Shown here piece by piece: positions 1 through 64,000 of a stretch of DNA of 64,000 nucleotides. Origin of the DNA: Hydrogenophaga sp. (lineage in GTDB: Bacteria > Pseudomonadota > Gammaproteobacteria > Burkholderiales > Burkholderiaceae_C); NCBI GenBank assembly GCA_018993155.1, contig JAGKSX010000083.1:1-64000 (forward strand). Reading direction: 5' to 3'. Below the pieces are notes generated by a model, which did not search any database, was not told the origin of the DNA, and was given only the letters and a program-made list of their open reading frames with translations. The position numbers and the translations under genes are program-made. Each line of letters begins with the position of its first letter. The stretch's first letter is position 1.

Positions 1-206
1 TCAAGACCGCCGTCGGGCAGACGCCCGCCAACTACCTAGCGGACTGGCGATTGAGCCTGGCGCAGACACAGCTGCGGCAGGGGCGCCAGGTCAAGGAGAT
101 TGCCGACGCACTGGGCTATGCCAGCGCGCCTGCGCTCTCGCGCCTGTTCAGCCAGCGCCTGGGTTGCTCCCCTCGGGAATGGCGGGAGCGGGATGGGGCT
201 ACATAG
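1..206 (+). CDS. AraC-family transcriptional regulator, C-terminal part (5' end outside window)
   Basis: The first readable codon is at position 3 and the frame runs to TAG at 204-206. The 67 residues seen are the second helix-turn-helix half of an AraC/XylS DNA-binding domain, recognisable by the order KEIADALGYASAPALSRLF followed by a G-x-SPREWR end. In this family that segment recognises DNA, while effector binding is in the missing N-terminal part, so the ligand and target genes cannot be inferred. The gene ends 122 bases before the opposing gene at 329. No start codon is visible because the window begins inside the gene. Confidence 0.85.
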   Translation, partial: KTAVGQTPANYLADWRLSLAQTQLRQGRQVKEIADALGYASAPALSRLFSQRLGCSPREWRERDGAT

Positions 207-328
207 CACCACGCCAGCGCCCACAAACCTGAGATGCGGGCGGCCCGTTCGTCCTGTCGTTGTCGAGCGTGAACGGTGACGCGTCCAAGCACGACGTGTG
301 CGTGGCGCCATTGGCGAATACGCTCAAC

Positions 329-1327
329 TCACCGACGTGCCGGCAAGTGGGTCTCGCGTAGCGGTGGCAGCAAGCGAATGTCGATGCCGTCGCGTTGCCC
401 CAGGGCCCGAATCCGCGCCATGCCAGCCGCCGTGTTGTCCAGAAGGTAGGGCATGGGAACCAACGGATGGCGCAGCGACCGGGTGAAATCATCCCAATGC
501 ACGGGGATGACGAGCTTCGCGCTGGTGTTGATCACGGCCTCGTTCCAGTACGCTTGCGCGAACCCGTCTGGTTGTTTACCGAGTGCTCCGATGCCCAGCA
601 CCACCGTGTCCGCTTTCATGCCGTCAAACGCGTGTGCTCGGAAATTTGCACTCGGCACCACGAGCACATTGCCAAGCTCGTGCTCGATGAAAAACGAGAA
701 GTTGTCGGCCATTCGGTAGTCGCTGAGCGTAGCGTGCTTCACGGGCTCAGTGATGAATCCGAAGAAAAGAAGCCCGGGAGAGTGCGGCGTCTCAATGGTG
801 GTAACCCGAAACGAGCCGATCTTGACGGGTGTGCCGACATGCAGGCGCTGCAGCTGGGGCTCCGGCGTGCCTTGCCCTCTTGCCACGTTGAGCGACGACT
901 TGGAACCATGGACCACGGCGCCTGTTTGCATGGCCACCCGTCCAGAGTCCATCGCATGATCATGGTGGGAATGGGCCACGAAGATCGCATCGATGCGCCG
1001 GGGGACGTGCCTCAAGGCGAATGCGATTTCAGCGTCGTCAGGCGTGATAGACGTCAACAGTTGCAGGAATGACGGCCGGGAGAAGAAGCCGTCGGTCATG
1101 ATCGAGGTCGTTCCATCGCTCAGTACGATGGTGCTGGTGCCGAGGAAGGTGGCGCGCAGGCCAGTGTTTGCAGGGTCGTTCTGCAAGAACACCTGAGGGG
1201 AGTCCACATCGACACTGGGTCTGATCATGGTCAACGCCCAGGCGACCAACACAGCGAGGAGCATCAACCCCAAGACGCTGATGACCAGGCATTTGAGATG
1301 TCGCAGGCTAGAGTCTTTCAATGGCAA
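329..1327 (-). CDS. Membrane-anchored metallo-beta-lactamase-fold hydrolase (UlaG-like)
   Basis: The 332-residue protein has a single N-terminal hydrophobic segment (about residues 12-33), probably a signal anchor, so the catalytic domain is likely periplasmic. The metal-binding motif HSHHDH is at residues 119-124, and later His/Asp positions (ETPHSPG near 176, PVHWDD near 277) fit the MBL fold. The overall pattern (GTST near 63, a metal motif in strand context, PVHW near the end) resembles UlaG/RomA-type MBL proteins such as NAPE-PLD-like phospholipases. The substrate cannot be told from sequence. It is transcribed in the same direction as the hydrolase at 1343-2776, 15 bases behind it, so the two probably form an operon. 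Confidence 0.8.
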   Translation of the reverse strand: MPLKDSSLRHLKCLVISVLGLMLLAVLVAWALTMIRPSVDVDSPQVFLQNDPANTGLRATFLGTSTIVLSDGTTSIMTDGFFSRPSFLQLLTSITPDDAEIAFALRHVPRRIDAIFVAHSHHDHAMDSGRVAMQTGAVVHGSKSSLNVARGQGTPEPQLQRLHVGTPVKIGSFRVTTIETPHSPGLLFFGFITEPVKHATLSDYRMADNFSFFIEHELGNVLVVPSANFRAHAFDGMKADTVVLGIGALGKQPDGFAQAYWNEAVINTSAKLVIPVHWDDFTRSLRHPLVPMPYLLDNTAAGMARIRALGQRDGIDIRLLPPLRETHLPARR

Positions 1328-1342
1328 CCTTCAAGAGTCAAT

Positions 1343-2776
1343 CTATTGATCGGATGTCACTGGCTCGCTCAGTGGCGCGCCGGTTGGTGCAGGCAGCGCT
1401 GGGGCCGAGTCCGATCTTGCAGACGATTCCTTGAGCAAAACCAGGTCAATAAAACACCAGAAATTGAGACCCGAGATATTGTTGTGATCCCTCATGATGG
1501 TGGTCTCGTCCAGCTTGACCACCCAATAGGGCGAGTAGGGGTGTGACTGGCCAACCAAGTGCTCGATTTGCATTTGCTTCGGTATTCCTGTTTGCCCCAG
1601 CGAATTCCAACCTTCGCCCTTGCTTATCCAACCCTCTCCGTTGACAGGCGACGTTCTGTCCTGGATGGACCGCGCAATTTTTCGCTGAACGGACTCACGC
1701 AACCAGCCCTCTTTGACCTGGCATTCATTTCCATCACGGCGATGACTCATGCCAAGTTTGTGGGTCTGGTAGGGTTTAAATTGACCCATCGTCGTTCGGT
1801 CCATCTCGGCCTGGTCAACCTCGAGCTCGTCGGTGCGTCGCCGATGTTGCGGAGGAAGGTAAACCCGATGGAATTCCAAGCTCGTGCTGAGCCAACGTCC
1901 AATGGGGAACAGGGTCGTCGCCGCCCAATCGCCAGGTGTGGCGGCAACGATCAGGCGCACCGGCTGCATCGGTTCGAATCCCCGGCGACGGGCGTGTGCC
2001 TGACTTGCGTCGTAAAGCGGTGAAAACCGCATGGCTTCAATGGCAGGGTTGATGAGAACGACCAGATCACCGAACCCACGAACGGCATCGACGCCGGGCT
2101 CCGTTTCCGCCTGAATCAGGCGCTGCAGGAGCGTCTGGTGCACCGCGTTGTAGAGAGCCGAGGCACCGAAGCTGTGCCCGGTGAGGACCAGTGCGTTCTT
2201 GTGTTCTTTGTTCGCCTTAATCAACTCCAGTTCAAGCAGGAAGCCCACGAGTGCATTTCGTCCCACTTCTTCGCTGGTATTTTTTCGGTCCCAGAACGTG
2301 GCGGTGTTCAGATACGGAACGTCGATCGAGTCACCACGCCAACCGATGTAGATGCCGACGACCTCCTTGCCCGGGAGCCGGCGCTTGGCATCGCCCAGGC
2401 GGCGTCTGAAGCTGTCTATGCTCCCATCCTCCGGAGCAGCGCTGTGGTGCCAGCCATGAATGAAAACCACCACATACAGGTTCTCTTTCTTTTCGAGGTA
2501 ATTCAGTATGGAACGCTGCTGGCTTTTGTCCATGCGATTGTCGAAAAAAATCCCCTGGTCGTCGATTTCGACAAAACCCAGGATAAAACCTTCCTTCGTC
2601 TTGACCAAAGCACTTGTGTCGCACTTATTTTGCGTTTCATCGCAAAGCTGGGCCGTGTCGTGTCGGTAAGCTTCTTTGGCCGCACAACTCGCCAAGCCTA
2701 AACACAGCAAGGCCGCGAGCGCTGCCATAGAGAGGCAATGCCACCTTTGCACCCATGAAAGTTCGCCGTGCTTCAT
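1343..2776 (-). CDS. Putative lipoprotein with alpha/beta-hydrolase fold
   Basis: The start at 2776 is chosen over an upstream in-frame codon at 2821 because it has a GGAG ribosome site just before it and opens a proper lipoprotein signal: basic start, hydrophobic core and lipobox LASC with Cys31. The 477-residue protein has the two classic alpha/beta-hydrolase landmarks, an oxyanion-side HG motif (IHGW, near residue 97) and the nucleophile elbow GHSFG (Ser202). This suggests an outer-membrane or periplasmic esterase/lipase-like enzyme; no substrate is evident. Several proteins of this type in Burkholderiales are annotated only as hypothetical. It probably forms a two-gene operon with the downstream MBL-fold hydrolase. 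Confidence 0.7.
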   Translation of the reverse strand: MKHGELSWVQRWHCLSMAALAALLCLGLASCAAKEAYRHDTAQLCDETQNKCDTSALVKTKEGFILGFVEIDDQGIFFDNRMDKSQQRSILNYLEKKENLYVVVFIHGWHHSAAPEDGSIDSFRRRLGDAKRRLPGKEVVGIYIGWRGDSIDVPYLNTATFWDRKNTSEEVGRNALVGFLLELELIKANKEHKNALVLTGHSFGASALYNAVHQTLLQRLIQAETEPGVDAVRGFGDLVVLINPAIEAMRFSPLYDASQAHARRRGFEPMQPVRLIVAATPGDWAATTLFPIGRWLSTSLEFHRVYLPPQHRRRTDELEVDQAEMDRTTMGQFKPYQTHKLGMSHRRDGNECQVKEGWLRESVQRKIARSIQDRTSPVNGEGWISKGEGWNSLGQTGIPKQMQIEHLVGQSHPYSPYWVVKLDETTIMRDHNNISGLNFWCFIDLVLLKESSARSDSAPALPAPTGAPLSEPVTSDQ

Positions 2777-2897
2777 GCTGGCTCCAAACAAGGCACCTCT
2801 GTGCGACGAAGCGATTGTCAACCCAGTGGAGAGATTTCAACAGGGGAAGTGATCCCCCAAATTTGCATAAAGCAGACTTTCCCTCTTCCTATCAGGC

Positions 2898-2923
2898 AAA
2901 AAAAAGCCACCCCGAAGGGTGGC
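2898..2923 (-). terminator. Rho-independent terminator of aceA
   Basis: On the minus strand a GCCACCC/GGGTGGC stem (2906-2923) with a short TTCG-type loop is followed by eight T residues (2898-2905). It lies about 30 bases past the aceA stop codon. Confidence 0.88.
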
Positions 2924-2953
2924 CCTGTCTCCTCAACCCCTGATGGGGTGAGT

Positions 2954-4285
2954 TCAGTGGAACTGCTCTTCCTCGGTCGAGCCCGTCAGCGCCTTCACGC
3001 TCGAAGAACCACCCTGGATCACCGTGGTCACGTCGTCGAAGTAACCCGCGCCCACTTCCTGCTGGTGCGACACGAAGGTGTAGCCCTTGTCGCGTGCGGC
3101 GAATTCCGGCTCCTGCACCATTTCCGTGTAGTGCTTCATGCCTTCGCCGCGGGCGTAGGCGTGGGCGAACTGGAAGGTGTTGAACCAGTTGATGTGGATG
3201 CCGGCCAGCGTGATGAACTGGTACTTGTAGCCCAGCGCGGCCAGGTCTTCCTGGAACGAGGCGATCTGCTTGTCGTTGAGGTTCTTCTTCCAGTTGAACG
3301 AGGGCGAGCAGTTGTACGACAGCAGCTTGCCGGGGCAGGCGGCTTGCACGGCTTGCGCGAATTCGCGGGCGAAGCCGATGTCGGGCACACCGGTTTCGCA
3401 CCACACGAGGTCGGCGTACGGCGCGTAGGCCACGCCGCGGCTGATGGCTTGCTCCAGGCCGTTCTTGACGCGGTAGAAGCCTTCTTGCGTGCGCTCGCCG
3501 GTGAGGAAGGGCTTGTCGTTGGCGTCGTGGTCGCTGGTGATCAGGTTGGCGGCTTCGGCGTCGGTGCGGGCCAGCACGATGGTGGACACACCCATCACGT
3601 CGGCGGCGAAGCGCGCGGCGATCAGCTTCTCGCAGGCTTCGTGCGTGGGCACGAGCACCTTGCCACCCATGTGGCCGCATTTCTTCACGGCGGCCAGTTG
3701 GTCTTCGAAGTGCACGCCGGCGGCACCGGCGGCGATCATGTTCTTCATGAGTTCGAAGGCGTTGAGCACGCCGCCGAAGCCGGCTTCCGCATCGGCCACG
3801 ATGGGCAGGAAGTAGTCGATGAATTCCGGGCTGCCCGGCTCGATGCCACGGCCCCACTGGATTTCGTCGGCGCGCTTGAAGGTGTTGTTGATGCGGCGGA
3901 CCATGGTGGGCACCGAGTCGTAGGCGTAGAGCGACTGGTCGGGGTACATGGTTTCCGAGGTGTTGCCGTCGGCGGCGACTTGCCAGCCCGAGAGGTACAC
4001 GGCTTCCAGGCCGGCCTTGGCCTGTTGCATGGCCTGGCCGGCGGAGATGGCGCCGAAGGCGTTCACGTAGCCCTTCTTGGCGCCACCGTTGACCTTGTCC
4101 CACAGTTTCTCGGCGCCGCGCTTGGCCAGCGTGTGCTCGATCTGCATGCTGCCGCGCAGGCGCACGACGTCGGCGGCGCTGTAGCCGCGCTTCACACCCT
4201 TCCAGCGCGGGTTGGTCGCCCAGTCTTTCTCCAGGGCTTCGATCTGTTGGGCGCGGCTCAGTTGCTCGGTCAGGGATTGCGGCAT
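2954..4285 (-). CDS. aceA: Isocitrate lyase
   Basis: Cleaves isocitrate to glyoxylate and succinate, the first glyoxylate-shunt step, needed for growth on acetate and fatty acids. The 443-residue protein carries the signature KKCGHMGGK with the catalytic cysteine, and the substrate loop region SPSFNW. The start at 4285 (MPQSLTEQ) has a GGAG site 8 bases upstream; an in-frame start at 4330 would add 15 residues with no family support. The gene is monocistronic: its own terminator follows and a repeat-rich control region precedes it. acs, which makes the acetyl-CoA that feeds the shunt, is also in this window (39406-41400). Confidence 0.97.
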
Positions 4286-4350
4286 TTGAATACTCCGTGA
4301 GGTTGATGGATCGGGGCGGCTGGCTTGCATGCAAACGCGGTGCCGTTGAG

Positions 4351-4404
4351 AAGACTTTAAGTCTTATAGAAGAGTTTTGGAAGCTCTTATGTCTTATATA
4401 AGAG
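4351..4404. promoter_or_regulatory. Clustered AT-rich palindromes upstream of aceA
   Basis: Three related motifs lie 66-120 bases upstream of the aceA start: AAGACTT-T-AAGTCTT at 4351-4365, GTCTTATAGAAGAG at 4361-4374, and GTCTTATATAAGAG at 4391-4404, whose core TCTTATATAAGA is a perfect palindrome. Repeated, symmetric GTCTTAT words of this sort look like sites for a dimeric repressor or activator (GntR-like). The identity of the regulator is an inference only. Confidence 0.5.
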
Positions 4405-4441
4405 AAAAAATTTCTTGTTATTTTTCAACGTACTTTTCTTC

Positions 4442-4484
4442 AAATTTCTCAATGTAGAAATCAATTTCTTGCATTGAGAAATTT
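4442..4484. promoter_or_regulatory. Perfect 13-bp inverted repeat between aceA and the DMT transporter gene
   Basis: AAATTTCTCAATG (4442-4454) and its exact reverse complement CATTGAGAAATTT (4472-4484) are separated by 17 bases. The spacing and symmetry suit a dimeric or tetrameric regulator site. It lies in the shared aceA/DMT intergenic region, so either gene could be its target. Confidence 0.45.
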
Positions 4485-4601
4485 TCTTGCGCCGCAACAT
4501 TTTGTGTTTTCATATTGCAAAACAAACATCTCTCATCCCGGAATACCCTGAAATGCTTCAGGCATGATGCGACCCACTTTCGTGCACACCTGTCAAAAAC
4601 C

Positions 4602-5534
4602 GTGACCTCCCCGAACCGTTGGTGGGCCTATGCGTGCCTGGCCTTGAGCATGTCGCTGGTGGGCAGCTATGTGGCCCTCTCCAAGCCCCTGGTGCTGGTG
4701 TTCCCTGTGTTCCTGCTGGCCTGGCTGCGCTTTGGCATCGGCGGCCTGGCGATGTGGAACTGGTTGAAGAAGCCGGCCGACGAACCGCCCATGTCGCCAC
4801 GCACGCGCGGCCTGCTGTTCCTCGAATCGTTCCTGGGCAACTTCCTGTTCTCCATCTGCATGCTGTTCGGCGTGAGCCTGACCACCGCCGTGGCCGCGGG
4901 CGTGGTGATGTCGTCGATCCCGGCCGTGGTGGCCTTGTTGAGCTGGCTGTTCCTGCGCGAGCGCATCGGCTGGCGCAGCGCGGCCGGCATTGCCTGCGCG
5001 GCGCTGGGCATCGGCCTGTTCTCGCTGCAGAAGGTGGACGCCGGCGCGGCGGTGGCCGACACCAGCGGCCCGTTCGGCATCAGCAAGGCGCTGCTGGGCA
5101 ACCTGCTGGTGTTCGCCGCCGTGGTGTGCGAGGCCTCTTACGTGGTGATCGGCAAGCACCTCACCGAGGGCCTGGGCCCGAAGCGCATTTCGGCCGTCAT
5201 CAACCTCTGGGGTTTCGCGCTGGTCACGCCGTTCGGCCTGTGGGCGGCCTGGACGTTCGACTTCTCCACCGTCGCCCTGCCCGTCTGGGGCCTGCTGGTG
5301 TTCTACGCGCTGGCCGCGAGCGTGTGGACGGTGTGGCTGTGGATGACCGGGCTCAAGAAGGTGCCCGCCTCGCAGGCCGGCGTGTTCACGGTGATGCTGC
5401 CGATCAGCGCGGCGGCCATCGGCGTGCTGTTCATGGGCGAGCGGTTGACGTTGCTGCAGGGCGTGGCGTTCGGCATCGCCCTGCTCGGCCTGGTGCTGGC
5501 CACCCTGCCCGGCCGCGCGGCGCCCAAGGCCTGA
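4602..5534 (+). CDS. DMT-superfamily transporter (EamA domains)
   Basis: A 310-residue inner-membrane protein of about ten transmembrane segments made of two EamA repeats, typical of drug/metabolite exporters. No ATG opens the frame: candidates are TTG at 4515 and GTG at 4602. GTG is preferred because the first membrane helix begins about ten residues later, as in the family, and the extra 29 residues from TTG look non-conserved; neither has a strong ribosome site. The substrate is unknown. It is transcribed away from aceA from a shared 316-base spacer. Confidence 0.82.
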   Translation: MTSPNRWWAYACLALSMSLVGSYVALSKPLVLVFPVFLLAWLRFGIGGLAMWNWLKKPADEPPMSPRTRGLLFLESFLGNFLFSICMLFGVSLTTAVAAGVVMSSIPAVVALLSWLFLRERIGWRSAAGIACAALGIGLFSLQKVDAGAAVADTSGPFGISKALLGNLLVFAAVVCEASYVVIGKHLTEGLGPKRISAVINLWGFALVTPFGLWAAWTFDFSTVALPVWGLLVFYALAASVWTVWLWMTGLKKVPASQAGVFTVMLPISAAAIGVLFMGERLTLLQGVAFGIALLGLVLATLPGRAAPKA

Positions 5535-5541
5535 GCGTTTT

Positions 5542-6213
5542 TCAGAGGCACCACAGCCCGGTGGGTTGGGTGATGCCCATCCACAGCGCCCAACCCGAGG
5601 TGAGCGCCAGGGCCAGCCCGGCCAGGCGGATGCCCCAGCCACCCGAACGCGCGCCGCGCAGGCGCAGCAGCAACCACGGCCCGGCGGTGAGCGAGACCGA
5701 GGTGCCGATGGAGAACAGGGCCATGATGGCCGCGCCTTCCAGCGCGTTGGCCGACAACGAGGCCACCAGCAGCGCCGAGTACAGCAGGCCGCAGGGCATG
5801 AGCGCCCAGGCCACACCCAGCACCACCGGGGCGCGTGGCCCCAGTTTCACCATGGCGGGCCGGGCGCGGCGCCACACTTGCTGGCCGAGGTTTTCGATCC
5901 AGGCGGGCTGCCTGGCGCGCCAGAGCAGCACCGCGCCGAGCAGCAGCGCGGCCACATGGAACATGGTCCACACCGGCCGCAGCACGGCGGTGTGGGTGCC
6001 CAGCCAGGCCAGGCCCTGCACCGAGCCGGCGGCGAAGGCGCCGAACAGCGCATAGCCCAGCATGCGGCTGACCTGAAAGCCCAGCAGCGCCTGCGTGCTG
6101 CGCGCACCGGCCGCGCGGCCGATGCCGGCGCAGGCCGCGCCGCACATTGCCACACAGTGCGGGCCGCCCACCAGGCCCATGAAGAGCGCCGTGATCGCCA
6201 TGGAGGTTTGCAT
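5542..6213 (-). CDS. Sulfite exporter TauE/SafE-like (UreH/DsbD-type) membrane protein of the cbb3 neighbourhood
   Basis: The 223-residue protein has about six hydrophobic helices and the family hallmark GPHCVAMCG near the N-terminus (Cys20 and Cys24), plus a conserved PCGLLY motif in the middle (near residue 140). Proteins of this DsbD-like membrane family are often encoded beside cco genes and are suspected to act in metal or redox handling during oxidase assembly; that role is inferred. It follows hemN by 20 bases on the same strand, so it is probably the second gene of an FNR-controlled hemN operon. Confidence 0.75.
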   Translation of the reverse strand: MQTSMAITALFMGLVGGPHCVAMCGAACAGIGRAAGARSTQALLGFQVSRMLGYALFGAFAAGSVQGLAWLGTHTAVLRPVWTMFHVAALLLGAVLLWRARQPAWIENLGQQVWRRARPAMVKLGPRAPVVLGVAWALMPCGLLYSALLVASLSANALEGAAIMALFSIGTSVSLTAGPWLLLRLRGARSGGWGIRLAGLALALTSGWALWMGITQPTGLWCL

Positions 6214-6233
6214 GGTGGGCGCCCGGGCCGGCC

Positions 6234-7613
6234 TCAGATGATGCGCGAGAAGCGCGCGCGGTCGAGGTCGACCTGAAGGTTCTTGTCGAACACCATGGCA
6301 ATGGCGCGCACCAGGAACCAGCCGGCCTCAGTGACCTGGATGCCGCCGGGGTTCAGGCGCACCAGGCCCTCGGCGGCCAGGCCTTCGAGCACCTCGAGTT
6401 CGCGCGCGAAGTGGCTCTTGAAGCTGATCAGGTGCCCGAGTTCGATCGACTCGAACTGCACCTCGCCCTGGCACATCAGCGCCATGATCACCGCGCGGCG
6501 CAGCAGGTCGTCGCGCGTGAGCGCGAGCCCGCGCACGATGGGCAGCCGACCCTGGTCGAGCAGGTCGCGGTATTCCTCCAGTGTCTTGGCGTTCTGGCTG
6601 TAGGTGGCGCCGATGCGCCCGATGGCGGACACGCCGAGCGCGATCAGGTCGCAGTCGGGCTGCGTGCTGTAGCCCTGGAAGTTGCGGTGCAGGCGCCCCT
6701 GGCGCTTGGCCACCGCGAGCGCGTCGTTGGGCAGCGCGAAGTGGTCCATGCCCACGTAGACGTAGCCGGCGTCGATCAGCGCGTCGAGCGACATCGAGAG
6801 CATGCCGAGCTTGTCGCCCGCGCTGGGCAGCTCGGCCGCCGAGATGCGCCGCTGCGGCTTGAAGCGCGACGGCAGGTGGGCGTAGGCGTAGAGCGCGATG
6901 CGGTCGGGCCGCAGCTCGTTCACCTGCGCCAGCGTGCGCGCGAAGGACGCGGGGGTCTGCAGCGGCAGGCCGTAGATCAGGTCCACGTTGACCGACTCGA
7001 AGCCGATGCGCCGCGCCGCGGCCACCAGCGCGAACACCTGTTCGGCGGGCTGCACGCGGTGCACGGCCTTCTGCACGGCGGGGTCGAAGTCCTGCACGCC
7101 GAAGCTCAGGCGGTTGAAGCCCAGGCGGGCCAGGGTCTTCAGGCGGTCCTCGGTCACGGTGCGCGGGTCCACCTCCACCGAGTACTCGCCGCCGGGCGCG
7201 AGCGTGAAGTGGCGCCGCAGCATGGCCATGAGTTCTTCGAGCTCGGCATCGGAGAGAAAGGTGGGGGTGCCGCCGCCCAGGTGCAGTTGCGACACGCTGT
7301 GGCCCTGGCCCAGGTGCGCCACCTGCAGCTCCACCTCGCGCGCCAGGTAGCGCAGGTACTCGGCTGCGCGCGAATGGTGTTTGGTGATGACCTTGTTGCA
7401 GGCGCAGTAGTAGCAGACCGACTCGCAGAACGGGATGTGCACGTACAGGGACAGCGGCAGCGCCATCGAGCCCGCGCGGCGCTGCTGCAGCGCCTGGATG
7501 TAGTCGTTGTCGGTGAACGCCTCCACGAACCGGTCGGCGGTGGGGTATGAGGTGTAGCGCGGCCCCGGCACGTCAAAACGCCGCAGCAGCTCCTCGGAAA
7601 TGGCGTGGCTCAA
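6234..7613 (-). CDS. hemN: Oxygen-independent coproporphyrinogen III oxidase
   Basis: A radical-SAM enzyme that decarboxylates coproporphyrinogen III to protoporphyrinogen IX without oxygen, supplying haem when oxygen is scarce. The iron-sulfur motif CESVCYYC (C-x3-C-x2-C) and the GGGTPT SAM-binding motif are present, as is the HemN N-terminal sequence FDVPGPRYTSYPTADRF. The start is taken as TTG at 7613, with GGAG 8 bases upstream, giving 459 residues, the usual length. The longer frame to 7721 would place the FNR box (7666-7679) inside the coding region. A transcript starting about 41 bases from the box centre would begin near 7631, just before this TTG. Confidence 0.93.
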   Translation of the reverse strand: MSHAISEELLRRFDVPGPRYTSYPTADRFVEAFTDNDYIQALQQRRAGSMALPLSLYVHIPFCESVCYYCACNKVITKHHSRAAEYLRYLAREVELQVAHLGQGHSVSQLHLGGGTPTFLSDAELEELMAMLRRHFTLAPGGEYSVEVDPRTVTEDRLKTLARLGFNRLSFGVQDFDPAVQKAVHRVQPAEQVFALVAAARRIGFESVNVDLIYGLPLQTPASFARTLAQVNELRPDRIALYAYAHLPSRFKPQRRISAAELPSAGDKLGMLSMSLDALIDAGYVYVGMDHFALPNDALAVAKRQGRLHRNFQGYSTQPDCDLIALGVSAIGRIGATYSQNAKTLEEYRDLLDQGRLPIVRGLALTRDDLLRRAVIMALMCQGEVQFESIELGHLISFKSHFARELEVLEGLAAEGLVRLNPGGIQVTEAGWFLVRAIAMVFDKNLQVDLDRARFSRII

Positions 7614-7665
7614 GATCGAATCTCCATCAATGCTGCCACTGTGCGACAGAGTGGCCGCATTTCCC

Positions 7666-7679
7666 TTGATCCTGGTCAA
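7666..7679. promoter_or_regulatory. FNR/ANR box in the hemN-fnr intergenic region
   Basis: TTGATCCTGGTCAA matches the FNR consensus TTGAT-N4-ATCAA at nine of ten symmetric positions. Its centre is about 59 bases from the hemN TTG and 93 bases from the fnr ATG, which fits activation of hemN from -41.5 and possible autoregulation of fnr. Confidence 0.85.
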
Positions 7680-7765
7680 AAGGTGGTGAACTGATCCGTT
7701 GCCGGGGAGCGAATGCGACACGGTGGGGGGTATGCTGTAACCTTTTGCGAATCCGGACTTTTCTA

Positions 7766-8485
7766 ATGGACGCTCAAAGCATCAAAGTCGCCTGCTCGAG
7801 CTGCAACCTGCGCGAGCTGTGCCTGCCCATGGGCTTGAATCCCGATGAGATGGACAAGCTGGACAAGGTGATTTCCAAGCGCCGGCGCATCAAGCGCGGC
7901 ACGTCGCTGTTCAGCGTGGGCGACAAGTTCACGTCGCTGTACGCCGTGCGCTCGGGTTTCTTCAAGACCTGCGTGACCACGGCCGACGGCCGCGACCAGG
8001 TGACGGGCTTCCAGATGACGGGCGAGATCATCGGCCTGGACGGCATCGTGAGCGACCACCATTCCTGCAACGCGGTGGCGCTGGAAGATGCCGAGGTCTG
8101 CGTGATGCCGTTCGACCAGGTCGAAGAGCTCTCGCGCGAGTTCACCACCCTGCAGCACCACGTGCACAAGATCATGAGCCGCGAGATCGTGCGCGACCAT
8201 GGCGTGATGCTGCTGCTGGGCAGCATGCGCGCCGAAGAGCGCCTCGCGGCCTTCCTGCTCAACCTGGTGCAGCGCCTGCATGCGCGCGGCTTCTCGCAGT
8301 CCGAGCTGGTGCTGCGAATGACGCGTGAGGAAATCGGCAGCTACCTGGGCATGAAGCTCGAGACAGTGAGCCGCACCTTCTCCAAGTTCGTGGAGGACGG
8401 CATCATCGATGTGAAGCAGCGCTACGTGCACATCAAGAACACCGACGGCCTGCGCAGGATCGTCAATCCTCAGTCTTGCGGATGA
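7766..8485 (+). CDS. fnr: FNR/ANR-type oxygen-sensing transcriptional regulator
   Basis: A Crp/Fnr-family activator of 239 residues from ATG at 7766. The [4Fe-4S] ligands of FNR are present: Cys10, Cys13 and Cys19 in the C-x2-C-x5-C arrangement, and Cys101 in HHSC. A cNMP-type beta-roll follows, and the C-terminal helix-turn-helix contains ETVSR, the E-x2-S-R recognition residues that read TTGAT half-sites. Losing the cluster in oxygen should inactivate it. Its likely targets are in this window: boxes at hemN, ccoN and usp/ccoI. The 3' end overlaps the convergent small membrane gene by 23 bases. Confidence 0.94.
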   Translation: MDAQSIKVACSSCNLRELCLPMGLNPDEMDKLDKVISKRRRIKRGTSLFSVGDKFTSLYAVRSGFFKTCVTTADGRDQVTGFQMTGEIIGLDGIVSDHHSCNAVALEDAEVCVMPFDQVEELSREFTTLQHHVHKIMSREIVRDHGVMLLLGSMRAEERLAAFLLNLVQRLHARGFSQSELVLRMTREEIGSYLGMKLETVSRTFSKFVEDGIIDVKQRYVHIKNTDGLRRIVNPQSCG

Positions 8486-8693
8486 CCAGCAGCGCGGTCA
8501 GCGCGCTGGACGCCATCGTCACTCCCCAGAACACGAAGAAGGCCACGGTGTAGACCGCCTGGCGCGACCAGTCCAGCGGCTGGCCGAACCAGTGCAGGTC
8601 GCCCGGGTCCACCATCGCGAAGACCAGCATCTCCAGCACCGCCGCCAGCAGGAAAGCTGGCCAGGCGATGCCCATCCATTGGCGCGCCTGCAC
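8463..8693 (-). CDS. Small two-helix membrane protein at the end of the cco operon
   Basis: The 76-residue product has two hydrophobic segments (about residues 8-27 and 47-70) and a short basic tail. It begins one base after the ccoH-like gene ends, so it is translated from the cco transcript, and it runs convergently into the last 23 bases of fnr. No known domain is recognised. Its place at the end of ccoNOQPGH suggests a role in oxidase assembly or stability, by context only. Confidence 0.65.
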   Translation of the reverse strand: MQARQWMGIAWPAFLLAAVLEMLVFAMVDPGDLHWFGQPLDWSRQAVYTVAFFVFWGVTMASSALTALLVIRKTED

Positions 8694-8694
8694 T

Positions 8695-8997
8695 TCAGCG
8701 CTCCGGTTGCGGCACCACCGGCGAGGCCGCGTGGTTGCGCGCCTGGTGCGCGGGCTGCAGTTTGATCAGCGCCTCGGCCTTGGCCTGCCCTTCCAGCGCC
8801 AGCGCGGCTTCGCGGTCGCGTTCGAACACGGCCTTGTCGAGCACCGGGTCGGCGTTGTGGACGGCGATGAAGGCGGTGATGAGGCTGGCCACCACCACCA
8901 CCAGCGGGCCGCCCACCACCAGCCACATGTGTGGCACGCGCCACCAGGACACCGGCGGCACAGGGGCCGCCACGGCGGGAGAACTGGATGGGTTCAT
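8695..8997 (-). CDS. ccoH: FixH/CcoH-like cbb3 oxidase assembly protein
   Basis: A 100-residue protein with one membrane helix (about residues 24-46) and a short periplasmic part. The pattern PHMWLVVGGPLVVVVASL followed by VHNADPVLDK is typical of the short FixH-like proteins found after ccoG in Burkholderiales. CcoH is thought to help assemble and stabilise the cbb3 oxidase. It is shorter than classical FixH (about 160 residues), so the assignment rests on position as well as sequence. It lies 30 bases after ccoG on the same strand. Confidence 0.78.
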   Translation of the reverse strand: MNPSSSPAVAAPVPPVSWWRVPHMWLVVGGPLVVVVASLITAFIAVHNADPVLDKAVFERDREAALALEGQAKAEALIKLQPAHQARNHAASPVVPQPER

Positions 8998-9027
8998 GAG
9001 AGAGCTCCTTCGGGAAGATGGGTCGGA

Positions 9028-10464
9028 TCAGCGCGGCACCAGGAAGGCCGCCTTTTCGGAAACATGGATCGATTCGTCGCCCATGGCACGGATGTCGAAA
9101 TGGATCGGGTGCGAGCCGGGGCTCGCGGCATCGGGCGGGATCTGCACCCGCACCGCCACCGCACGCACTTCGGTGGAGAGCACCTCCACCTCGGCGCTGG
9201 AGTCCAGCGCGATGCCCGGCAGGCCCGAGACGCTGATGGTGTAGCGCTGCGGCGACTCGGTGGCGTTCATGATCTGCAGGCGGAACACGTTCTCGATGCG
9301 GCCCTGCTCGACCATGCGGGCCAGGGCGCCTCGGTCGCGGATCACGTCCACCTTGAGCGGCGTGCGCAGGAAGAGGCTCAGGCCCACGGCAAGGGTGATG
9401 GCCGCGAGGATGGCGGTGTAGAGCAGCACCCGAGGGCGCAAGGCGCGCTGCAGCATCTGCCGGGTGTCCCAGCCGTTGGCCACGCCGTTCTGGGTCGAGA
9501 AGCGGATCAGCCCGCGCGGGTAATTCACCTTGTCCATCACGTCGTCGCAGACGTCGATGCAGGCGGCGCAGCCGATGCATTCGTACTGCAGGCCGTTGCG
9601 GATGTCGATGCCGGTGGGACATACCTGCACGCACAGCGTGCAGTCGATGCAGTCGCCCAGCCCCAGCGCCTTGGGGTCGGCCTTCTTGGAACGGGCTCCG
9701 CGCGGCTCGCCGCGCTTCGCGTCGTAGGTGACGATCATCGTGTCCTTGTCGAACATCGCGCTCTGGAAGCGCGCGTAGGGACACATGTATTTGCAGACCT
9801 GCTCGCGCAGGAAGCCGGCGTTGCCATAGGTGGCGAAGCCGTAGAAGAAGATCCAGAAGAGTTGCCAGGGCCCGAGCGCGGCGGCCACCGAGAGCGCGCC
9901 CAGCTCGCGGATGGGCGTGAAGTAGCCGACGAAGGTGAAGCCGGTCCAGAGCGAAAAGGCGATCCACAGCGCGTGCTTGAGCGAGCGCTTGCCGAGCTTG
10001 GCCGCCGACAAGCTCGACTGGTCCAGCCGCAGGCGGGCCGAGCGGTCGCCCTCCACCTTCTTCTCGATCCACAGGAAGATCTCGGTGTAGACCGTCTGCG
10101 GGCAGGCGAAGCCGCACCACAGCCGGCCGGCCACGGCGGTGAACAGGAACAGCGCGAACGCGCAGATGACCAGCAGTCCAGTGAGGTAGATGAAGTCCTG
10201 CGGGTAGAGCACCAGCCCGAAGATGTAGAAGCGGCGCGCCTCCAGGTCGAACAGCACGGCCTGGCGTGCGTTCCACTCCAGCCACGGCAGCCCGTAGAAC
10301 ACGAGCTGCGTGATCCAGACCATGACCCAGCGCCAGTTGGCGAACAGGCCCTGCACGGAGCGTGGCTGGATCTTCTCGCGCGCGGCGTACAGGGACACCA
10401 TCGTCTCGTCATCGACGGGGACGATGGGGATGGTGGCTCTGGGCTTGCTGGACGGACTGGTCAC
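9028..10464 (-). CDS. ccoG: cbb3 oxidase accessory ferredoxin-like protein CcoG
   Basis: A 478-residue membrane protein with several N-terminal helices, an NapH-like polyferredoxin segment (FACPQTVYTEIF) and two [4Fe-4S] motifs: CIDCTLCVQVCP and CIGCAACIDVCDD. A C-terminal Ig-like FixG domain follows. CcoG/FixG has been linked to copper reduction (Cu2+ to Cu+) for the CuB centre of cbb3 oxidases. It lies 31 bases downstream of ccoP in the cco operon and is followed by ccoH. Confidence 0.94.
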   Translation of the reverse strand: MTSPSSKPRATIPIVPVDDETMVSLYAAREKIQPRSVQGLFANWRWVMVWITQLVFYGLPWLEWNARQAVLFDLEARRFYIFGLVLYPQDFIYLTGLLVICAFALFLFTAVAGRLWCGFACPQTVYTEIFLWIEKKVEGDRSARLRLDQSSLSAAKLGKRSLKHALWIAFSLWTGFTFVGYFTPIRELGALSVAAALGPWQLFWIFFYGFATYGNAGFLREQVCKYMCPYARFQSAMFDKDTMIVTYDAKRGEPRGARSKKADPKALGLGDCIDCTLCVQVCPTGIDIRNGLQYECIGCAACIDVCDDVMDKVNYPRGLIRFSTQNGVANGWDTRQMLQRALRPRVLLYTAILAAITLAVGLSLFLRTPLKVDVIRDRGALARMVEQGRIENVFRLQIMNATESPQRYTISVSGLPGIALDSSAEVEVLSTEVRAVAVRVQIPPDAASPGSHPIHFDIRAMGDESIHVSEKAAFLVPR

Positions 10465-10495
10465 GTGGGCTGGCTGGGGAGCAGGTTCGGATCGA

Positions 10496-11419
10496 TCAGT
10501 TGCCGGCGGCGGTTGCGCCGGCCTTGTTGGACAAGCCCCAGACGTAGGCGCTCAGCACATGGATCTGGTCCGCGTTGAGCTTGCCGGCCTGTGCCGGCAT
10601 CTGGTTGTTGAAGCCCTTGGTGATGGCGCGCACCACGGCGTCTTCGCCCCAGCCGTGCAGCCAGGTGTTGTCGCTCAGGTTGGGCGCGCCCATGGCGGTG
10701 TTGCCCTTGCCGTCCGCACCGTGGCAGGCGGCGCAGGCGGCAAAACCGGCGCGGCCGAGCGCGGCGCGCACCGAGTCGTGCGGGCTGCCCGAGAGGCTGA
10801 GCACGAAGTGGGCGACGTTGCGCACGTCGTCCGGCGTGCCCACGGCGGCGGCCATGGGCGGCATGACGCCGTTGCGGCCTTGGGTGATGGTGGCCTTGAT
10901 CGCCTCGGGCTCACCGCCCCAGAGCCAGTCGCGGTCGGTCAGGTTGGGAAAGCTGCGGGCACCGCGCGCGTCCGAGCCGTGGCACTGGGCGCAGTTGTTC
11001 ATGAACAGGCGCTCGCCGATGGCCATGGCGGAGGCATCGCTGGCGAGCTGCGGCGGCGTCATGCCATTGAACTGCGCGTAGATCGGCGCGATGGCCTTCT
11101 CGACCTTGGCCACCTCGGCCTTGTGCTGGCCGTCGGACGACCAACCCAGCAGGCCCTGGTACTTGCCGAAGGTCGGGTACAGCAGGCCGTAGGCGAGCGA
11201 GAACACGACGGTGATGATGAAGAGGTAGACCCACCACTTGGGCAGCGGGTTGTTCATCTCGCGCAGGTCGCCGTCCCACACGTGGCCGGTGGTGTTGTCG
11301 GCCGAGGCCTTGACCTTGGTGGTGCCGCTGATCCAGAGCAGGACCAGGCAGGCGATGATGCTGACGATGGTCAGCCCGGCCACGTACCAGTTCCAGAATT
11401 CGCTGGTGAAGTCGCTCAT
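10496..11419 (-). CDS. ccoP: cbb3-type cytochrome c oxidase subunit III (dihaem)
   Basis: The 307-residue CcoP has N-terminal membrane helices, the conserved REMNNPLPKWW segment, and two haem c attachment motifs, CAQCH and CAACH, in two cytochrome domains. It takes electrons from soluble cytochrome c and passes them toward CcoO/CcoN. Its ATG overlaps the ccoQ stop codon (ATGA), so the two are translationally coupled. Confidence 0.96.
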   Translation of the reverse strand: MSDFTSEFWNWYVAGLTIVSIIACLVLLWISGTTKVKASADNTTGHVWDGDLREMNNPLPKWWVYLFIITVVFSLAYGLLYPTFGKYQGLLGWSSDGQHKAEVAKVEKAIAPIYAQFNGMTPPQLASDASAMAIGERLFMNNCAQCHGSDARGARSFPNLTDRDWLWGGEPEAIKATITQGRNGVMPPMAAAVGTPDDVRNVAHFVLSLSGSPHDSVRAALGRAGFAACAACHGADGKGNTAMGAPNLSDNTWLHGWGEDAVVRAITKGFNNQMPAQAGKLNADQIHVLSAYVWGLSNKAGATAAGN

Positions 11420-11583
11420 GACGTTTCTTTCGTGCTGTCGGGGGTGGCTTCGTCCTGGAACGGCAGCATGGCTGCCTCGTCGAAGCGGTGCTGGTTGCGC
11501 CGGGCCCAGGCCCAGCCCACGATGCCCAGGAAGGTCATCAGGCTGATCACGGTGACGGCGCTGCGCAGGTCATTGATGTCCAT
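11416..11583 (-). CDS. ccoQ: cbb3-type oxidase small subunit IV (CcoQ/FixQ)
   Basis: A 55-residue protein, MDINDLRSAVTV at the start, with a single membrane helix (about residues 8-27) and a polar tail containing FDEAAMLPF. That tail and the position between ccoO and ccoP are diagnostic of CcoQ, which stabilises the assembled oxidase. The stop codon overlaps the ccoP start (ATGA) and the gene starts 18 bases after ccoO. Confidence 0.92.
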   Translation of the reverse strand: MDINDLRSAVTVISLMTFLGIVGWAWARRNQHRFDEAAMLPFQDEATPDSTKETS

Positions 11584-11601
11584 GGGGTGTTCTCCTGGCG
11601 C

Positions 11602-12228
11602 TCACTTGATGGCGGTGCCCAGCACCTGCAGGTAGGCGATGAGGGCTTCCATTTCGGTCTTGCCCTTCACGTCGGCCTGGGATGCGGCGATTTCTTCGTC
11701 GGTGTAGGGCGCGCCCAGGGTGCGCAGCACTTCCATGCGCTTGGGCAGGCCGGCCTCGTTCACGGTCTTCTTCTCCAGCCAGGGGTAGGCGGGCATGTTG
11801 GACTCGGGCACGAGGTCGCGCGGGTTGTTCAGGTGGATGCGGTGCCATTCGTCGCTGTAGCGCCCGCCCACGCGCGCCAGGTCGGGACCGGTGCGCTTGC
11901 TGCCCCACTGGAAGGGCCGGTCGTAGACGAATTCGCCCGCCACCGAGTAGTGGCCGTAGCGCAGCGTCTCGGCCTGGAATGGGCGGATCATCTGCGAGTG
12001 GCAGTTGTAGCAACCCTCGCGCACGTACACGTCGCGCCCGGCGATCTGCAACGCGCTGTACGGCTTGAGGCCCTCCACCGGCTGGGTGGTGGACTTCTGG
12101 AAGAACAGCGGGACGATCTCGACCAGACCACCGACCGCGATCACCAGCACGATGAGCACGATCATCAGGAAGTTGTTGGTCTCGATCCGCTCGTGGGTGA
12201 AACCCTGGGGCTTGTTGTTGTCGGCCAT
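11602..12228 (-). CDS. ccoO: cbb3-type cytochrome c oxidase subunit II (monohaem)
   Basis: The 208-residue CcoO has one N-terminal membrane helix (about residues 20-42) and a single haem c motif CYNCH, within the conserved context [14 protein letters not shown]. It transfers electrons from CcoP to the catalytic subunit. It lies 12 bases downstream of ccoN. Confidence 0.97.
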
Positions 12229-12240
12229 GGTTGTGGCTCC

Positions 12241-13686
12241 TCAGGCGTGGGCGGGGTTGAGGGCGGGAATGCGGACGTCTTCCACGCGGCCGTTGCGCGC
12301 GGTCATCACCGTGTTCCAGAGCATCACGCCCATGCCGGCCAGGTACAGCACGCCACCGAGCAGGCGGATGACGTAGAACGGGAAGGTGGCCTTGACCGAT
12401 TCGACGAAGGTGTAGGTCAGGCTGCCGTCGGGGTTGACGGCGCGCCACATCAGGCCCTGCATCACACCGGCGATCCACATCGCGGCGATGTAGAGCACGA
12501 TGCCCAGGGTGGCGATCCAGAAGTGCAGCTCGATGGCGGGCACCGAGTACATCTTCTTCTGGCCGTACAGGCGCGGGATCAGGTAGTACATGGAACCCAT
12601 GGTCACCAGGCCCACCCAGCCGAGCGCGCCGGAGTGCACGTGGCCCACGGTCCAGTCGGTGTAGTGCGAGAGCGCGTTCACCGTCTTGATGGACATCATC
12701 GGCCCCTCGAAGGTCGACATGCCGTAGAACGAGAGCGAGACGATCAGGAAGCGCAGGATGGGGTCGTCGCGCAGTTTGTGCCAGGCGCCCGAGAGCGTCA
12801 TGATGCCGTTGATCATGCCGCCCCAGCTGGGCGCGAGCAGGATGAGCGAGAACACCATGCCCACCGATTGCGTCCAGTCCGGCAGCGCGGTGTAGTGCAG
12901 GTGGTGCGGGCCGGCCCACATGTAGGTGAAGATCAGCGCCCAGAAGTGCACGATGGACAGGCGGTACGAGTACACCGGGCGCTCGGCCTGCTTGGGGATG
13001 AAGTAGTACATCATCCCGAGGAAACCGGCGGTGAGGAAGAAGCCCACGGCGTTGTGGCCGTACCACCACTGCACCATCGCGTCCTGCACGCCGGCGTAGG
13101 CCGAGTAGCTCTTGAAGATGTCCACCGGCAGCGCGGCGCTGTTGACGATGTGCAGCACGGCCACGGCCAGGATGAAGGCGCCGAAGAACCAGTTGGCCAC
13201 GTAGATGTGGCGCACCTTGCGCAGGCCGATGGTGCCGAAGAACACGATGGCGTAGGCCACCCACACGAGGGTGATGAGCACGTCGATCGGCCACTCCAGC
13301 TCGGCGTATTCCTTGCCCGAGGTCATGCCCATGGGCAGCGAGACCACGGCCAGCAGGATCACGGCCTGCCAACCCCAGAAGGTGAAGGCGGCGAGCTGCC
13401 CGCCGAACAGCCGCACCTGGCAGGTGCGCTGCACCACGTAGTAGCTGGCGGCGAACAGGCCGCAACCCCCGAAGGCGAAGATCACCGCGTTGGTGTGCAG
13501 CGGCCGCAGGCGGCCGTAGGACAGCCACTCGATGCCCAGGTTGAGCGCCGGCCAGGTCAGCTGCGCGGCGATGATCACGCCCACCAGCATCCCCACCACG
13601 CCCCAGACCACCGTCATGATGGCGAACTGCCGAACGACTTTGTCGTTGTAGACCGCCGAATGGCTGGCCCTGTTGGTCATGGACAT
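12241..13686 (-). CDS. ccoN: cbb3-type cytochrome c oxidase subunit I (catalytic)
   Basis: The 481-residue haem-copper oxidase subunit has about 12 membrane helices, with the His-rich segments of the family ([26 protein letters not shown]). It reduces oxygen to water with high affinity. Three in-frame ATGs lie close together; 13686 is preferred because AAGGAG is seven bases upstream. The FNR box at 13746-13759 is centred 66 bases before it, predicting a transcript start near 13711. Confidence 0.97.
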
Positions 13687-13745
13687 ACACATACTCCTTG
13701 CCAATGTCACTGCCGACAGTGTGCGCAGGGAGTTCCTGTCGGGCC

Positions 13746-13759
13746 TTGACCTAGGTCAA
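13746..13759. promoter_or_regulatory. FNR/ANR box upstream of ccoN
   Basis: TTGACCTAGGTCAA is a fully palindromic FNR-type box. It lies 8 bases past the ccoS stop codon and about 60 bases before the ccoN start, so ccoNOQP has its own oxygen-regulated promoter within the cco cluster. Confidence 0.88.
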
Positions 13760-13767
13760 GCGCGCCC

Positions 13768-13905
13768 TCAATCGCCCTTGAGGATGCGCTCGCCTTCGCG
13801 TTCGATGTTGTCGAACTGCCCCGTCTGGAGCGCCCACCAGAACACGCCGATGATGCCGAACACGAGCAGCACAGACAGCGGGATCAGGAGATAGAGGATG
13901 TCCAT
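13768..13905 (-). CDS. ccoS: cbb3 oxidase maturation protein CcoS
   Basis: A 45-residue protein, MDILYLLIPLSVLL at the start, with one membrane helix and a polar tail with the typical GQFDNIE sequence. CcoS is needed for haem and copper insertion into CcoN. It starts 9 bases after the ccoI stop codon, so ccoI-ccoS form one unit that reads toward the ccoN promoter. It is too short for many gene callers, but the reading frame, length and position all fit. Confidence 0.92.
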   Translation of the reverse strand: MDILYLLIPLSVLLVFGIIGVFWWALQTGQFDNIEREGERILKGD

Positions 13906-13914
13906 CGAAAGCCT

Positions 13915-16254
13915 TCAGTGCCGGGCCAGGCGCAGGGCGTTGCCGATCACCAGCAGCGAACTCGCTGCCATGCCCAGGCCGGCCAGCCAGGGCGGCATGT
14001 AGCCGGCCAGCGCGAGCGGCACGCTGACCACGTTGTAGGCCGCGGCCCAGGCCAGGTTCTGCCGCACGGTGCGCAGCGTGGCGCGCGCCTGCGTGAGGGT
14101 GTTGACCACGTCCATGACCTGGCCGCCCTGCACGATGAAGTCCGACTGCGACTGCGCCAGCGGTGCCGCGTGGCCGAGCGCGAAGGAGGTGTCGGCGCGC
14201 GCGAGCACCGGCCCGTCGTTGAGCCCGTCGCCCACCATCGCCACCTTCAGGCCGCGCGCCTGCAGCGCCGCGATCTCGGCCAGCTTCTGCTCGGGCGAGG
14301 CGCCCGCGATCACGTGGTCCACGCCCACCACCTGGGCCACCTGCCGCGCGGCCGCCTCGCGGTCGCCCGACAGCAGCCAGGTGCGCACGCCGAGTGCGCG
14401 CAGCGCGGCCACGGCAGCCACCGCGTCGTCGCGCAAACTTTCCTGCAGAACAAAGCTCGCGATCCAGCCGCGGGCGTCGCTCAGGTGAACGGCAGGCAGG
14501 GGCTCACCGGCCGCCGATGGCGGGAGGCCGCAGTACTCGGCCGAGCCCAGGCGCACCCAGCTTCCGTCGGGCCGCAAGGCCTGCATGCCCTGCCCTGCCC
14601 GCTCGGTATGCCCTGCCAGTGGAGCCAGGTCGGGCTGGCGCGCCATGGCCTCGCGCGCGATCATCCGGGACACGGGGTGCAGCGAGCCTTCGGCGAGGGC
14701 ACCCGCCAGCGCCCACGCTTCCGGGAGGCTTGCACCCTCCGGGAGGATGACCTTCTGCAGCGCCAGGCGGTCGTGCGTGAGCGTACCGGTCTTGTCGAAC
14801 ACCACGGCGTCGATGCCCGCCAGCGCCTCGAAGGCCTGCAGCCGGCGCACCAGCACGCCGCGCCGCGCCAGCGCGCCGGCCGAGGCCAGCATGGCCGCCG
14901 GCGTGGCCAGCGACAGCGCGCAGGGGCAGGTGACGATGAGCACGGCCACCGCCACCGCGAGGGCCTGCGTGTGGTCGATCTGCCACCAGTAGAAGCCTGC
15001 CACCGCGGCCGCGAGCAGCACGAAGACGAGGAAAGGCGCCGCGACGCGGTCGGCCAGCACGGCCAGGCGGGGCCTCTCGGTCGAGGCCCGTTCCATCAGC
15101 TGGACGATCTGCGCGAAACGCGTGTCGGCGCCGAGGCGGTCGATGCGCACCCGCACCGGGCCGCCGAGGTTGAAGCTGCCGGCCACCACGCCCTGACCGG
15201 CCTGGAGCGACACCGGATGCGACTCGCCTGTCAGCAGGGCTTCGTCCACCATGGCCAGGCCATCGAGCAATTCACCATCGCCCGCAAAGGCCTGACCGGC
15301 CTGCACGCGCACCGTGTCGCCCACGCGCAGGCGGCGCAGCGAAACGGACTCGTAGCCGCCGTCGGGTTTCTGCCGCTCGCAGACCTCGGGCAGCCGGTTC
15401 ATGAGCCCGTCGAGCGCGCCGGCCGTGCGGTCGCGCGCCTTGTGCTCCAGGTAGCGCCCGCCCAGCAGGAAGAACACGAACATGGTCAGCGAGTCGAACC
15501 AGACCTCGGCGCCCCAGGGGCCGGCGGGGTCGAAGGTGGCGGCCGAGCTGACGAGGAAGGTGACGAGGATGCCGATGGACACTGGCGTGTCCATGCCCAC
15601 GCGGCCGTGCTTCAGGTCGCGCCAGGCGCTGGCGAAGAAGGGACCGCTGGCGAAGAACACCACGGGCAGGCTGATCACCCAGCTGGCCCAGCGCAGCAGC
15701 TGGGTGATGTCGGGCGGGATCTCGCCGGGCGCGGTGACGTACGCGGGCCATGCGTACATCATCACCTGCATCATGCAGAAGCCGGCCACGAAGAGGCGCC
15801 ACAGCGCCTGGCGGGTTTCGCGCAGGCGTTCGCTGACCGAGAGCGCGTGCTGCATGGGCAGCAGGCGGTAGCCGGTGTCGCCCAGCGCGCGGGCCAGGCT
15901 GGAGAGGCGCGTGCGCGTCGGGTCCCAGCGCAGCGTGAGGCGCCGCGTGGCGGCGTGCACCTGGGCGCGCTGCACGCCGGGCAGGTGCTGCAGCACCGAC
16001 TCGACGGTGTCGGCGCAGGCGGCGCAGTACATGCCCTGCACCACCAGCACGGATTCGGCTTCCCCTTCGGGCGCGAGGCGGTGGGTGAAGGTTTCCTGTT
16101 CGACGGGGTCGTCGAGGATGGCGAAGTCGTCGGTGACGGTGAGGGAACCCCGGTGCGTGCCGAGCCAGTCGGCGCGCGGCGGTGCCTCCTCACCTGTCGA
16201 GGGCGATGGGGCAGGCACGTGCCTTGCCACGAGCGCTGAGGCTGCCGGGGTCAT
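13915..16254 (-). CDS. ccoI: Copper-translocating P1B-type ATPase of the cbb3 assembly system
   Basis: The 779-residue P-type ATPase has an N-terminal heavy-metal-associated domain (CAACADTVES), about eight membrane helices with the metal-site motif CPC (TCPCALSLATP), the phosphorylation motif DKTGTLT, and the hinge motif GDGLNDGP. The long polar N-terminus containing DDPVEQETF is typical of CcoI/FixI. It exports copper for the CuB site of CcoN. The start at 16254 is preferred; the open frame to 16362 would run through the FNR box at 16289-16302. If that box acts at -41.5, the mRNA would be almost leaderless. Confidence 0.94.
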   Translation of the reverse strand: MTPAASALVARHVPAPSPSTGEEAPPRADWLGTHRGSLTVTDDFAILDDPVEQETFTHRLAPEGEAESVLVVQGMYCAACADTVESVLQHLPGVQRAQVHAATRRLTLRWDPTRTRLSSLARALGDTGYRLLPMQHALSVSERLRETRQALWRLFVAGFCMMQVMMYAWPAYVTAPGEIPPDITQLLRWASWVISLPVVFFASGPFFASAWRDLKHGRVGMDTPVSIGILVTFLVSSAATFDPAGPWGAEVWFDSLTMFVFFLLGGRYLEHKARDRTAGALDGLMNRLPEVCERQKPDGGYESVSLRRLRVGDTVRVQAGQAFAGDGELLDGLAMVDEALLTGESHPVSLQAGQGVVAGSFNLGGPVRVRIDRLGADTRFAQIVQLMERASTERPRLAVLADRVAAPFLVFVLLAAAVAGFYWWQIDHTQALAVAVAVLIVTCPCALSLATPAAMLASAGALARRGVLVRRLQAFEALAGIDAVVFDKTGTLTHDRLALQKVILPEGASLPEAWALAGALAEGSLHPVSRMIAREAMARQPDLAPLAGHTERAGQGMQALRPDGSWVRLGSAEYCGLPPSAAGEPLPAVHLSDARGWIASFVLQESLRDDAVAAVAALRALGVRTWLLSGDREAAARQVAQVVGVDHVIAGASPEQKLAEIAALQARGLKVAMVGDGLNDGPVLARADTSFALGHAAPLAQSQSDFIVQGGQVMDVVNTLTQARATLRTVRQNLAWAAAYNVVSVPLALAGYMPPWLAGLGMAASSLLVIGNALRLARH

Positions 16255-16288
16255 GCCGTGAGGGTATTCCACGCCGTGTTTCGGGCCA

Positions 16289-16302
16289 TTGACATAGGTC
16301 AA
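16289..16302. promoter_or_regulatory. FNR/ANR box between ccoI and the usp gene
   Basis: TTGACATAGGTCAA lies 35 bases from the ccoI ATG and 63 bases from the usp ATG. Activation from -41.5 toward usp would place the transcript start near 16337, leaving a 28-base leader with AGGAG. This makes usp the better-fitting target, though both genes may use the site. Confidence 0.85.
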
Positions 16303-16364
16303 CACCCGAAGCCCATGCTTTGTTACGCTGGGGCTTCCGATTTCAACCACCAAGGAGAACAACC

Positions 16365-16808
16365 ATGTACAAGCGAATTCTCGTGGCGACCGACGGTTCG
16401 AAGCTGTCGCAGAAGGCGGTGGAGCATGGCCTGAACCTGGCCGATCTGACGGGTGCGGAGGTGGTGGCGCTCAAGGTGATTCCGCGTTACCCGCAAACCT
16501 ATTTCGAGGGTGGTGTGGCGTTGGCGGCGGCCGAGGTGGCGCGCATCGAGAAACAATGGCAGGAAGAGGCGCTGGTGGCGGTGAATGCCGTGAAGTCGGC
16601 CGGGCAGTTGCGCGAGGTGAAGGTGAAGCCGGTGACGGTGAAGTCCGATCTGGTGGCCGAGGCAATCATCGCGGCGGCCAAGCGCAACAAGTGCGATCTG
16701 ATCGTGATGGCGTCGCACGGGCGTCGTGGCATCAAGCGTCTTCTGCTGGGCAGTGAAACGCAGCAGGTGCTGACGCATTCGCACATTCCTGTGTTGGTGC
16801 TTCGCTGA
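16365..16808 (+). CDS. Universal stress protein, UspA family
   Basis: A 147-residue single Usp domain: the N-terminus YKRILVATDGS, the ATP-binding region IVMASHGRRGIKRLLLGS with the G-x2-G-x9-G[S/T] pattern, and the C-terminal HIPVLVLR. AGGAG precedes the ATG. Usp genes next to anaerobic regulators and oxidase genes are often induced by FNR/ANR under low oxygen, and the box upstream supports that here. The exact function is unknown. Confidence 0.93.
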   Translation: MYKRILVATDGSKLSQKAVEHGLNLADLTGAEVVALKVIPRYPQTYFEGGVALAAAEVARIEKQWQEEALVAVNAVKSAGQLREVKVKPVTVKSDLVAEAIIAAAKRNKCDLIVMASHGRRGIKRLLLGSETQQVLTHSHIPVLVLR

Positions 16809-16836
16809 GTCTTCTGGGGTGATACCTCGCGGGAGT

Positions 16837-16928
16837 CAGGGTCACTGGGCTCTGCTCCGCGGGTGTCCCCCGACCCGGCTTCGCCGGGTCTCCTCCTTTA
16901 CCCCGCTGCGCAGAGCCCAGTGACCCTG
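16837..16928. repeat. Hairpin repeat A (conserved 54-bp core in a 19-bp inverted repeat)
   Basis: Arms at 16837-16855 and 16910-16928 are perfect 19-bp reverse complements, and pairing continues outward past one mismatch. The core between them (16856-16909) contains CCCGACCCGGC and CTCCTCCTTTAC. Almost the same core occurs in inverted orientation 90 bases away in repeat B, but with unrelated arms. No reading frame of interest crosses it. Confidence 0.8.
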
Positions 16929-16973
16929 TCTCCTGCCAGCACGCGGGCATGCCAGTGTTGGCACGCCTACAGG

Positions 16974-17075
16974 TCCTCGGTGACCGGGGTGGCCGGCGCA
17001 GCGAAGTAAAGGAGGAGAACCGGCGCAGCCGGTTCGGGGGACATGAGCGGAGCCGGCCACCCCGGTCGCCGAGGA
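16974..17075. repeat. Hairpin repeat B (same core, inverted, different arms)
   Basis: Arms at 16974-16997 and 17052-17075 are 24-bp reverse complements with one mismatch. The core at 16998-17051 is close to the reverse complement of the core of repeat A (shared words GTAAAGGAGGAG and GGGGGACA). Repeats A and B together fill the usp-matB spacer. Confidence 0.8.
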
Positions 17076-17098
17076 CCGCTGCAGCCGGAGAAAAGCAG

Positions 17099-18649
17099 TC
17101 AGGCGAACAAGCCCTTGTACTGATCCCGAAGAAGGTTCTTCTGCACCTTCCCCATGGTATTGCGCGGCAGCTCCGCCACCACCACACAGCGCTTGGGGAT
17201 CTTGAAGTTGGCCAGCCGCGCCTTGAGGGAAGAGACCACCTCATCGGGCTTCACCGAAGCCCCGGGCTTGGCGATCACCACCGCCACCCCCACCTCGCCG
17301 AAGTCCGGGTGCGGCACGCCCACCACCGCACTCTCGGCCACGCCCGGCATCTCGTTGATGTAGCCCTCGATCTCGGCCGGGTAGACGTTGTACCCCCCGG
17401 AAATGATCAGGTCCTTGCTGCGCCCGACGATGCTCACATAGCCCCGCTCGTCGATGCGGCCCACGTCGCCGGTCTTGAAGAAGCCGTCCGCAGTGAACTC
17501 CTCGGCGGTCTTCTCGGGCATGCGCCAGTAGCCCTTGAACACATTCGGCCCGCGCACCTGGATCGCACCGATCTCGCCCACCGGCACCGCCTTCGTGTCC
17601 TCGTCCACCACCCGCAGTTCGTTGCCCGGCAGAGGAAAGCCCACCGTCCCGCCGCGCCGCTCGCTCGCGCCGCCAAAGCGCGCGTCCGCCGCATAGGGGT
17701 TGGAGGTGATCATCACCGTCTCGCTCATGCCGTAACGCTCCAGGATGGTGTGGCCCGTGCGGGTTTTCCACTCCTCGAAGGTCTCGATCAGCAAGGGCGC
17801 GGAGCCCGAGATGAACAGGCGCATGTGGGCCACCTGCTGCTTCGTGAGGCCTGGCTCGGCGAGCAGGCGCACGTACAGCGTGGGCACGCCCATGAACACC
17901 GTCGCGCGCGGGAACAGCTCCAGCACCGCGCGCGGCTCGAACTTGTTGAGCCACAACATGGGGCTGCCGTTGATCAGCGCGCCGTGGATGGCCACGAACA
18001 GGCCGTGCACGTGGAAGATCGGCAGCGCGTGGATCAGCACGTCGCCCGGCTTCCAGCCCCAGTACTCGCGCAGCACTTGCGCGTTGCTCAGCATGTTGCC
18101 GTGCGACAGCATCGCGCCTTTGCTGCGCCCGGTGGTGCCGCTGGTGTAGATGATCACGCCCAGGTCTTCGGCGCGGTTGTGCGCCGGGGTGTGCTCGGCG
18201 CTGTGGTGCGCGGCGCGCTCCAGCAGGCTGCCGGTGCGGTCGTCGCCCAGCGTGAACACATGGCGCGTGCCGGCCTTGAAGGCGATCTTGGAGACCCAGC
18301 CGAAGTTGGCCGGGCTGCAGACCACCACGGCGGGCTCGGCGTTGCCGATGAAGTACTCGATCTCACCGGCCTGGTAGGCCGTGTTGAGCGGCAGGAACAC
18401 ATGGCCCGCGCGCAAGGTGGCGAGGTACAGCACCAAGGCCTCGACCGACTTCTCCACCTGCACCGCGATGCGCGAGCCTTCGGGCAGCTTCATCGAATCG
18501 AGCAGGTTGGCCATCATGGCGCTGGCGCGGTCCAGGTCGCGCCAGGAGTAGCGCAGGCCGGCATGGGCGCCGCCCACCGTCTCCACGGCGGTGCTGTCGA
18601 GGTCGGCGGGAAAGGCCGCGCGCAACGCGGCGTACAGGTTGTGGTTCAT
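17099..18649 (-). CDS. matB: Malonyl-CoA synthetase (AMP-forming)
   Basis: A 516-residue ANL-superfamily acyl-CoA synthetase that activates malonate with ATP and CoA. The P-loop motif is YTSGTTGRSKG; GYWRMPEKT, the aspartate in FFKTGDVG and the C-terminal lysine motif NTMGKVQK are also present. The specific call rests on similarity in layout to MatB and on the operon, which also encodes malonyl-CoA decarboxylase and a tricarboxylate-type receptor. The start is ATG 18649; an upstream open frame is a shadow of the preceding gene. Confidence 0.9.
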   Translation of the reverse strand: MNHNLYAALRAAFPADLDSTAVETVGGAHAGLRYSWRDLDRASAMMANLLDSMKLPEGSRIAVQVEKSVEALVLYLATLRAGHVFLPLNTAYQAGEIEYFIGNAEPAVVVCSPANFGWVSKIAFKAGTRHVFTLGDDRTGSLLERAAHHSAEHTPAHNRAEDLGVIIYTSGTTGRSKGAMLSHGNMLSNAQVLREYWGWKPGDVLIHALPIFHVHGLFVAIHGALINGSPMLWLNKFEPRAVLELFPRATVFMGVPTLYVRLLAEPGLTKQQVAHMRLFISGSAPLLIETFEEWKTRTGHTILERYGMSETVMITSNPYAADARFGGASERRGGTVGFPLPGNELRVVDEDTKAVPVGEIGAIQVRGPNVFKGYWRMPEKTAEEFTADGFFKTGDVGRIDERGYVSIVGRSKDLIISGGYNVYPAEIEGYINEMPGVAESAVVGVPHPDFGEVGVAVVIAKPGASVKPDEVVSSLKARLANFKIPKRCVVVAELPRNTMGKVQKNLLRDQYKGLFA

Positions 18650-18681
18650 GGTGTGGGAACGCAACGAAGAGAAGAAGGGAT

Positions 18682-19449
18682 TCAGAAAACGGGTTGGCGC
18701 TTGGCCAGGAAGGCGGCAATGCCTTCGCGGTGTTCGGCCTGGGCGGCGTAATGGTAGGCCTGCTCGACCACCGCCTGCACCGGCTGGCCCGCGCCGAGCG
18801 CGCGCAGGGTCTGCTTGTTCTGGCGCGCGGCCTGCGGCGCCAGGCGCGCGATCCGCTGCGCGCGGACCTGCACCTCGTTGGCCAGGCCGGCATCGGGCCG
18901 CACCGCTTGCAGGAAGCCGCGCGCCTTCATCTCGTGCGCGTCGAGCACGGCGGCTTCCAGCAGCATCTCGCGCGCGCTCGCCAGGCCGACCTCGCGCGCC
19001 ACCAGTTCGGCTTCGCGCGGGGCCATGGGAAAGCCCAGGCGGGCAATCGGCGCACCGAACCGCGCGCCCTCGCCGGCCACGCGGATGTCGCAGCAGCTCG
19101 CGATCTCCACGCCCGCGCCCATGCAGTTGCCCTCGATCTGCGCCAGCAGCGGCAGGTCGCAAGCCAGCATGGCGCCCAGACCGCCCCACACGTCGTTCTC
19201 GTGGAAGTCGCGCAGCGCGTCGGCATCGAAGCGAAAGCCCGGGTACTCGGCGATGTCGCCACCGGCGCAGAAGTGCCCGCCCTCGCCCGCCACGATCACA
19301 CCGCGCAACTCGGTGCGCGCCTGCAACTCGGTGAAGACCGCCTTCAGCTCGCGCCACATCGCGCGCGACATGGCGTTGAACTTGCCCGGGTGGGACAGCG
19401 TCACGCGCGCCAGCGCGTGATCGATGGCCAGGTGGACCCGGCCGCTCAT
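18682..19449 (-). CDS. Enoyl-CoA hydratase/isomerase-family protein of the malonate operon
   Basis: A 255-residue crotonase-fold protein with the oxyanion-hole motifs HFCAGGDIAEY and EGNCMGAGVEIA. Crotonase proteins can hydrate, isomerise, decarboxylate or thioesterify acyl-CoAs, so the reaction is uncertain; in this operon a malonyl-CoA-related role is plausible. The ATG at 19449 overlaps the stop of the receptor gene (ATGA); a further 13 upstream residues in the open frame are unlikely to be used. Confidence 0.88.
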   Translation of the reverse strand: MSGRVHLAIDHALARVTLSHPGKFNAMSRAMWRELKAVFTELQARTELRGVIVAGEGGHFCAGGDIAEYPGFRFDADALRDFHENDVWGGLGAMLACDLPLLAQIEGNCMGAGVEIASCCDIRVAGEGARFGAPIARLGFPMAPREAELVAREVGLASAREMLLEAAVLDAHEMKARGFLQAVRPDAGLANEVQVRAQRIARLAPQAARQNKQTLRALGAGQPVQAVVEQAYHYAAQAEHREGIAAFLAKRQPVF

Positions 19450-20432
19450 TCGAGCGTGGCGCCCGAGGCCTTGACCACCTGCGCCCACTTCTGGATTTCG
19501 CCCTTGACGAAGGCATCGAACTGCGGGCCGCTCACGTTGGCGAATTCCGCACCCTGGTTGGCCCAGACCGCTTTCGCTTCGTCCGTGCTCACGGCCTTGC
19601 GGATTTCATCGATCGCGCCTTTCTGCGCGTCGGCCGGCGTGCCCTTGGGTGCCCAGACGCCGTACCAGGTGGTCACGTTGTAGTCGGGCAGGCCCATCTC
19701 GGCCGCGCAGGGCACGTCCGGCAAGGCCGGGCTGCGCTGCTTGCCCGACACCATCAGTGCCTTGATGCGCCCGCCCTTGATGTGCGCGGCCGACGAGCCC
19801 AGGCCGTCGAACATCACGTCCACCTGGCCAGCGATCAGGTCGTTGAGCGCCGGTCCCGCGCCGCGGTAGGGAATGTGGGTGATGAAAGTCTTGGTCTGCT
19901 GCTTGAAGAGTTCGCCCGCGAGGTGGTGCGAGGTGCCGCTGCCGGCCGAGGCGTAGTTGAGCTTGCCCGGGTTGGCCTTGGCCATGGCGAGGAACTCCTT
20001 GAAGTTGGCGGAGGTCACGCGCTTGGGGTTGACCACCACCACCTGCGGCACGCTGGCCACCAGGATCAGCGGCACCATGTCTTTTTCGATGTCGTAGTCG
20101 AGTTTGGGGTACATGCTGGGCGCGATCGCATGGTGCACCGCGCCCATGAACAAGGTGTAGCCGTCGGGCGCGGCCTTGGCCGCGATGCTGGCGCCCAGCG
20201 TGCCGCCCGCACCGCCCCGGTTGTCGATCACCAGGCTCTTGCCCGAGAGCCGGGCGAACTGCGCGGCCATGGGCCGCGCGAACGCGTCGGTGCCGCCCCC
20301 GGCCGGGAACGGCACGATCAGGGTCACCGGCTTGGTGGGCCAGGTCGACTGGGCATGGCCCGCCGTGGCGTAGAGGGCGGCGCCGGCCACGGCCGTGCGA
20401 AGGATGTCTCGTCGATTCAGGCTCTCGGTCAT
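19446..20432 (-). CDS. Tripartite tricarboxylate transporter receptor (Bug/TctC family)
   Basis: A 328-residue periplasmic solute-binding protein. The N-terminus carries a Tat-like motif (NRRDILRT) before a hydrophobic stretch ending AGHAQS, and the mature part begins WPTKPVTLIVPFPAGG, the Bug-family hallmark. ATG 20432 has AAGGAG upstream. In this operon the ligand is probably malonate. No TctA/TctB membrane components are adjacent, as is common for Bug proteins, so the transporter partner must be encoded elsewhere or the protein acts as a sensor. Confidence 0.92.
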   Translation of the reverse strand: MTESLNRRDILRTAVAGAALYATAGHAQSTWPTKPVTLIVPFPAGGGTDAFARPMAAQFARLSGKSLVIDNRGGAGGTLGASIAAKAAPDGYTLFMGAVHHAIAPSMYPKLDYDIEKDMVPLILVASVPQVVVVNPKRVTSANFKEFLAMAKANPGKLNYASAGSGTSHHLAGELFKQQTKTFITHIPYRGAGPALNDLIAGQVDVMFDGLGSSAAHIKGGRIKALMVSGKQRSPALPDVPCAAEMGLPDYNVTTWYGVWAPKGTPADAQKGAIDEIRKAVSTDEAKAVWANQGAEFANVSGPQFDAFVKGEIQKWAQVVKASGATLE

Positions 20433-20464
20433 GCTGTTGTCTCCTTGTGGTTGAAATGGCGGCT

Positions 20465-21796
20465 TCAAAGATAGAGGTCCTTGATGGCCGCGGCTATCGG
20501 GATCTTTCCCTGCGCGAGCGAGGCGCGGTGCTTGTCCAGTCGCTTGAGATCGTAGAGGTAGTTCACCATCAGGCCGTAGGACTGTTTCAGCCCCTTGGCC
20601 GACGGATCGGCAGCCCAGTTCAGGCGCTCGACCCGCGCGCCGTTGCCCAGGTGGAAACGCGCCACCGGGTCCAGCGGCTTGCCTTCGTTCAGTTCGTCGC
20701 CCAGATAACGCGCGGCCCAGCCCATGAGCGCCCGGCGCTCGGGCGCGTTTTCGGCCAGTTCGTCCACGCGCTCCCAGGCCTTGAGCATCTCGGCCGGGGC
20801 GTTCTTCGTGAGCCAGCCACGCAGGGCCGGAATGGGCGAAAGGGTGGCGAAGGTCTTGAGGCGGGGGAACTCCTGCTTGAGCGTCTCGACCACGCGTTTG
20901 ATGAGCGAGTCCCCGAAGCTCACGCCCTTGAGGCCGGTCTGCGTGTTGCTGATCGAATAGAAGATGGCGGTGGTGGCCTTGCCCAGGTCGGCGGGCGCGG
21001 CCGCCTCGTCGAGCAGCGGCGTGATGCTGGCGGCGATCTCGTTCATCAGCGCCACCTCCACGAAGATCAGCGGTTCCTCGGGCAGGCGCGGGTGGAAGAA
21101 GCCGTAGCAGCGGCGGTCGCTGTCGAGCCGGTTCTTCACGTCGGCCCAGCTGCGGATGTCGTGCACCGCTTCGTACTTGATGAGCTTTTCGACCAGCGAG
21201 GCCGGCGAATCCCAGGTGATGCGGCGCAGGTCGAGAAAGCCCACGTCGAACCAGGTGGAGAACATGTACTCCATCTCCACATCCAGCGCGAACAGGCGCT
21301 TGTCGCTGCGCAGCTGCGGCTGCAGCTCGGCGCGCATGTCCACCAGGAAGCGCACGCCCTCGGGGTTGGCGCTGAAGCGCTGCAGCAGGCGGCGCCGGGG
21401 CGAGACGGTGGCGCGCCGGTAGAGCACCTCGGCCGCGGCCTCGTCGGGCGTGCCCACGGCGGCGGCGAACTGGGCCTGCGCCTTCTTGACGCGCTGGGGA
21501 TCGGCCACGAAGCGCTCGCTCATGAGCAGCCAGAGGTCGCGCCGCTGCGGCGGCGAGGCGCTGGCGTACCAGTCCATCATGGCCTGCGCGCGGCGCCCGC
21601 CCTCGACCTCGCTCACCAGCGGGTCCACGATGGCCTGCAGGTCCCGCAGGGACTGGCGCAGCATGCGCGGCGACATGGCCTCTTCGTCCAGCCGCAAAGT
21701 GGCATCGAGCCGCTCCTGGGTCGAGCGCGGGCCAGCGGTTTTCACCGTCGGGCGCAGCAGGGAGACGCCTTGCGCCAGCCAGTCGGGTGGGGTCAT
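20465..21796 (-). CDS. matA: Malonyl-CoA decarboxylase
   Basis: A 443-residue MCD-family enzyme that converts malonyl-CoA to acetyl-CoA and CO2. Family landmarks include the GCN5-like catalytic region with PIPALRGWL and the helical N-terminal domain. ATG 21796 overlaps the stop of the GntR gene (ATGA), so the operon is translationally coupled from regulator to decarboxylase. Together with matB this converts malonate to acetyl-CoA. Confidence 0.92.
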   Translation of the reverse strand: MTPPDWLAQGVSLLRPTVKTAGPRSTQERLDATLRLDEEAMSPRMLRQSLRDLQAIVDPLVSEVEGGRRAQAMMDWYASASPPQRRDLWLLMSERFVADPQRVKKAQAQFAAAVGTPDEAAAEVLYRRATVSPRRRLLQRFSANPEGVRFLVDMRAELQPQLRSDKRLFALDVEMEYMFSTWFDVGFLDLRRITWDSPASLVEKLIKYEAVHDIRSWADVKNRLDSDRRCYGFFHPRLPEEPLIFVEVALMNEIAASITPLLDEAAAPADLGKATTAIFYSISNTQTGLKGVSFGDSLIKRVVETLKQEFPRLKTFATLSPIPALRGWLTKNAPAEMLKAWERVDELAENAPERRALMGWAARYLGDELNEGKPLDPVARFHLGNGARVERLNWAADPSAKGLKQSYGLMVNYLYDLKRLDKHRASLAQGKIPIAAAIKDLYL

Positions 21797-22452
21797 GCCG
21801 AAAGCCTCGATGTCTGATTGCGGGCCAGTTCCCGCAAGGCCACGCGCTGGCGCGTGAGGTGGGTGCGCATGGCGGCTTCGGCGCCCTCGGCGTCGCGCGC
21901 CTTGAGCGCGGCGAACACCGCCATGTGCTCGGACAGGCTCTGGTCCAGCCGCCCCGGCGCGTGAAGCTGTTGCAGGCGCGCGAGCTTGACGATCTTGCGC
22001 AGGTCGCCGATCACCTGGGCCAGCCAGCGGTTGTTCGCCAGCGTGATGATGGCCTCGTGGATCTTGAAGTTGGCGTCGTAATACTCGTTGATGAGCCGGG
22101 CCCGGGCGCTGCGGTTGAGGCGGTCGTGCAGTTGCTCCAGGGCGGCCAGGTCGGCATCGCTCGCGTTGTTCGCGGCCTCGAAGGCGCACCGGCCTTCAAG
22201 CAGCGCGATGACAGGAAAGATCTCGTCAAGATCGCGCTCGGTGACCTCGCTCACGAAACAGCCGCGCCGGGGTTCGTGCCGCACCAGGCCTTCGGCGGTC
22301 AGCACCTTCAGGGCTTCGCGCAGCGGCGTGCGCGAGATGGCCAGTTCCGCGCACAGCGCGGGTTCGTCAACGAAGCTGCCCGGGGCGAGCGCCCCCGCGA
22401 AGATGCGCTCGCGCAGCTTCGTGGCCACTTCGTCATGCAGGGAATTGAGCAT
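21793..22452 (-). CDS. GntR-family (FadR/FCD) regulator of the malonate operon
   Basis: A 219-residue regulator with an N-terminal winged helix (REALKVLTAEGLV) and a helical FCD ligand domain with the metal-binding His pattern. It is the first gene of the operon and probably represses it until malonate or malonyl-CoA appears, as MatR does in other bacteria; the ligand is inferred. A palindrome 24 bases upstream of the start (22476-22489) is the likely operator. Confidence 0.88.
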   Translation of the reverse strand: MLNSLHDEVATKLRERIFAGALAPGSFVDEPALCAELAISRTPLREALKVLTAEGLVRHEPRRGCFVSEVTERDLDEIFPVIALLEGRCAFEAANNASDADLAALEQLHDRLNRSARARLINEYYDANFKIHEAIITLANNRWLAQVIGDLRKIVKLARLQQLHAPGRLDQSLSEHMAVFAALKARDAEGAEAAMRTHLTRQRVALRELARNQTSRLSA

Positions 22453-22475
22453 GGGTCGCTTGCAAAATTATCTGT

Positions 22476-22489
22476 AATTACACGTAATT
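22476..22489. promoter_or_regulatory. Candidate operator of the malonate operon
   Basis: AATTA-CACG-TAATT is a perfect inverted repeat, partly overlapping a second one (TTA-TCTG-TAA, 22468-22477). Short AT-rich symmetric sites just upstream of an FCD-type GntR gene are typical autoregulatory operators. Confidence 0.55.
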
Positions 22490-23121
22490 CTAAAACCATC
22501 CATCGCACCCCCGACACCCGGACTTACCCGAAGCACCGCCGAGGTCGGGGCCTGCGTGGCGGCGGCTCGGCATCCCGGGTTGCCGGCCATTTCGCCCATC
22601 GATGCAATCGGACGTCCATTCCCATGCAAATTTTTGCATTCCGGGACATGCCGCGTCCGTCCTCTTCTTCCAACCACGACCATTTGGTCAAAATACCAGA
22701 TTCAATTACCTTGCATTGCCTGCGCAATACCTCACGGCAATTGCATCAAACCGAATTAATAGGCGGTGCAAACCCCTGACTTTCCTTCATTATCCAATCG
22801 CCCCGTCGATAGGATTGTCAGATCGAAGCGAATCCGTCTGGCAATCACCCCAACGGGGTGAACACCGCGGGAACGCAGCACCACGGCGCGCTCTGGGGTC
22901 AACGGCCAAAAGCGTGCAGGGAATGTTGGATTGTCTTTCCGGTGTCGCATCGGATTGGCTTTCATGCAAGGAGGTTGAATTATCGAAACCACCCATCCGC
23001 CCTCACCGATTAACCGCTCGGTGATGAAAACCAAGGGCCTCATTTCTAGCCGATCGGCCATGCCGATCAATTGACAGTCGATCCAAAGTTCTCAATCCAG
23101 TTTTCCCTACAGGAGTTCATC
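22490..23121. other. 632-bp non-coding region upstream of the Tad locus
   Basis: No credible gene is seen on either strand. The region is noticeably less GC-rich than its surroundings. It holds a perfect 7-bp inverted repeat TCACCCC-AAC-GGGGTGA (22845-22861), without a T-run, and a TTGACA word at 23071-23076 that could be the -35 box of the flp promoter, though no good -10 follows. It must contain the control signals for both the malonate operon and the Tad locus. Confidence 0.5.
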
Positions 23122-23316
23122 ATGAAAGCAGCCATCACCCGTTTCCTGCGCGACGAAGAAGGCGCCACCGCAATCGAATACGGCATCATCGCCGGCCTCA
23201 TGGCGGTCATCCTGCTCGCGGTGTTCACCGGCGAGAACGGCGTCCAGGACACGTTGAACGCCATCTTCGCGAACGTGCGCACGGTGGCCACCACCGGCAC
23301 CAGCGGCACCCCCTGA
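23122..23316 (+). CDS. flp: Flp-type pilin
   Basis: The 64-residue pilin precursor starts at ATG 23122 after GGAG. A short basic leader ends in EEG, followed by ATAIEYGIIAGLMAVI, the Flp signature: the prepilin peptidase cuts after the Gly, and Glu/Tyr follow at mature positions 5 and 6. The single hydrophobic helix forms the pilus core. It is the structural subunit of the surface fibre built by the twelve genes downstream, and is used for adhesion and biofilm in other bacteria. Confidence 0.95.
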   Translation: MKAAITRFLRDEEGATAIEYGIIAGLMAVILLAVFTGENGVQDTLNAIFANVRTVATTGTSGTP

Positions 23317-23350
23317 TCCCTCTCACCCACCAGCCCCAAGGTCCTGTGCC

Positions 23351-23833
23351 ATGAAACTGGTCCTGCTGCTCTGGCTGCTGATCGCCATCGTTCACGATGG
23401 CCTCGAGCGCCGGGTGCGCAACGGGCTGGTGCTGGCGGGCATCGCGCTGGCGCTGCTCGCCCTGGCCCTGGACCTGCAGCCCTTCGGCCTGACCTGGCCG
23501 CAGGCCCTGCTGGGCGGTGCCACCGCGTTCGGCGGCCTGCTCTGTTTCTATGCCTTCGGGCTCATGGGCGCGGGCGACGTCAAGTTCGCGGGCGCCCTGG
23601 GCCTGTGGGTGGGCCTGCAGCCGCTGCTGCCCATCTGGGTCGCCGCCAGCCTGCTGGCCGGCCTGCATGGCCTGCTCTGGCTCGCGCTGCAGCGTTGGCC
23701 CCTGGCGCCACGCCTGGCACTGGCACTCTCGGGCCGGCCGCGTGGCACCGGTTTGCGCGCACGCCCGATCCCCCTGGCGGCGTATCTCGCCGCCTCGACC
23801 ATCGCCTTCATGGCCTGGCGCGCTGGCGGCTGA
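23351..23833 (+). CDS. tadV: Prepilin peptidase of the Tad system
   Basis: A 160-residue A24-family membrane aspartic peptidase (CpaA/TadV). The second catalytic aspartate is in GAGDVKF, and the first is in the HDGLERRVRN segment near the N-terminus. It lacks the extra methyltransferase domain of PilD, as usual for the Tad type. It removes the leader from Flp and the pseudopilins TadE and TadF. It lies 34 bases after flp. Confidence 0.93.
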   Translation: MKLVLLLWLLIAIVHDGLERRVRNGLVLAGIALALLALALDLQPFGLTWPQALLGGATAFGGLLCFYAFGLMGAGDVKFAGALGLWVGLQPLLPIWVAASLLAGLHGLLWLALQRWPLAPRLALALSGRPRGTGLRARPIPLAAYLAASTIAFMAWRAGG

Positions 23834-23875
23834 AGCGCCGCAGGCACCGACCCATCCCTTCAAAGGCCCGACACC

Positions 23876-24838
23876 ATGATCCGATTCACCCAAATCATCG
23901 CTGGCGTCCTGGTGTTGCTGGCGCTCTTGTTGATCGGCTATGCGTGGATGCTCAGCCGCAAACCACCCCCGCCCGTGGCTGCCCCGCAGCCGGTGGCGCA
24001 GCTCGCGCCGGCCGAGGCCACCTTCCCCGTGGTGGTGGCCACCAAACCGCTGCCGGCGGGCCAGGCCATCGAAGCCGGCGCGCTGCGCGTGGCGCAACTC
24101 ACCATCAACCCGGCCGGCGCCTTCATGACGGTGGCCGAGGCGGTCGGCCGCGTGCCGGTGTTCGACCTGGGCACCGGCGCCCCGCTGCTCGAAAACCAGC
24201 TGGTCTCCGGCCTGGCCCTGCGCCTGGAACCCGGCGAACGCGCCGTGGCCGTGAAGGCCGACGAGGTCATGGGCGTGGCCAACAGCGTGCGCCCGGGCGA
24301 TTTCGTCGATGTGTTCTTCGCCCTCAAGGCCGACGGCCGGGACGTGGACCGCAGCCAGTCGCGCCTGCTGCTGGCGCGCAAGCGCGTGCTGGCCTTCGGC
24401 ACGGCATCGGTGGACGGCATGCCCACCAGCGGCGAGGGCCGGGGCGGCCAGAAACCCCAGGCAGGCAACCAGCAGCCCGCGCGCACCGCCGTGCTCGCCG
24501 TGCCGGTGGAAGACGTGAACCGGCTCGCGCTGGGCGAGGCCAACGGTCGCCTGCTGCTGGCGCTGCGCCACCCGAACGACACCGCCGAACCCGATCCCAC
24601 CCTGTTCGCCGAACTGCAGACCGCCTTGCAGCCGGCCCGCCGCAACGGCGGCGCGCTCACCGGCATGGACCGCGCGCTTGCCGGCCTGACCACCCAGGAC
24701 CTCGCGGCCGGTGGCAGCGCCCGCCGGCCGGCGCAGCCCGGCATTGCCGTGCCCCGCGCGGTGCTGGCAACCGCGGCCCCCACGGGCCACGAGGTCGAGA
24801 TCATCCGCGGCGACCGCCGCGACACCGTGCGCTACTGA
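23876..24838 (+). CDS. rcpC: Flp pilus assembly protein RcpC/CpaB
   Basis: A 320-residue protein with one N-terminal membrane helix, then an SAF domain (VVVATKPLPAGQAIEAG) and the RcpC/CpaB domain (VKADEVMGVANSVRPGDFVDVF). It is periplasmic and thought to act with the secretin RcpA at the outer membrane. Confidence 0.93.
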   Translation: MIRFTQIIAGVLVLLALLLIGYAWMLSRKPPPPVAAPQPVAQLAPAEATFPVVVATKPLPAGQAIEAGALRVAQLTINPAGAFMTVAEAVGRVPVFDLGTGAPLLENQLVSGLALRLEPGERAVAVKADEVMGVANSVRPGDFVDVFFALKADGRDVDRSQSRLLLARKRVLAFGTASVDGMPTSGEGRGGQKPQAGNQQPARTAVLAVPVEDVNRLALGEANGRLLLALRHPNDTAEPDPTLFAELQTALQPARRNGGALTGMDRALAGLTTQDLAAGGSARRPAQPGIAVPRAVLATAAPTGHEVEIIRGDRRDTVRY

Positions 24839-24870
24839 GACCACGCGCGTCAACCCACCAGGTGCTCCGC

Positions 24871-26247
24871 ATGATGTTCAAGCCCACACCCCGCCCCCTT
24901 CCCCGGCCTTCTCGCTGGCCGCGCCTGGCGCTGCTGGCGGGCCTGTTGATCACCGCCACCTCGGGTGGCCTGTTCGCGCAACCGGCGAGCGACGCATCGG
25001 CCAGCGCAGGCACCACCCGGCCCCTGCGGCTGACCGCGGGCACTCAGCAGGAACTGGTGATCGACAAAGGTGTGGACCGCATCGCCATTGCCAACGAGCA
25101 GGTCGCCTCGGTCATGGTCACGCGCAAGGCGCGCGGGGCGTCGGGTGCAGCGGGCGCGCGCCTCATCATCACCGGCAAGGCCCCTGGCAGCACCTCGCTG
25201 CTGGTGTGGGAGCGGGGCAGCGACGCCGCCACCACCTACACCGTCCACGTGCAGCGCGACGCCGCCGTGCTGCAGGGCGCCTTCCCGACAGCCGCCGAGC
25301 ACCAGCAGGCGCGCGAGGCGGCCCTCGCGCTGCAGCCCGACAAGGCCCCGCTGGCCGACCGCGCCACCCTGAGCGTCAAAAGCCAGACCGTGCAGGTCGA
25401 AGTCAAGATCGTGGAATTCAACAAGCGCGTGCTCAAGCAGGCCGGGCTCAACCTCTTCAGCACCGCACCGAACAAGCATGGCTTCAGCTTCGGTGTGTTC
25501 TCGCCCAGCACGCTCACATCGGCCAGCTTCGAACCCAACGGCGTGATCAAGGGCGAGGCAACTTCGCCGCTGGCCCAGGCCTTCGGCCTGCTGATGAACT
25601 TCGGCAAGGCCAACATCGGCCTGAACCTGGGCCTGCTCGAAGGCAACGGCCTGGCCCGCGTGCTGGCCGAGCCCACGCTGGTGGCGCTCTCGGGCCAGAG
25701 CGCGAACTTCCTCGCCGGGGGCGAGATTCCGGTGCCTGTGGCGCAAGGCCTGGGCACCACCAGCATCGAATACAAGCCCTTCGGCATCGGGTTGACCGTC
25801 TCGCCCACGGTGCTGTCCAACCAGCGCATCGTGCTCAAGGTGGCGCCCGAGGCGAGCGACCTCGATTACACCAACGCCGTCACGCTCAGCGGTGTCGCCG
25901 TGCCCGCGATCACCACGCGCCGCGCCGACACCACGGTCGAACTCGGCGACGGCGAGAGCTTCGTGATCGGTGGACTGGTCAGCCGCACCACCACCTCCAG
26001 CGTGGACAAGGTGCCCATGCTCGGCGACCTGCCGGTGCTGGGCACGATGTTCAAGCGCCAGGACTACCTGCAGAACGAACGCGAACTGGTGATCGTGGTC
26101 ACGCCCCACCTCGTCAAGCCGTTCGCCCAGGGCACGCAGGTGGATGCGGCGCTGCCCGGGCGCACCGAACAGCGCGAGCCCGCCTTCTGGCGCGGCTTCG
26201 TCGTGGGCAACGGGGCCGACGACGCCCTGCCCGGTTTTTCCCGGTGA
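24871..26247 (+). CDS. rcpA: Outer-membrane secretin of the Tad system (RcpA/CpaC)
   Basis: A 458-residue protein with a cleavable signal, an N-terminal pilus/secretin N0/BON-like domain with the repeated hydrophobic pattern and a C-terminal secretin domain. The conserved ends VPMLGDLPVLGTMFK and ELVIVVTPHLVKP are clear. It forms the outer-membrane ring through which the Flp fibre leaves the cell. ATG 24871 is followed by a second in-frame ATG at 24874. Confidence 0.95.
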   Translation: MMFKPTPRPLPRPSRWPRLALLAGLLITATSGGLFAQPASDASASAGTTRPLRLTAGTQQELVIDKGVDRIAIANEQVASVMVTRKARGASGAAGARLIITGKAPGSTSLLVWERGSDAATTYTVHVQRDAAVLQGAFPTAAEHQQAREAALALQPDKAPLADRATLSVKSQTVQVEVKIVEFNKRVLKQAGLNLFSTAPNKHGFSFGVFSPSTLTSASFEPNGVIKGEATSPLAQAFGLLMNFGKANIGLNLGLLEGNGLARVLAEPTLVALSGQSANFLAGGEIPVPVAQGLGTTSIEYKPFGIGLTVSPTVLSNQRIVLKVAPEASDLDYTNAVTLSGVAVPAITTRRADTTVELGDGESFVIGGLVSRTTTSSVDKVPMLGDLPVLGTMFKRQDYLQNERELVIVVTPHLVKPFAQGTQVDAALPGRTEQREPAFWRGFVVGNGADDALPGFSR

Positions 26248-26263
26248 CGCCCGGCCTACCGCC

Positions 26264-27553
26264 ATGAGCACCATGCCCACCCCCCTGAACACCACGGTCC
26301 AGAGCCACAACGTCTACCTGTACGCGTCGGACAACGGCGAGCACGCAGGTTGGCTGAACGCGGCCCTGGGGCACCTCGGCCAGGTCACGGTGGTCACGCT
26401 CGACGAGGCCGCGCTGGGCGAACGCATCGCGACGACCCACCCCCGCACCCTGTTCCTGGACTTCTCGGGCGCCCAGGCCCTGCGCAGCACGCGCCTGGCC
26501 ACCGCCCTGCGGCGCGACTGGCCGGAGTTGCTGCTGATCGGCACCGGCCACGCGAACGAAACCAACACCACGCTCGCCGCCCTGCGCGCGGGCGTGGACG
26601 ACTTCCTCGACCTCGACGGCCCGACCACCGAGGTGCTGGCGGTGCTGCAGGACCTGATGGCGCGGCGCCAGGGCCAGCGCTCTGCGCAGGCCAAGGGCCG
26701 CAGCATCGCGCTGCTCGGCGCGCGCGTCGGCCTGGGGGTCAGCACGCTGGCCTGCAACCTGGCCGCGATGCTGCAGGAGCAGCGCGCGGCCGCCCTCGCC
26801 CGCGTGCCCGGGCGCGCGGCCCATCGCCAGGGCATCGCCTTGCTCGACCTGGGGCTGCCCGCGCGCGACGCCCTGCTCTACCTCGGGCTCAAGAGCGAGT
26901 TCAGCTTCGTCGACGGCGTGCACAACCTGCACCGCCTGGACCCGACCCTGCTGCAGACCGCGCTGGTGCAACACGCCAGCGGCGCGGCGGTGCTGCCTCT
27001 GCCGGCCAGCCTGGCGCAGATCCGCGAGATCTCGCACGCCGAGTCGGTCTCGCTGGTCCAGCGCCTGACCGACTTCTTCGACGTGCAGATCGCCGACCTC
27101 GGCGGCTTCTCGTCGATCGACTTCGTGGCCCAGGTTGCGCGCAACGCCGACCAGGTCTGGGTGGTCTGCGACCAGAGCATCGGCGGCATCGTCTCCACAG
27201 CCTCGCTGCTGCGCGAGCTGCGAGAACACGACGTCAACATGCAGCGGCTCTCGCTGGTGGTCAACAAGTTCGAGCCGTTCGTGAACCTGCCCGCGCTGGA
27301 CATCGCCCACCAGCTCGGCCTGCCCTTGAGCCACGTGCTGCCGGCGCGCGCCAGCGCCCTGCTGGCGGCCTCGTGCCAGGGCCAGCTGCTGGCGCGATCC
27401 GCGCGCAACGACCCCTATGTGCAGGCGGTCGGCCAGATGGTGCGCGGCCTGCTGCCGTGGATCGATGGCAGCGTGCCACCCGACGGCGGCGAACCCCCAC
27501 CCTGGACGCCACGCGTGGCGCAGATGCTCAACAAGTGGATCCACCGGAGGTAA
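26264..27553 (+). CDS. tadZ: TadZ/CpaE-type localisation protein with degenerate Walker A
   Basis: A 429-residue protein with an atypical receiver-like N-terminal domain (residues 1-140) and a MinD/ParA-like ATPase domain. In place of the usual K-GGVGKST loop the sequence reads GARVGLGVST (152-161): both lysines are missing, so ATP hydrolysis is doubtful. Some TadZ proteins in other species also have deviant loops. TadZ places the Tad machine at the pole and binds the TadA ATPase. It starts 16 bases after the rcpA stop. Confidence 0.9.
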   Translation: MSTMPTPLNTTVQSHNVYLYASDNGEHAGWLNAALGHLGQVTVVTLDEAALGERIATTHPRTLFLDFSGAQALRSTRLATALRRDWPELLLIGTGHANETNTTLAALRAGVDDFLDLDGPTTEVLAVLQDLMARRQGQRSAQAKGRSIALLGARVGLGVSTLACNLAAMLQEQRAAALARVPGRAAHRQGIALLDLGLPARDALLYLGLKSEFSFVDGVHNLHRLDPTLLQTALVQHASGAAVLPLPASLAQIREISHAESVSLVQRLTDFFDVQIADLGGFSSIDFVAQVARNADQVWVVCDQSIGGIVSTASLLRELREHDVNMQRLSLVVNKFEPFVNLPALDIAHQLGLPLSHVLPARASALLAASCQGQLLARSARNDPYVQAVGQMVRGLLPWIDGSVPPDGGEPPPWTPRVAQMLNKWIHRR

Positions 27554-27559
27554 CAGGCC

Positions 27560-28876
27560 ATGACGAACCACGTCGAGTTTTCCGACAACCAGCAGGCCTT
27601 CCTGAACTCCAACGAGTTCCAGACCGTCAAGACCTTCATCCACGAACACCTGCTCAACCGCATCGAGGAACTCGGTGCCGAGTTCGGGCGCTGGTCGCGC
27701 AGCTCGGTGCAGCAGTTCGTCAACCTCGAATGCGAAAGCCAGGTGCGCCTGCACCGCGTGCCGATCAACGCGCGCGAAACCCAGCTGCTCGCCGATGCCC
27801 TCACCAAGGAATTCGCCGGCTTCGGCCCGTTGGAAGACCTGTTGAACGACCCGAGCGTGGAGGACATCCTCATCAACGGCAGCAAGCTGGTCTACGTGTC
27901 GCGCCGCGGCATGCTGCAGAAGGAGCACGTGGCCTTCACCGACAACGAGCACCTGATGCGCATCATCCGCCGCATCCTCGCGCCCATCGGCCGCCGGCTC
28001 GACGAGTCCAACCCCATGGTGGACGCGCGGCTGAGCGACGGCGGGCGCATCAACGTGGTCATCGAGCCGCTGGTCATCAACGGCCCGGCGGTGTCGATCC
28101 GCAAGTTCCGCAAGGACCCGTTGAGCCCCGAGGAGCTGTTCGAGCTCGGCACCTTCGACCAGGCCATGGGCCACCTGCTGGAAATGGCGGTGCGCTCGCG
28201 CTGCAACATCCTGGTCAGCGGCGGCACCAGCTCAGGCAAGACCTCGCTGCTCAATGCGCTGGCCAACTTCGCGCCCGACACCGAGCGCGTGGTCACCATC
28301 GAAGACACCGCCGAACTCGCCCTCAACCACCCCCACGTGGTGCGGCTGGAGAGCCGCCCTGGTGGCTATGACGGCTCGGGCAGCGTGGCCATCCGCGACC
28401 TGCTGCGCAACAGCCTGCGCATGCGGCCCGACCGCATCATCGTGGGCGAGGTGCGCGGCGGCGAGGTGATCGAAATGCTGCAGGCCATGAACACCGGGCA
28501 CGACGGCTCCATGGGCACCATCCACGCCAGTTCGCCGCGCGAATGCCTGTACCGCCTGGAGATGCTCGCGGGCTTCGGGGGTTACCAGGGCAGCGAACTC
28601 AGCCTGCGCCGCCAGATCGCCAACGCGATCGACTTCATCGTGCAGATCGGCCGCCTGCCCAACGGCACGCGCCGCATCCTCTCCATCAGCGAGATCACCG
28701 GCCTGAACGACAGCGTGGTCGCGATGCAGGAGCTGTTCCGCCACGAACCGGTGACGCTGCCCGATGGCCAGGAGGGCGATCGCTGGATCGCCATGGGCGT
28801 GGTGCCGCACTCCCCCAAGATCGCGCGCCTGCGCCAGAGCCTGCAGGCCCAGCTCACGGAGCACGGCCATGCCTGA
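27560..28876 (+). CDS. tadA: Tad secretion ATPase (TadA/CpaF)
   Basis: A 438-residue type II/IV secretion hexameric ATPase. The Walker A loop is GGTSSGKTS (221-229); the Asp box (TIEDTAEL), Walker B-region GEVRGGE and the His box ([11 protein letters not shown]) are all present. It powers both assembly and retraction of the Flp pilus with TadB and TadC. The stop overlaps the tadB start by eight bases. Confidence 0.96.
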
Positions 28877-29819
28877 ACGCAGCGCCGTCGCCCTCGCCGT
28901 GGCCCTGCTGCTGGCCGCCGTCGGCGTGCTGCTGTGGGCCGCTTCGGTGCGGCGCCAGCGGCGCCAGCTGGCCCAGCGCCACCTGGCCGACCGCATCGAT
29001 CCGGTGGCCGCCAGCCCCCTGCCCTCGGGTTCGCTGCGCTTTGGTGCGCCCCCACCGGTGGTGCCGCTGCCGTCCTCGGCCACCGCCCGCAAGCCCGCCG
29101 TGCGCCTGCCGGGCTGGCTGCTGGGCGCGGTGGCGCCGGGTGCGCTGCTGGGCGGGCTGGCCGTCACCACCGTCTCGGTCGGTGTCACCGCGCTGAGCTC
29201 GGGCGCCGTGAGCGCGCTGGGCCTGCTCGCGGTGCTGCTCATCGGTGGCGCCTTCTTCATCTGGCTTCGGGTGCAGCGCATGCGGCGCCAGATCATCCGG
29301 CAACTGCCCGGCTTTCTCGACGTGATCGTGCGCCTGATCGTGATGGGCCACTCCACCCAGGCCGCGTTCCAGACCGCCGTGGCCACCACCAAGCAGCCGC
29401 TGCGCGGCCACATGGACAACACCATGGGCCTGATCAAGGCCGGCGTGAACATCGACCAGGCGCTGCTGCAGGTCGCGCGCAAGGTGCACATCGAAGAGAT
29501 CTTCCTGCTGGCCTCCATCCTCGGCCTGGGCATGCGCTACGGCGGCCGCTCCGATGTGCTGCTCGAACGCGTCGCCCACTTCATGCGCGACCATGAGGAG
29601 GCCGAACAGGAGCTGGTGGCGATGTCGGCCGAAACGCGCTTCTCGGCCTGGATCCTGGGCCTGCTGCCGGTGGTGGTCGGGGGGGCGATCGTCACCACCA
29701 ACGGCGCCTACTTCGCGCGCATGTGGAGCGATCCCACGGGGCAGGCCATGGTGCTCGGTGCCATCGGCCTGCAGGCGTTCGGCGCGCTGCTGCTCTACCG
29801 GCTGGCGCGGCTGTCCTGA
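28869..29819 (+). CDS. tadB: Tad inner-membrane platform protein TadB
   Basis: A 316-residue GspF-type membrane protein with helices near the N-terminus, the T2SSF domain (about residues 140-270) and C-terminal helices. ATG 28869 lies eight bases inside the end of tadA. With TadC it forms the inner-membrane base. Confidence 0.93.
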   Translation: MPERSAVALAVALLLAAVGVLLWAASVRRQRRQLAQRHLADRIDPVAASPLPSGSLRFGAPPPVVPLPSSATARKPAVRLPGWLLGAVAPGALLGGLAVTTVSVGVTALSSGAVSALGLLAVLLIGGAFFIWLRVQRMRRQIIRQLPGFLDVIVRLIVMGHSTQAAFQTAVATTKQPLRGHMDNTMGLIKAGVNIDQALLQVARKVHIEEIFLLASILGLGMRYGGRSDVLLERVAHFMRDHEEAEQELVAMSAETRFSAWILGLLPVVVGGAIVTTNGAYFARMWSDPTGQAMVLGAIGLQAFGALLLYRLARLS

Positions 29820-29837
29820 TCCGAGGCGACCCACACC

Positions 29838-30767
29838 ATGAACGCCCTGCCCCTGCCCATCCTGGCCGTGCTCCTGCTGGCCCTGGCCCTGGCGATGGCC
29901 GCCGGCCTGCTGCTGCACCAGCACGCGCAGCGCCAGACCACGGCGCAGGTCATCCAGCGGGCCCTGGGCGAGAACGCCACACCAGCCCATGCCCTGCCCG
30001 ACGAACTGGCCTTCCTGCAAGGCAGCCACTGGCCCGCGCGCTGGCTGGAAAGCCGCCTGGGCCGGCTGCTCGTGGCCGATGAAGACCGCCGCCTCATCCA
30101 GCAATGCGGCCTGCCGCCGGTGCGCGCCCAGCTCACCCTGCTGATCTCGCGCGCCGTGCTGGCGCTGGGCCTGCCCGTGCTGGGCCACCTGGCCTGGGGC
30201 CATTCGGGCAACGCCTTGTCGTGGTCCGCGGCGGCCTTCGCCATCGGCTTCATGGGCCCCAAGTGGCTGCTCAAGCACCGCGCCGGCCAGCGCCGCGAGC
30301 GCGTGGCGCACGAACTGCCCTTGTTCGTGGACATGCTGGGCCTGCTGCAGAGCGTGGGCCTGAGCCTGGACCAGAGCCTGCAGGTGATCGCCAGCGACTT
30401 CCAGCACGTGCTGCCGGTGCTCGGCGCGGAAGTGGCGCAGGCCAACCGCCAGTACAGCCAGGGCCGCACGCGCGAGCAGGCCTACCAGCGCATGGCCGGC
30501 CTGCACGACAACCAGCACCTGATGGACTTCGTCGCCCTGATCAACCAGGTCGACAAACACGGCGGCGCCATCCAGGAACCGATCCGCCAGTTCAGCGAGC
30601 GCCTGCGCGTGCACCGCAAGGCCGGCATGAAGGCGCTCATCGGAAAGATCACTGTGAAGATGACCGTCGTGATGGTCACCACCCTCCTGCCCGCGCTGGT
30701 GATCGTCACCGCGGGTCCCGGTTTCCTCGCCATCATCCGCTCCGTCGGGAGCATGACCGGATCATGA
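29838..30767 (+). CDS. tadC: Tad inner-membrane platform protein TadC
   Basis: A 309-residue GspF-type membrane protein: helices near the N-terminus, the T2SSF domain (ELPLFVDMLGLLQSVGLSLDQSL near residue 160) and two C-terminal helices. Partner of TadB. Its stop overlaps the tadD start (ATGA). Confidence 0.93.
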   Translation: MNALPLPILAVLLLALALAMAAGLLLHQHAQRQTTAQVIQRALGENATPAHALPDELAFLQGSHWPARWLESRLGRLLVADEDRRLIQQCGLPPVRAQLTLLISRAVLALGLPVLGHLAWGHSGNALSWSAAAFAIGFMGPKWLLKHRAGQRRERVAHELPLFVDMLGLLQSVGLSLDQSLQVIASDFQHVLPVLGAEVAQANRQYSQGRTREQAYQRMAGLHDNQHLMDFVALINQVDKHGGAIQEPIRQFSERLRVHRKAGMKALIGKITVKMTVVMVTTLLPALVIVTAGPGFLAIIRSVGSMTGS

Positions 30768-31558
30768 ACACCACCGCCTCCACCCGCCTCTCTTCGCTCG
30801 GCCGCGCCTGCGGCGGCCTGCTGCTCGGTGCCGGCGCCCTGGCGCTGGGTGCCTGCGCCTCGCTGCCGGACGCGGCGCAGCTCGAAGCCGCACAGGCCGC
30901 CGCCCGCGAACCGACGCTGGACAACCGGCCCACCTACCTGTCGCTGGTGCGCCAGATGCAGGGCAACGGCATGTGGTTCGCCTCGCTCGCCCACATCGAC
31001 GCGCTGGAGCAGCGCTGGGGGGTCAGTTCCGAAACCCGCCTGCTGCGCGCCGACGCCCTGCGCCAGACCGGCCAGCCCGCGCCCAGCGCGGCGCTGTACG
31101 ACAAGCTGCTCGACACCCCCGAGCGCGCCGCCGCCTACCGGGGCCTGGGCCTGCTCGCGGGCGCCAGCGACGACTACACGCGCGCGGCCGAGATGTTCGA
31201 GCGCGCGCGCCAGGTGCTGCCGGCCGACGGCCTGCTGCTCAGTGACCTGGGTTACGCCCTGCTGCGCGCGCGGCGCTTCGACGCCGCGCGCCTGCCGGTG
31301 CAACAGGCCGCGCAGCTGCTGCCCACCCACCCCCGGGTGCGCAGCAACCTCGCGCTGTACCTGCTCACCCAGGGCCAGACCGAGCAGGCCCGCCAGGTGA
31401 TGGACGAAGCCCGCTTCAGCGGCGCCACGCGCCAGGCGATCGAACAACTGGCCCAGGAACTCGCGCCGCACCGCCCGCTGGCGGGCACCCTGGCGGTGCA
31501 TACCGGCCTGCGGCTGAGTCCGATGCTCACCACGCCCCCGCCCCTGGCCACGCCCTGA
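30764..31558 (+). CDS. tadD: TPR lipoprotein TadD
   Basis: A 264-residue protein with a lipoprotein signal (LGAC, Cys31) and tetratricopeptide repeats (for example ERAAAYRGLGLLAGASDDY and the following two units). TadD is needed for secretin assembly in other Tad systems. It is coupled to tadC by an ATGA overlap. Confidence 0.9.
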   Translation: MNTTASTRLSSLGRACGGLLLGAGALALGACASLPDAAQLEAAQAAAREPTLDNRPTYLSLVRQMQGNGMWFASLAHIDALEQRWGVSSETRLLRADALRQTGQPAPSAALYDKLLDTPERAAAYRGLGLLAGASDDYTRAAEMFERARQVLPADGLLLSDLGYALLRARRFDAARLPVQQAAQLLPTHPRVRSNLALYLLTQGQTEQARQVMDEARFSGATRQAIEQLAQELAPHRPLAGTLAVHTGLRLSPMLTTPPPLATP

Positions 31559-31590
31559 TCTCTCACGCTGTCACACCCTCAGGAGGTTCC

Positions 31591-31890
31591 ATGAAAACAA
31601 GAACGCACCACCCACACCCGCTGCGATGCCTGGCCCTGTGGGCCGCGCTCGCGGTGGCGCCGCCGCTGTGGGCGCAATCGGCCCCGGCGCCGGCCACCCC
31701 GGCCGCGCCTTCCGCGCGCGTGGGGGACGCCACCCACGAGCTGCTGCAGCGCCAGCGCGAGGGGCGCGAGGCCTCGGCCACGCCACGGCCCATCGACGGT
31801 GCGGTGGCCGAGGCCAGCCACCAGCGCTACATGAAGAGCTTCGAGCAGCCACTGCCGGTCTGGTTCGGTTCGCGGCTGCAGGCCAAGTAA
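31591..31890 (+). CDS. DUF3613 protein of the Tad locus
   Basis: A 99-residue secreted protein: a signal peptide ending near APPLWAQS, then a short conserved region (GDATHELLQRQREG, RPIDGAVAEASHQRYMKSF). DUF3613 genes are found almost only inside betaproteobacterial and related Tad loci, between tadD and the pseudopilins; their function is not established. AGGAGG precedes the start. Confidence 0.8.
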   Translation: MKTRTHHPHPLRCLALWAALAVAPPLWAQSAPAPATPAAPSARVGDATHELLQRQREGREASATPRPIDGAVAEASHQRYMKSFEQPLPVWFGSRLQAK

Positions 31891-31908
31891 GGCCAGCGGT
31901 TCACGGCC

Positions 31909-32403
31909 ATGCGCCCGGCCCAGACCCTCCTTCGCCGACACCGGCGCCAGCGCGGTGTGTACGCCATCGAGTACGCCATGGCCTTCCTGCTCTTCTTCGG
32001 CCTGGTCTATTCGATCGTCTGCTACAGCATCCTGTTCACCTTCCGCTTCGGGCTGCAGAACGCGGCCGAAGACGGCGCGCGCGCGGCCCTGCGGCACCAG
32101 AACAGCCTGGCCGCGCGGCAGCTCAAGGCACAGCAGGTGGCCGAAGACCGCTCCCTGGGCTGGAAGCCCACGGCCGCGGTGCTCACCATCCCGTTGCCCG
32201 AGGTCTGCCAGACCGCCACCGGTACCTGCCTGCTGCCCGCCGGCACACTGCCCTGCGGCACCTCGTGGGCCTTGCGCTGCCAGGTGAGCGTCACCGTGCG
32301 GCTGGGCGACCTGCACCAGGTGCTGCCCCCCTTCCCGTCCTTTGCCCTGCCCAACGAAATCGTGGGCCGGGCCAGCGTGCTGCTCGACGGGAGCGCGCTG
32401 TGA
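31909..32403 (+). CDS. tadE: TadE-like pseudopilin
   Basis: A 164-residue TadE-family protein: short basic leader, then GVYAIEYAMAFLLFFGLVY, with the G-x4-E processing context of Tad pseudopilins, followed by a hydrophobic helix and a periplasmic domain with four cysteines (SCL/TC pairs) probably disulfide-bonded. It is processed by TadV and needed for fibre assembly. Confidence 0.88.
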   Translation: MRPAQTLLRRHRRQRGVYAIEYAMAFLLFFGLVYSIVCYSILFTFRFGLQNAAEDGARAALRHQNSLAARQLKAQQVAEDRSLGWKPTAAVLTIPLPEVCQTATGTCLLPAGTLPCGTSWALRCQVSVTVRLGDLHQVLPPFPSFALPNEIVGRASVLLDGSAL

Positions 32404-32864
32404 GCCGCCAGCAACACGGCGTGGCGGCGATCGAATTCGCCTTCGTGCTGCTGGGCCTGCTGCTGGCGTTCTACGGCATCGCCACCTTCGGCGCCGTGCT
32501 CTACACACAGCAGGCCTTGTCGCGCGCGGCGGCGGACGGTGCGCGCGCGGCGCAGATGTTTCCCCAGTTGCGCACCGCCACCGGCCCCGAGCTCGCCACG
32601 GCCAAGTCCCACATCGAGAGCGTGGTCTGGGACTCGCTGAGCGGCTCGGTCATCGTGCCGCTGGCGCACAGCAACACGCCGGCCACGCGCCGCGCCTGGC
32701 TCACGCAGACCGCGAGCGTGAACGTCGCCACCCCCAACACCACGCTCACCGTGACGGTGTCCTTCCCCTACACCGCCGGCCGCCTGCTGCCCTGGGTGCC
32801 GCTGCTCGACACCAGCCAGTGGCTGCCGGGCACGCTCACCAGCCGCGCCATCGCCGCGCTCTAG
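32400..32864 (+). CDS. tadF: TadE/TadF-like pseudopilin
   Basis: A 154-residue TadE-family protein beginning with GTG at 32400, which overlaps the stop of the preceding gene (GTGA). The leader ends with HGVAAIEFAFVLLGLLLAF, the pseudopilin processing site. Given the start overlap it is translated with the upstream pseudopilin and is the likely TadF counterpart. Confidence 0.87.
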   Translation: MSRQQHGVAAIEFAFVLLGLLLAFYGIATFGAVLYTQQALSRAAADGARAAQMFPQLRTATGPELATAKSHIESVVWDSLSGSVIVPLAHSNTPATRRAWLTQTASVNVATPNTTLTVTVSFPYTAGRLLPWVPLLDTSQWLPGTLTSRAIAAL

Positions 32865-32873
32865 GACCGCCCC

Positions 32874-34958
32874 ATGTTCCGCCGCCAGTCCGGGTCGATC
32901 GTCATCAACACGGCCATCGCGCTCAGCCTGATCGTGATCGCGCTCGTGGGCACCGAACTGGGCTACCTGTTTTTCATGAAGCGCGAGCTGCAGAAGACGG
33001 CCGACCTCGCGGCCGTCGCGGGCGGCTCGGCCGTGCTGCCGGCCGATTGCACCGCGGCCCGCGCGGCGGCTCTCACCAACGCCGGCCAGAACCTCGCCGG
33101 CTTCACACCCGTGGTGACCTGCGGCCGCTGGGACCCGGCCCAGGGCACGGAGCGCCACTTCACCGCCGACCAGACCGCCTTCAATGCCGTGCACGTGGTG
33201 ATCGAAGGCGCGCCACCGCCCCTGCTCGCTTTCTTTCCGGGCGAGCGCAGCCTGCGGGCCGAAGCGATCGCCGCCGCCACCGACCCGCTGGCCTCGTTCT
33301 CGGTGGGCAGCACCCTGCTGCGCACCGGAGACTCGGTGCTGGGCGACCTGCTCAAGGGCATCGGGCTCGACCTCAGCGGCACCTCGCTGGTGGGTTACGA
33401 CGGCCTGGCGCAGGTGCAGATCACCCCCGCCGGGCTGCTGCAGGCCATGGGCATCCCGGTGGCCACCGACATCGGCGTGGGCGAACTCAACACCCTGCTC
33501 GCGGCCGAGACTGTGCAGCTGGGGCCGCTGCTCAACGCCATCGTCACGGCCGCAGGGCAGGACACGCTGTTGGCGAGCAACGCCGCACTGCTCAACGCCG
33601 TGGCCACCCGCCTGGGCGTGCCGGACCTGGAGGTGCAGCTCGGCAGCCTGGCCAGCGGGCCCTCGGGCCTGTTCGCCGAGATCATCGCCCCCGGCGCCAA
33701 CGCCGCCTCGGCGCTCAACGTGGGCGTGAACGCGCTGGACCTGGTGTACTCGGCCATCGGCGTGGCCACGCAGAAGCACGCGGTGGCCGTCAACGGCCTG
33801 AGCCTGACCGGCCTGGTGAGCGCGAAGACCGTGCTGATCGAGCCGCCCTCCGTGGCCATCGGTGGCGTGGGCGCCACGGCCTACACCGCCCAGTTGCGCA
33901 CCTGGATCGAGATCAGCACCAGCAACATGCCGGTGATCAACCAGCTCGCGCAGATCAAGCTGCCCATCATGGTCGACCTGGTCAACGGCCGAGGCACGCT
34001 CACCGAGATGTGCACACCCGCGCTGCGCAAACCCGATGGCACGGAACGCGCATCCATCGCGGTGAACGCCTCCATCGTCAAGGTCTGCGTGGGCCGGCCC
34101 GGCGCCAACCCGGCCAATGAAAATGAAATCTTCTCCACCAGCGCGAGCTGCGACCAGAACCTGGCGGACGAGGACCTGCTGCGCCTGGGCCTGGGGCCCG
34201 TGAACCTGGTGAGCCTGCGCACGCACCTACAGATGGACGCGCTGCCACTGCAGGCGAGCGTGACCCTGGCGGCCGGCGAAACCGGCACGGTGGGCAACGA
34301 CCTGCTGCTGGGCAGCACCGTCAAGAACATCACCGACGCGCTGCTGGCCACCCTGCTGGTGGAAACGCTCGATCGTGGGCCGGCCCTGACTCTGGCGCAG
34401 CGCCAGGCCTCCGCGCAGAACCTGTGGAACGCGCAAGGCGTCGCCTGCGGCAGCCGGCCCTGCCGCGTGGGCCGCCTGGCCACCATCAAGGCCGGCATCG
34501 AGAACACCACCAACGGCCTCGGTGGATTCCTGGGCGGGCTGAGCAGCGAGGTGCTGGCCCTGCTGAGCCACACCCTGACACTCAACCTGCAAGGCCTGTT
34601 GACCGGGGTAGGCAACCTCGTCGGCGGGCTGCTGACCAGCGTGGGCGACATCCTGGGGGCCGTGCTCGGCGGCGTGATCGGAGGGTGCAGCGCACTCATC
34701 GGCTCCAACGACGCGGCCTGCGTCAACGAGATCGCCAACAGCCTGAACGGCAACTCGTCCGCCGGCGGCGATACCGTGCCCAACGCCGTCACCGCCCTCG
34801 CCGGCTACCTGCTGCAGGCGCTGCGGCCGTTGCTCGACGGCATCGGGAGCAGTGTGCTCACCCCCATCCTGCACGACGTGCTGGGCCTGCACCTGGGCCA
34901 GATCGACGTGCACCTGCGAACCCTCAACTGCCAGGCGCGCGCGCACCTGGTGTATTGA
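32874..34958 (+). CDS. tadG: TadG-related pilus protein
   Basis: A 694-residue protein with the TadG-type N-terminal membrane anchor (GSIVINTAIALSLIVIALVG, residues 7-26, then MKRELQKTADLAAVAGG). No von Willebrand-A motif is evident in the rest, unlike some TadG proteins. The C-terminal third is rich in short Leu/Gly amphipathic repeats (GVGNLVGGLL, VGDILGAVLG). It is probably exported and anchored at the base of the pilus. It ends the 13-gene Tad locus. Confidence 0.8.
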   Translation: MFRRQSGSIVINTAIALSLIVIALVGTELGYLFFMKRELQKTADLAAVAGGSAVLPADCTAARAAALTNAGQNLAGFTPVVTCGRWDPAQGTERHFTADQTAFNAVHVVIEGAPPPLLAFFPGERSLRAEAIAAATDPLASFSVGSTLLRTGDSVLGDLLKGIGLDLSGTSLVGYDGLAQVQITPAGLLQAMGIPVATDIGVGELNTLLAAETVQLGPLLNAIVTAAGQDTLLASNAALLNAVATRLGVPDLEVQLGSLASGPSGLFAEIIAPGANAASALNVGVNALDLVYSAIGVATQKHAVAVNGLSLTGLVSAKTVLIEPPSVAIGGVGATAYTAQLRTWIEISTSNMPVINQLAQIKLPIMVDLVNGRGTLTEMCTPALRKPDGTERASIAVNASIVKVCVGRPGANPANENEIFSTSASCDQNLADEDLLRLGLGPVNLVSLRTHLQMDALPLQASVTLAAGETGTVGNDLLLGSTVKNITDALLATLLVETLDRGPALTLAQRQASAQNLWNAQGVACGSRPCRVGRLATIKAGIENTTNGLGGFLGGLSSEVLALLSHTLTLNLQGLLTGVGNLVGGLLTSVGDILGAVLGGVIGGCSALIGSNDAACVNEIANSLNGNSSAGGDTVPNAVTALAGYLLQALRPLLDGIGSSVLTPILHDVLGLHLGQIDVHLRTLNCQARAHLVY

Positions 34959-34988
34959 GCAAGCAACGACCTGCGACGCCCCGCCAGG

Positions 34989-35072
34989 GGCACCGAGGGT
35001 CCGGCTCCGCCGGCCCAAGGTGCCGTCCCCCTCCCAGCCGAAGGCGCCAGAGAGGGGAAGCCGCGAAGCGGC
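34989..35072. repeat. GC-rich hairpins between tadG and lgt
   Basis: The convergent spacer contains a nested hairpin (GGCACC...GGTGCC, 34989-35024, with inner CCGGC-TCC-GCCGG) and a second (GCCGC-GAA-GCGGC, 35060-35072). No T-run follows either, so they may be a dispersed intergenic repeat rather than intrinsic terminators. Confidence 0.55.
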
Positions 35073-35083
35073 GCAGGGGGTGT

Positions 35084-35884
35084 TCAGCGCCTCTTGCCGA
35101 ACCACCACCACATGAACGCGCCCGCCAGGATCATGGGCACGCACAGCCACTGGCCCATGCTCATGCCCAGCGAGAGCAGGCCCAGGTGAGCGTCGGGCTC
35201 GCGGAAGAACTCGGCGATGAAGCGGAACACGCCGTAGCCGAACAGGAACACGGCCGAGACCTGGCCACGCGCGTGCTCCTTGCGGGCGTAGAACCACAGC
35301 AGAACGAACAGCAACACGCCTTCGAGCAGGAACTGGTACACCTGCGAGGGGTGGCGCGGCAGGTCGCCCGCGCCGCGGAACACCATGCCCCAAGGCAGCG
35401 AGGGATCGGCCACGCGGCCCCAGAGCTCGCCGTTGATGAAGTTGCCCAGCCGCCCCGCGGCCAGTCCCGTGGGCACGCAAGGAGCCACGAAGTCCATCAC
35501 CTGCATGAAAGGCCGCTGGCGGCTGCGCGCGTACCAGACCATGGCCAGCATCACGCCCAGCAGGCCGCCGTGGAAACTCATGCCGCCCTGCCACACCGCG
35601 AAGATCTCCAGCGGGTTGGCGAGGTAGTAGGCGGGCTTGTAGAACAGGCAGTAGCCGATGCGCCCGCCGGCCACCACACCCAGCACGCCCAGGAACAGGA
35701 TGTCCTCCACGTCGCGGCGCGTCCAGGGCGGCTGGGTCACGCTGGCGAATGGGGGATGGCGCAGGCGCGCGTTGGCCAGCAGCAGGAACAGGCCGAAGGC
35801 CAGCAGGTAGGTCAGGCCATACCAGTGAATGGCCAGCGGGCCGATCTGGAGGGCGACGGGGTCGATCTGGGGGTGTTGCAACAT
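35084..35884 (-). CDS. lgt: Prolipoprotein diacylglyceryl transferase
   Basis: The 266-residue inner-membrane enzyme transfers diacylglycerol from phosphatidylglycerol to lipobox cysteines, the first step of lipoprotein maturation. Seven membrane helices, the substrate motif HGG (MSFHGGLLG) and the signature [13 protein letters not shown] are present. ATG 35884 gives the normal length; an open frame to 35983 is not needed. It matures the lipoproteins in this window (tadD, the hydrolase at 1343). Confidence 0.96.
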
Positions 35885-35889
35885 GGGGC

Positions 35890-36828
35890 CTATTGTGGTG
35901 CAGCTTGCGCGCGGGCGAATTCGATGAAGTGGCTCAGCGCCGGCGTGAGTGCATCGGCGCGCCAGACCAGGCTGGTCTCGCACGCCGGCACGGCCCGCCC
36001 GCGTGAGGGCTTTGGGCTGCGGTAGACCACACCGGGGCGCTGGAACTGCCGCACGCTCTGCGGCACCCAGGCCAGCCCCAGCCCGGCCGACACCAGGTTG
36101 ACGATGGTCTGCATCTGGATCGCCTCCTGCGCCACCTGTGGCGCGCGGCCGGCCGCGTGGTACAGCGCGAAGATGGCGTCGTGCAAGGTCGGCAGGATGC
36201 GCCGCGGAAAGATCACCAGCGGCTCGGCCAGCAGCGCCGGCAGCCCCGGGTGGTCCCGCGCGGCCAGCGGGTGCGACTCGGGCAGCGCGACCACGAAGGG
36301 CTCGCTGGCGATGCGCGCGTGCGCCAGGCCCGGCGCCTGCAACCCCGGGGAATGCAGCACCATGCCCGCGTCCACCTCGCCCCGCGCGAGCAGCTCCAGC
36401 TGCACGTCGCCCGTGGCCTCGATCAACTCCAGCGCCACCTGCGGCCAGCGCTGGCGAAAGGCGCGCACCCAGCGCGGCAGCAGTTCGAACCCCACGGTGG
36501 ACACGAAGGCCAGCCGCAACCGGCCCAGCTCGCCCGCGGCGGCCGCGCGCGCCAGCTCGGGCAGCGCCTGCGCCCGGCCCAGCAGGTCGCGCACCTCAGG
36601 CAGCAGGGCCCGGCCCGCGGGCGTGAGCGCCACGCTGCGCTTGGTGCGATCGAACAGGCGCACGCCCAGCGCCTGCTCCAGCCCCGCGATGGCCTGGGTG
36701 AGCGGCGGCTGCGTGATGTGCAGGCGCGCGGCGGCCCGGCCGAAGTGCAGCTCTTCGGCCAATGCGGCGAACTGGCGCCACTGGCGCAATTCAATGTGCA
36801 ACGTTTTCATGGCATCACTCATATGCAT
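35890..36828 (-). CDS. LysR-family regulator divergent from ilvD
   Basis: A 312-residue LTTR with an N-terminal winged helix ([21 protein letters not shown]) and a periplasmic-binding-protein-like effector domain. Starts at 36828, 36822 and 36810 are in frame and none has a clear ribosome site; the longest is given. Divergent placement 86 bases from ilvD makes ilvD a probable target, with an amino-acid precursor as co-inducer, but this is inference from position. The spacer contains an ATGCCATGCATATG cluster. Confidence 0.85.
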
Positions 36829-36914
36829 GGCATATTAATGGAAGCCCCGAAAGCAATTGGAAACGGCCGCCGGCCTGACGCATACTTCCCGCACCTCCCC
36901 ACGAAGAGACCTCC

Positions 36915-38621
36915 ATGGCCGACAACAAAACCATCTCCATCAAGCCCATCAACAGCCGCAGCGCCAACATCACGCAGGGCAAGTCGCGCGCGCCCAACCG
37001 CTCCATGTACTACGCCATGGGCTACGAGGAAAGCGACTTCAAGAAGCCCATGGTGGGCGTGGCCAACGGCCACAGCACCATCACCCCCTGCAACAGCGGC
37101 CTGCAGAAGCTGGCCGACGCGGCGGTGGCCGGCATCGAGGAAGCCGGCGGCAACGCCCAGATCTTCGGCACGCCGACCATCTCCGACGGCATGGCCATGG
37201 GCACCGAAGGCATGAAGTACTCGCTGGTCAGCCGCGAGGTGATCTCCGACTGCATCGAGACCTGCGTGCAGGGCCAGTGGATGGACGGCGTGGTCGTGGT
37301 CGGCGGCTGCGACAAGAACATGCCCGGCGGCATGATGGGCATGCTGCGCGCCAACGTGCCCGCCATCTACGTGTACGGCGGCACCATCCTGCCCGGCCGC
37401 TACAAGGGCCAGGACCTCAACATCGTCAGCGTGTTCGAGGCCGTGGGCCAGAACGCCGCCGGCAACCTGAGCGACGAAGACCTGCGCGAGATCGAGATGC
37501 GCGCCATCCCCGGCTCCGGCTCGTGCGGCGGCATGTACACCGCCAACACCATGTCCTCGTCCTTCGAAGCCCTGGGTCTGTCGCTGCCGTACTCCAGCAC
37601 CATGGCCAACCCGCACGACGAGAAGCAGAACTCGGCCAGGGAGTCGGCGAAGGTGCTGATCGAGGCGATCAAGAAGGACATCAAGCCGCGCGACATCGTG
37701 ACCAGGAAGTCGCTGGAAAACGCCGTGGCCGTGATCATGGCGACCGGCGGCTCCACCAATGCGGTGCTGCACTTCCTGGCCATCGCGCACGCGGCCGGCG
37801 TGGAGTGGTCCATCGACGATTTCGAGCGCATCCGCAAGAAGACCCCCGTGCTGTGCGACCTCAAGCCCTCGGGCAAGTACCTCGCGGTCGACCTGCACCA
37901 GGCTGGCGGCATCCCGCAGGTCATGAAGGTGCTGCTCAAGGCCGGCCTGCTGCACGGCGACTGCCTCACCATCACGGGCCAGACCGTGGCCGAGGTGCTC
38001 AAGGACGTGCCCGATGCGCCGCGCGCCGACCAGGACGTGATCCGCCCCATCGACAACCCCATGTACGCGGAAGGCCACCTGGCCATCCTCAAGGGCAACC
38101 TGTCGCCCGAAGGCGCGGTGGCCAAGATCACCGGCCTGAAGAACCCCGTCATCACCGGCCCGGCGCGCGTGTTCGACGACGAGCAGTCCGCGCTCCAGGC
38201 GATCCTGGACGGCAAGATCGTCGCGGGCGACGTGATGGTGCTGCGCTACCTGGGCCCCAAGGGCGGCCCCGGCATGCCCGAGATGCTCGCCCCCACCGGT
38301 GCGCTGATCGGCGCGGGCCTGGGCGAGAGCGTGGGCCTGATCACCGACGGCCGCTTCTCCGGCGGCACCTGGGGCATGGTGGTGGGCCACGTCGCGCCCG
38401 AAGCCGCCGCAGGTGGCACGATCGCCTTCGTGAAAGAAGGCGACTCCATCACCATCGATGCCCACCAACTGGTGCTGGAGCTCAACGTGCCCGAGGCGGA
38501 GATCGCCAAACGCCGTGAAGGCTGGACGCCGCCGGCACCGCGCTACACGCGCGGCGTGCAGGCCAAGTTCGCGTTCAACGCGGCCAGCGCCAGCAAGGGC
38601 GCCGTGCTCGACAACTACTGA
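36915..38621 (+). CDS. ilvD: Dihydroxy-acid dehydratase
   Basis: A 568-residue iron-sulfur dehydratase of branched-chain amino-acid synthesis: 2,3-dihydroxy-isovalerate to 2-oxoisovalerate and the isoleucine counterpart. The cluster motifs GGCDKNMPG and [12 protein letters not shown] are intact, as is the C-terminal [14 protein letters not shown]. It ends directly at a hairpin shared with the convergent small gene. Confidence 0.97.
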
Positions 38622-38637
38622 TCCGCCAGCGCGGATC
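38620..38637. terminator. Short hairpin at the ilvD / Trp-rich gene junction
   Basis: GATCCGC-CAGC-GCGGATC overlaps the last bases of the ilvD stop codon and lies 3 bases from the end of the convergent gene. There is no T-run, so termination would be weak or protein-assisted. Confidence 0.4.
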
Positions 38638-38639
38638 GG

Positions 38640-38885
38640 TCAGCGCGAGGGGCGCTTGGGCTTGATGCCCAGCGCCTCGCGCTGCTTGTCGATGCGGTCC
38701 TTCTTCTTCTGATCCATCTTCTCCATCGCCTTGCGCTTGGTGTAGCCGGTGGCGTCGGCCCAGGCCCACCAGGCCACGGCCAGGGCAAACGGCGACAGCA
38801 CCCACCACCACGACCATTCGGCCACCACGCCGAACTCCAGGTACTTCAACAACGACAGCACGACGCCTGCGATCAGCAAATACAT
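38640..38885 (-). CDS. Small Trp-rich protein (TIGR04438 type)
   Basis: The 81-residue protein has two hydrophobic segments containing five tryptophans in a short span (EWSWWWVLSP and AWWAWADATGY), then a basic tail (KRKAMEKMDQKKKDRIDKQ). This matches the small Trp-rich family of Burkholderiales membrane proteins, whose function is unknown. Confidence 0.85.
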   Translation of the reverse strand: MYLLIAGVVLSLLKYLEFGVVAEWSWWWVLSPFALAVAWWAWADATGYTKRKAMEKMDQKKKDRIDKQREALGIKPKRPSR

Positions 38886-39008
38886 CACAAACTCCGGTAA
38901 AGGCCCCGTGAAGCGGGCAAGAAACTGTAAGCGTTCGTTTCTGGGCGGGTGCGGCTCGGTAGAATCGATCGCGTGACACTCTCCCGCATTCATCGACAAG
39001 GACACCCC

Positions 39009-39323
39009 ATGAAACGCGCTCTCCTGATTATGGCCGCCATGACGACGCTGGCCGCTCCGGCCATCGCCGACGAAGCCCTCGCCAAGAGCAAGAACTGCAT
39101 GGCCTGCCATGCCGTGGACAAGAAACTGGTGGGCCCCTCCTACAAGGACGTGGCCAAGAAGTATGCGGGCGACGCCAAGGCCGTGGACGCACTGGCCGCC
39201 AAGATCGTCAAGGGCTCCGAAGTGGGCAAGGGCAACTGGGGCGCCGTGCCCATGCCGCCCAACCCGCAGGTCAGCGAAGCCGAGGCCAAGAAGCTCGCGG
39301 CCTGGGTGCTGAGCATCAAGTAA
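39009..39323 (+). CDS. Monohaem cytochrome c, class I (c-551/c8 type)
   Basis: A 104-residue periplasmic cytochrome: signal peptide (residues 1-20, ending AIADE), haem motif CMACH near residue 31, the methionine ligand in MPPNPQ near 83, and a C-terminal helix AKKLAAWVLSIK. It probably shuttles electrons to terminal oxidases such as the cbb3 enzyme encoded here. It is followed by a bidirectional terminator. Confidence 0.93.
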   Translation: MKRALLIMAAMTTLAAPAIADEALAKSKNCMACHAVDKKLVGPSYKDVAKKYAGDAKAVDALAAKIVKGSEVGKGNWGAVPMPPNPQVSEAEAKKLAAWVLSIK

Positions 39324-39343
39324 GCCGCCTGCCTGCTCACCCA

Positions 39344-39376
39344 CAAAAAAACCCGCTGGAGTCCAGCGGGTTTTTT
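39344..39376. terminator. Bidirectional terminator between cytochrome c and acs
   Basis: An AACCCGCTGGA / TCCAGCGGGTT stem is flanked by seven A on the left and a T-run on the right, so it can end both the + strand cytochrome gene and the - strand acs gene. Confidence 0.92.
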
Positions 39377-39405
39377 GTTGCCGGCACGGCGCCGGCATGG
39401 GACCT

Positions 39406-41400
39406 TCAGTTGGTCTCGGCCAGCTGTTCGAGGATGGCCGGGTTCTCCAGCGTGGAGGTGTCCTGCGTGATGGCCTCGCCCTTGGCGATGGAGCGCAGCA
39501 GGCGGCGCATGATCTTGCCGCTGCGGGTCTTCGGCAGGTTGTCGCCGAAGCGGATGTCCTTGGGCTTGGCGATCGGGCCGATTTCCTTGCCCACCCAGTC
39601 GCGCAACTGCCTGGCGATGGCCTTGGCCTCCTCGCCCGTGGGGCGGCTGCGCTTGAGCACCACGAAGGCGACGATGGCCTCGCCCGTGAGGTCGTCCGGG
39701 CGGCCCACCACGGCGGCCTCGGCCACCAGGTCCGTCTTGCCCACCAGCGCGGACTCGATCTCCATCGTGCCCATGCGGTGGCCCGAGACGTTGAGCACGT
39801 CGTCGATGCGGCCGGTGATGCGGAAGTAGCCCCGGTCGGCGCTGCGCACCGCGCCGTCGCCCGCCAGGTAGTAGCCCTTGAGTTCCTCGGGGAAGTAGCT
39901 CTTCTTGAAACGCTCCGGGTCGCCCCAGATGGTGCGGATCATGGACGGCCAGGGCTTCTTCACCACCAGGATGCCGCCCGCGCCGTTGGGCACGTCGTTG
40001 CCGGCCTCATCGACGATGGCCGCGGCAATGCCCGGCAGGGGCAGCGTGCACGAGCCCGGCACCAGCGGCGTGGCGCCCGGCAGCGGGGTGATCATGTGGC
40101 CGCCGGTCTCGGTCTGCCAGAAGGTGTCCACGATGGGGCAGCGCTCGCCGCCCACGTGTTTGTAGTACCACATCCAGGCTTCGGGGTTGATGGGCTCGCC
40201 CACCGAGCCGAGCAGGCGCAGGCTGGAGAGATCGGAGCGCGCCGGGTGCACCTTTTCATCGCCCTCGGCGGCCTTGATCAGCGAGCGGATCGCCGTGGGC
40301 GCGGTGTAGAAGATCGTGACCTTGTGCTTCTCGATCATCTGCCAGAAGCGCCCGGCGTTCGGGTAGGTGGGCACGCCCTCGAACACGACCTGCGTGGCGC
40401 CGGCGGCCAGCGGGCCGTAGGTGACATAGGTGTGGCCGGTGATCCAGCCGATGTCGGCCGTGCACCAGAAGATGTCTTCGGGCCGCAGGTCGAAGGTCCA
40501 GTTCATGGTGAGCTGCGCCCACAGCAGGTAGCCGCCGGTGCTGTGCTGCACGCCCTTGGGCTTGCCGGTGGAACCCGAGGTGTAGAGCACGAACAGCGGG
40601 TGCTCGGCGCTCACCATTTCCGCCGGGCAGCTGGTGGACTGCTCGGCCATGGCGTCGTGCATGAAGGTGTCGCGGCCCGCGACCATGTTGCAGGCCGTGG
40701 GGGTGCGCTGGAACACGATCACGTTCCTGATCGAATCGCAGCCGCCCATGCCGATGCCTTCGTCCACGATGGCCTTGAGCGGCAGCTCCTTGCCGCCGCG
40801 CAACTGGTAGTTGGCGGTGATCACGGCCACGGCGCCCGCGTCCTGGATGCGCTCCTGCAAGGCCTTGGCCGAGAAGCCACCGAACACCACGCTGTGCGTG
40901 GCGCCGATGCGCGCACAGGCCTGCATGGCCACCACGCCCTCGACCGTCATGGGCATGTAGATGACGACGCGGTCGCCCTTCTTCACGCCGCGCGCCTTGA
41001 GCGCGTTGGCGAACTGCGAGACCTTGGCCAGCAGTTCCTTGTAGGTGACCTTGGTCACGTCGCCGTTGTCGGCCTCGAAGATGATGGCGGTCTTGTTTTC
41101 CAGCGGCGTGCCCATGTGGCGGTCCAGGCAGTTGTACGAGGCGTTGAGCTCGCCATCCTCGAACCACTTGTAGAACGGCGCCCTGGAGGCATCAAGGGTC
41201 TTCGTGAAGGGCTTGTGCCAGCTCAGGGTTTCGCGCGCCAACCGGGCCCAGAAGCCTTCGAAGTCCTTGTCGGCCTCGGCGCACAGCGCCTGGTAGGCCT
41301 CCATGCCCGAGACCCGCGCGGCCTTCACGGTGGCGGCCGAGGGCTCAAAGACGCGGTTTTCGACCAGGGTGGATTCGATCGTCGACGAAGGCGCGGACAT
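39406..41400 (-). CDS. acs: Acetyl-CoA synthetase
   Basis: The 664-residue AMP-forming enzyme makes acetyl-CoA from acetate, ATP and CoA. The P-loop is [11 protein letters not shown], the carboxylate pocket W-x-TGH ([12 protein letters not shown]) is conserved, and the C-terminal acetylation-regulated lysine lies in [11 protein letters not shown]. With aceA (2954-4285) it supports growth on acetate. It has its own terminator. Confidence 0.97.
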
Positions 41401-41549
41401 GAAGGTCTCCTAAATGTTGTGGGCAGATGACAGGCCGGGACTGTGCTCAAGGGCTCTTACGAGTCACTTACAGGACAGGACGCAGACCTACAATACCGCC
41501 TGCCGTCTGGCCGCCCATCCCGGGCGCTCGGCACATTGTGTCACCATCC

Positions 41550-42149
41550 ATGAGCGACCCCGTCAAAGCCCAAGCCCCGATCCGCGCGCTGCCCAACCTG
41601 ATCTTCGCCAGCCGCTGGCTGCAGTTGCCCCTCTACATCGGACTGATCGCGGCGCAAGCGATCTATGTGTTCCATTTCTGGGTCGAGCTGGTCCACCTGA
41701 TCGAGGCCGCGTTCGGCAACGACGTGGCGCTGGCCAAGCTGGTCACCAGCATCGGCTACAAGAGCGACGTGCAGCTCACCGGCCTGAACGAGACCATCAT
41801 CATGCTGGTGGTGCTCGCGCTGATCGACGTGGTGATGATCTCCAACCTGCTGATCATGGTGATCGTGGGCGGCTATGAGACCTTCGTGAGCCGCATGCAC
41901 CTGGAAAACCACCCCGACCAGCCCGAGTGGCTGAGCCACGTGAATGCCTCGGTGCTCAAGGTGAAGCTGGCCACGGCCATCATCGGCATCAGCTCGATCC
42001 ACCTGCTCAAGACCTTCATCAACGCCGCCAACTACGACGTGAAGGTCCTGATGTGGCAGACCATCATCCATGTGGTCTTCCTGCTCAGCGCCATGGCCAT
42101 CGCCATGACCGACCGGCTGATGGCCCACCCGGCGGACAACGGCCACTGA
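41550..42149 (+). CDS. YqhA/UPF0114-family membrane protein
   Basis: A 199-residue membrane protein of about four helices, with the family patterns FASRWLQLPLYIGL and the central block ISNLLIMVIVGGYETFVSR. The start ATG 41550 follows a short leader after the divergent acs promoter region. Its function is unknown; the family is widespread in proteobacteria. Confidence 0.9.
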   Translation: MSDPVKAQAPIRALPNLIFASRWLQLPLYIGLIAAQAIYVFHFWVELVHLIEAAFGNDVALAKLVTSIGYKSDVQLTGLNETIIMLVVLALIDVVMISNLLIMVIVGGYETFVSRMHLENHPDQPEWLSHVNASVLKVKLATAIIGISSIHLLKTFINAANYDVKVLMWQTIIHVVFLLSAMAIAMTDRLMAHPADNGH

Positions 42150-42213
42150 CGGCGCGCCTTCGGGCGCATGGGGGTTTTCTGCAACCCAGCGCGGGCCATC
42201 CATGCACAAAAGT

Positions 42214-42533
42214 TATAATTGACGCCTCAGCCATCCGGCCCCTGGCCGGGTGGCGCTCATGTGCTACTCGCGGATCGCCCTGCATCCCGTCGCGGCACAG
42301 AGATTTCAATGGCCGGTCTTCCGGCCTCGACGCCGCGTCACTCCCGCACCGTGCCAGCCCCCCAGACAGGGCCCGCTGACCGGGCTTGCGTGATGGCAGG
42401 CGCTGGGTTTGCCGATTCGTCGCTGTCAGTGTCTGTCTGCGGTCTTGAATGACCCGGTCGGGCACGCGCGTGCCCCCTGCTTCAAGACCGTTCGCGGTGC
42501 CTTGTCCAACTTGCACAGGAGGCAGCACCACCC
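42214..42533 (+). promoter_or_regulatory. Promoter and long structured leader of the proVWX-like operon
   Basis: A consensus -10 TATAAT lies at 42214-42219, with no clear -35, so a start near 42226 is expected and gives a leader of about 308 bases before the ATG at 42534. Its last part contains a 10-bp stem (CGGTCTTGAA, 42440-42449, with TTCAAGACCG, 42481-42490) that encloses a perfect GGGCACGCGCGTGCCC hairpin (42460-42475); a further GGCCGG-TCTT-CCGGCC hairpin lies near 42310. No known riboswitch class is recognised. Confidence 0.6.
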
Positions 42534-43733
42534 ATGGCCCAACCGATTTCCATCGAACACGTCTTCAAGGTGTTCGGCGACCAGCCCGAGGCCGCCCTCG
42601 ATCTCGTCCGCGAAGGCCGCAGCAAGCGGGAGATCCTCGCCGAAACCGGGCAATCCATTGGCGTCTTCGACGCCCACTTCGAGATCGAGGCCGGCGAGAT
42701 CTTCGTCATCATGGGCCTGTCGGGCTCGGGCAAATCGACGCTGGTGCGCCTGCTCAACCGGCTGATCGAACCCACGGCCGGCCGCATCCTGGTCAACGGC
42801 CAGAACATCAACGACCTCTCGGACGCCGGCCTGCGCGCCCTGCGGCGCAAGGACATCAGCATGGTGTTCCAGTCGTTCGCGCTGATGCCGCACATGACCG
42901 TGCGCGACAACACCGCCTTCGGCCTGGAACTCGCGGGCGTCAAGCCCGCGCAGCGCCTGGCGCTGGCCGACCAGGCGCTCGAACAGGTGGGCCTGGCTGG
43001 CTGGGGCGACAGCTACCCCGACGAACTCTCCGGCGGCATGCAGCAGCGCGTGGGCCTGGCGCGCGCGCTGGCCTCGGACCCGTCCATCCTGCTGATGGAC
43101 GAGGCCTTCTCGGCGCTGGACCCGATCATCCGCACCGAGATGCAGAGCGAGCTGCTGCGCCTGCAGCAGGTCCGGCGCCGCACCATCGTCTTCATCTCGC
43201 ACGACCTCGACGAGGCCATGCGCATCGGCGACCGCATCGCCATCATGAAGGACGGCCAGGTGGTGCAGGTCGGCACGCCCGAAGACATCCTGCGCCAGCC
43301 GGCCGACGACTACGTGCGCAACTTCGTGCGCGGCGTCGACGCAGCGGCGGTGTTCAAGGCCGGCGACATCGCCCGGCACACGCAGGTCGTGGTGGCCGAG
43401 CACCCGAACAAGGGCGCGCGCGCCGCGCTCAAGCTGCTCGAGGACAAGGACCGCGACTGGGCCTACGTCGTCAGCCCCGACCAGCGCTACCTCGGCCTGG
43501 TGTCGGCGGATTCCCTGCGCCATGCGCTGCAGGACCACGACGGCCCGCTCGGCCTCTCGCGCGCCTACCTGCCCGACGTGCAGGTGGTCAACGCGGCCCA
43601 CCCGGTGGCCGAGCTCTTCGGCCAGGCCGCGAACGCGCCGTACCCGCTGCCCGTGGTGGACGCCAACGGCCGCTACCGCGGCGCCATCAGCAAGAACACG
43701 CTGCTGAAGTTCCTGGACCGCGCGGCGGCCTGA
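42534..43733 (+). CDS. proV: Glycine-betaine/proline-type ABC transporter, ATP-binding subunit
   Basis: A 399-residue ABC ATPase: Walker [10 protein letters not shown], signature [15 protein letters not shown], Walker [13 protein letters not shown] and a C-terminal pair of CBS domains (about residues 280-395), typical of ProV/OpuAA. CBS domains sense ionic strength in OpuA, so this importer is probably osmotically gated. First gene of a three-gene operon. Confidence 0.93.
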
Positions 43734-43762
43734 GGCCGCCCCCATTGGAGAGTACCGACACC

Positions 43763-44857
43763 ATGACCGACACCGACATCGAGATCACCGCCAGTCCCGC
43801 CACCACCGATGCGTGGGGCGCGTCCACCGCCGCCGCCAGCGACAACTGGCTCGACACCACCGCGCTCGCCGACACCAGCACCCCGATGGCCGACGATGGC
43901 TTTCGCCTCAGCCAGCTGTGGGACGGCTCACTGCCCGTCGAGAACTGGATCAACGACGCCCTGAGCTGGACGGTGGACCACTTCCGCCCTTTCTTCCAGA
44001 CCGTGCGCGCGCCCATCGACACCACGCTCACCAGCGTGGAACAACTGCTGTTGAGCGTGCCCATGCTGGCCATGGTCACGCTGATGGGCCTGCTGGCCTG
44101 GCAGTTCGCCGGCCGCGCCATTGCCATCGGCACCGTGGTTTCGCTGCTGCTGGTGGGCATGCTGGGCATCTGGCCCGAAGCCATGGTCACGCTCTCGCTC
44201 GTGCTGACCTCGCTGGTGTTCTGCATCGCCATCGGCCTGCCGCTGGGCATCCTGCTGGCCAGCAGCGACCGCACGCAGCGCCTGCTGCGCCCGGTGCTCG
44301 ACGCGATGCAGACCACGCCGGCCTTCGTCTACCTGGTGCCGGTGGTGATGCTGTTCGGCATCGGCAACGTGCCCGGCGTCATCGTCACCATCGTCTTCGC
44401 CCTGCCCCCGCTGGTGCGCCTGACCGACCTGGGCATCCGCCAGGTGCGGCCCGACCTGATCGAGGCAGCGCGCGCCTACGGCGCCTCGCGCTGGCAGATG
44501 CTGGCCAAGGTGCAGCTGCCGCTGGCCCTGCCCTCCATCATGGCGGGCATCAACCAGGCGCTGATGCTCTCGCTGTCCATGGTGGTCATCGCTTCGATGA
44601 TCGCCGTGGGTGGCCTGGGGCAGATGGTGCTGCGCGGCATCGGCCGCCTGGACATGGGCATGGCCACCGTCGGCGGCCTGGGCATCGTGCTGCTGGCGAT
44701 CGCGCTGGACCGCATCACCCAGGCCCTGGGCCGGCCCGGCCGGGGCGCGCGCCACTGGTGGCAGCAAGGGCCCGCCGGCCTGCTCGTGCGGCTGCTGCGC
44801 AGTTCGCCGTCCCGCCCGGTGGCACCGCCCTCCACCGCTCCGCTTTCCACCTCCTGA
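43763..44857 (+). CDS. proW: Glycine-betaine/proline-type ABC transporter, permease
   Basis: The 364-residue permease has a long non-conserved Thr/Ser/Ala-rich N-terminus (about 60 residues), then membrane helices and the permease signature [24 protein letters not shown] (the EAA loop, which binds the ATPase). It follows proV by 29 bases. Confidence 0.93.
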
Positions 44858-44901
44858 GCGTCCGCGCCCAGGTCTTCCCACCCACCATCGAAAGGAAACC
44901 G

Positions 44902-45924
44902 ATGACCCTTCACACGACCACCCCTCTGTGGCGCAGCCTGCTTGGCGGCGGCCTCATGGCCCTCGCCCTCACGGGCCCGGCCCAGGCGCAGAACCTGCCC
45001 GGCAAGGGCATTGCCGTGCAGCCACTGCAAAGCTCCATCGCCGAAGAGACCTTCCAGACCCTGCTGGTGTCGCGCGCGCTGGCCAAGCTGGGCTACGACG
45101 TGAAGCCGATCAAGGAAGTGGAGTACCCGACCGCCCACGTCGCCATCGCCAACGGCGACGCCACCTTCATGGCCGACCACTGGGACCCGCTGCACGCGGA
45201 CTTCTACAAGAACGCTGGCGGCGACGCCAAGCTCTACCGCCAGGGCGCCTACTCCCCTGGCGCGGCCCAGGGCTACCTCATCGACAGGAAGACCGCCGAG
45301 GCCCACAAGATCACGCGCGTGGACCAGCTCAAGGACCCGGCGATCGCCAAGCTGTTCGACCACAACGGCGACGGCAAGGCCGACCTGACCGGCTGCAACC
45401 CCGGCTGGGGCTGCGAGGCGGTGATCGAACACCACCTCGACGCCTACAAGCTGCGCGACACCGTGACCCATGTGCAAGGCAGCTACGCCGCCCTGATCGC
45501 CGACACCATCACGCGCCTCAAGCAGGGCCAGCCGGTGCTGTACTACACCTGGACGCCCTACTGGGTGAGCGGCGTGCTGCGCCCCGGCCAGGAAGTGGTG
45601 TGGCTACAGGTGCCGTTCTCATCGCTCCCGGGTGAACAGAGCAAGCTCGACACCCAGTTGCCCAACGGCCAGAACTACGGCTTCGTGCTCAACACGCAGC
45701 GCATCGTGGCCAACCGGCAGTTCACCGAGCAGAACCCGGCGGCCGCGCGGCTGTTCGAGGTGATGGCGCTGCCGGTGGCCGACATCAACGCCCAGAACCT
45801 GCGCATGCGCGAAGGCCAGAACAAGCCGCAGGACGTGGAGCGCCACACCGACGCCTGGATCAAGGCGCACCAGAAGACCTTTGACGGCTGGGTCGCGCAA
45901 GCCCTTGCGGCCGCCAAGCGCTAA
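44902..45924 (+). CDS. proX: Glycine-betaine/proline-type ABC transporter, periplasmic binding protein
   Basis: A 340-residue ProX-family protein: signal peptide ending near PAQAQ, then a two-lobed binding fold with [12 protein letters not shown] and conserved aromatic residues (YYTWTPYWV) of the betaine-binding cage. Two cysteines in GCNPGWGCE probably form a disulfide, as in E. coli ProX. It ends at a strong terminator. The ligand (betaine, proline betaine or choline) is not distinguished by sequence. Confidence 0.92.
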
Positions 45925-45946
45925 GGCGCCGACACCCCGTGAAAAC

Positions 45947-45969
45947 GCCCGGCCTCTGCCGGGCTTTTT
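45947..45969 (+). terminator. Rho-independent terminator after proX
   Basis: GCCCGGC-CTCT-GCCGGGC followed by TTTTT, 23 bases after the proX stop codon. Confidence 0.92.
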
Positions 45970-45976
45970 CATGCGC

Positions 45977-47206
45977 TCATCGCGCCAGCAGGCCGATCAC
46001 CAGCGCGTTGGCCAGGTCGATGAAGAAGCCGCACACGAGCGGCACGACGATGAAGGCCCGGGGCGCGGCGCCGTAGGCCCGCACCACCGCGCTCATGTTG
46101 GCGATGGCCGTGGCCGTCGAGCCCAGCGCGATGCCGCCGAAGCCCGAGCAGATGACGGCCGCTTCGTAGTCGCGCCCCATGAAGCGGAACACGACGAAAG
46201 CCGTGAAGGCCACCGCGAGCAGCACCTGCAGCGTCATGGTCACGGCCATGAAGCCCAGCACCGGCTCCAGCTCCCACAGGCGCAGGCCCATGAGCGCCAT
46301 GGTGAGGAACAGGCCGAGGCTCAAATCAGAGATCAGCGCCACCCCCAGCCGCATGCTCGGCCAGTTCCACAGGCGACCGCCTTCGGGCGCCAGCCACTGC
46401 CCAGCGCTTCGCAGGCCGATGCCCGCCATCAGGCAGCCCACGAAAGCCGGCAGGTGCAGCCCGGTGAGCGCGACCAGCTCGTTGACGCCCTGCCCCAGCA
46501 TCAAGGCCAGGTTGAGCCAGAGCAAGGCCATCAACACGCCGTGGTAGTCGAGCCGCAAATGGACTTCATCCTGGTAGCGCGTGCCGACCTCCACGTCCGC
46601 CTCGCCCGAGGGCACGATGCGGTGGCGCCGCATCAACCACGCCGCCAGCGGCCCGCCCACCAGGCAGGCCGCGATCATGCCCACCATGTTGGCCGCCAGG
46701 CCCAGCTCGCCCGCGTTGGCAATGCCCAGGCGGTCGACGAAGTGCGGCGTCCAGGCCAGCGTGGTGCCAACCCCGCCGGTGAGCGAGATCGATCCCGCCA
46801 TGAGGCCCGCCCGCGCGTCCATGCCGAACGCGCTGGCCGCGGCCATGCCGACCCCGTTCTGCAGCAGCATGAAGCCGATGGCCAGCACCAGCAGCACCAC
46901 CAGCGAGCGACCGCCCTGGCGCAGCGTGCGCACATCCGTGCCCAGGCCGATCGCGGCGAAGAAATACAGCAGCAGCATGTCCCGCGCGCCGAGCTCGAAC
47001 ACCACCCGCACGTCCAGCGCGTAGTAGAGCGAACACACCACCAGCGCACACACCACCCCGCCCACCACGGCCTCGGGGATGTTGTAGCGCTGCAGCCAGG
47101 CGTGGCGCTGCGTGAGCCACTTGCCGACGAAGAGCAGCAGGATGGCGAGCGTGAAGCTGGCGAAAGGATCGACCAGGAAGCTGGTGCGCCAGGGGAACGG
47201 GATCAT
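45977..47206 (-). CDS. gltS: Sodium/glutamate symporter, GltS family
   Basis: A 409-residue membrane protein with about ten helices in two inverted repeats. The GltS pore motifs are clear: GSISLTGGVGTTLAWTP in the first half and SGFGGIALGSTATAIANM in the second. It imports glutamate or a related dicarboxylate with Na+. It lies 16 bases downstream of fumC on the same strand, so they may be co-transcribed. Confidence 0.88.
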   Translation of the reverse strand: MIPFPWRTSFLVDPFASFTLAILLLFVGKWLTQRHAWLQRYNIPEAVVGGVVCALVVCSLYYALDVRVVFELGARDMLLLYFFAAIGLGTDVRTLRQGGRSLVVLLVLAIGFMLLQNGVGMAAASAFGMDARAGLMAGSISLTGGVGTTLAWTPHFVDRLGIANAGELGLAANMVGMIAACLVGGPLAAWLMRRHRIVPSGEADVEVGTRYQDEVHLRLDYHGVLMALLWLNLALMLGQGVNELVALTGLHLPAFVGCLMAGIGLRSAGQWLAPEGGRLWNWPSMRLGVALISDLSLGLFLTMALMGLRLWELEPVLGFMAVTMTLQVLLAVAFTAFVVFRFMGRDYEAAVICSGFGGIALGSTATAIANMSAVVRAYGAAPRAFIVVPLVCGFFIDLANALVIGLLAR

Positions 47207-47222
47207 GGCGCCATGGTAGCGG

Positions 47223-48620
<1,398 letters not shown>

Positions 48621-48771
48621 GGTGTGGCGTGACCTGTCAAAATAGAGGGCTGGAGAAGCCAAGCCCCAAGGCCCTCCAGCATAGCTCCAAATAAAAGCAA
48701 TTCTCATCTGATGGCCTCTTGACGCCCTGCCCCGGCCGCCGACGCGATTTGCCCCCAACGCCCACGACACC

Positions 48772-50325
48772 ATGACGACCACCATCCGCCAGGCCGACCT
48801 CATCGAATCCATCGCGGCCGCGCTGCAGTACATCAGCTACTACCACCCCGCCGACTACATCGCCCACCTGGCCCGCGCCTACCAGCGCGAGCAGAGCCCG
48901 GCGGCCAAGGACGCGATCGCGCAGATCCTCACCAACAGCAAGATGAGCGCCACCGGCCAGCGCCCGATCTGCCAGGACACCGGCATCGTCAACGTGTTCC
49001 TCAAGGTCGGCATGAACGTGCGCTGGGAAGGCTTCACCGGCGGCCTGGAAGACGCCATCAACGAAGGCGTGCGCCGCGGCTACAACCACCCCGACAACAC
49101 GCTGCGCGCCTCCGTCGTGGCCGACCCGCAGTTCGCCCGCAAGAACACCAAGGACAACACGCCCGCCGTGATCGTCACCGAGCTGGTGCCCGGCGACACC
49201 GTGGAAGTGACCGTGGCCGCCAAGGGCGGCGGCAGCGAGAACAAGAGCAAGATGATCATGCTCAACCCCGGTGACTCGGTGGTCGACTGGGTGCTCAAGA
49301 CCGTGCCCACCATGGGCGCGGGCTGGTGCCCGCCGGGCATGCTGGGCATCGGCATCGGCGGCACGGCCGAGAAGGCGGTGCTGATGGCCAAGGAAAGCCT
49401 GATGGACGACATCGACATGTACGAACTGCAGGCCAAGTCGGCCAAGGGCGAGAAGCTCGACCAGGTCGAGGAACTGCGCCTGGAGCTGTACGAGAAGGTC
49501 AACGCCCTGGGCATCGGCGCGCAAGGCCTGGGCGGCCTGACCACCGTGCTCGACGTCAAGATCAAGATGTACCCCACGCACGCCGCCAGCAAGCCCGTGG
49601 CCATGATCCCCAACTGCGCGGCCACGCGCCACGCGCACTTCGTGATGGACGGCAGCGGCCCGGTCTACCTGGACGCGCCGAGCCTGGACCTCTGGCCCAA
49701 TGTGAACTGGGTGCCCGACACGCAGAAGAGCAAGCGCGTCGACCTGAACACGCTGACCAAGGAAGAGGTCGCCAGCTGGAAGCCCGGCGACACCCTGCTG
49801 CTCAACGGCAAGATGCTCACGGGCCGCGACGCGGCGCACAAGCGCATCAAGGACATGCTGGCCAAGGGAGAGAAACTGCCGGTGGACTTCACCAACCGCG
49901 TGATCTATTACGTGGGCCCGGTCGACCCGGTGCGCGACGAGGCCGTGGGCCCGGCCGGCCCCACCACGGCCACCCGCATGGACGGCTTCACCGAAATGAT
50001 GCTGGCCGAGACCGGCCTGATCGCGATGATCGGCAAGTCCGAGCGCGGCCCGGTCGCCATCGAGGCCATCAAGAAGCACCAGAGCGCCTACCTCATGGCC
50101 GTGGGCGGCGCGGCCTACCTGGTCTCCAAGGCCATCAAGACCGCGAAGGTGCTGGGCTTTGCCGACCTGGGCATGGAGGCCATCTACGAATTCGACGTGG
50201 TCGACATGCCCGTGACGGTGGCCGTGGACGCGGGCGGCACCAGCGCGCACATCACCGGCCCGGCGGAGTGGCAGAAGCGCATCGCCACCGGCGAGTTCAA
50301 GGGCATCGAGGTCGCCGCCGCTTGA
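48772..50325 (+). CDS. fumA: Fumarate hydratase, class I (iron-sulfur)
   Basis: A 517-residue class I fumarase with an alpha N-terminal domain and beta C-terminal domain in one chain. Cluster-binding cysteine regions CQDTG and GWGCPP-like GAGWCPPG are visible, as is [10 protein letters not shown]. It is oxygen-labile, so cells with both classes can keep the step running in different oxygen or iron conditions. The stop codon overlaps the murI start (TTGA). Confidence 0.95.
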
Positions 50326-51122
50326 AAACCGTCGGGGTGTTCGACAGCGGGGTCGGCGGCCTGAGCGTGCTGCGGGCCCTGCTCGCCGAGCTGCCGGGCA
50401 CGCGCTTCGTCTACGCCGCCGACAGTGCGCACGCGCCCTACGGCGAGCGCACGGCGCAGGACGTGTCGGCGCGCACGCACCGCATCACCGCCCAGCTGCG
50501 CGAGCAGCACGGCATCGACGCCCTGGTGGTGGCCTGCAACACCGCCACGGCACACGCCATCGACGACCTGCGCAAGGCCTACCCCGACATGCCCATCGTG
50601 GGCGTGGAACCCGCCCTCAAGCCCGCCGCCGCCCTGAGCCGCAGCGGTGGCATCGGCGTGCTGGCCACGCGCGGCACGCTCGAGAGCGCGCGCTTCGCCC
50701 AGTTGCGCGACCGGCTGATCGCCGCGGCGCCCCGTCCGCTGCGGTTCATCAGCCAGCCCTGCGACGGCCTGGCGGCGGCCATCGAGCGGCACGAGCTGCC
50801 CACCATCGAGACCTTGAGCACGCGCTATGTGAAAGAACTGCTGCAAGGCCCCCAAGGCGACCACCCCATCGACACCCTGGTGCTTGGCTGCACGCACTAC
50901 CCGTTCGCCGCCGAGCTGCTGGGCCGCCTGTGCGGCCCCGATGTGACGCTGGTGGACACGGGCGCGCCCGTCGCGCGCCGCACCCGCGACGTGCTGGGCC
51001 TGCCTCTGCTCCCGGGCGCGCCCGCTGTGCCGCCCTTGCTGCTGTCCAGCGGCGACCCCCCGGCCCTGGCCCAGGCCGCCCGGCGCTGGCTGGGTCTCGC
51101 GGTCGAAGCGGGAAGTCTCTAA
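50322..51122 (+). CDS. murI: Glutamate racemase
   Basis: A 266-residue racemase making D-glutamate for peptidoglycan. The two catalytic cysteines are in ACNTATA and LGCTHYPF, and the N-terminus VGVFDSGVGGLSVLRAL is diagnostic. The start is TTG at 50322, overlapping the fumA stop (TTGA), so the two are translationally coupled. The 3' end overlaps the convergent MFS gene by four bases. Confidence 0.95.
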   Translation: MKTVGVFDSGVGGLSVLRALLAELPGTRFVYAADSAHAPYGERTAQDVSARTHRITAQLREQHGIDALVVACNTATAHAIDDLRKAYPDMPIVGVEPALKPAAALSRSGGIGVLATRGTLESARFAQLRDRLIAAAPRPLRFISQPCDGLAAAIERHELPTIETLSTRYVKELLQGPQGDHPIDTLVLGCTHYPFAAELLGRLCGPDVTLVDTGAPVARRTRDVLGLPLLPGAPAVPPLLLSSGDPPALAQAARRWLGLAVEAGSL

Positions 51123-52420
51123 GGCGCCTGCAACGCGGCCTCGCGCCCGCGCTGCATGTTCACCGGCATCAGCAAGGCCAGGCCGGCCACGAACAGCACG
51201 GCCGTGAAGCCGATCGCCAGGCGCTGGTTGCCCCCGGTCATCCAGGTGATGGCGCCGTAGCTCAGCGGGCCGATGATGCTGGCCACCCGCGTGGCGAAGG
51301 TCCACAGGCCGAAGAACTCGGCCAGTTGCGCCGGCGGCGCCAGCATGCCGGCCATGGCACGGCCGGAAGACTGGCTCGCGCCCATGCACACGCCCGCAAT
51401 GGCCGCCGCGTACCAGAAGCCGCCCTTGGTGGTGGTGAGCGCCGCGATGATGCAGGTCGCCACCCAGCCCACCAGCGTGATGCCCAGCGCCAGCTTGTGG
51501 CCCAGGCGGTCCTGCCAGTAGCCGAAGGCCAGAGCCCCGAGCGCGGCCGCGATGTTGAGCACGAAGATCAGCACCATGGTCTCCTGCTGCACGAAGCCGA
51601 TCACCTGCTCCGCGTAGATCGCCGCCAGGGTGATGGCCACCGCCACGCCGCCCTGGTAGGCCGCCACGCACGCCAGCAGCCACATGAAATCCCGGTAGCG
51701 GCGCGCCTGCTGGAAGGTGCGGTGCAGCTGACGCAGCGATTCGCGCCCCCCCGCCGCACCGGCTGGCCCGGTCTGCGGCTGGGCGCGCTCGCGCAGCAAA
51801 CCCAGCGTGAACAGGGCCGCCACCGCAAACACCGACGCCGTGATCCCCATCGTCACCGGCACGAACTGCTCGGCTTTCTGGCCCTGCGCCTGGGCCCACA
51901 GCACATAGCCCAGGCTCAGCCCCAGCGCCAGCATGCCGCCCACGTAGCCCAGGCTCCAGCCCCAGCCGCTCACCCGCCCCATGGCCGCCGGTTTGGCCAG
52001 CTCGGGCAGGAACGCGGCAATGAGCGACTCGCCCCAGGCAAAGAACACGTTGGACACGACGATGAGCACCATGCCCAGCACCACCGCCCCCGGCCCCACC
52101 AGACCCAGCGCGGCCGTGGCCAGCACACAGCCCAGCGTGGTCATCATGAGCAAGCGCTTCTTGGCGGCGTGGCGGTCCGCCCACGCGCCCATGGCGGGGA
52201 TGGTGAACATCACGATCAGGTGCGAAATGCTGAGCGCCAGCGTCCAGGCGAAAGTCGCCCATTCGGCGCCGCCGGCCACCGCCCCCACGAAATAGGCCGC
52301 GAACACCGCGGTGATCACCACCGTGGTGTAGCCGGAGTTCGCGAAGTCGAACATCGCCCAGCCGAACACCTCGCGCTTGCGCACGCCGGGGTTCAGGGCA
52401 TCGGTGGAGAAGAAGGCCAT
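51119..52420 (-). CDS. MFS transporter (UMF1-type)
   Basis: A 433-residue transporter of about 12 helices. The N-terminus REVFGWAMFDFANSGYTTVVITAVF is the pattern of the UMF1 / YxiO-like branch of the major facilitator superfamily; the loop motif MGAWADRHAAKKRLL is conserved. Substrate unknown. Confidence 0.9.
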   Translation of the reverse strand: MAFFSTDALNPGVRKREVFGWAMFDFANSGYTTVVITAVFAAYFVGAVAGGAEWATFAWTLALSISHLIVMFTIPAMGAWADRHAAKKRLLMMTTLGCVLATAALGLVGPGAVVLGMVLIVVSNVFFAWGESLIAAFLPELAKPAAMGRVSGWGWSLGYVGGMLALGLSLGYVLWAQAQGQKAEQFVPVTMGITASVFAVAALFTLGLLRERAQPQTGPAGAAGGRESLRQLHRTFQQARRYRDFMWLLACVAAYQGGVAVAITLAAIYAEQVIGFVQQETMVLIFVLNIAAALGALAFGYWQDRLGHKLALGITLVGWVATCIIAALTTTKGGFWYAAAIAGVCMGASQSSGRAMAGMLAPPAQLAEFFGLWTFATRVASIIGPLSYGAITWMTGGNQRLAIGFTAVLFVAGLALLMPVNMQRGREAALQAP

Positions 52421-52482
52421 GAAGACTCCAGAGGGCGAGACTCAGCTGCTCGCGCTGAGCCGGAGTCTAGTGGACCGGGAGG

Positions 52483-53103
52483 TCAGTGCAGGTGGCGCGG
52501 CTTGCGCGGGCCACCGTGCGACGGGCCGCCATGGCCGCGCGGCGGCTTGCCCAGCTGCATCGAATTCACCAGCGACTCGAAGCGCTGGTTGAAGAGCTTG
52601 TCGATCGCGCCCACGACATCGCCCAGCTCGGCCTGGTCGAAGTGGCGTTCCATGACGTGCAGCACGTCCTGCACCAGCAGGTCGCGCTGCACCTGCATGA
52701 TGGCGGCCGGCGTGGGGCCCACGAAGCACATCAGGAAGTCGTCGCGCGCTTCCTCGTCGGGCGCACCTTCTTCTTCGTCGTACTCGGCGTCGTAGAACGA
52801 CACTTCCAGCGGTGCCCCGGCAGACGCGATGTCGTTCAGGCCCATGCAGGCCTCTTCGATCGCCTGGCGGAAATCCTCGTCGCCCGGCACCGTCCAGCAG
52901 ATCTGCAGCACGTGGGCCTCGGCGTCGAAACGGATGCCCGGCTCGTCTTCGTAGCTGCTCTCCGCCGCCGCTGCCAGCGAACGGGCGCCTGCGTACTGCC
53001 ACAAGGGTTTGAGCGCATCCTGAATCTGGCCGTAGGCCACATCCTCGCGCAACGGCACGTCGCCGTGCACGTGGATCTCGAAGGGCGCGTTGTATCGGGT
53101 CAT
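52483..53103 (-). CDS. Conserved hypothetical protein (Burkholderiales)
   Basis: A 206-residue soluble protein with an acidic middle (EYDEEEGAPDEEARDD, about residues 118-133) and a basic Gly/His/Pro-rich tail. No catalytic motif is recognised. It resembles conserved hypotheticals of Burkholderiales. It is the last chromosomal gene before the element junction. Confidence 0.75.
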   Translation of the reverse strand: MTRYNAPFEIHVHGDVPLREDVAYGQIQDALKPLWQYAGARSLAAAAESSYEDEPGIRFDAEAHVLQICWTVPGDEDFRQAIEEACMGLNDIASAGAPLEVSFYDAEYDEEEGAPDEEARDDFLMCFVGPTPAAIMQVQRDLLVQDVLHVMERHFDQAELGDVVGAIDKLFNQRFESLVNSMQLGKPPRGHGGPSHGGPRKPRHLH

Positions 53104-53145
53104 GGAAAACTCACTGTAGCGGCGAAACCGCAAAAAACCTAGAGG

Positions 53146-53198
53146 TGGTGCCTCGAAGCGGACTCGAACCGCTAAGTCTCGCGACGGGGGATTTTAAG
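53146..53198 (-). tRNA. 3' half of tRNA-Leu(UAA): left attachment site of an integrative element
   Basis: Read on the minus strand: the sequence CTTAAAATCCCC of the anticodon loop and 3' stem, a class II variable arm (GTC-GCGA-GAC), a T-arm AGCGG-TTCGAGT-CCGCT, the acceptor 3' strand TCGAGGC, discriminator A and CCA. There is no 5' half: at the anticodon loop (near 53198) the sequence changes and no GGGGA stem, D-arm or acceptor 5' strand follows. This fits integration by recombination inside the tRNA gene, with the intact copy rebuilt at the other end of the element. Confidence 0.82.
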
Positions 53199-53374
53199 CC
53201 TGAGCATGGCATCCGCACCGGACTAAGGATGGGCTTGGATGAGGCTTGCTGCAGCAGGTTTTCCCCGAGGCCAGTGCCTTCGATCATATCCCGGTGCGCG
53301 ATGCAAACCGCCCCGGTTCCCCTCCGCCTGGCTCCTAGCCGGCCCCTGGAATCGGGGCCTTTCAGGAGCACCTC

Positions 53375-54574
53375 ATGGCGAAGGTCAAACTCACCAAGTC
53401 CGTCGTTGACACATCGCAGGCTCAAACCTGCGACGTGGAACTCCGGGATACGCTCGTTCCGGGCTTCTTGTGCAAGATTACACCAACGGGCCGCAAGGTC
53501 TTCATGGTTCAGTACCGCACGAACTCCGGCGTGCGGCGCAAGCCGGCAATCGGCCAGTTCGGCGAACTGACGGTCGAACAGGCGCGATTGCTTGCGCAAG
53601 ACTGGCTGGCCGAAGTCCGGCGCGGGGGCGATCCCGGACTCGACAAGGCCGAATCCCGCAAGGCGCCGACGGTCAAGGAGCTGTGCGGCCGGTTCATGGA
53701 CGACCACTCCAAGCCGCACAACAAGCCCAGCACACAGGCCGGCTACCAGTACCAGATCGACAGCTTCGTCATCCCGGCCTTCGGCAGCAAGAAGGTTCAC
53801 GAGGTCACACGCCACGACATCACCGCGCTGATGAAGCGCATGGAGAAGTCGCCCACCCAGGCTAACCGGGTGCTGTCGCTCGTCCGCAAGATGTTCAACC
53901 TGGCCGAGCTGTGGGGCTACCGGCCCGATGGCTCCAACCCGTGCCGCCACGTCCCCAAGTACCCGGAAAAGGGTTCGACCCGGCTCATCACCGACGACCA
54001 GATGACCAAGCTGTTCACCTATCTGGAGAAGGCCGAGGCCGAAGGCTTGGAGCATCCCACCCACCTGCTGGCAGTCCGGCTGCAATTCGAGTTCGCCGCA
54101 CGCATGTCGGAAGTCCTGCTCTTGCAGTGGGATTGGCTCGACCTACCCAACGGCCGGGTGGTCTGGCCGGACAGCAAGACCGGCGATATGTCCAAGCCCT
54201 TGAGTGAGGAAGCCCGCCGGCGGCTGACCAATGCTCCTCGCTACGGCGATTCGCCCTATGTCTGCCCGGCGATCCTCGACCACAGCAAGCCCCTCAGCAC
54301 CCACACCTACTATCAGGCGTGGCGGCGCATCCTTGACCGTGCCGGTGTGCCGAAGGTCGGCACTCACGGTATCCGCCACCGCTCGGCGACCGACATTGCC
54401 AATTCGGGCGTTCCCCTAAAGGTCGGCATGGCGCTGACAGCGCACAAGACCGCGGCGATGTTCATGCGCTACGTCCATACCGAGGACGATCCGGTGCGGC
54501 AAGCGGCCGAACTAGTGGCGGCCCGGCGCAAGACGATCACGGGTGCGCAACGCCAGGCGGAGGTCGAAGCATGA
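53375..54574 (+). CDS. int: Tyrosine-recombinase integrase
   Basis: The 399-residue integrase has an N-terminal arm-binding domain (about residues 1-85), a core-binding domain and a catalytic domain with the full set: Arg in FAARMSEVLLLQW, Lys in DSKTGDMSKP, HGIRHR, a late His in TAHKTA and the nucleophile Tyr in FMRYVH. It is of the P4-like type. It begins about 176 bases inside the tRNA fragment and reads into the element. It probably recombines the tRNA-Leu anticodon loop. Confidence 0.95.
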   Translation: MAKVKLTKSVVDTSQAQTCDVELRDTLVPGFLCKITPTGRKVFMVQYRTNSGVRRKPAIGQFGELTVEQARLLAQDWLAEVRRGGDPGLDKAESRKAPTVKELCGRFMDDHSKPHNKPSTQAGYQYQIDSFVIPAFGSKKVHEVTRHDITALMKRMEKSPTQANRVLSLVRKMFNLAELWGYRPDGSNPCRHVPKYPEKGSTRLITDDQMTKLFTYLEKAEAEGLEHPTHLLAVRLQFEFAARMSEVLLLQWDWLDLPNGRVVWPDSKTGDMSKPLSEEARRRLTNAPRYGDSPYVCPAILDHSKPLSTHTYYQAWRRILDRAGVPKVGTHGIRHRSATDIANSGVPLKVGMALTAHKTAAMFMRYVHTEDDPVRQAAELVAARRKTITGAQRQAEVEA

Positions 54575-54596
54575 GAAGGAGGCCCACCCGGGAAAT

Positions 54597-54613
54597 CCGA
54601 GACAGTGTCTCGG
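54597..54613. promoter_or_regulatory. Palindrome upstream of the toxin-antitoxin operon
   Basis: CCGAGACA-G-TGTCTCGG is a perfect inverted repeat 62 bases before the toxin start. A second one, TTCGT-CTATAA-ACGAA, is at 54653-54668, 7 bases before it. These are candidate operators for the antitoxin or toxin-antitoxin complex. Confidence 0.5.
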
Positions 54614-54675
54614 AAATGTGGACGCGGGCTCGCCCCTTCTCCTTGACTTCCATTCGTCTATAAACGAAAATAACA

Positions 54676-55005
54676 ATGTACCGAATCGAGCACTACCTCT
54701 CGGCCGACGTACAGAAGGATCTCTACACCGACTGGCTGCGGCGCTTGCGTGATGCACAAGCCAAGGTGGCGGTCATCCGCCGCGTGGCCCGTATCGAGCA
54801 AGGCAACTTCGGCGACCACAAGTTTTGCCGAGATGGCGTGTGGGAGCTGCGCATCGACGCGGGGCCTGGCTATCGGGTTTATTACGGCCTAGCGGGGCAA
54901 CGGTTGGTGCTGCTGCTGTGTGGTGGCGACAAGCGCACCCAGGATGCGGACATTGACCGGGCGGTGGGCTATTGGCAGGACTGGCAACGGAGAATCGACG
55001 AATGA
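54676..55005 (+). CDS. RelE/ParE-family addiction toxin (HigB-like)
   Basis: A 109-residue type II toxin with the fold pattern of addiction-module killer proteins: FGDHKFCRDGVWELRIDAGPGYRVYY and LLLCGGDKRTQDADI. In this family the toxin is a ribosome-dependent mRNA interferase or related inhibitor; the exact activity is not evident. The stop overlaps the antitoxin ATG (ATGA). Confidence 0.88.
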   Translation: MYRIEHYLSADVQKDLYTDWLRRLRDAQAKVAVIRRVARIEQGNFGDHKFCRDGVWELRIDAGPGYRVYYGLAGQRLVLLLCGGDKRTQDADIDRAVGYWQDWQRRIDE

Positions 55006-55319
55006 GAGGCAAATCCCATGACGAGGCGATGGCCGAGCTGTACCGCAACGATCCGGCGCTCGCACTTGAAGTCATCAACAACATCCTGGCCGATGGCGAC
55101 CAAGCCGAACTGATGACCGTGCTGCGCCAGCTTGCGCAGACAGTCGGCGGCGTGCAGGCGGTGGCCGAACAGGCTCACCTTAACCCGACGCAGCTTTACC
55201 GCACGTTGTCGCCGAAGGGCAATCCCGCCCTGAACAGCTTGACCGCCATCCTCAAGACGATGGGCCTACGCTTGGCTGTGCAGCCGCTGGCTTCTGCGCC
55301 CTCGGCGCACGCGGCTTGA
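55002..55319 (+). CDS. Antitoxin of the RelE/ParE-type pair
   Basis: A 105-residue protein matching the addiction-module antidote family: a helix-turn-helix of Xre/Cro type near residues 48-85 (VGGVQAVAEQAHLNPTQLYR) and an acidic N-terminus. It is coupled to the toxin by an ATGA overlap, with the toxin gene first, as in HigBA systems. It probably represses the operon through the upstream palindromes. Confidence 0.87.
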   Translation: MRGKSHDEAMAELYRNDPALALEVINNILADGDQAELMTVLRQLAQTVGGVQAVAEQAHLNPTQLYRTLSPKGNPALNSLTAILKTMGLRLAVQPLASAPSAHAA

Positions 55320-55325
55320 TGTTCG

Positions 55326-56267
55326 ATGCCTATGGCAAGCATCGTTCATCCGATTCACTTTGAAGACTACAGCGGCGTTCAATTTGAGCGCCTTGCTTTT
55401 GCTTATCACGTTCGTACCGGCTGGCGCGACCTGATCTGGCACGGCCAATCGGGTAGCGACCAGGGACGAGACATCTTCGGAATCGAGGAGTTTGACGATC
55501 GACCTTCGCGCAAGACGATTATCCAGTGCGCTAATCGTGACATGCTGACCCTGGCGAAAGCCCGAACCGATATGGAGAAGGCTGTCGAGGCTACTGGCGG
55601 TACGCCAGATGCTTTCAAATTCATCTGTCGTGGTGCAGTCTCTGACGCCAGCAGAACACGGATCAGCGATAGCGCTGCTGCACTTGGCGTAGCGCATGTG
55701 ACGATCTGGTCGAGCGTCGAGTTCGAGGAGAACCTGCGTTTGCGTGGCGAATACCTCTTGCACCGCTTCGTCCAGGGAGTCGAGTTCCCCGAAGCCGAAG
55801 CTGAGATCCGAAAATTCGTTGATGACTTCCCTGGCTTATCCGACGCCGAGGCGCTGGGTTTGATGGCTGCCGTATTCGACCGGCCTGCTTTTCGCACACC
55901 TTTTCAACAGGAAAGTTCGCTACCCGCCTTCCAGCAAGCTGTTGAGGACACCATTCGAGCACTCAACACCGGAGCGTGGAGAACACGTGAAGGCACCGAA
56001 ATTCGGCGCATTCCATCGATCCATCACATCAGAGATCAGCGTGTTCGCAAGGTGCTGGCCCAGGTTGTGCGTCAAGTCGATGAACTGCGCCGCATCTTCG
56101 TCTCTCGCCTCCGAGAAGGCGAGATCCGGCATTGTGAATGCGGCAAGGCGGACTGCCCCACCTACATGCTCAGTTCTCGTGTAGCGGACGAACTGGATTG
56201 CGCCCGTGACCGCATCCTCGCTACCTTTCGCTCGGTGCATGCACCGTTCGATGTTGTCGTCCGCTAA
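55326..56267 (+). CDS. Mrr-like restriction-endonuclease-fold protein
   Basis: A 313-residue protein that resembles PD-(D/E)xK nucleases in its first 90 residues: an early acidic residue (FEDYSGVQFERL), the loop GSDQGRDI (Asp45, Asp49) and the core strand IIQCAN (Gln67). The last catalytic lysine of the QxK motif appears to be Asn70, so activity is doubtful or uses another residue. The remaining part is helical, with a C-terminal CECGKADCP cysteine cluster. Position between the toxin-antitoxin and HEPN genes suggests a defence role. Function not established. Confidence 0.55.
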   Translation: MPMASIVHPIHFEDYSGVQFERLAFAYHVRTGWRDLIWHGQSGSDQGRDIFGIEEFDDRPSRKTIIQCANRDMLTLAKARTDMEKAVEATGGTPDAFKFICRGAVSDASRTRISDSAAALGVAHVTIWSSVEFEENLRLRGEYLLHRFVQGVEFPEAEAEIRKFVDDFPGLSDAEALGLMAAVFDRPAFRTPFQQESSLPAFQQAVEDTIRALNTGAWRTREGTEIRRIPSIHHIRDQRVRKVLAQVVRQVDELRRIFVSRLREGEIRHCECGKADCPTYMLSSRVADELDCARDRILATFRSVHAPFDVVVR

Positions 56268-56284
56268 ACGCGGAGAGGTCGGCA

Positions 56285-57103
56285 ATGGCGGCGCAAATTG
56301 ACCTGTTCAGTTCTCAGCATCTTGAAGCTGCCTGCCGTGTGCTTGCAGACACCGAGCGCGGCTTGAGTGGCACACAGATTGGGAGGCTGCTGCAAGAGAT
56401 GGAAGTGATCGACCCATCGCCGGGCATGACGAAGTGGAAGCGGTTGTTCAACGCGCTCGCCGAGTTGCAGAACAAGCATCAGCGAGGCAACCATCTGATT
56501 ATGTTCATCAACCGCGCAATGAACCCGGTGAACTACGTGCGCGATCCTGGAACATTTGCTTGGCTGCGGGATGAACTCAATGTCGTGCTGGCGTTCTCTG
56601 GCTTCTATGTTCGCGACGATGGCAAGGTGGGATATGCCGACAAGGCGACGACGTTGGATGCAGCCCGCGCACGCGCTGGACGTCTCAAGGCGGCGCTGGA
56701 AAGCAGAGTCGTCCATGCGGAGGTCTTGAATTACTGCCGAGCCGAGCTGTTGGACGAGAACTATTTTCATGCGGTCTTCGAGGCGAGCAAGGGTGTCGCC
56801 GAGCGAATTCGCATACTGTCGGGGTTGACCGGCGATGGTGCCGACTTGGTGAACAAGGCGTTCGCGGGTCAGCAGCCAATCTTGGTCTTGGGACCACTGA
56901 GCACCGAGTCCGAAAAGAGCGAGCAGAGAGGATTTGCGAACTTGCTAATCGGTCTGTTCGGCGCCGTGCGCAATCCCTTGGCCCATGCCCCGAAGACGAA
57001 TTGGCCTATGTCTGAGCAGGATGCGCTCGACATCTTGACGCTGGTTTCACTGATCCATAGAAAACTGGATGGCGTGCAGAAAGCGGCAGTGTCCTTTTCG
57101 TAG
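56285..57103 (+). CDS. TIGR02391/Ymh-family HEPN-domain protein
   Basis: A 272-residue protein. The C-terminal half matches the TIGR02391 (Ymh) pattern: NYFHAVFEASKGVAERIRI near 159, then a late R229-N-P-L-A-H234, the Rx4H signature of HEPN ribonucleases. It starts 17 bases after the Mrr-like gene, so they are probably co-transcribed. Proteins with this domain occur in defence islands, often as toxins; the RNA target is unknown. Confidence 0.7.
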   Translation: MAAQIDLFSSQHLEAACRVLADTERGLSGTQIGRLLQEMEVIDPSPGMTKWKRLFNALAELQNKHQRGNHLIMFINRAMNPVNYVRDPGTFAWLRDELNVVLAFSGFYVRDDGKVGYADKATTLDAARARAGRLKAALESRVVHAEVLNYCRAELLDENYFHAVFEASKGVAERIRILSGLTGDGADLVNKAFAGQQPILVLGPLSTESEKSEQRGFANLLIGLFGAVRNPLAHAPKTNWPMSEQDALDILTLVSLIHRKLDGVQKAAVSFS

Positions 57104-57125
57104 GCGTCGCAACGCCGTCCTGATC

Positions 57126-57151
57126 GATTGTTGTATCGTGATACGACAATC
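57126..57151. promoter_or_regulatory. 26-bp near-perfect palindrome upstream of the ATPase gene
   Basis: GATTGT-T-GTATC-GT-GATAC-G-ACAATC: eleven of the thirteen mirror positions pair across the whole site. It lies 71 bases before the ATPase ATG, where a repressor operator would be expected. No regulator gene is in the immediate cluster; a binding protein encoded elsewhere on the element is assumed. Confidence 0.6.
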
Positions 57152-57222
57152 ACCTGCCTCCTCTGAATAGACCGTCCCAGCCTGTTGAACGAGATTCAAA
57201 TGGCTTAAAACAAGGAATCTTC

Positions 57223-59862
57223 ATGTCGCAAGCGGCGTTCAATGTCTTCGATGCGCTGTCCGCTTGGGGCAAGACGCTTTCCAACTGGCAGCGGTGCCTG
57301 CTGGTCAAACTCGTTGGCGCCGTCGATTTCCCGGACGAGGCTTTGGATGAGGTCTACCGCGAGTACTTGATGGACCAGCAACTGGCCACCACGGAGATGC
57401 CACGCGCCACATGGGACATCGCCTTGCCCCAGATCCAAGGCGGCCCCACAACGGACTCAAGCGTAGTGACCGCCATGACCGCACTGACCGGCGTCAACGC
57501 CCTGGCGCCGGGTGAAACACTGACTTTCGGGCGCAAGCTCACTGTGATCTATGGTCCCAACGGTGCGGGCAAGTCCGGCTATGCGCGAGTGCTCAAAGCC
57601 GCATGCTTCACCCGTTCCAAGCAAACCGCGATTCTCGGCGATGTGAAGTTGGCCAAGCACAAACAACCCACGCCTAGCGCGACGTTTGCCTTCGACGACG
57701 GCTCCAACACGACATTTGTCTACAAGGAGCCTTGCCAGCGACTGCGCGACAACTTCGCGGTGTTCGACTCGACCTGCGTGCGTGTCCATCTGGATGAGCG
57801 CAATGCCTTCCAAGTCATGCCTTATCTGTTCGATGTTTTTCCCCGCATGGTGGAGGTCTTCGGAAAGCTCCAGCGCAAGCTGCGCGATGACATCGCTCTA
57901 CGTTCCCACGCTACGGACAAGTTCGCGATTCCAGGCAGCACGTCCGAAGTCGCTTCGCTGCTGATCACCCTGACGGCACAGACGGACCTCGTTGGCTTGC
58001 AGGCATTGGCCGCCTTCGGCGACGAGGAGCGCGCGCGCCTGGAATCGGTTGTCCAGCAACTCGCGACACTCAGGACCACCGATCCCAAGGAGATCATTCG
58101 CCAGAATGAGCAGCGCATCATCGATCTGGACGCACTGAAAGCATCGATCTCAGGTTTGCACATGGCTGTATCGCCTGCAGTCGCGGAACAGATCACCAAT
58201 GCCGTCAAGCAGATTCAGACGCTGACGGAAAAGGCGTCAGCGCTCTCAGCGGCACAGTTGGGCGAGGAGCCGGTGCAGCCCATCGGCACAGCAGCATGGC
58301 GTGACCTGCTGGCTGCGGCCATTGCTTACAACGCCGAAGCCTATCCTGACGAGGCGTTTCCACCGAAGGCGGATGCGGCCCGATGCGTGCTTTGCCATCA
58401 GGTTCTCGACGAAGACGGCATTGCACGATTGACCCGCTTCTATCAGTTCGCAACCAGTGGTGTCGAAGCGCAGCTTGGCCAGGCCAAGACAACGCTCGCA
58501 GGGTATGGCACGAAGTTGTCGAAGATCAGTCTCGCCTTCTTCGACGAGGGCAGTGTCGCGCGCCGGACCTTGACCGAGGTGGATGCCGCAATGGCCGCGG
58601 CGGTTTCCAGTCATGTCGAAGGCTATCGGGAAGTCATCGGAGCATTGGCGCGGGCGGTTGCCGGTGCCTTCGACCCTGGCTTGAGCATGTTGGACCATGA
58701 CCCGGTCTCGGTACGCATCACGGAGTTGGTTGAGCGCCTGAAATCCGACAACGATGCCTTGCGACAGAAGGACCCCAAGGTACTGATGGGGTCGTTGATG
58801 GCAGAGGAGCGATTGTTACTCGATCGCCAGGTGCTCTCCGGCCAGTACGATGCCATCGCTGCGGCGGTGGCAGACCTCAAATGGGTGGTGAAGGCCAATT
58901 CGTGCATCCGCGGCTTTGCCGTATCCCAACGCGAAGTGACCAGCAAGCAGAAAGCGCTGGCCACAGAACTGGTGGCGCAGGGCTTCATCGCGCGATTCAC
59001 GGAGAACTGCGCCGCCCTGCAGCTCAAGCTGCCGGTGCAATTCCGCTTCGCGGGCGATGCTGGAACGACTGATCGCAAAATCGAGATTGCCAACGCCAGC
59101 GTGGCCGGCATCGACCCGTCTTCGGTGCTGAGCGAGGGCGAACAGACCGCCGCGGCATTGGCCGACTTTCTCACTGAAGTGGAACTCAACGGTTCCTGTT
59201 TGGGCGTGGTGTTCGATGACCCCGTGACCTCGATGGACCATGTACGCAAAGAGGCGATCGCACAACGCCTGGTGGACGAAGCCGCCAAGCGGCAGGTGAT
59301 CGTCTTTACGCACGACATCCTGTTTACGAACTATCTGGCGACGGCTGCGGTGGAAAAGGGTGTCGATTTCGCGGGCCGGACCGTGTGGCGTGGCGAGGCC
59401 GAAGAGCCAGGTGTCATCGACAGCCTGGCCTTCCCTCACGAACATTACGAAGGTGCTGCACACGATCGCGCACGAAAGCACCTTGACGTCGCCCGCACGC
59501 TGGATGGCGACAAGCAGCGCGACAGCCTGGAGAAGGCGTGTGGCAGCCTGCGTACCGCCTATGAGGACTTCATTCAGCGAAAGCTGTTCGGCAATGTCGT
59601 GCGCCGCTGGCGGGAGAACATCACCTTCACCCTCAGTCAGGTGTATTTTGATGAAGGCATTGCTGCACAGGTTCACACGCGCATGGTGATGTTATCCCGA
59701 TACATCGATGCTCACTCCCACTCGCCAGACTTCCACGAAGTGCCGTTGACGATTGATTTCGTGGTTGACGAATTGGCACAGATGGACCGCATCAAGGCTG
59801 AGTACAACACAGCGCGCAAGGCATGGGAGAAAGCCAAGCCCCAGGCGGCGACCTTTAGCTGA
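57223..59862 (+). CDS. RloC/PrrC-like ATPase with zinc-hook motif and candidate anticodon-nuclease domain
   Basis: An 879-residue SMC/Rad50-like ABC-type ATPase of the AAA_13 kind. Walker A GPNGAGKS (111-118), an internal coiled-coil region with a CVLC motif (Cys388/Cys391) like the zinc hook of Rad50/RloC, the signature LSEGE (636-640), Walker B VVFDD (Asp665/Asp666) and the H-loop VFTHD (His697) are all present. The C-terminal 180 residues hold R777-x3-E781 and later histidines (His818, His831), a layout like the R-x3-E...H triad of PrrC/RloC tRNA anticodon nucleases. The domain could alternatively be another HEPN-like effector. The gene ends 11 bases before the PIN-like gene. Confidence 0.7.
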   Translation: MSQAAFNVFDALSAWGKTLSNWQRCLLVKLVGAVDFPDEALDEVYREYLMDQQLATTEMPRATWDIALPQIQGGPTTDSSVVTAMTALTGVNALAPGETLTFGRKLTVIYGPNGAGKSGYARVLKAACFTRSKQTAILGDVKLAKHKQPTPSATFAFDDGSNTTFVYKEPCQRLRDNFAVFDSTCVRVHLDERNAFQVMPYLFDVFPRMVEVFGKLQRKLRDDIALRSHATDKFAIPGSTSEVASLLITLTAQTDLVGLQALAAFGDEERARLESVVQQLATLRTTDPKEIIRQNEQRIIDLDALKASISGLHMAVSPAVAEQITNAVKQIQTLTEKASALSAAQLGEEPVQPIGTAAWRDLLAAAIAYNAEAYPDEAFPPKADAARCVLCHQVLDEDGIARLTRFYQFATSGVEAQLGQAKTTLAGYGTKLSKISLAFFDEGSVARRTLTEVDAAMAAAVSSHVEGYREVIGALARAVAGAFDPGLSMLDHDPVSVRITELVERLKSDNDALRQKDPKVLMGSLMAEERLLLDRQVLSGQYDAIAAAVADLKWVVKANSCIRGFAVSQREVTSKQKALATELVAQGFIARFTENCAALQLKLPVQFRFAGDAGTTDRKIEIANASVAGIDPSSVLSEGEQTAAALADFLTEVELNGSCLGVVFDDPVTSMDHVRKEAIAQRLVDEAAKRQVIVFTHDILFTNYLATAAVEKGVDFAGRTVWRGEAEEPGVIDSLAFPHEHYEGAAHDRARKHLDVARTLDGDKQRDSLEKACGSLRTAYEDFIQRKLFGNVVRRWRENITFTLSQVYFDEGIAAQVHTRMVMLSRYIDAHSHSPDFHEVPLTIDFVVDELAQMDRIKAEYNTARKAWEKAKPQAATFS

Positions 59863-59873
59863 TCCGGACTTCA

Positions 59874-60692
59874 ATGGCAAAGCCCACGATTGTTCTCGAC
59901 AAGAACTACCTGCAAGGATCGACGGCGGCGCACATGCTGCAACTCGCGCAGTCGCACCAGTTGCTGATGGCCGACGTACTTTTCTACGAGTTGATCTCGT
60001 CGTCCGAACCGGGACGCTCGCGCTGCTTCGCCAAGTTTCCCAAGATCGAGAACCCGGTGATCTTGGTCAATCACGTAGGGGCGCTGCTGAAACAGGAGAT
60101 AGAGTCGCACGAAGCCTGCGGCAAGCCCTCTACGCGGTACGAGGATATCCGCTTCCAATTCAACGAGGCGCTGACCGGCGCGAACTACGCGCTGCCGCCT
60201 TCGGCGGCTGAGGCGCTTCAGGAGCAGACGGCGGAACTTCGTGAAGATGTCGAACGATTTCTTGACCGGGTGCGCTTGATTCCGACCCTAATCCCAAATC
60301 TTCTGGAAGGCACCAGCGCGGAGCGACAGTCACTGCGGGAGGCCGCCGAGGAGGTCATCGCGACCAATACCGATGCAATGTTGAAGTTCTACGGGAGCCT
60401 GGAAGTCCCTTCGGGCGAACTTCCACTACCGCCTGCCACGATCATGACCCGGGATTGGGCACTATTTCGTTGGCAGCAGGTCCAGTTGCTTTTCGCGCTG
60501 GACGCATATTGTCGTTATGGTGGACGTGTTCCCGACACACTGAGCGGAAAAGCCTACGAGAAAATCGAGCACGATGTTCTCGACGCGCACTACCTCCTGT
60601 TGGGAACACTGGAAGGATCGTTCGCCACGCGAGAAAAGAAACTGCAGCGGTGGTTTGGTCTGCTTTGTCCCGACGGCCAGCTCTATTCCTAG
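59874..60692 (+). CDS. PIN-like nuclease-fold protein paired with the RloC-like ATPase
   Basis: A 272-residue protein. The N-terminus IVLDKNYLQGS (Asp9), followed by DVLFYEL (Asp34, Glu39), and a late DVLDAHYLLLG (Asp234, Asp237) give the spaced acidic residues of PIN-domain RNases, although the long middle part (about 100-200) is not typical. The order of the genes and the 11-base spacing imply co-expression with the ATPase, and a common complex is plausible. The family has not been recognised and the catalytic activity is inferred. Confidence 0.5.
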   Translation: MAKPTIVLDKNYLQGSTAAHMLQLAQSHQLLMADVLFYELISSSEPGRSRCFAKFPKIENPVILVNHVGALLKQEIESHEACGKPSTRYEDIRFQFNEALTGANYALPPSAAEALQEQTAELREDVERFLDRVRLIPTLIPNLLEGTSAERQSLREAAEEVIATNTDAMLKFYGSLEVPSGELPLPPATIMTRDWALFRWQQVQLLFALDAYCRYGGRVPDTLSGKAYEKIEHDVLDAHYLLLGTLEGSFATREKKLQRWFGLLCPDGQLYS

Positions 60693-60717
60693 CCAGTGGC
60701 CTTGCGCAGGCATCTTT

Positions 60718-61194
60718 TCAGATCGTCGGGTAGACCACCTTCTCGTTGTGATCGCTGAAATCGTCGCTCCACGTCAGCTTGATGGAGTGCTTGCTTTTGC
60801 TACCCAGTGATATGGACGCAATCAATTCCACCGACTGGAGCGTGTCCAGTGTCTCTAGCGGAAATTTCGAGTCGATGTCCGATTGAACCAGGCAGTCGTT
60901 GCCATCGGGAAACGACAGCGACACGTTGCGCGCGGCCGATTTCCCCTTGTTCCAGATTTTCAGCCGTCGGTTGTTGCTGCCGATCTTGATGAACGTCGCG
61001 CCGAGGTCCGCTTTCTTAATGTTGAGGATTTCAGTGGCTTCTTTTTCCAGAAGTAGCTTGTTCAGTCGATCCTGGCTCTCAATCAACTTGTTCTGTTTCT
61101 GATTGAATCTGAACGTCGTCCAAGTGGCGTACGCGGACAGCAAAAGAGCGCCTATGGCGATGGCATCACCAACACTGATTGGGAAGGGCATCAT
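60718..61194 (-). CDS. Membrane-anchored protein of the zinc-ribbon pair
   Basis: A 158-residue protein with one N-terminal membrane helix (about residues 9-26), a charged coiled-coil segment (about 30-58) and a beta-rich domain at the end (KIWNKGKSAARNVSLSFP onward). No known catalytic motif is seen. The ATG overlaps the stop codon of the zinc-ribbon gene upstream (ATGA). It is convergent with the PIN-like gene, 25 bases apart. Function unknown. Confidence 0.6.
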   Translation of the reverse strand: MMPFPISVGDAIAIGALLLSAYATWTTFRFNQKQNKLIESQDRLNKLLLEKEATEILNIKKADLGATFIKIGSNNRRLKIWNKGKSAARNVSLSFPDGNDCLVQSDIDSKFPLETLDTLQSVELIASISLGSKSKHSIKLTWSDDFSDHNEKVVYPTI

Positions 61195-61478
61195 CGGATC
61201 TTGATGTTCTTGCTGCCGCGGAATGCCCTCTTCAGCGATTCGTGCAGTTCCTTCTGAAGATCTTTGACGACGGCTTTCCCGATCTCCTTGGCATGCGCTT
61301 GCACGTTCTCATCGTTGGCTCGGATGAGATCATCCTTGGAAATCTGCAACCCACAGTTGCCGCAGGTGAACAGTTCGCTCGTCTGCCCATCAGCGCCGTC
61401 GTGTGAAAACTCAGTGCCACCGCACGTTGGGCAATTCAGACAGACCGACCGGTTGTACTTGTCCGCTTTGAACGTCAT
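61191..61478 (-). CDS. Zinc-ribbon protein of the membrane pair
   Basis: A 95-residue protein with a zinc ribbon near the N-terminus: CPTCGG and CGNCGL (two CxxC pairs about 20 residues apart), then a charged helical C-terminus (residues 55-90). GGAG precedes its ATG. It is probably an RNA-, DNA- or protein-binding adaptor, co-translated with the membrane protein. Function unknown. Confidence 0.6.
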   Translation of the reverse strand: MTFKADKYNRSVCLNCPTCGGTEFSHDGADGQTSELFTCGNCGLQISKDDLIRANDENVQAHAKEIGKAVVKDLQKELHESLKRAFRGSKNIKIR

Positions 61479-61579
61479 GCCGTATCTCCGATCGTGTCAA
61501 CGCTGTGAGCCGTGAATGATCGCAGCGAAGAAAAGAATAGCATCGCTGCACGGGGATCTTTCGTCGACGCGATGCCTAT

Positions 61580-61926
61580 TTATTCTATCTGACAGTCTTC
61601 ATTGCGTCCCGGCGTGCCGCCGCCGGGTTCGAGGGCTGCGCCCCGCGCTTCGTGCCGAATCGCGGCCATTCGGCTTTGCCCCCTGACGCCTCCGGCCCTT
61701 TCGAGCCTGCGCGTTCCGCTTGCCCTAAAAGCCGAGTGTGTGCAGCGGGCGGGTGTGGGCAGTCTTGCTGTTCCCTTCACCGTATCACGGCGTTCTCGCC
61801 GTCAAGGGCGGCGCGCGCCATGCGCGCTTGCGTCCTGTCGGCCGTCTGCGACCCCTGACTGCTTGCGCTGCGCCGTGCCCCGGAAGGGTCGGGCAATTCC
61901 GCCCGGCATCCTTGCAGGAGTTCACC
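61580..61926 (+). repeat. Non-coding leader 1 (upstream of the DUF2958 gene)
   Basis: The 448-base spacer between the zinc-ribbon gene and the DUF2958 gene carries no credible gene. It shares four words in the same order with the spacer upstream of 63971: GACGCCTCCGGCCC (61685), GCCTGCGCG..GCTTGCC (from 61706), CCTTCACCG (61774) and GCCGTCAAGG (61798). It ends in CAGGAG before the DUF2958 ATG. Confidence 0.6.
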
Positions 61927-62277
61927 ATGAACAACGCACTCATCACTGACGAGCAGCGCATCGTACTGCTGGCCAACGGCCGCGAATCCTTGGAGAACCC
62001 GGACTTTGATCCGGCCCCCGTGGTCAAGCTGTTCACGCCGGACGCCGGCGCGACCTGGCTGCTGACCGAGATTGATCCTGACGACCACGACCACGCTTTT
62101 GGTCTTTGCGACCTGGGCCTGGGGGCGCCGGAAATCGGCTGGGTCAGCCTGGGCGAGTTGGCGATCGTGCGCGGCGGGCTGGGCTTGCCGATCGAGCGCG
62201 ACCTGTCTTTCCGCGCTGAGAAGCGGTTGAGCGCCTACGCGCGCGAGGCGCGGCTGAGCGGGCGGATAGCTGTCTGA
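61927..62277 (+). CDS. DUF2958-family protein of the element
   Basis: A 116-residue protein with the DUF2958 pattern PVVKLFTPDAGATWLLTEIDPDD, then FGLCDLGLGAPEIGWVSLGEL. This family is found almost only on integrative and conjugative elements and plasmids. Its function is not known. ATG 61927 has CAGGAG upstream; the open frame continues further 5' only through the repeat-like leader. Confidence 0.85.
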   Translation: MNNALITDEQRIVLLANGRESLENPDFDPAPVVKLFTPDAGATWLLTEIDPDDHDHAFGLCDLGLGAPEIGWVSLGELAIVRGGLGLPIERDLSFRAEKRLSAYAREARLSGRIAV

Positions 62278-62303
62278 CTCGGCCTTGGGCGGATGGCCCA
62301 GCA

Positions 62304-62326
62304 GCGCATCCCGTATCGGGATGCGC
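62304..62326. terminator. Perfect hairpin between DUF2958 and the 308-residue gene
   Basis: GCGCATCCCG-TAT-CGGGATGCGC is a perfect 10-bp stem, 26 bases past the DUF2958 stop codon and 11 bases from the end of the convergent gene. No T-run follows, so it may stop transcription with help or stabilise the mRNA 3' end. Confidence 0.55.
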
Positions 62327-62337
62327 TTACTGCATCG

Positions 62338-63264
62338 TCAGCGAGGCCAGTCGTCGCTACGAACGCCTTCAAAGAAGCCAGGGCCGACTTCGATACGCAG
62401 TGAAGAGTGACGGCGCAAGATCTTCTGCGCTATCTCGGGCGATGCGTAGTCCGTGAAGTCGAGGAGGTAGCCGTAGACCATTTCACCGCTACTGCCGTCC
62501 AACTCCATTGCTTCTACATCGGCGAGATTGCCAACCTCATGCAGTTCGAGGCCCAGCAGTTCGGCATAGGATTGCGATACGCTGCGCGGCGGTGGCTCGC
62601 CGTCGTGGTCGTCATCCCCCCAGTTCGTATCGAGTTCCGCTTTGGTGACTTGGCAGTCCACTGACCCAAAGCACTGGCTGCCCAATCGCTCCACGCTCAA
62701 AGTGCCCTCCACATTCACGATGTGGCCCGCGTAGGGACGCTCAGTGTCGATGCCCAAGCCAACATGGCCATCCAGGTCGATTTCCAGCGAGCTGCCAACG
62801 GGGACGTTTTCAGACTCAACCTCGAAATCGAAATAGACCTCATCAATGCCATCGTAATTGGCGTTGGCCATCTCGCTGTTCACGTCATCGTCTTCGATGA
62901 CCACCTGATCCACATGCTCACGCAGATAGTTATCGAAGCCTGCGTGAGAGGCGTGAATGTGTGTGTGGGGTGCTCGTTCCTTGAAGGCTGCGTCGATCAG
63001 CTCATGCAGTTGGCTTGGCGCGGGGGCTGCGCCAAGTTCGCTGGCGCGCCTATCGAGCGAGTCGTAGTCGAGTACAACGTGGTAGACATTGCTCAAGTCT
63101 TTGGGTTCGAGTGCGGCTACCTGGGCGGCCTGGTAGGCGGCAAGGCTCTTGTAGCCGAGTGCAGCAACAATGATTTGCTGCGCATGGCCAAGCTGCACAG
63201 GGGCGGCCACAGAAACGCTGTTCTTGCGAACAGAATGGGCAAGGTCGGAAATGCCGATGGGCAT
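62338..63264 (-). CDS. Acidic element-encoded hypothetical protein
   Basis: A 308-residue, strongly acidic protein. The N-terminal 40 residues (QLGHAQQIIVAALGYKSLAAYQAA) resemble a short helical module seen at the start of several ICE hypotheticals. The rest has many Asp/Glu runs and no recognised motif. ATG 63264 has AGGAG upstream. Function unknown; the acidity could fit a DNA-mimic or inhibitor. Confidence 0.55.
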   Translation of the reverse strand: MPIGISDLAHSVRKNSVSVAAPVQLGHAQQIIVAALGYKSLAAYQAAQVAALEPKDLSNVYHVVLDYDSLDRRASELGAAPAPSQLHELIDAAFKERAPHTHIHASHAGFDNYLREHVDQVVIEDDDVNSEMANANYDGIDEVYFDFEVESENVPVGSSLEIDLDGHVGLGIDTERPYAGHIVNVEGTLSVERLGSQCFGSVDCQVTKAELDTNWGDDDHDGEPPPRSVSQSYAELLGLELHEVGNLADVEAMELDGSSGEMVYGYLLDFTDYASPEIAQKILRRHSSLRIEVGPGFFEGVRSDDWPR

Positions 63265-63439
63265 ACGATTCTCCTGATTTCAGCGCAGGCCAATCGAGCG
63301 ATTACTTGGCCTACGCCCAGGCGATATCGCATGGTGGTGGCAAGAAATACGGGGGGAAAGCAGAACGCAGTCTTGATTGAGCCGCTCGAAGCTCAGGCGG
63401 ACAGGGCCTTGCCCACATTGTCCGCGAAAAATCCGCCGA

Positions 63440-63970
63440 AGACAAATCCCGCGATGCCCAAACTGCATGGGCGTCCCCGGCCACCTGGGAGATGGCCGGT
63501 CGCGCTGTCGTGCTGCGCATCGAGCCGCCTGCGGCGTCTCGCCCCTGACGGGCTTCCATCGTTCCCTCGCTCCGCTCGGCTGACGCCTCCGGCCCGGCTT
63601 CCAGCTTCGGGCCTGCGCGCTTCGCTTGCCGTGCGGTCGGCGTGTGGGGAAGGCCGTTGCCTTGTCCAGCCGTCTCCCCTGACTTCATCACCTTCACCGC
63701 GACTGTAGCCCGCGCCCGTGTGCCGTCAAGGCGCGCAGGGCCGTGTCCTCGGCTGCGCCTGCGGGCCGCACCAACCCTGCGCTTGCCTCCTTGACGGCGC
63801 CCGTTCGCGCGCTCCTGACCGTCGCGGGCGATGAACTCAGGAAAGACGGTGGCAACAGGGCCAACCGGGTTCCTCGTGCCGACCGCACCGAACAGCCGAA
63901 AGGCTGGGCTCCGAATCTAGGAATCCGGTGTGCGGTTTTCTTCAACAGCCTTTTTGTTCAGGAGAAAGAC
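63440..63970 (+). repeat. Non-coding leader 2 (upstream of the probable DUF932 gene)
   Basis: The spacer 63265-63970 (706 bases) has no credible gene. Its second part repeats leader 1: GACGCCTCCGGCCC (63582), GCCTGCGCG..GCTTGCC (from 63611), CCTTCACCG (63691) and GCCGTCAAGG (63722). A CAGCC-GAAA-GGCTG hairpin (63893-63906) lies near the 3' end. Confidence 0.6.
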
Positions 63971-64000
63971 ATGCAACTCGCATCCCGTTTCGCTTCCCGC
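63971..64000 (+). CDS. Start of a probable DUF932-family gene (3' end outside window)
   Basis: ATG 63971 follows CAGGAG by 6 bases and reads MQLASRFASR before the window ends. This N-terminus is typical of DUF932 proteins on ICEs, and the position after DUF2958 supports that. Only ten residues are visible, so the identity is tentative. Confidence 0.5.
   Translation, partial: MQLASRFASR

Follow-up and report, generated by a model that had tools for sequence, protein, structure and literature searches.

The described system closest to the locus studied here is RloC. As first described (PMC2610378), an RloC combines the motifs of an ABC ATPase with a coiled-coil insert that bears a CxxC zinc hook, and has an Arg-x3-Glu-x36-52-His triad in its C-terminal region. 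In the Geobacillus protein, anticodon-nuclease activity is lost on mutation of any triad residue, and RloC excises the wobble base (PMC2610378). In other bacteria, RloC is activated by inducers of DNA breaks (PMC3874168). RloC, PrrC and the Ymh family are all taken into the HEPN superfamily (PMC3710099). A second point of comparison is PARIS, in which an ABC ATPase (AriA) lies beside a separate RNase gene; the AriB partner is a Toprim nuclease (PMC12409363).

The window analysed here is a stretch of 64,000 nucleotides from a Hydrogenophaga sp. contig. It encodes an RloC-type ATPase followed on the same strand, after 11 bases, by a PIN-fold protein (Table 1). Our main reading, to which we assign a probability of roughly 0.55, is that an RloC-type tRNase was recently joined by an accessory, otherwise autonomous PIN RNase, both activities being predicted. 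Among the titles and abstract openings listed for open-licence PMC papers, none describes an RloC-PIN pair; the pair may already be mentioned in a 2020 paper that classified the ABC ATPases of conflict systems.

Table 1. Features of the ATPase-PIN locus and its neighbours in the window (A3, alignment of 27 ATPases).
Feature	Position	Strand	Details
Tyrosine integrase of mobile island (neighbour)	53375..54574	+	PF00589 E 4.9e-19
HI1419/HI1420-type toxin-antitoxin pair (neighbour)	54676..55319	+	ORFs 54676-55005, 54972-55319
Weak Mrr-type restriction-nuclease match (neighbour)	55326..56267	+	PF04471 E 0.021, below cut-off; PDC-M58A E 1.7e-5
PD-Lambda-3_B / Hypoth_Ymh protein (neighbour outside pair)	56285..57103	+	PADLOC E 7.6e-172; PF09509 E 9.7e-45
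RloC-type ABC ATPase, C-terminal predicted anticodon-nuclease region	57223..59862	+	879 aa, ATG
Walker A GPNGAGKS, residues 111-118	57553..57576	+	G111, N113, G116, K117 invariant 27/27
Zinc-hook CVLC, residues 388-391	58384..58395	+	C388, C391 invariant 27/27
ABC signature LSEGE, residues 636-640	59128..59142	+	S637, E638, E640 invariant (27 sequences)
Walker B end DD, residues 665-666	59215..59220	+	D665, D666 invariant 27/27
R777-x3-E781, first part of RloC/PrrC anticodon-nuclease triad	59551..59565	+	invariant 27/27
H831, third triad residue	59713..59715	+	invariant 27/27
PIN-fold protein, apparently unnamed family, predicted RNase	59874..60692	+	272 aa, ATG
PIN acidic D9	59898..59900	+	D in 113/113 having the column (8 gaps among 121); 9/9 from loci
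PIN acidic E39	59988..59990	+	121/121; 9/9 from loci
PIN acidic D234-x2-D237	60573..60584	+	each 120/121; 9/9 from loci
PIN fourth acidic position E254, after T252	60633..60635	+	E 119, D 1 of 121

Two alignments were used for the ATPase: A3, with the window's protein and 26 others at 20-79% identity, and A2, with 40 sequences (the window's and 39 of the best 120 of 1205 relatives). Both ORFs and all the ATPase motifs proposed in a preliminary description of this DNA were recovered at their proposed positions, and most motif positions are invariant in A2 as well as in A3. The 'later histidines' mentioned there correspond to H831, which lies at a spacing of E781-x49-H831, inside the published x36-52. 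In the ABC signature, L636 and G639 are nearly invariant in A3. Additionally, a linchpin-type T696-H697 follows C-terminal to Walker B, both residues being invariant (27/27 in A3), as is R795 (27/27); the Arg of the Rx4-6H motif is kept in the close clade only (A2, A3). Judged by its sequence, the ATPase is thus an RloC under the published definition (PMC2610378), sharing the ABC motifs, the zinc hook, the triad and the linchpin-type histidine, and the likeness to RloC first proposed for it stands. It differs from RloC in the PIN-fold gene 11 bases downstream, and its tRNase activity is predicted. The same description had offered the PIN protein as nuclease partner of an ATPase whose own nuclease domain has diverged. 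This replacement is unsupported, since the R-E-H triad is intact and invariant (27/27).

The ATPase matched Pfam AAA_13 (PF13166, E 7.2e-15), and its best PADLOC family was PDC-S06 (E 4.4e-120), which by PADLOC's naming we take to be a single-gene candidate, unlike the present locus with its second gene. The structure model of the ATPase was of low confidence (pTM 0.42), too poor for placing a HEPN fold; it has predicted long helices on both sides of the CVLC zinc hook, and its Foldseek matches were Rad50/SMC-like. Regarding PARIS, AriA chains matched the ATPase profile weakly (E 3.9e-6) and nowhere outside its ATPase region. Here the partner is a PIN protein and the ATPase has a nuclease motif of its own. 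PARIS was rejected because the partner is not a Toprim protein: it has PIN-type residues and fold and matched no family.

The second protein was aligned with the best 120 of its 192 relatives, giving 121 sequences, and with nine proteins from individual loci, L050 among them being a duplicate of P0095. D9, E39, D234 and D237, named earlier as PIN-like acidic residues, are real and near-invariant among the 121 sequences; at position 254, the nine proteins have Glu in eight cases and Asp in one. The structure model is confident (pLDDT 95) and shows a PIN-like fold, and its VIA-align neighbours are PIN-domain structures, VapC among them; Foldseek gave no match at E<=0.001 against PDB and BFVD. 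Fold and conserved acidic active-site residues together make this a predicted PIN-domain member, in keeping with the first impression from its residues. The protein itself had no match at E<=0.1 in Pfam, NCBIfam, PADLOC or PHROGs, and 44 family members matched in Pfam at E<=1 seven stray families, one member each; alignment A1 of this family comprises the window's protein and 43 of the best 120 of 192 relatives. An apparently unnamed PIN-fold family of about 200 relatives, for which none of these four libraries has a model, would be added to the candidate anti-phage repertoire.

The PIN protein is predicted to be a separate RNase, probably acting on its own; the likeness of its acidic residues to those of HARP and VapC enzymes points to a metal-dependent one. 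HARPs, minimal protein-only RNases P (PMC8266387), were a structural match of modest Z. Unlike the 173-residue HARP chain, the PIN protein has 272 residues, a further difference being the near-invariant E39 of its family, and the sequence profiles of the family and of the solved HARPs gave no match. Conceivably, tRNAs cleaved by RloC in the anticodon loop are cleaved a second time, on the 5'/acceptor side, by the HARP-like PIN protein, which would defeat repair by phage kinase and ligase. We consider this quite unlikely, the HARP resemblance and the wobble-base excision by RloC (PMC2610378) being the only observations that suggest it. If true, a DNA-break sensor and a relative of protein-only RNase P would together make up a dedicated answer to the repair of tRNA by phages.

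The PIN protein could also be a VapC-type toxin or regulator that is held back by the ATPase, in the manner of a toxin-antitoxin system. VapC and other PIN toxins share the PIN fold and the acidic active site, VapC structures are among the VIA-align matches, and HARPs are evolutionarily linked to toxin-antitoxin systems (PMC8266387). However, the protein here is larger, with a long helical insert. Furthermore, a comparison of the genes around PIN relatives from different contexts (BLASTP E<=1e-3), which may miss short or diverged antitoxins, showed no recurrent small neighbour, and the ATPase is absent beside the PIN gene at 12 other loci. A shared antitoxin is therefore not visible, and we judge this explanation very improbable. 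L052 and L053 have in common a large gene at a distance of about 2 kb, which is the sole non-ATPase neighbour that different PIN contexts share.

The pair lies on a mobile island, behind the integrase and other cargo. The toxin-antitoxin pair matched TIGR02683 (E 1.6e-36) and PF21716 (E 1.2e-10), and TIGR02684 at E 7.1e-11, below the cut-off of that model. PD-lambda-3, for its part, was an abortive-infection control in PMC13190303. A genome-contig scan with a single sequence, which reaches close relatives only, found 11 relatives in 26 matching stretches. The pair is intact in 9 of the 11 loci (L001-L009), with the ATPase directly upstream of the PIN gene; L001 and L003 are one strain, and L002, L005, L007 and L008 are MAG contigs. 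The hosts are Comamonadaceae relatives, a Stutzerimonas, and one MAG each from Lysobacterales and Rhizobiaceae. The island on which the PIN-fold gene joins the RloC-type gene is thus present in several bacterial orders. All nine intact loci share the six genes from the toxin to the PIN gene, and eight also have the integrase, L007 beginning past it.

Copies of the island in other genera are nearly identical. Over seven genes, L001 and L006 show zero codon differences to the window, bar two L006 genes with a single N each, and L001 and L004 are identical to the window's contig for 8690 bases from 60000, up to the locus ends. L007-L009 (Lysobacterales, Rhizobiaceae and Stutzerimonas) have 92-94.5% identity to the window over the main blocks. 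Compared with these three, the window's ATPase gene has a dN/dS of about 0.15 and its PIN gene one of 0.11-0.13, at a dS of about 0.12-0.27 over which the pair stayed together. Both genes are thus maintained by purifying selection, and the low dN/dS, along with the AAA_13 and PDC-S06 matches, places the observation beyond chance. The spacing between the two genes is 10-11 bases in the island variants.

How far the association extends was examined in genome samples. In the class sample, the PIN gene occurred in 3/369 genomes, one copy (G150) being broken, and the ATPase in 18/369 at E<=0.001 with weak matches counted; only the window's own genome had both. The family sample gave the PIN gene in 7/399 and the ATPase, at E<=1e-60, in 6/399 genomes; four had both, all with an identical ATPase-PIN stretch. 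In both samples, at most two ATPase candidates were scored per genome. In the phylum sample the PIN gene was found once (1/299, the window itself), and among relatives of G156 also once (1/142, G156 itself).

At other loci, the partner was consistently missing. None of 12 other PIN loci had an ATPase match at E<=1, where the 12 represent fewer lineages: they include five prophages related to each other, with just 1.1 kb upstream in four cases, occupied by the integrase; L051 (almost empty upstream) and L064, both at contig ends and from a single genome; and the fragment L011. Conversely, 0/25 other ATPase loci had the PIN gene, with no match better than E 0.34; among these, L070 alone (66%) exceeds about 30% identity, and L063 and L085 have little or nothing past the gene end. 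Wider regions covered 9 of the 17 other class-sample ATPase genomes, leaving out G400 and G585 of the family sample; 1 of 187 plasmid ATPase records was examined, and the context survey left out the ATPases P0122 and P0123 and the PIN proteins P0002-P0005. Among the matches listed, the highest ATPase identities off the island are those of P0122 (79%) and P0123 (78%). On a Yersinia ruckeri plasmid, an ATPase of 66.6% identity sits after a resolvase gene without a PIN gene. The PIN protein had no match in phages and plasmids, also with a prophage relative as query, and the ATPase had none in phages (protein level) or E. coli (DNA level). In the loci and genomes examined, the neighbourhood search proposed at the outset went against a conserved two-gene system, which we rejected: the pair was found intact on one island only, and co-occurrence was found nowhere beyond it apart from one decayed pair.

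This pair, the sole one found outside the island, is in Caballeronia sordidicola (ATPase 72%, PIN 71% in the better piece). It lies behind an AbiEii gene and has lost sequence to either side of one junction, the pattern expected from a single deletion.

These results bear on whether the two proteins function together. In the reading first proposed as 'one sensor, two RNA-cleaving outputs', the RloC ATPase senses infection and governs both its own anticodon nuclease and a bound PIN effector. Co-transfer of the pair and purifying selection on both genes are consistent with it, as are the short same-strand spacing, kept in island variants although the upstream spacer differs by about 410 bases, and the same gene order in Caballeronia, at 71-72% identity and beside AbiEii. 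Against it, the partner is absent from the 12 PIN and 25 ATPase loci, the only pair found off the island is truncated, and the ATPase, with its own triad kept, needs no second nuclease. We hold this reading as possible, though doubtful.

At the other extreme, defence or stress genes without functional link may adjoin by chance behind an integrase. The island does stack a toxin-antitoxin pair, a PD-Lambda-3_B protein and a nuclease-like gene. Moreover, in five related prophage contigs (5/5; a second viral scan gave the same five) the PIN ORF comes straight after a tyrosine-integrase gene, at 0 bases by a mechanical ORF call. However, two genes 11 bases apart on the same strand point to joint expression, and they stayed together through the dS given above. 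Mere cargo is thus unlikely in our view.

Our main reading, in which an RloC gene was recently joined by a PIN gene that is otherwise autonomous, fits the PIN tree. The three tips with a known link (window, L008 and L010) fall within one clade of nine (support 0.967), nested inside the PIN family. This clade also includes P0001-P0005 and the Herminiimonas fragment L011, with no ATPase in its 2.9 kb upstream. One recruitment of the PIN gene beside RloC is the simplest reading, and would add a second RNase output; the other RloCs examined do without the PIN protein, and the PIN proteins in the other hosts examined do without RloC. Given the 11-base spacing, both genes likely form one transcription unit. 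By analogy with published RloC work, the ATPase head with its zinc hook would respond to double-strand DNA breaks and then free the R-E-H nuclease, predicted to cut tRNA anticodons; translation would be shut down and the phage blocked. As the pairing appears recent, the genes likely act side by side against phages and not as one fixed machine. Should they cooperate, they would offer a natural test of whether a second cut in tRNA is a bacterial answer to its repair by phages; otherwise, they warn that closely spaced genes on a defence island do not have to belong to a single system.

Regarding the island's ends, a tRNA search for the attachment site found none, and a direct-repeat search returned weak families only. 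The minus strand at 53145-53175 reads like a tRNA or tmRNA 3' end.

The gene upstream of the RloC-type ATPase gene is a PD-Lambda-3_B (Hypoth_Ymh) homologue, and its protein contains an RNPLAH stretch that would fit the HEPN Rx4H pattern. Relatives are carried by plasmids of Klebsiella, Raoultella and Enterobacter, with a nucleotide identity of 75.5%. Its own upstream neighbour had no match to any PD-Lambda-3_A model in the PADLOC search. In the island variants of a Lysobacterales MAG, a Rhizobiaceae MAG and Stutzerimonas, the gap between this homologue and the ATPase gene is about 410 bases longer than in the window, and in the Rhizobiaceae variant it encloses a 73-codon ORF.

A short segment adjoining the integrase gene resembles, on the minus strand, a tRNA or tmRNA 3' terminus; judged by sequence, it is probably the attachment site of the island. 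The tRNA search did not find a complete tRNA at this position. In five related prophage contigs, a PIN-family ORF directly follows a tyrosine integrase, a position that is likely a cargo slot for defence encoded by the lysogen. At the Caballeronia sordidicola locus, a truncated ATPase-PIN pair directly follows an AbiEii-type gene.

Downstream of the PIN gene, one of two small genes encodes a relative of PHROG 6723, a function-unknown family (E 8.6e-48, PHROGs search), and the other an ECs_2282-type zinc-binding protein (E 5.6e-15, NCBIfam search).

Coordinates of the features described
Feature	Position	Strand	Remark
Putative attachment site	window 53145-53175	minus	
Upstream neighbour of PD-Lambda-3_B homologue	window 55326-56267	plus	
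PD-Lambda-3_B homologue	window 56285-57103	plus	PADLOC match, E 7.6e-172
Two small genes	window 60718-61478	minus	convergent with PIN gene
AbiEii-type gene preceding the truncated ATPase-PIN pair	L010 (Caballeronia locus) 5481-6500
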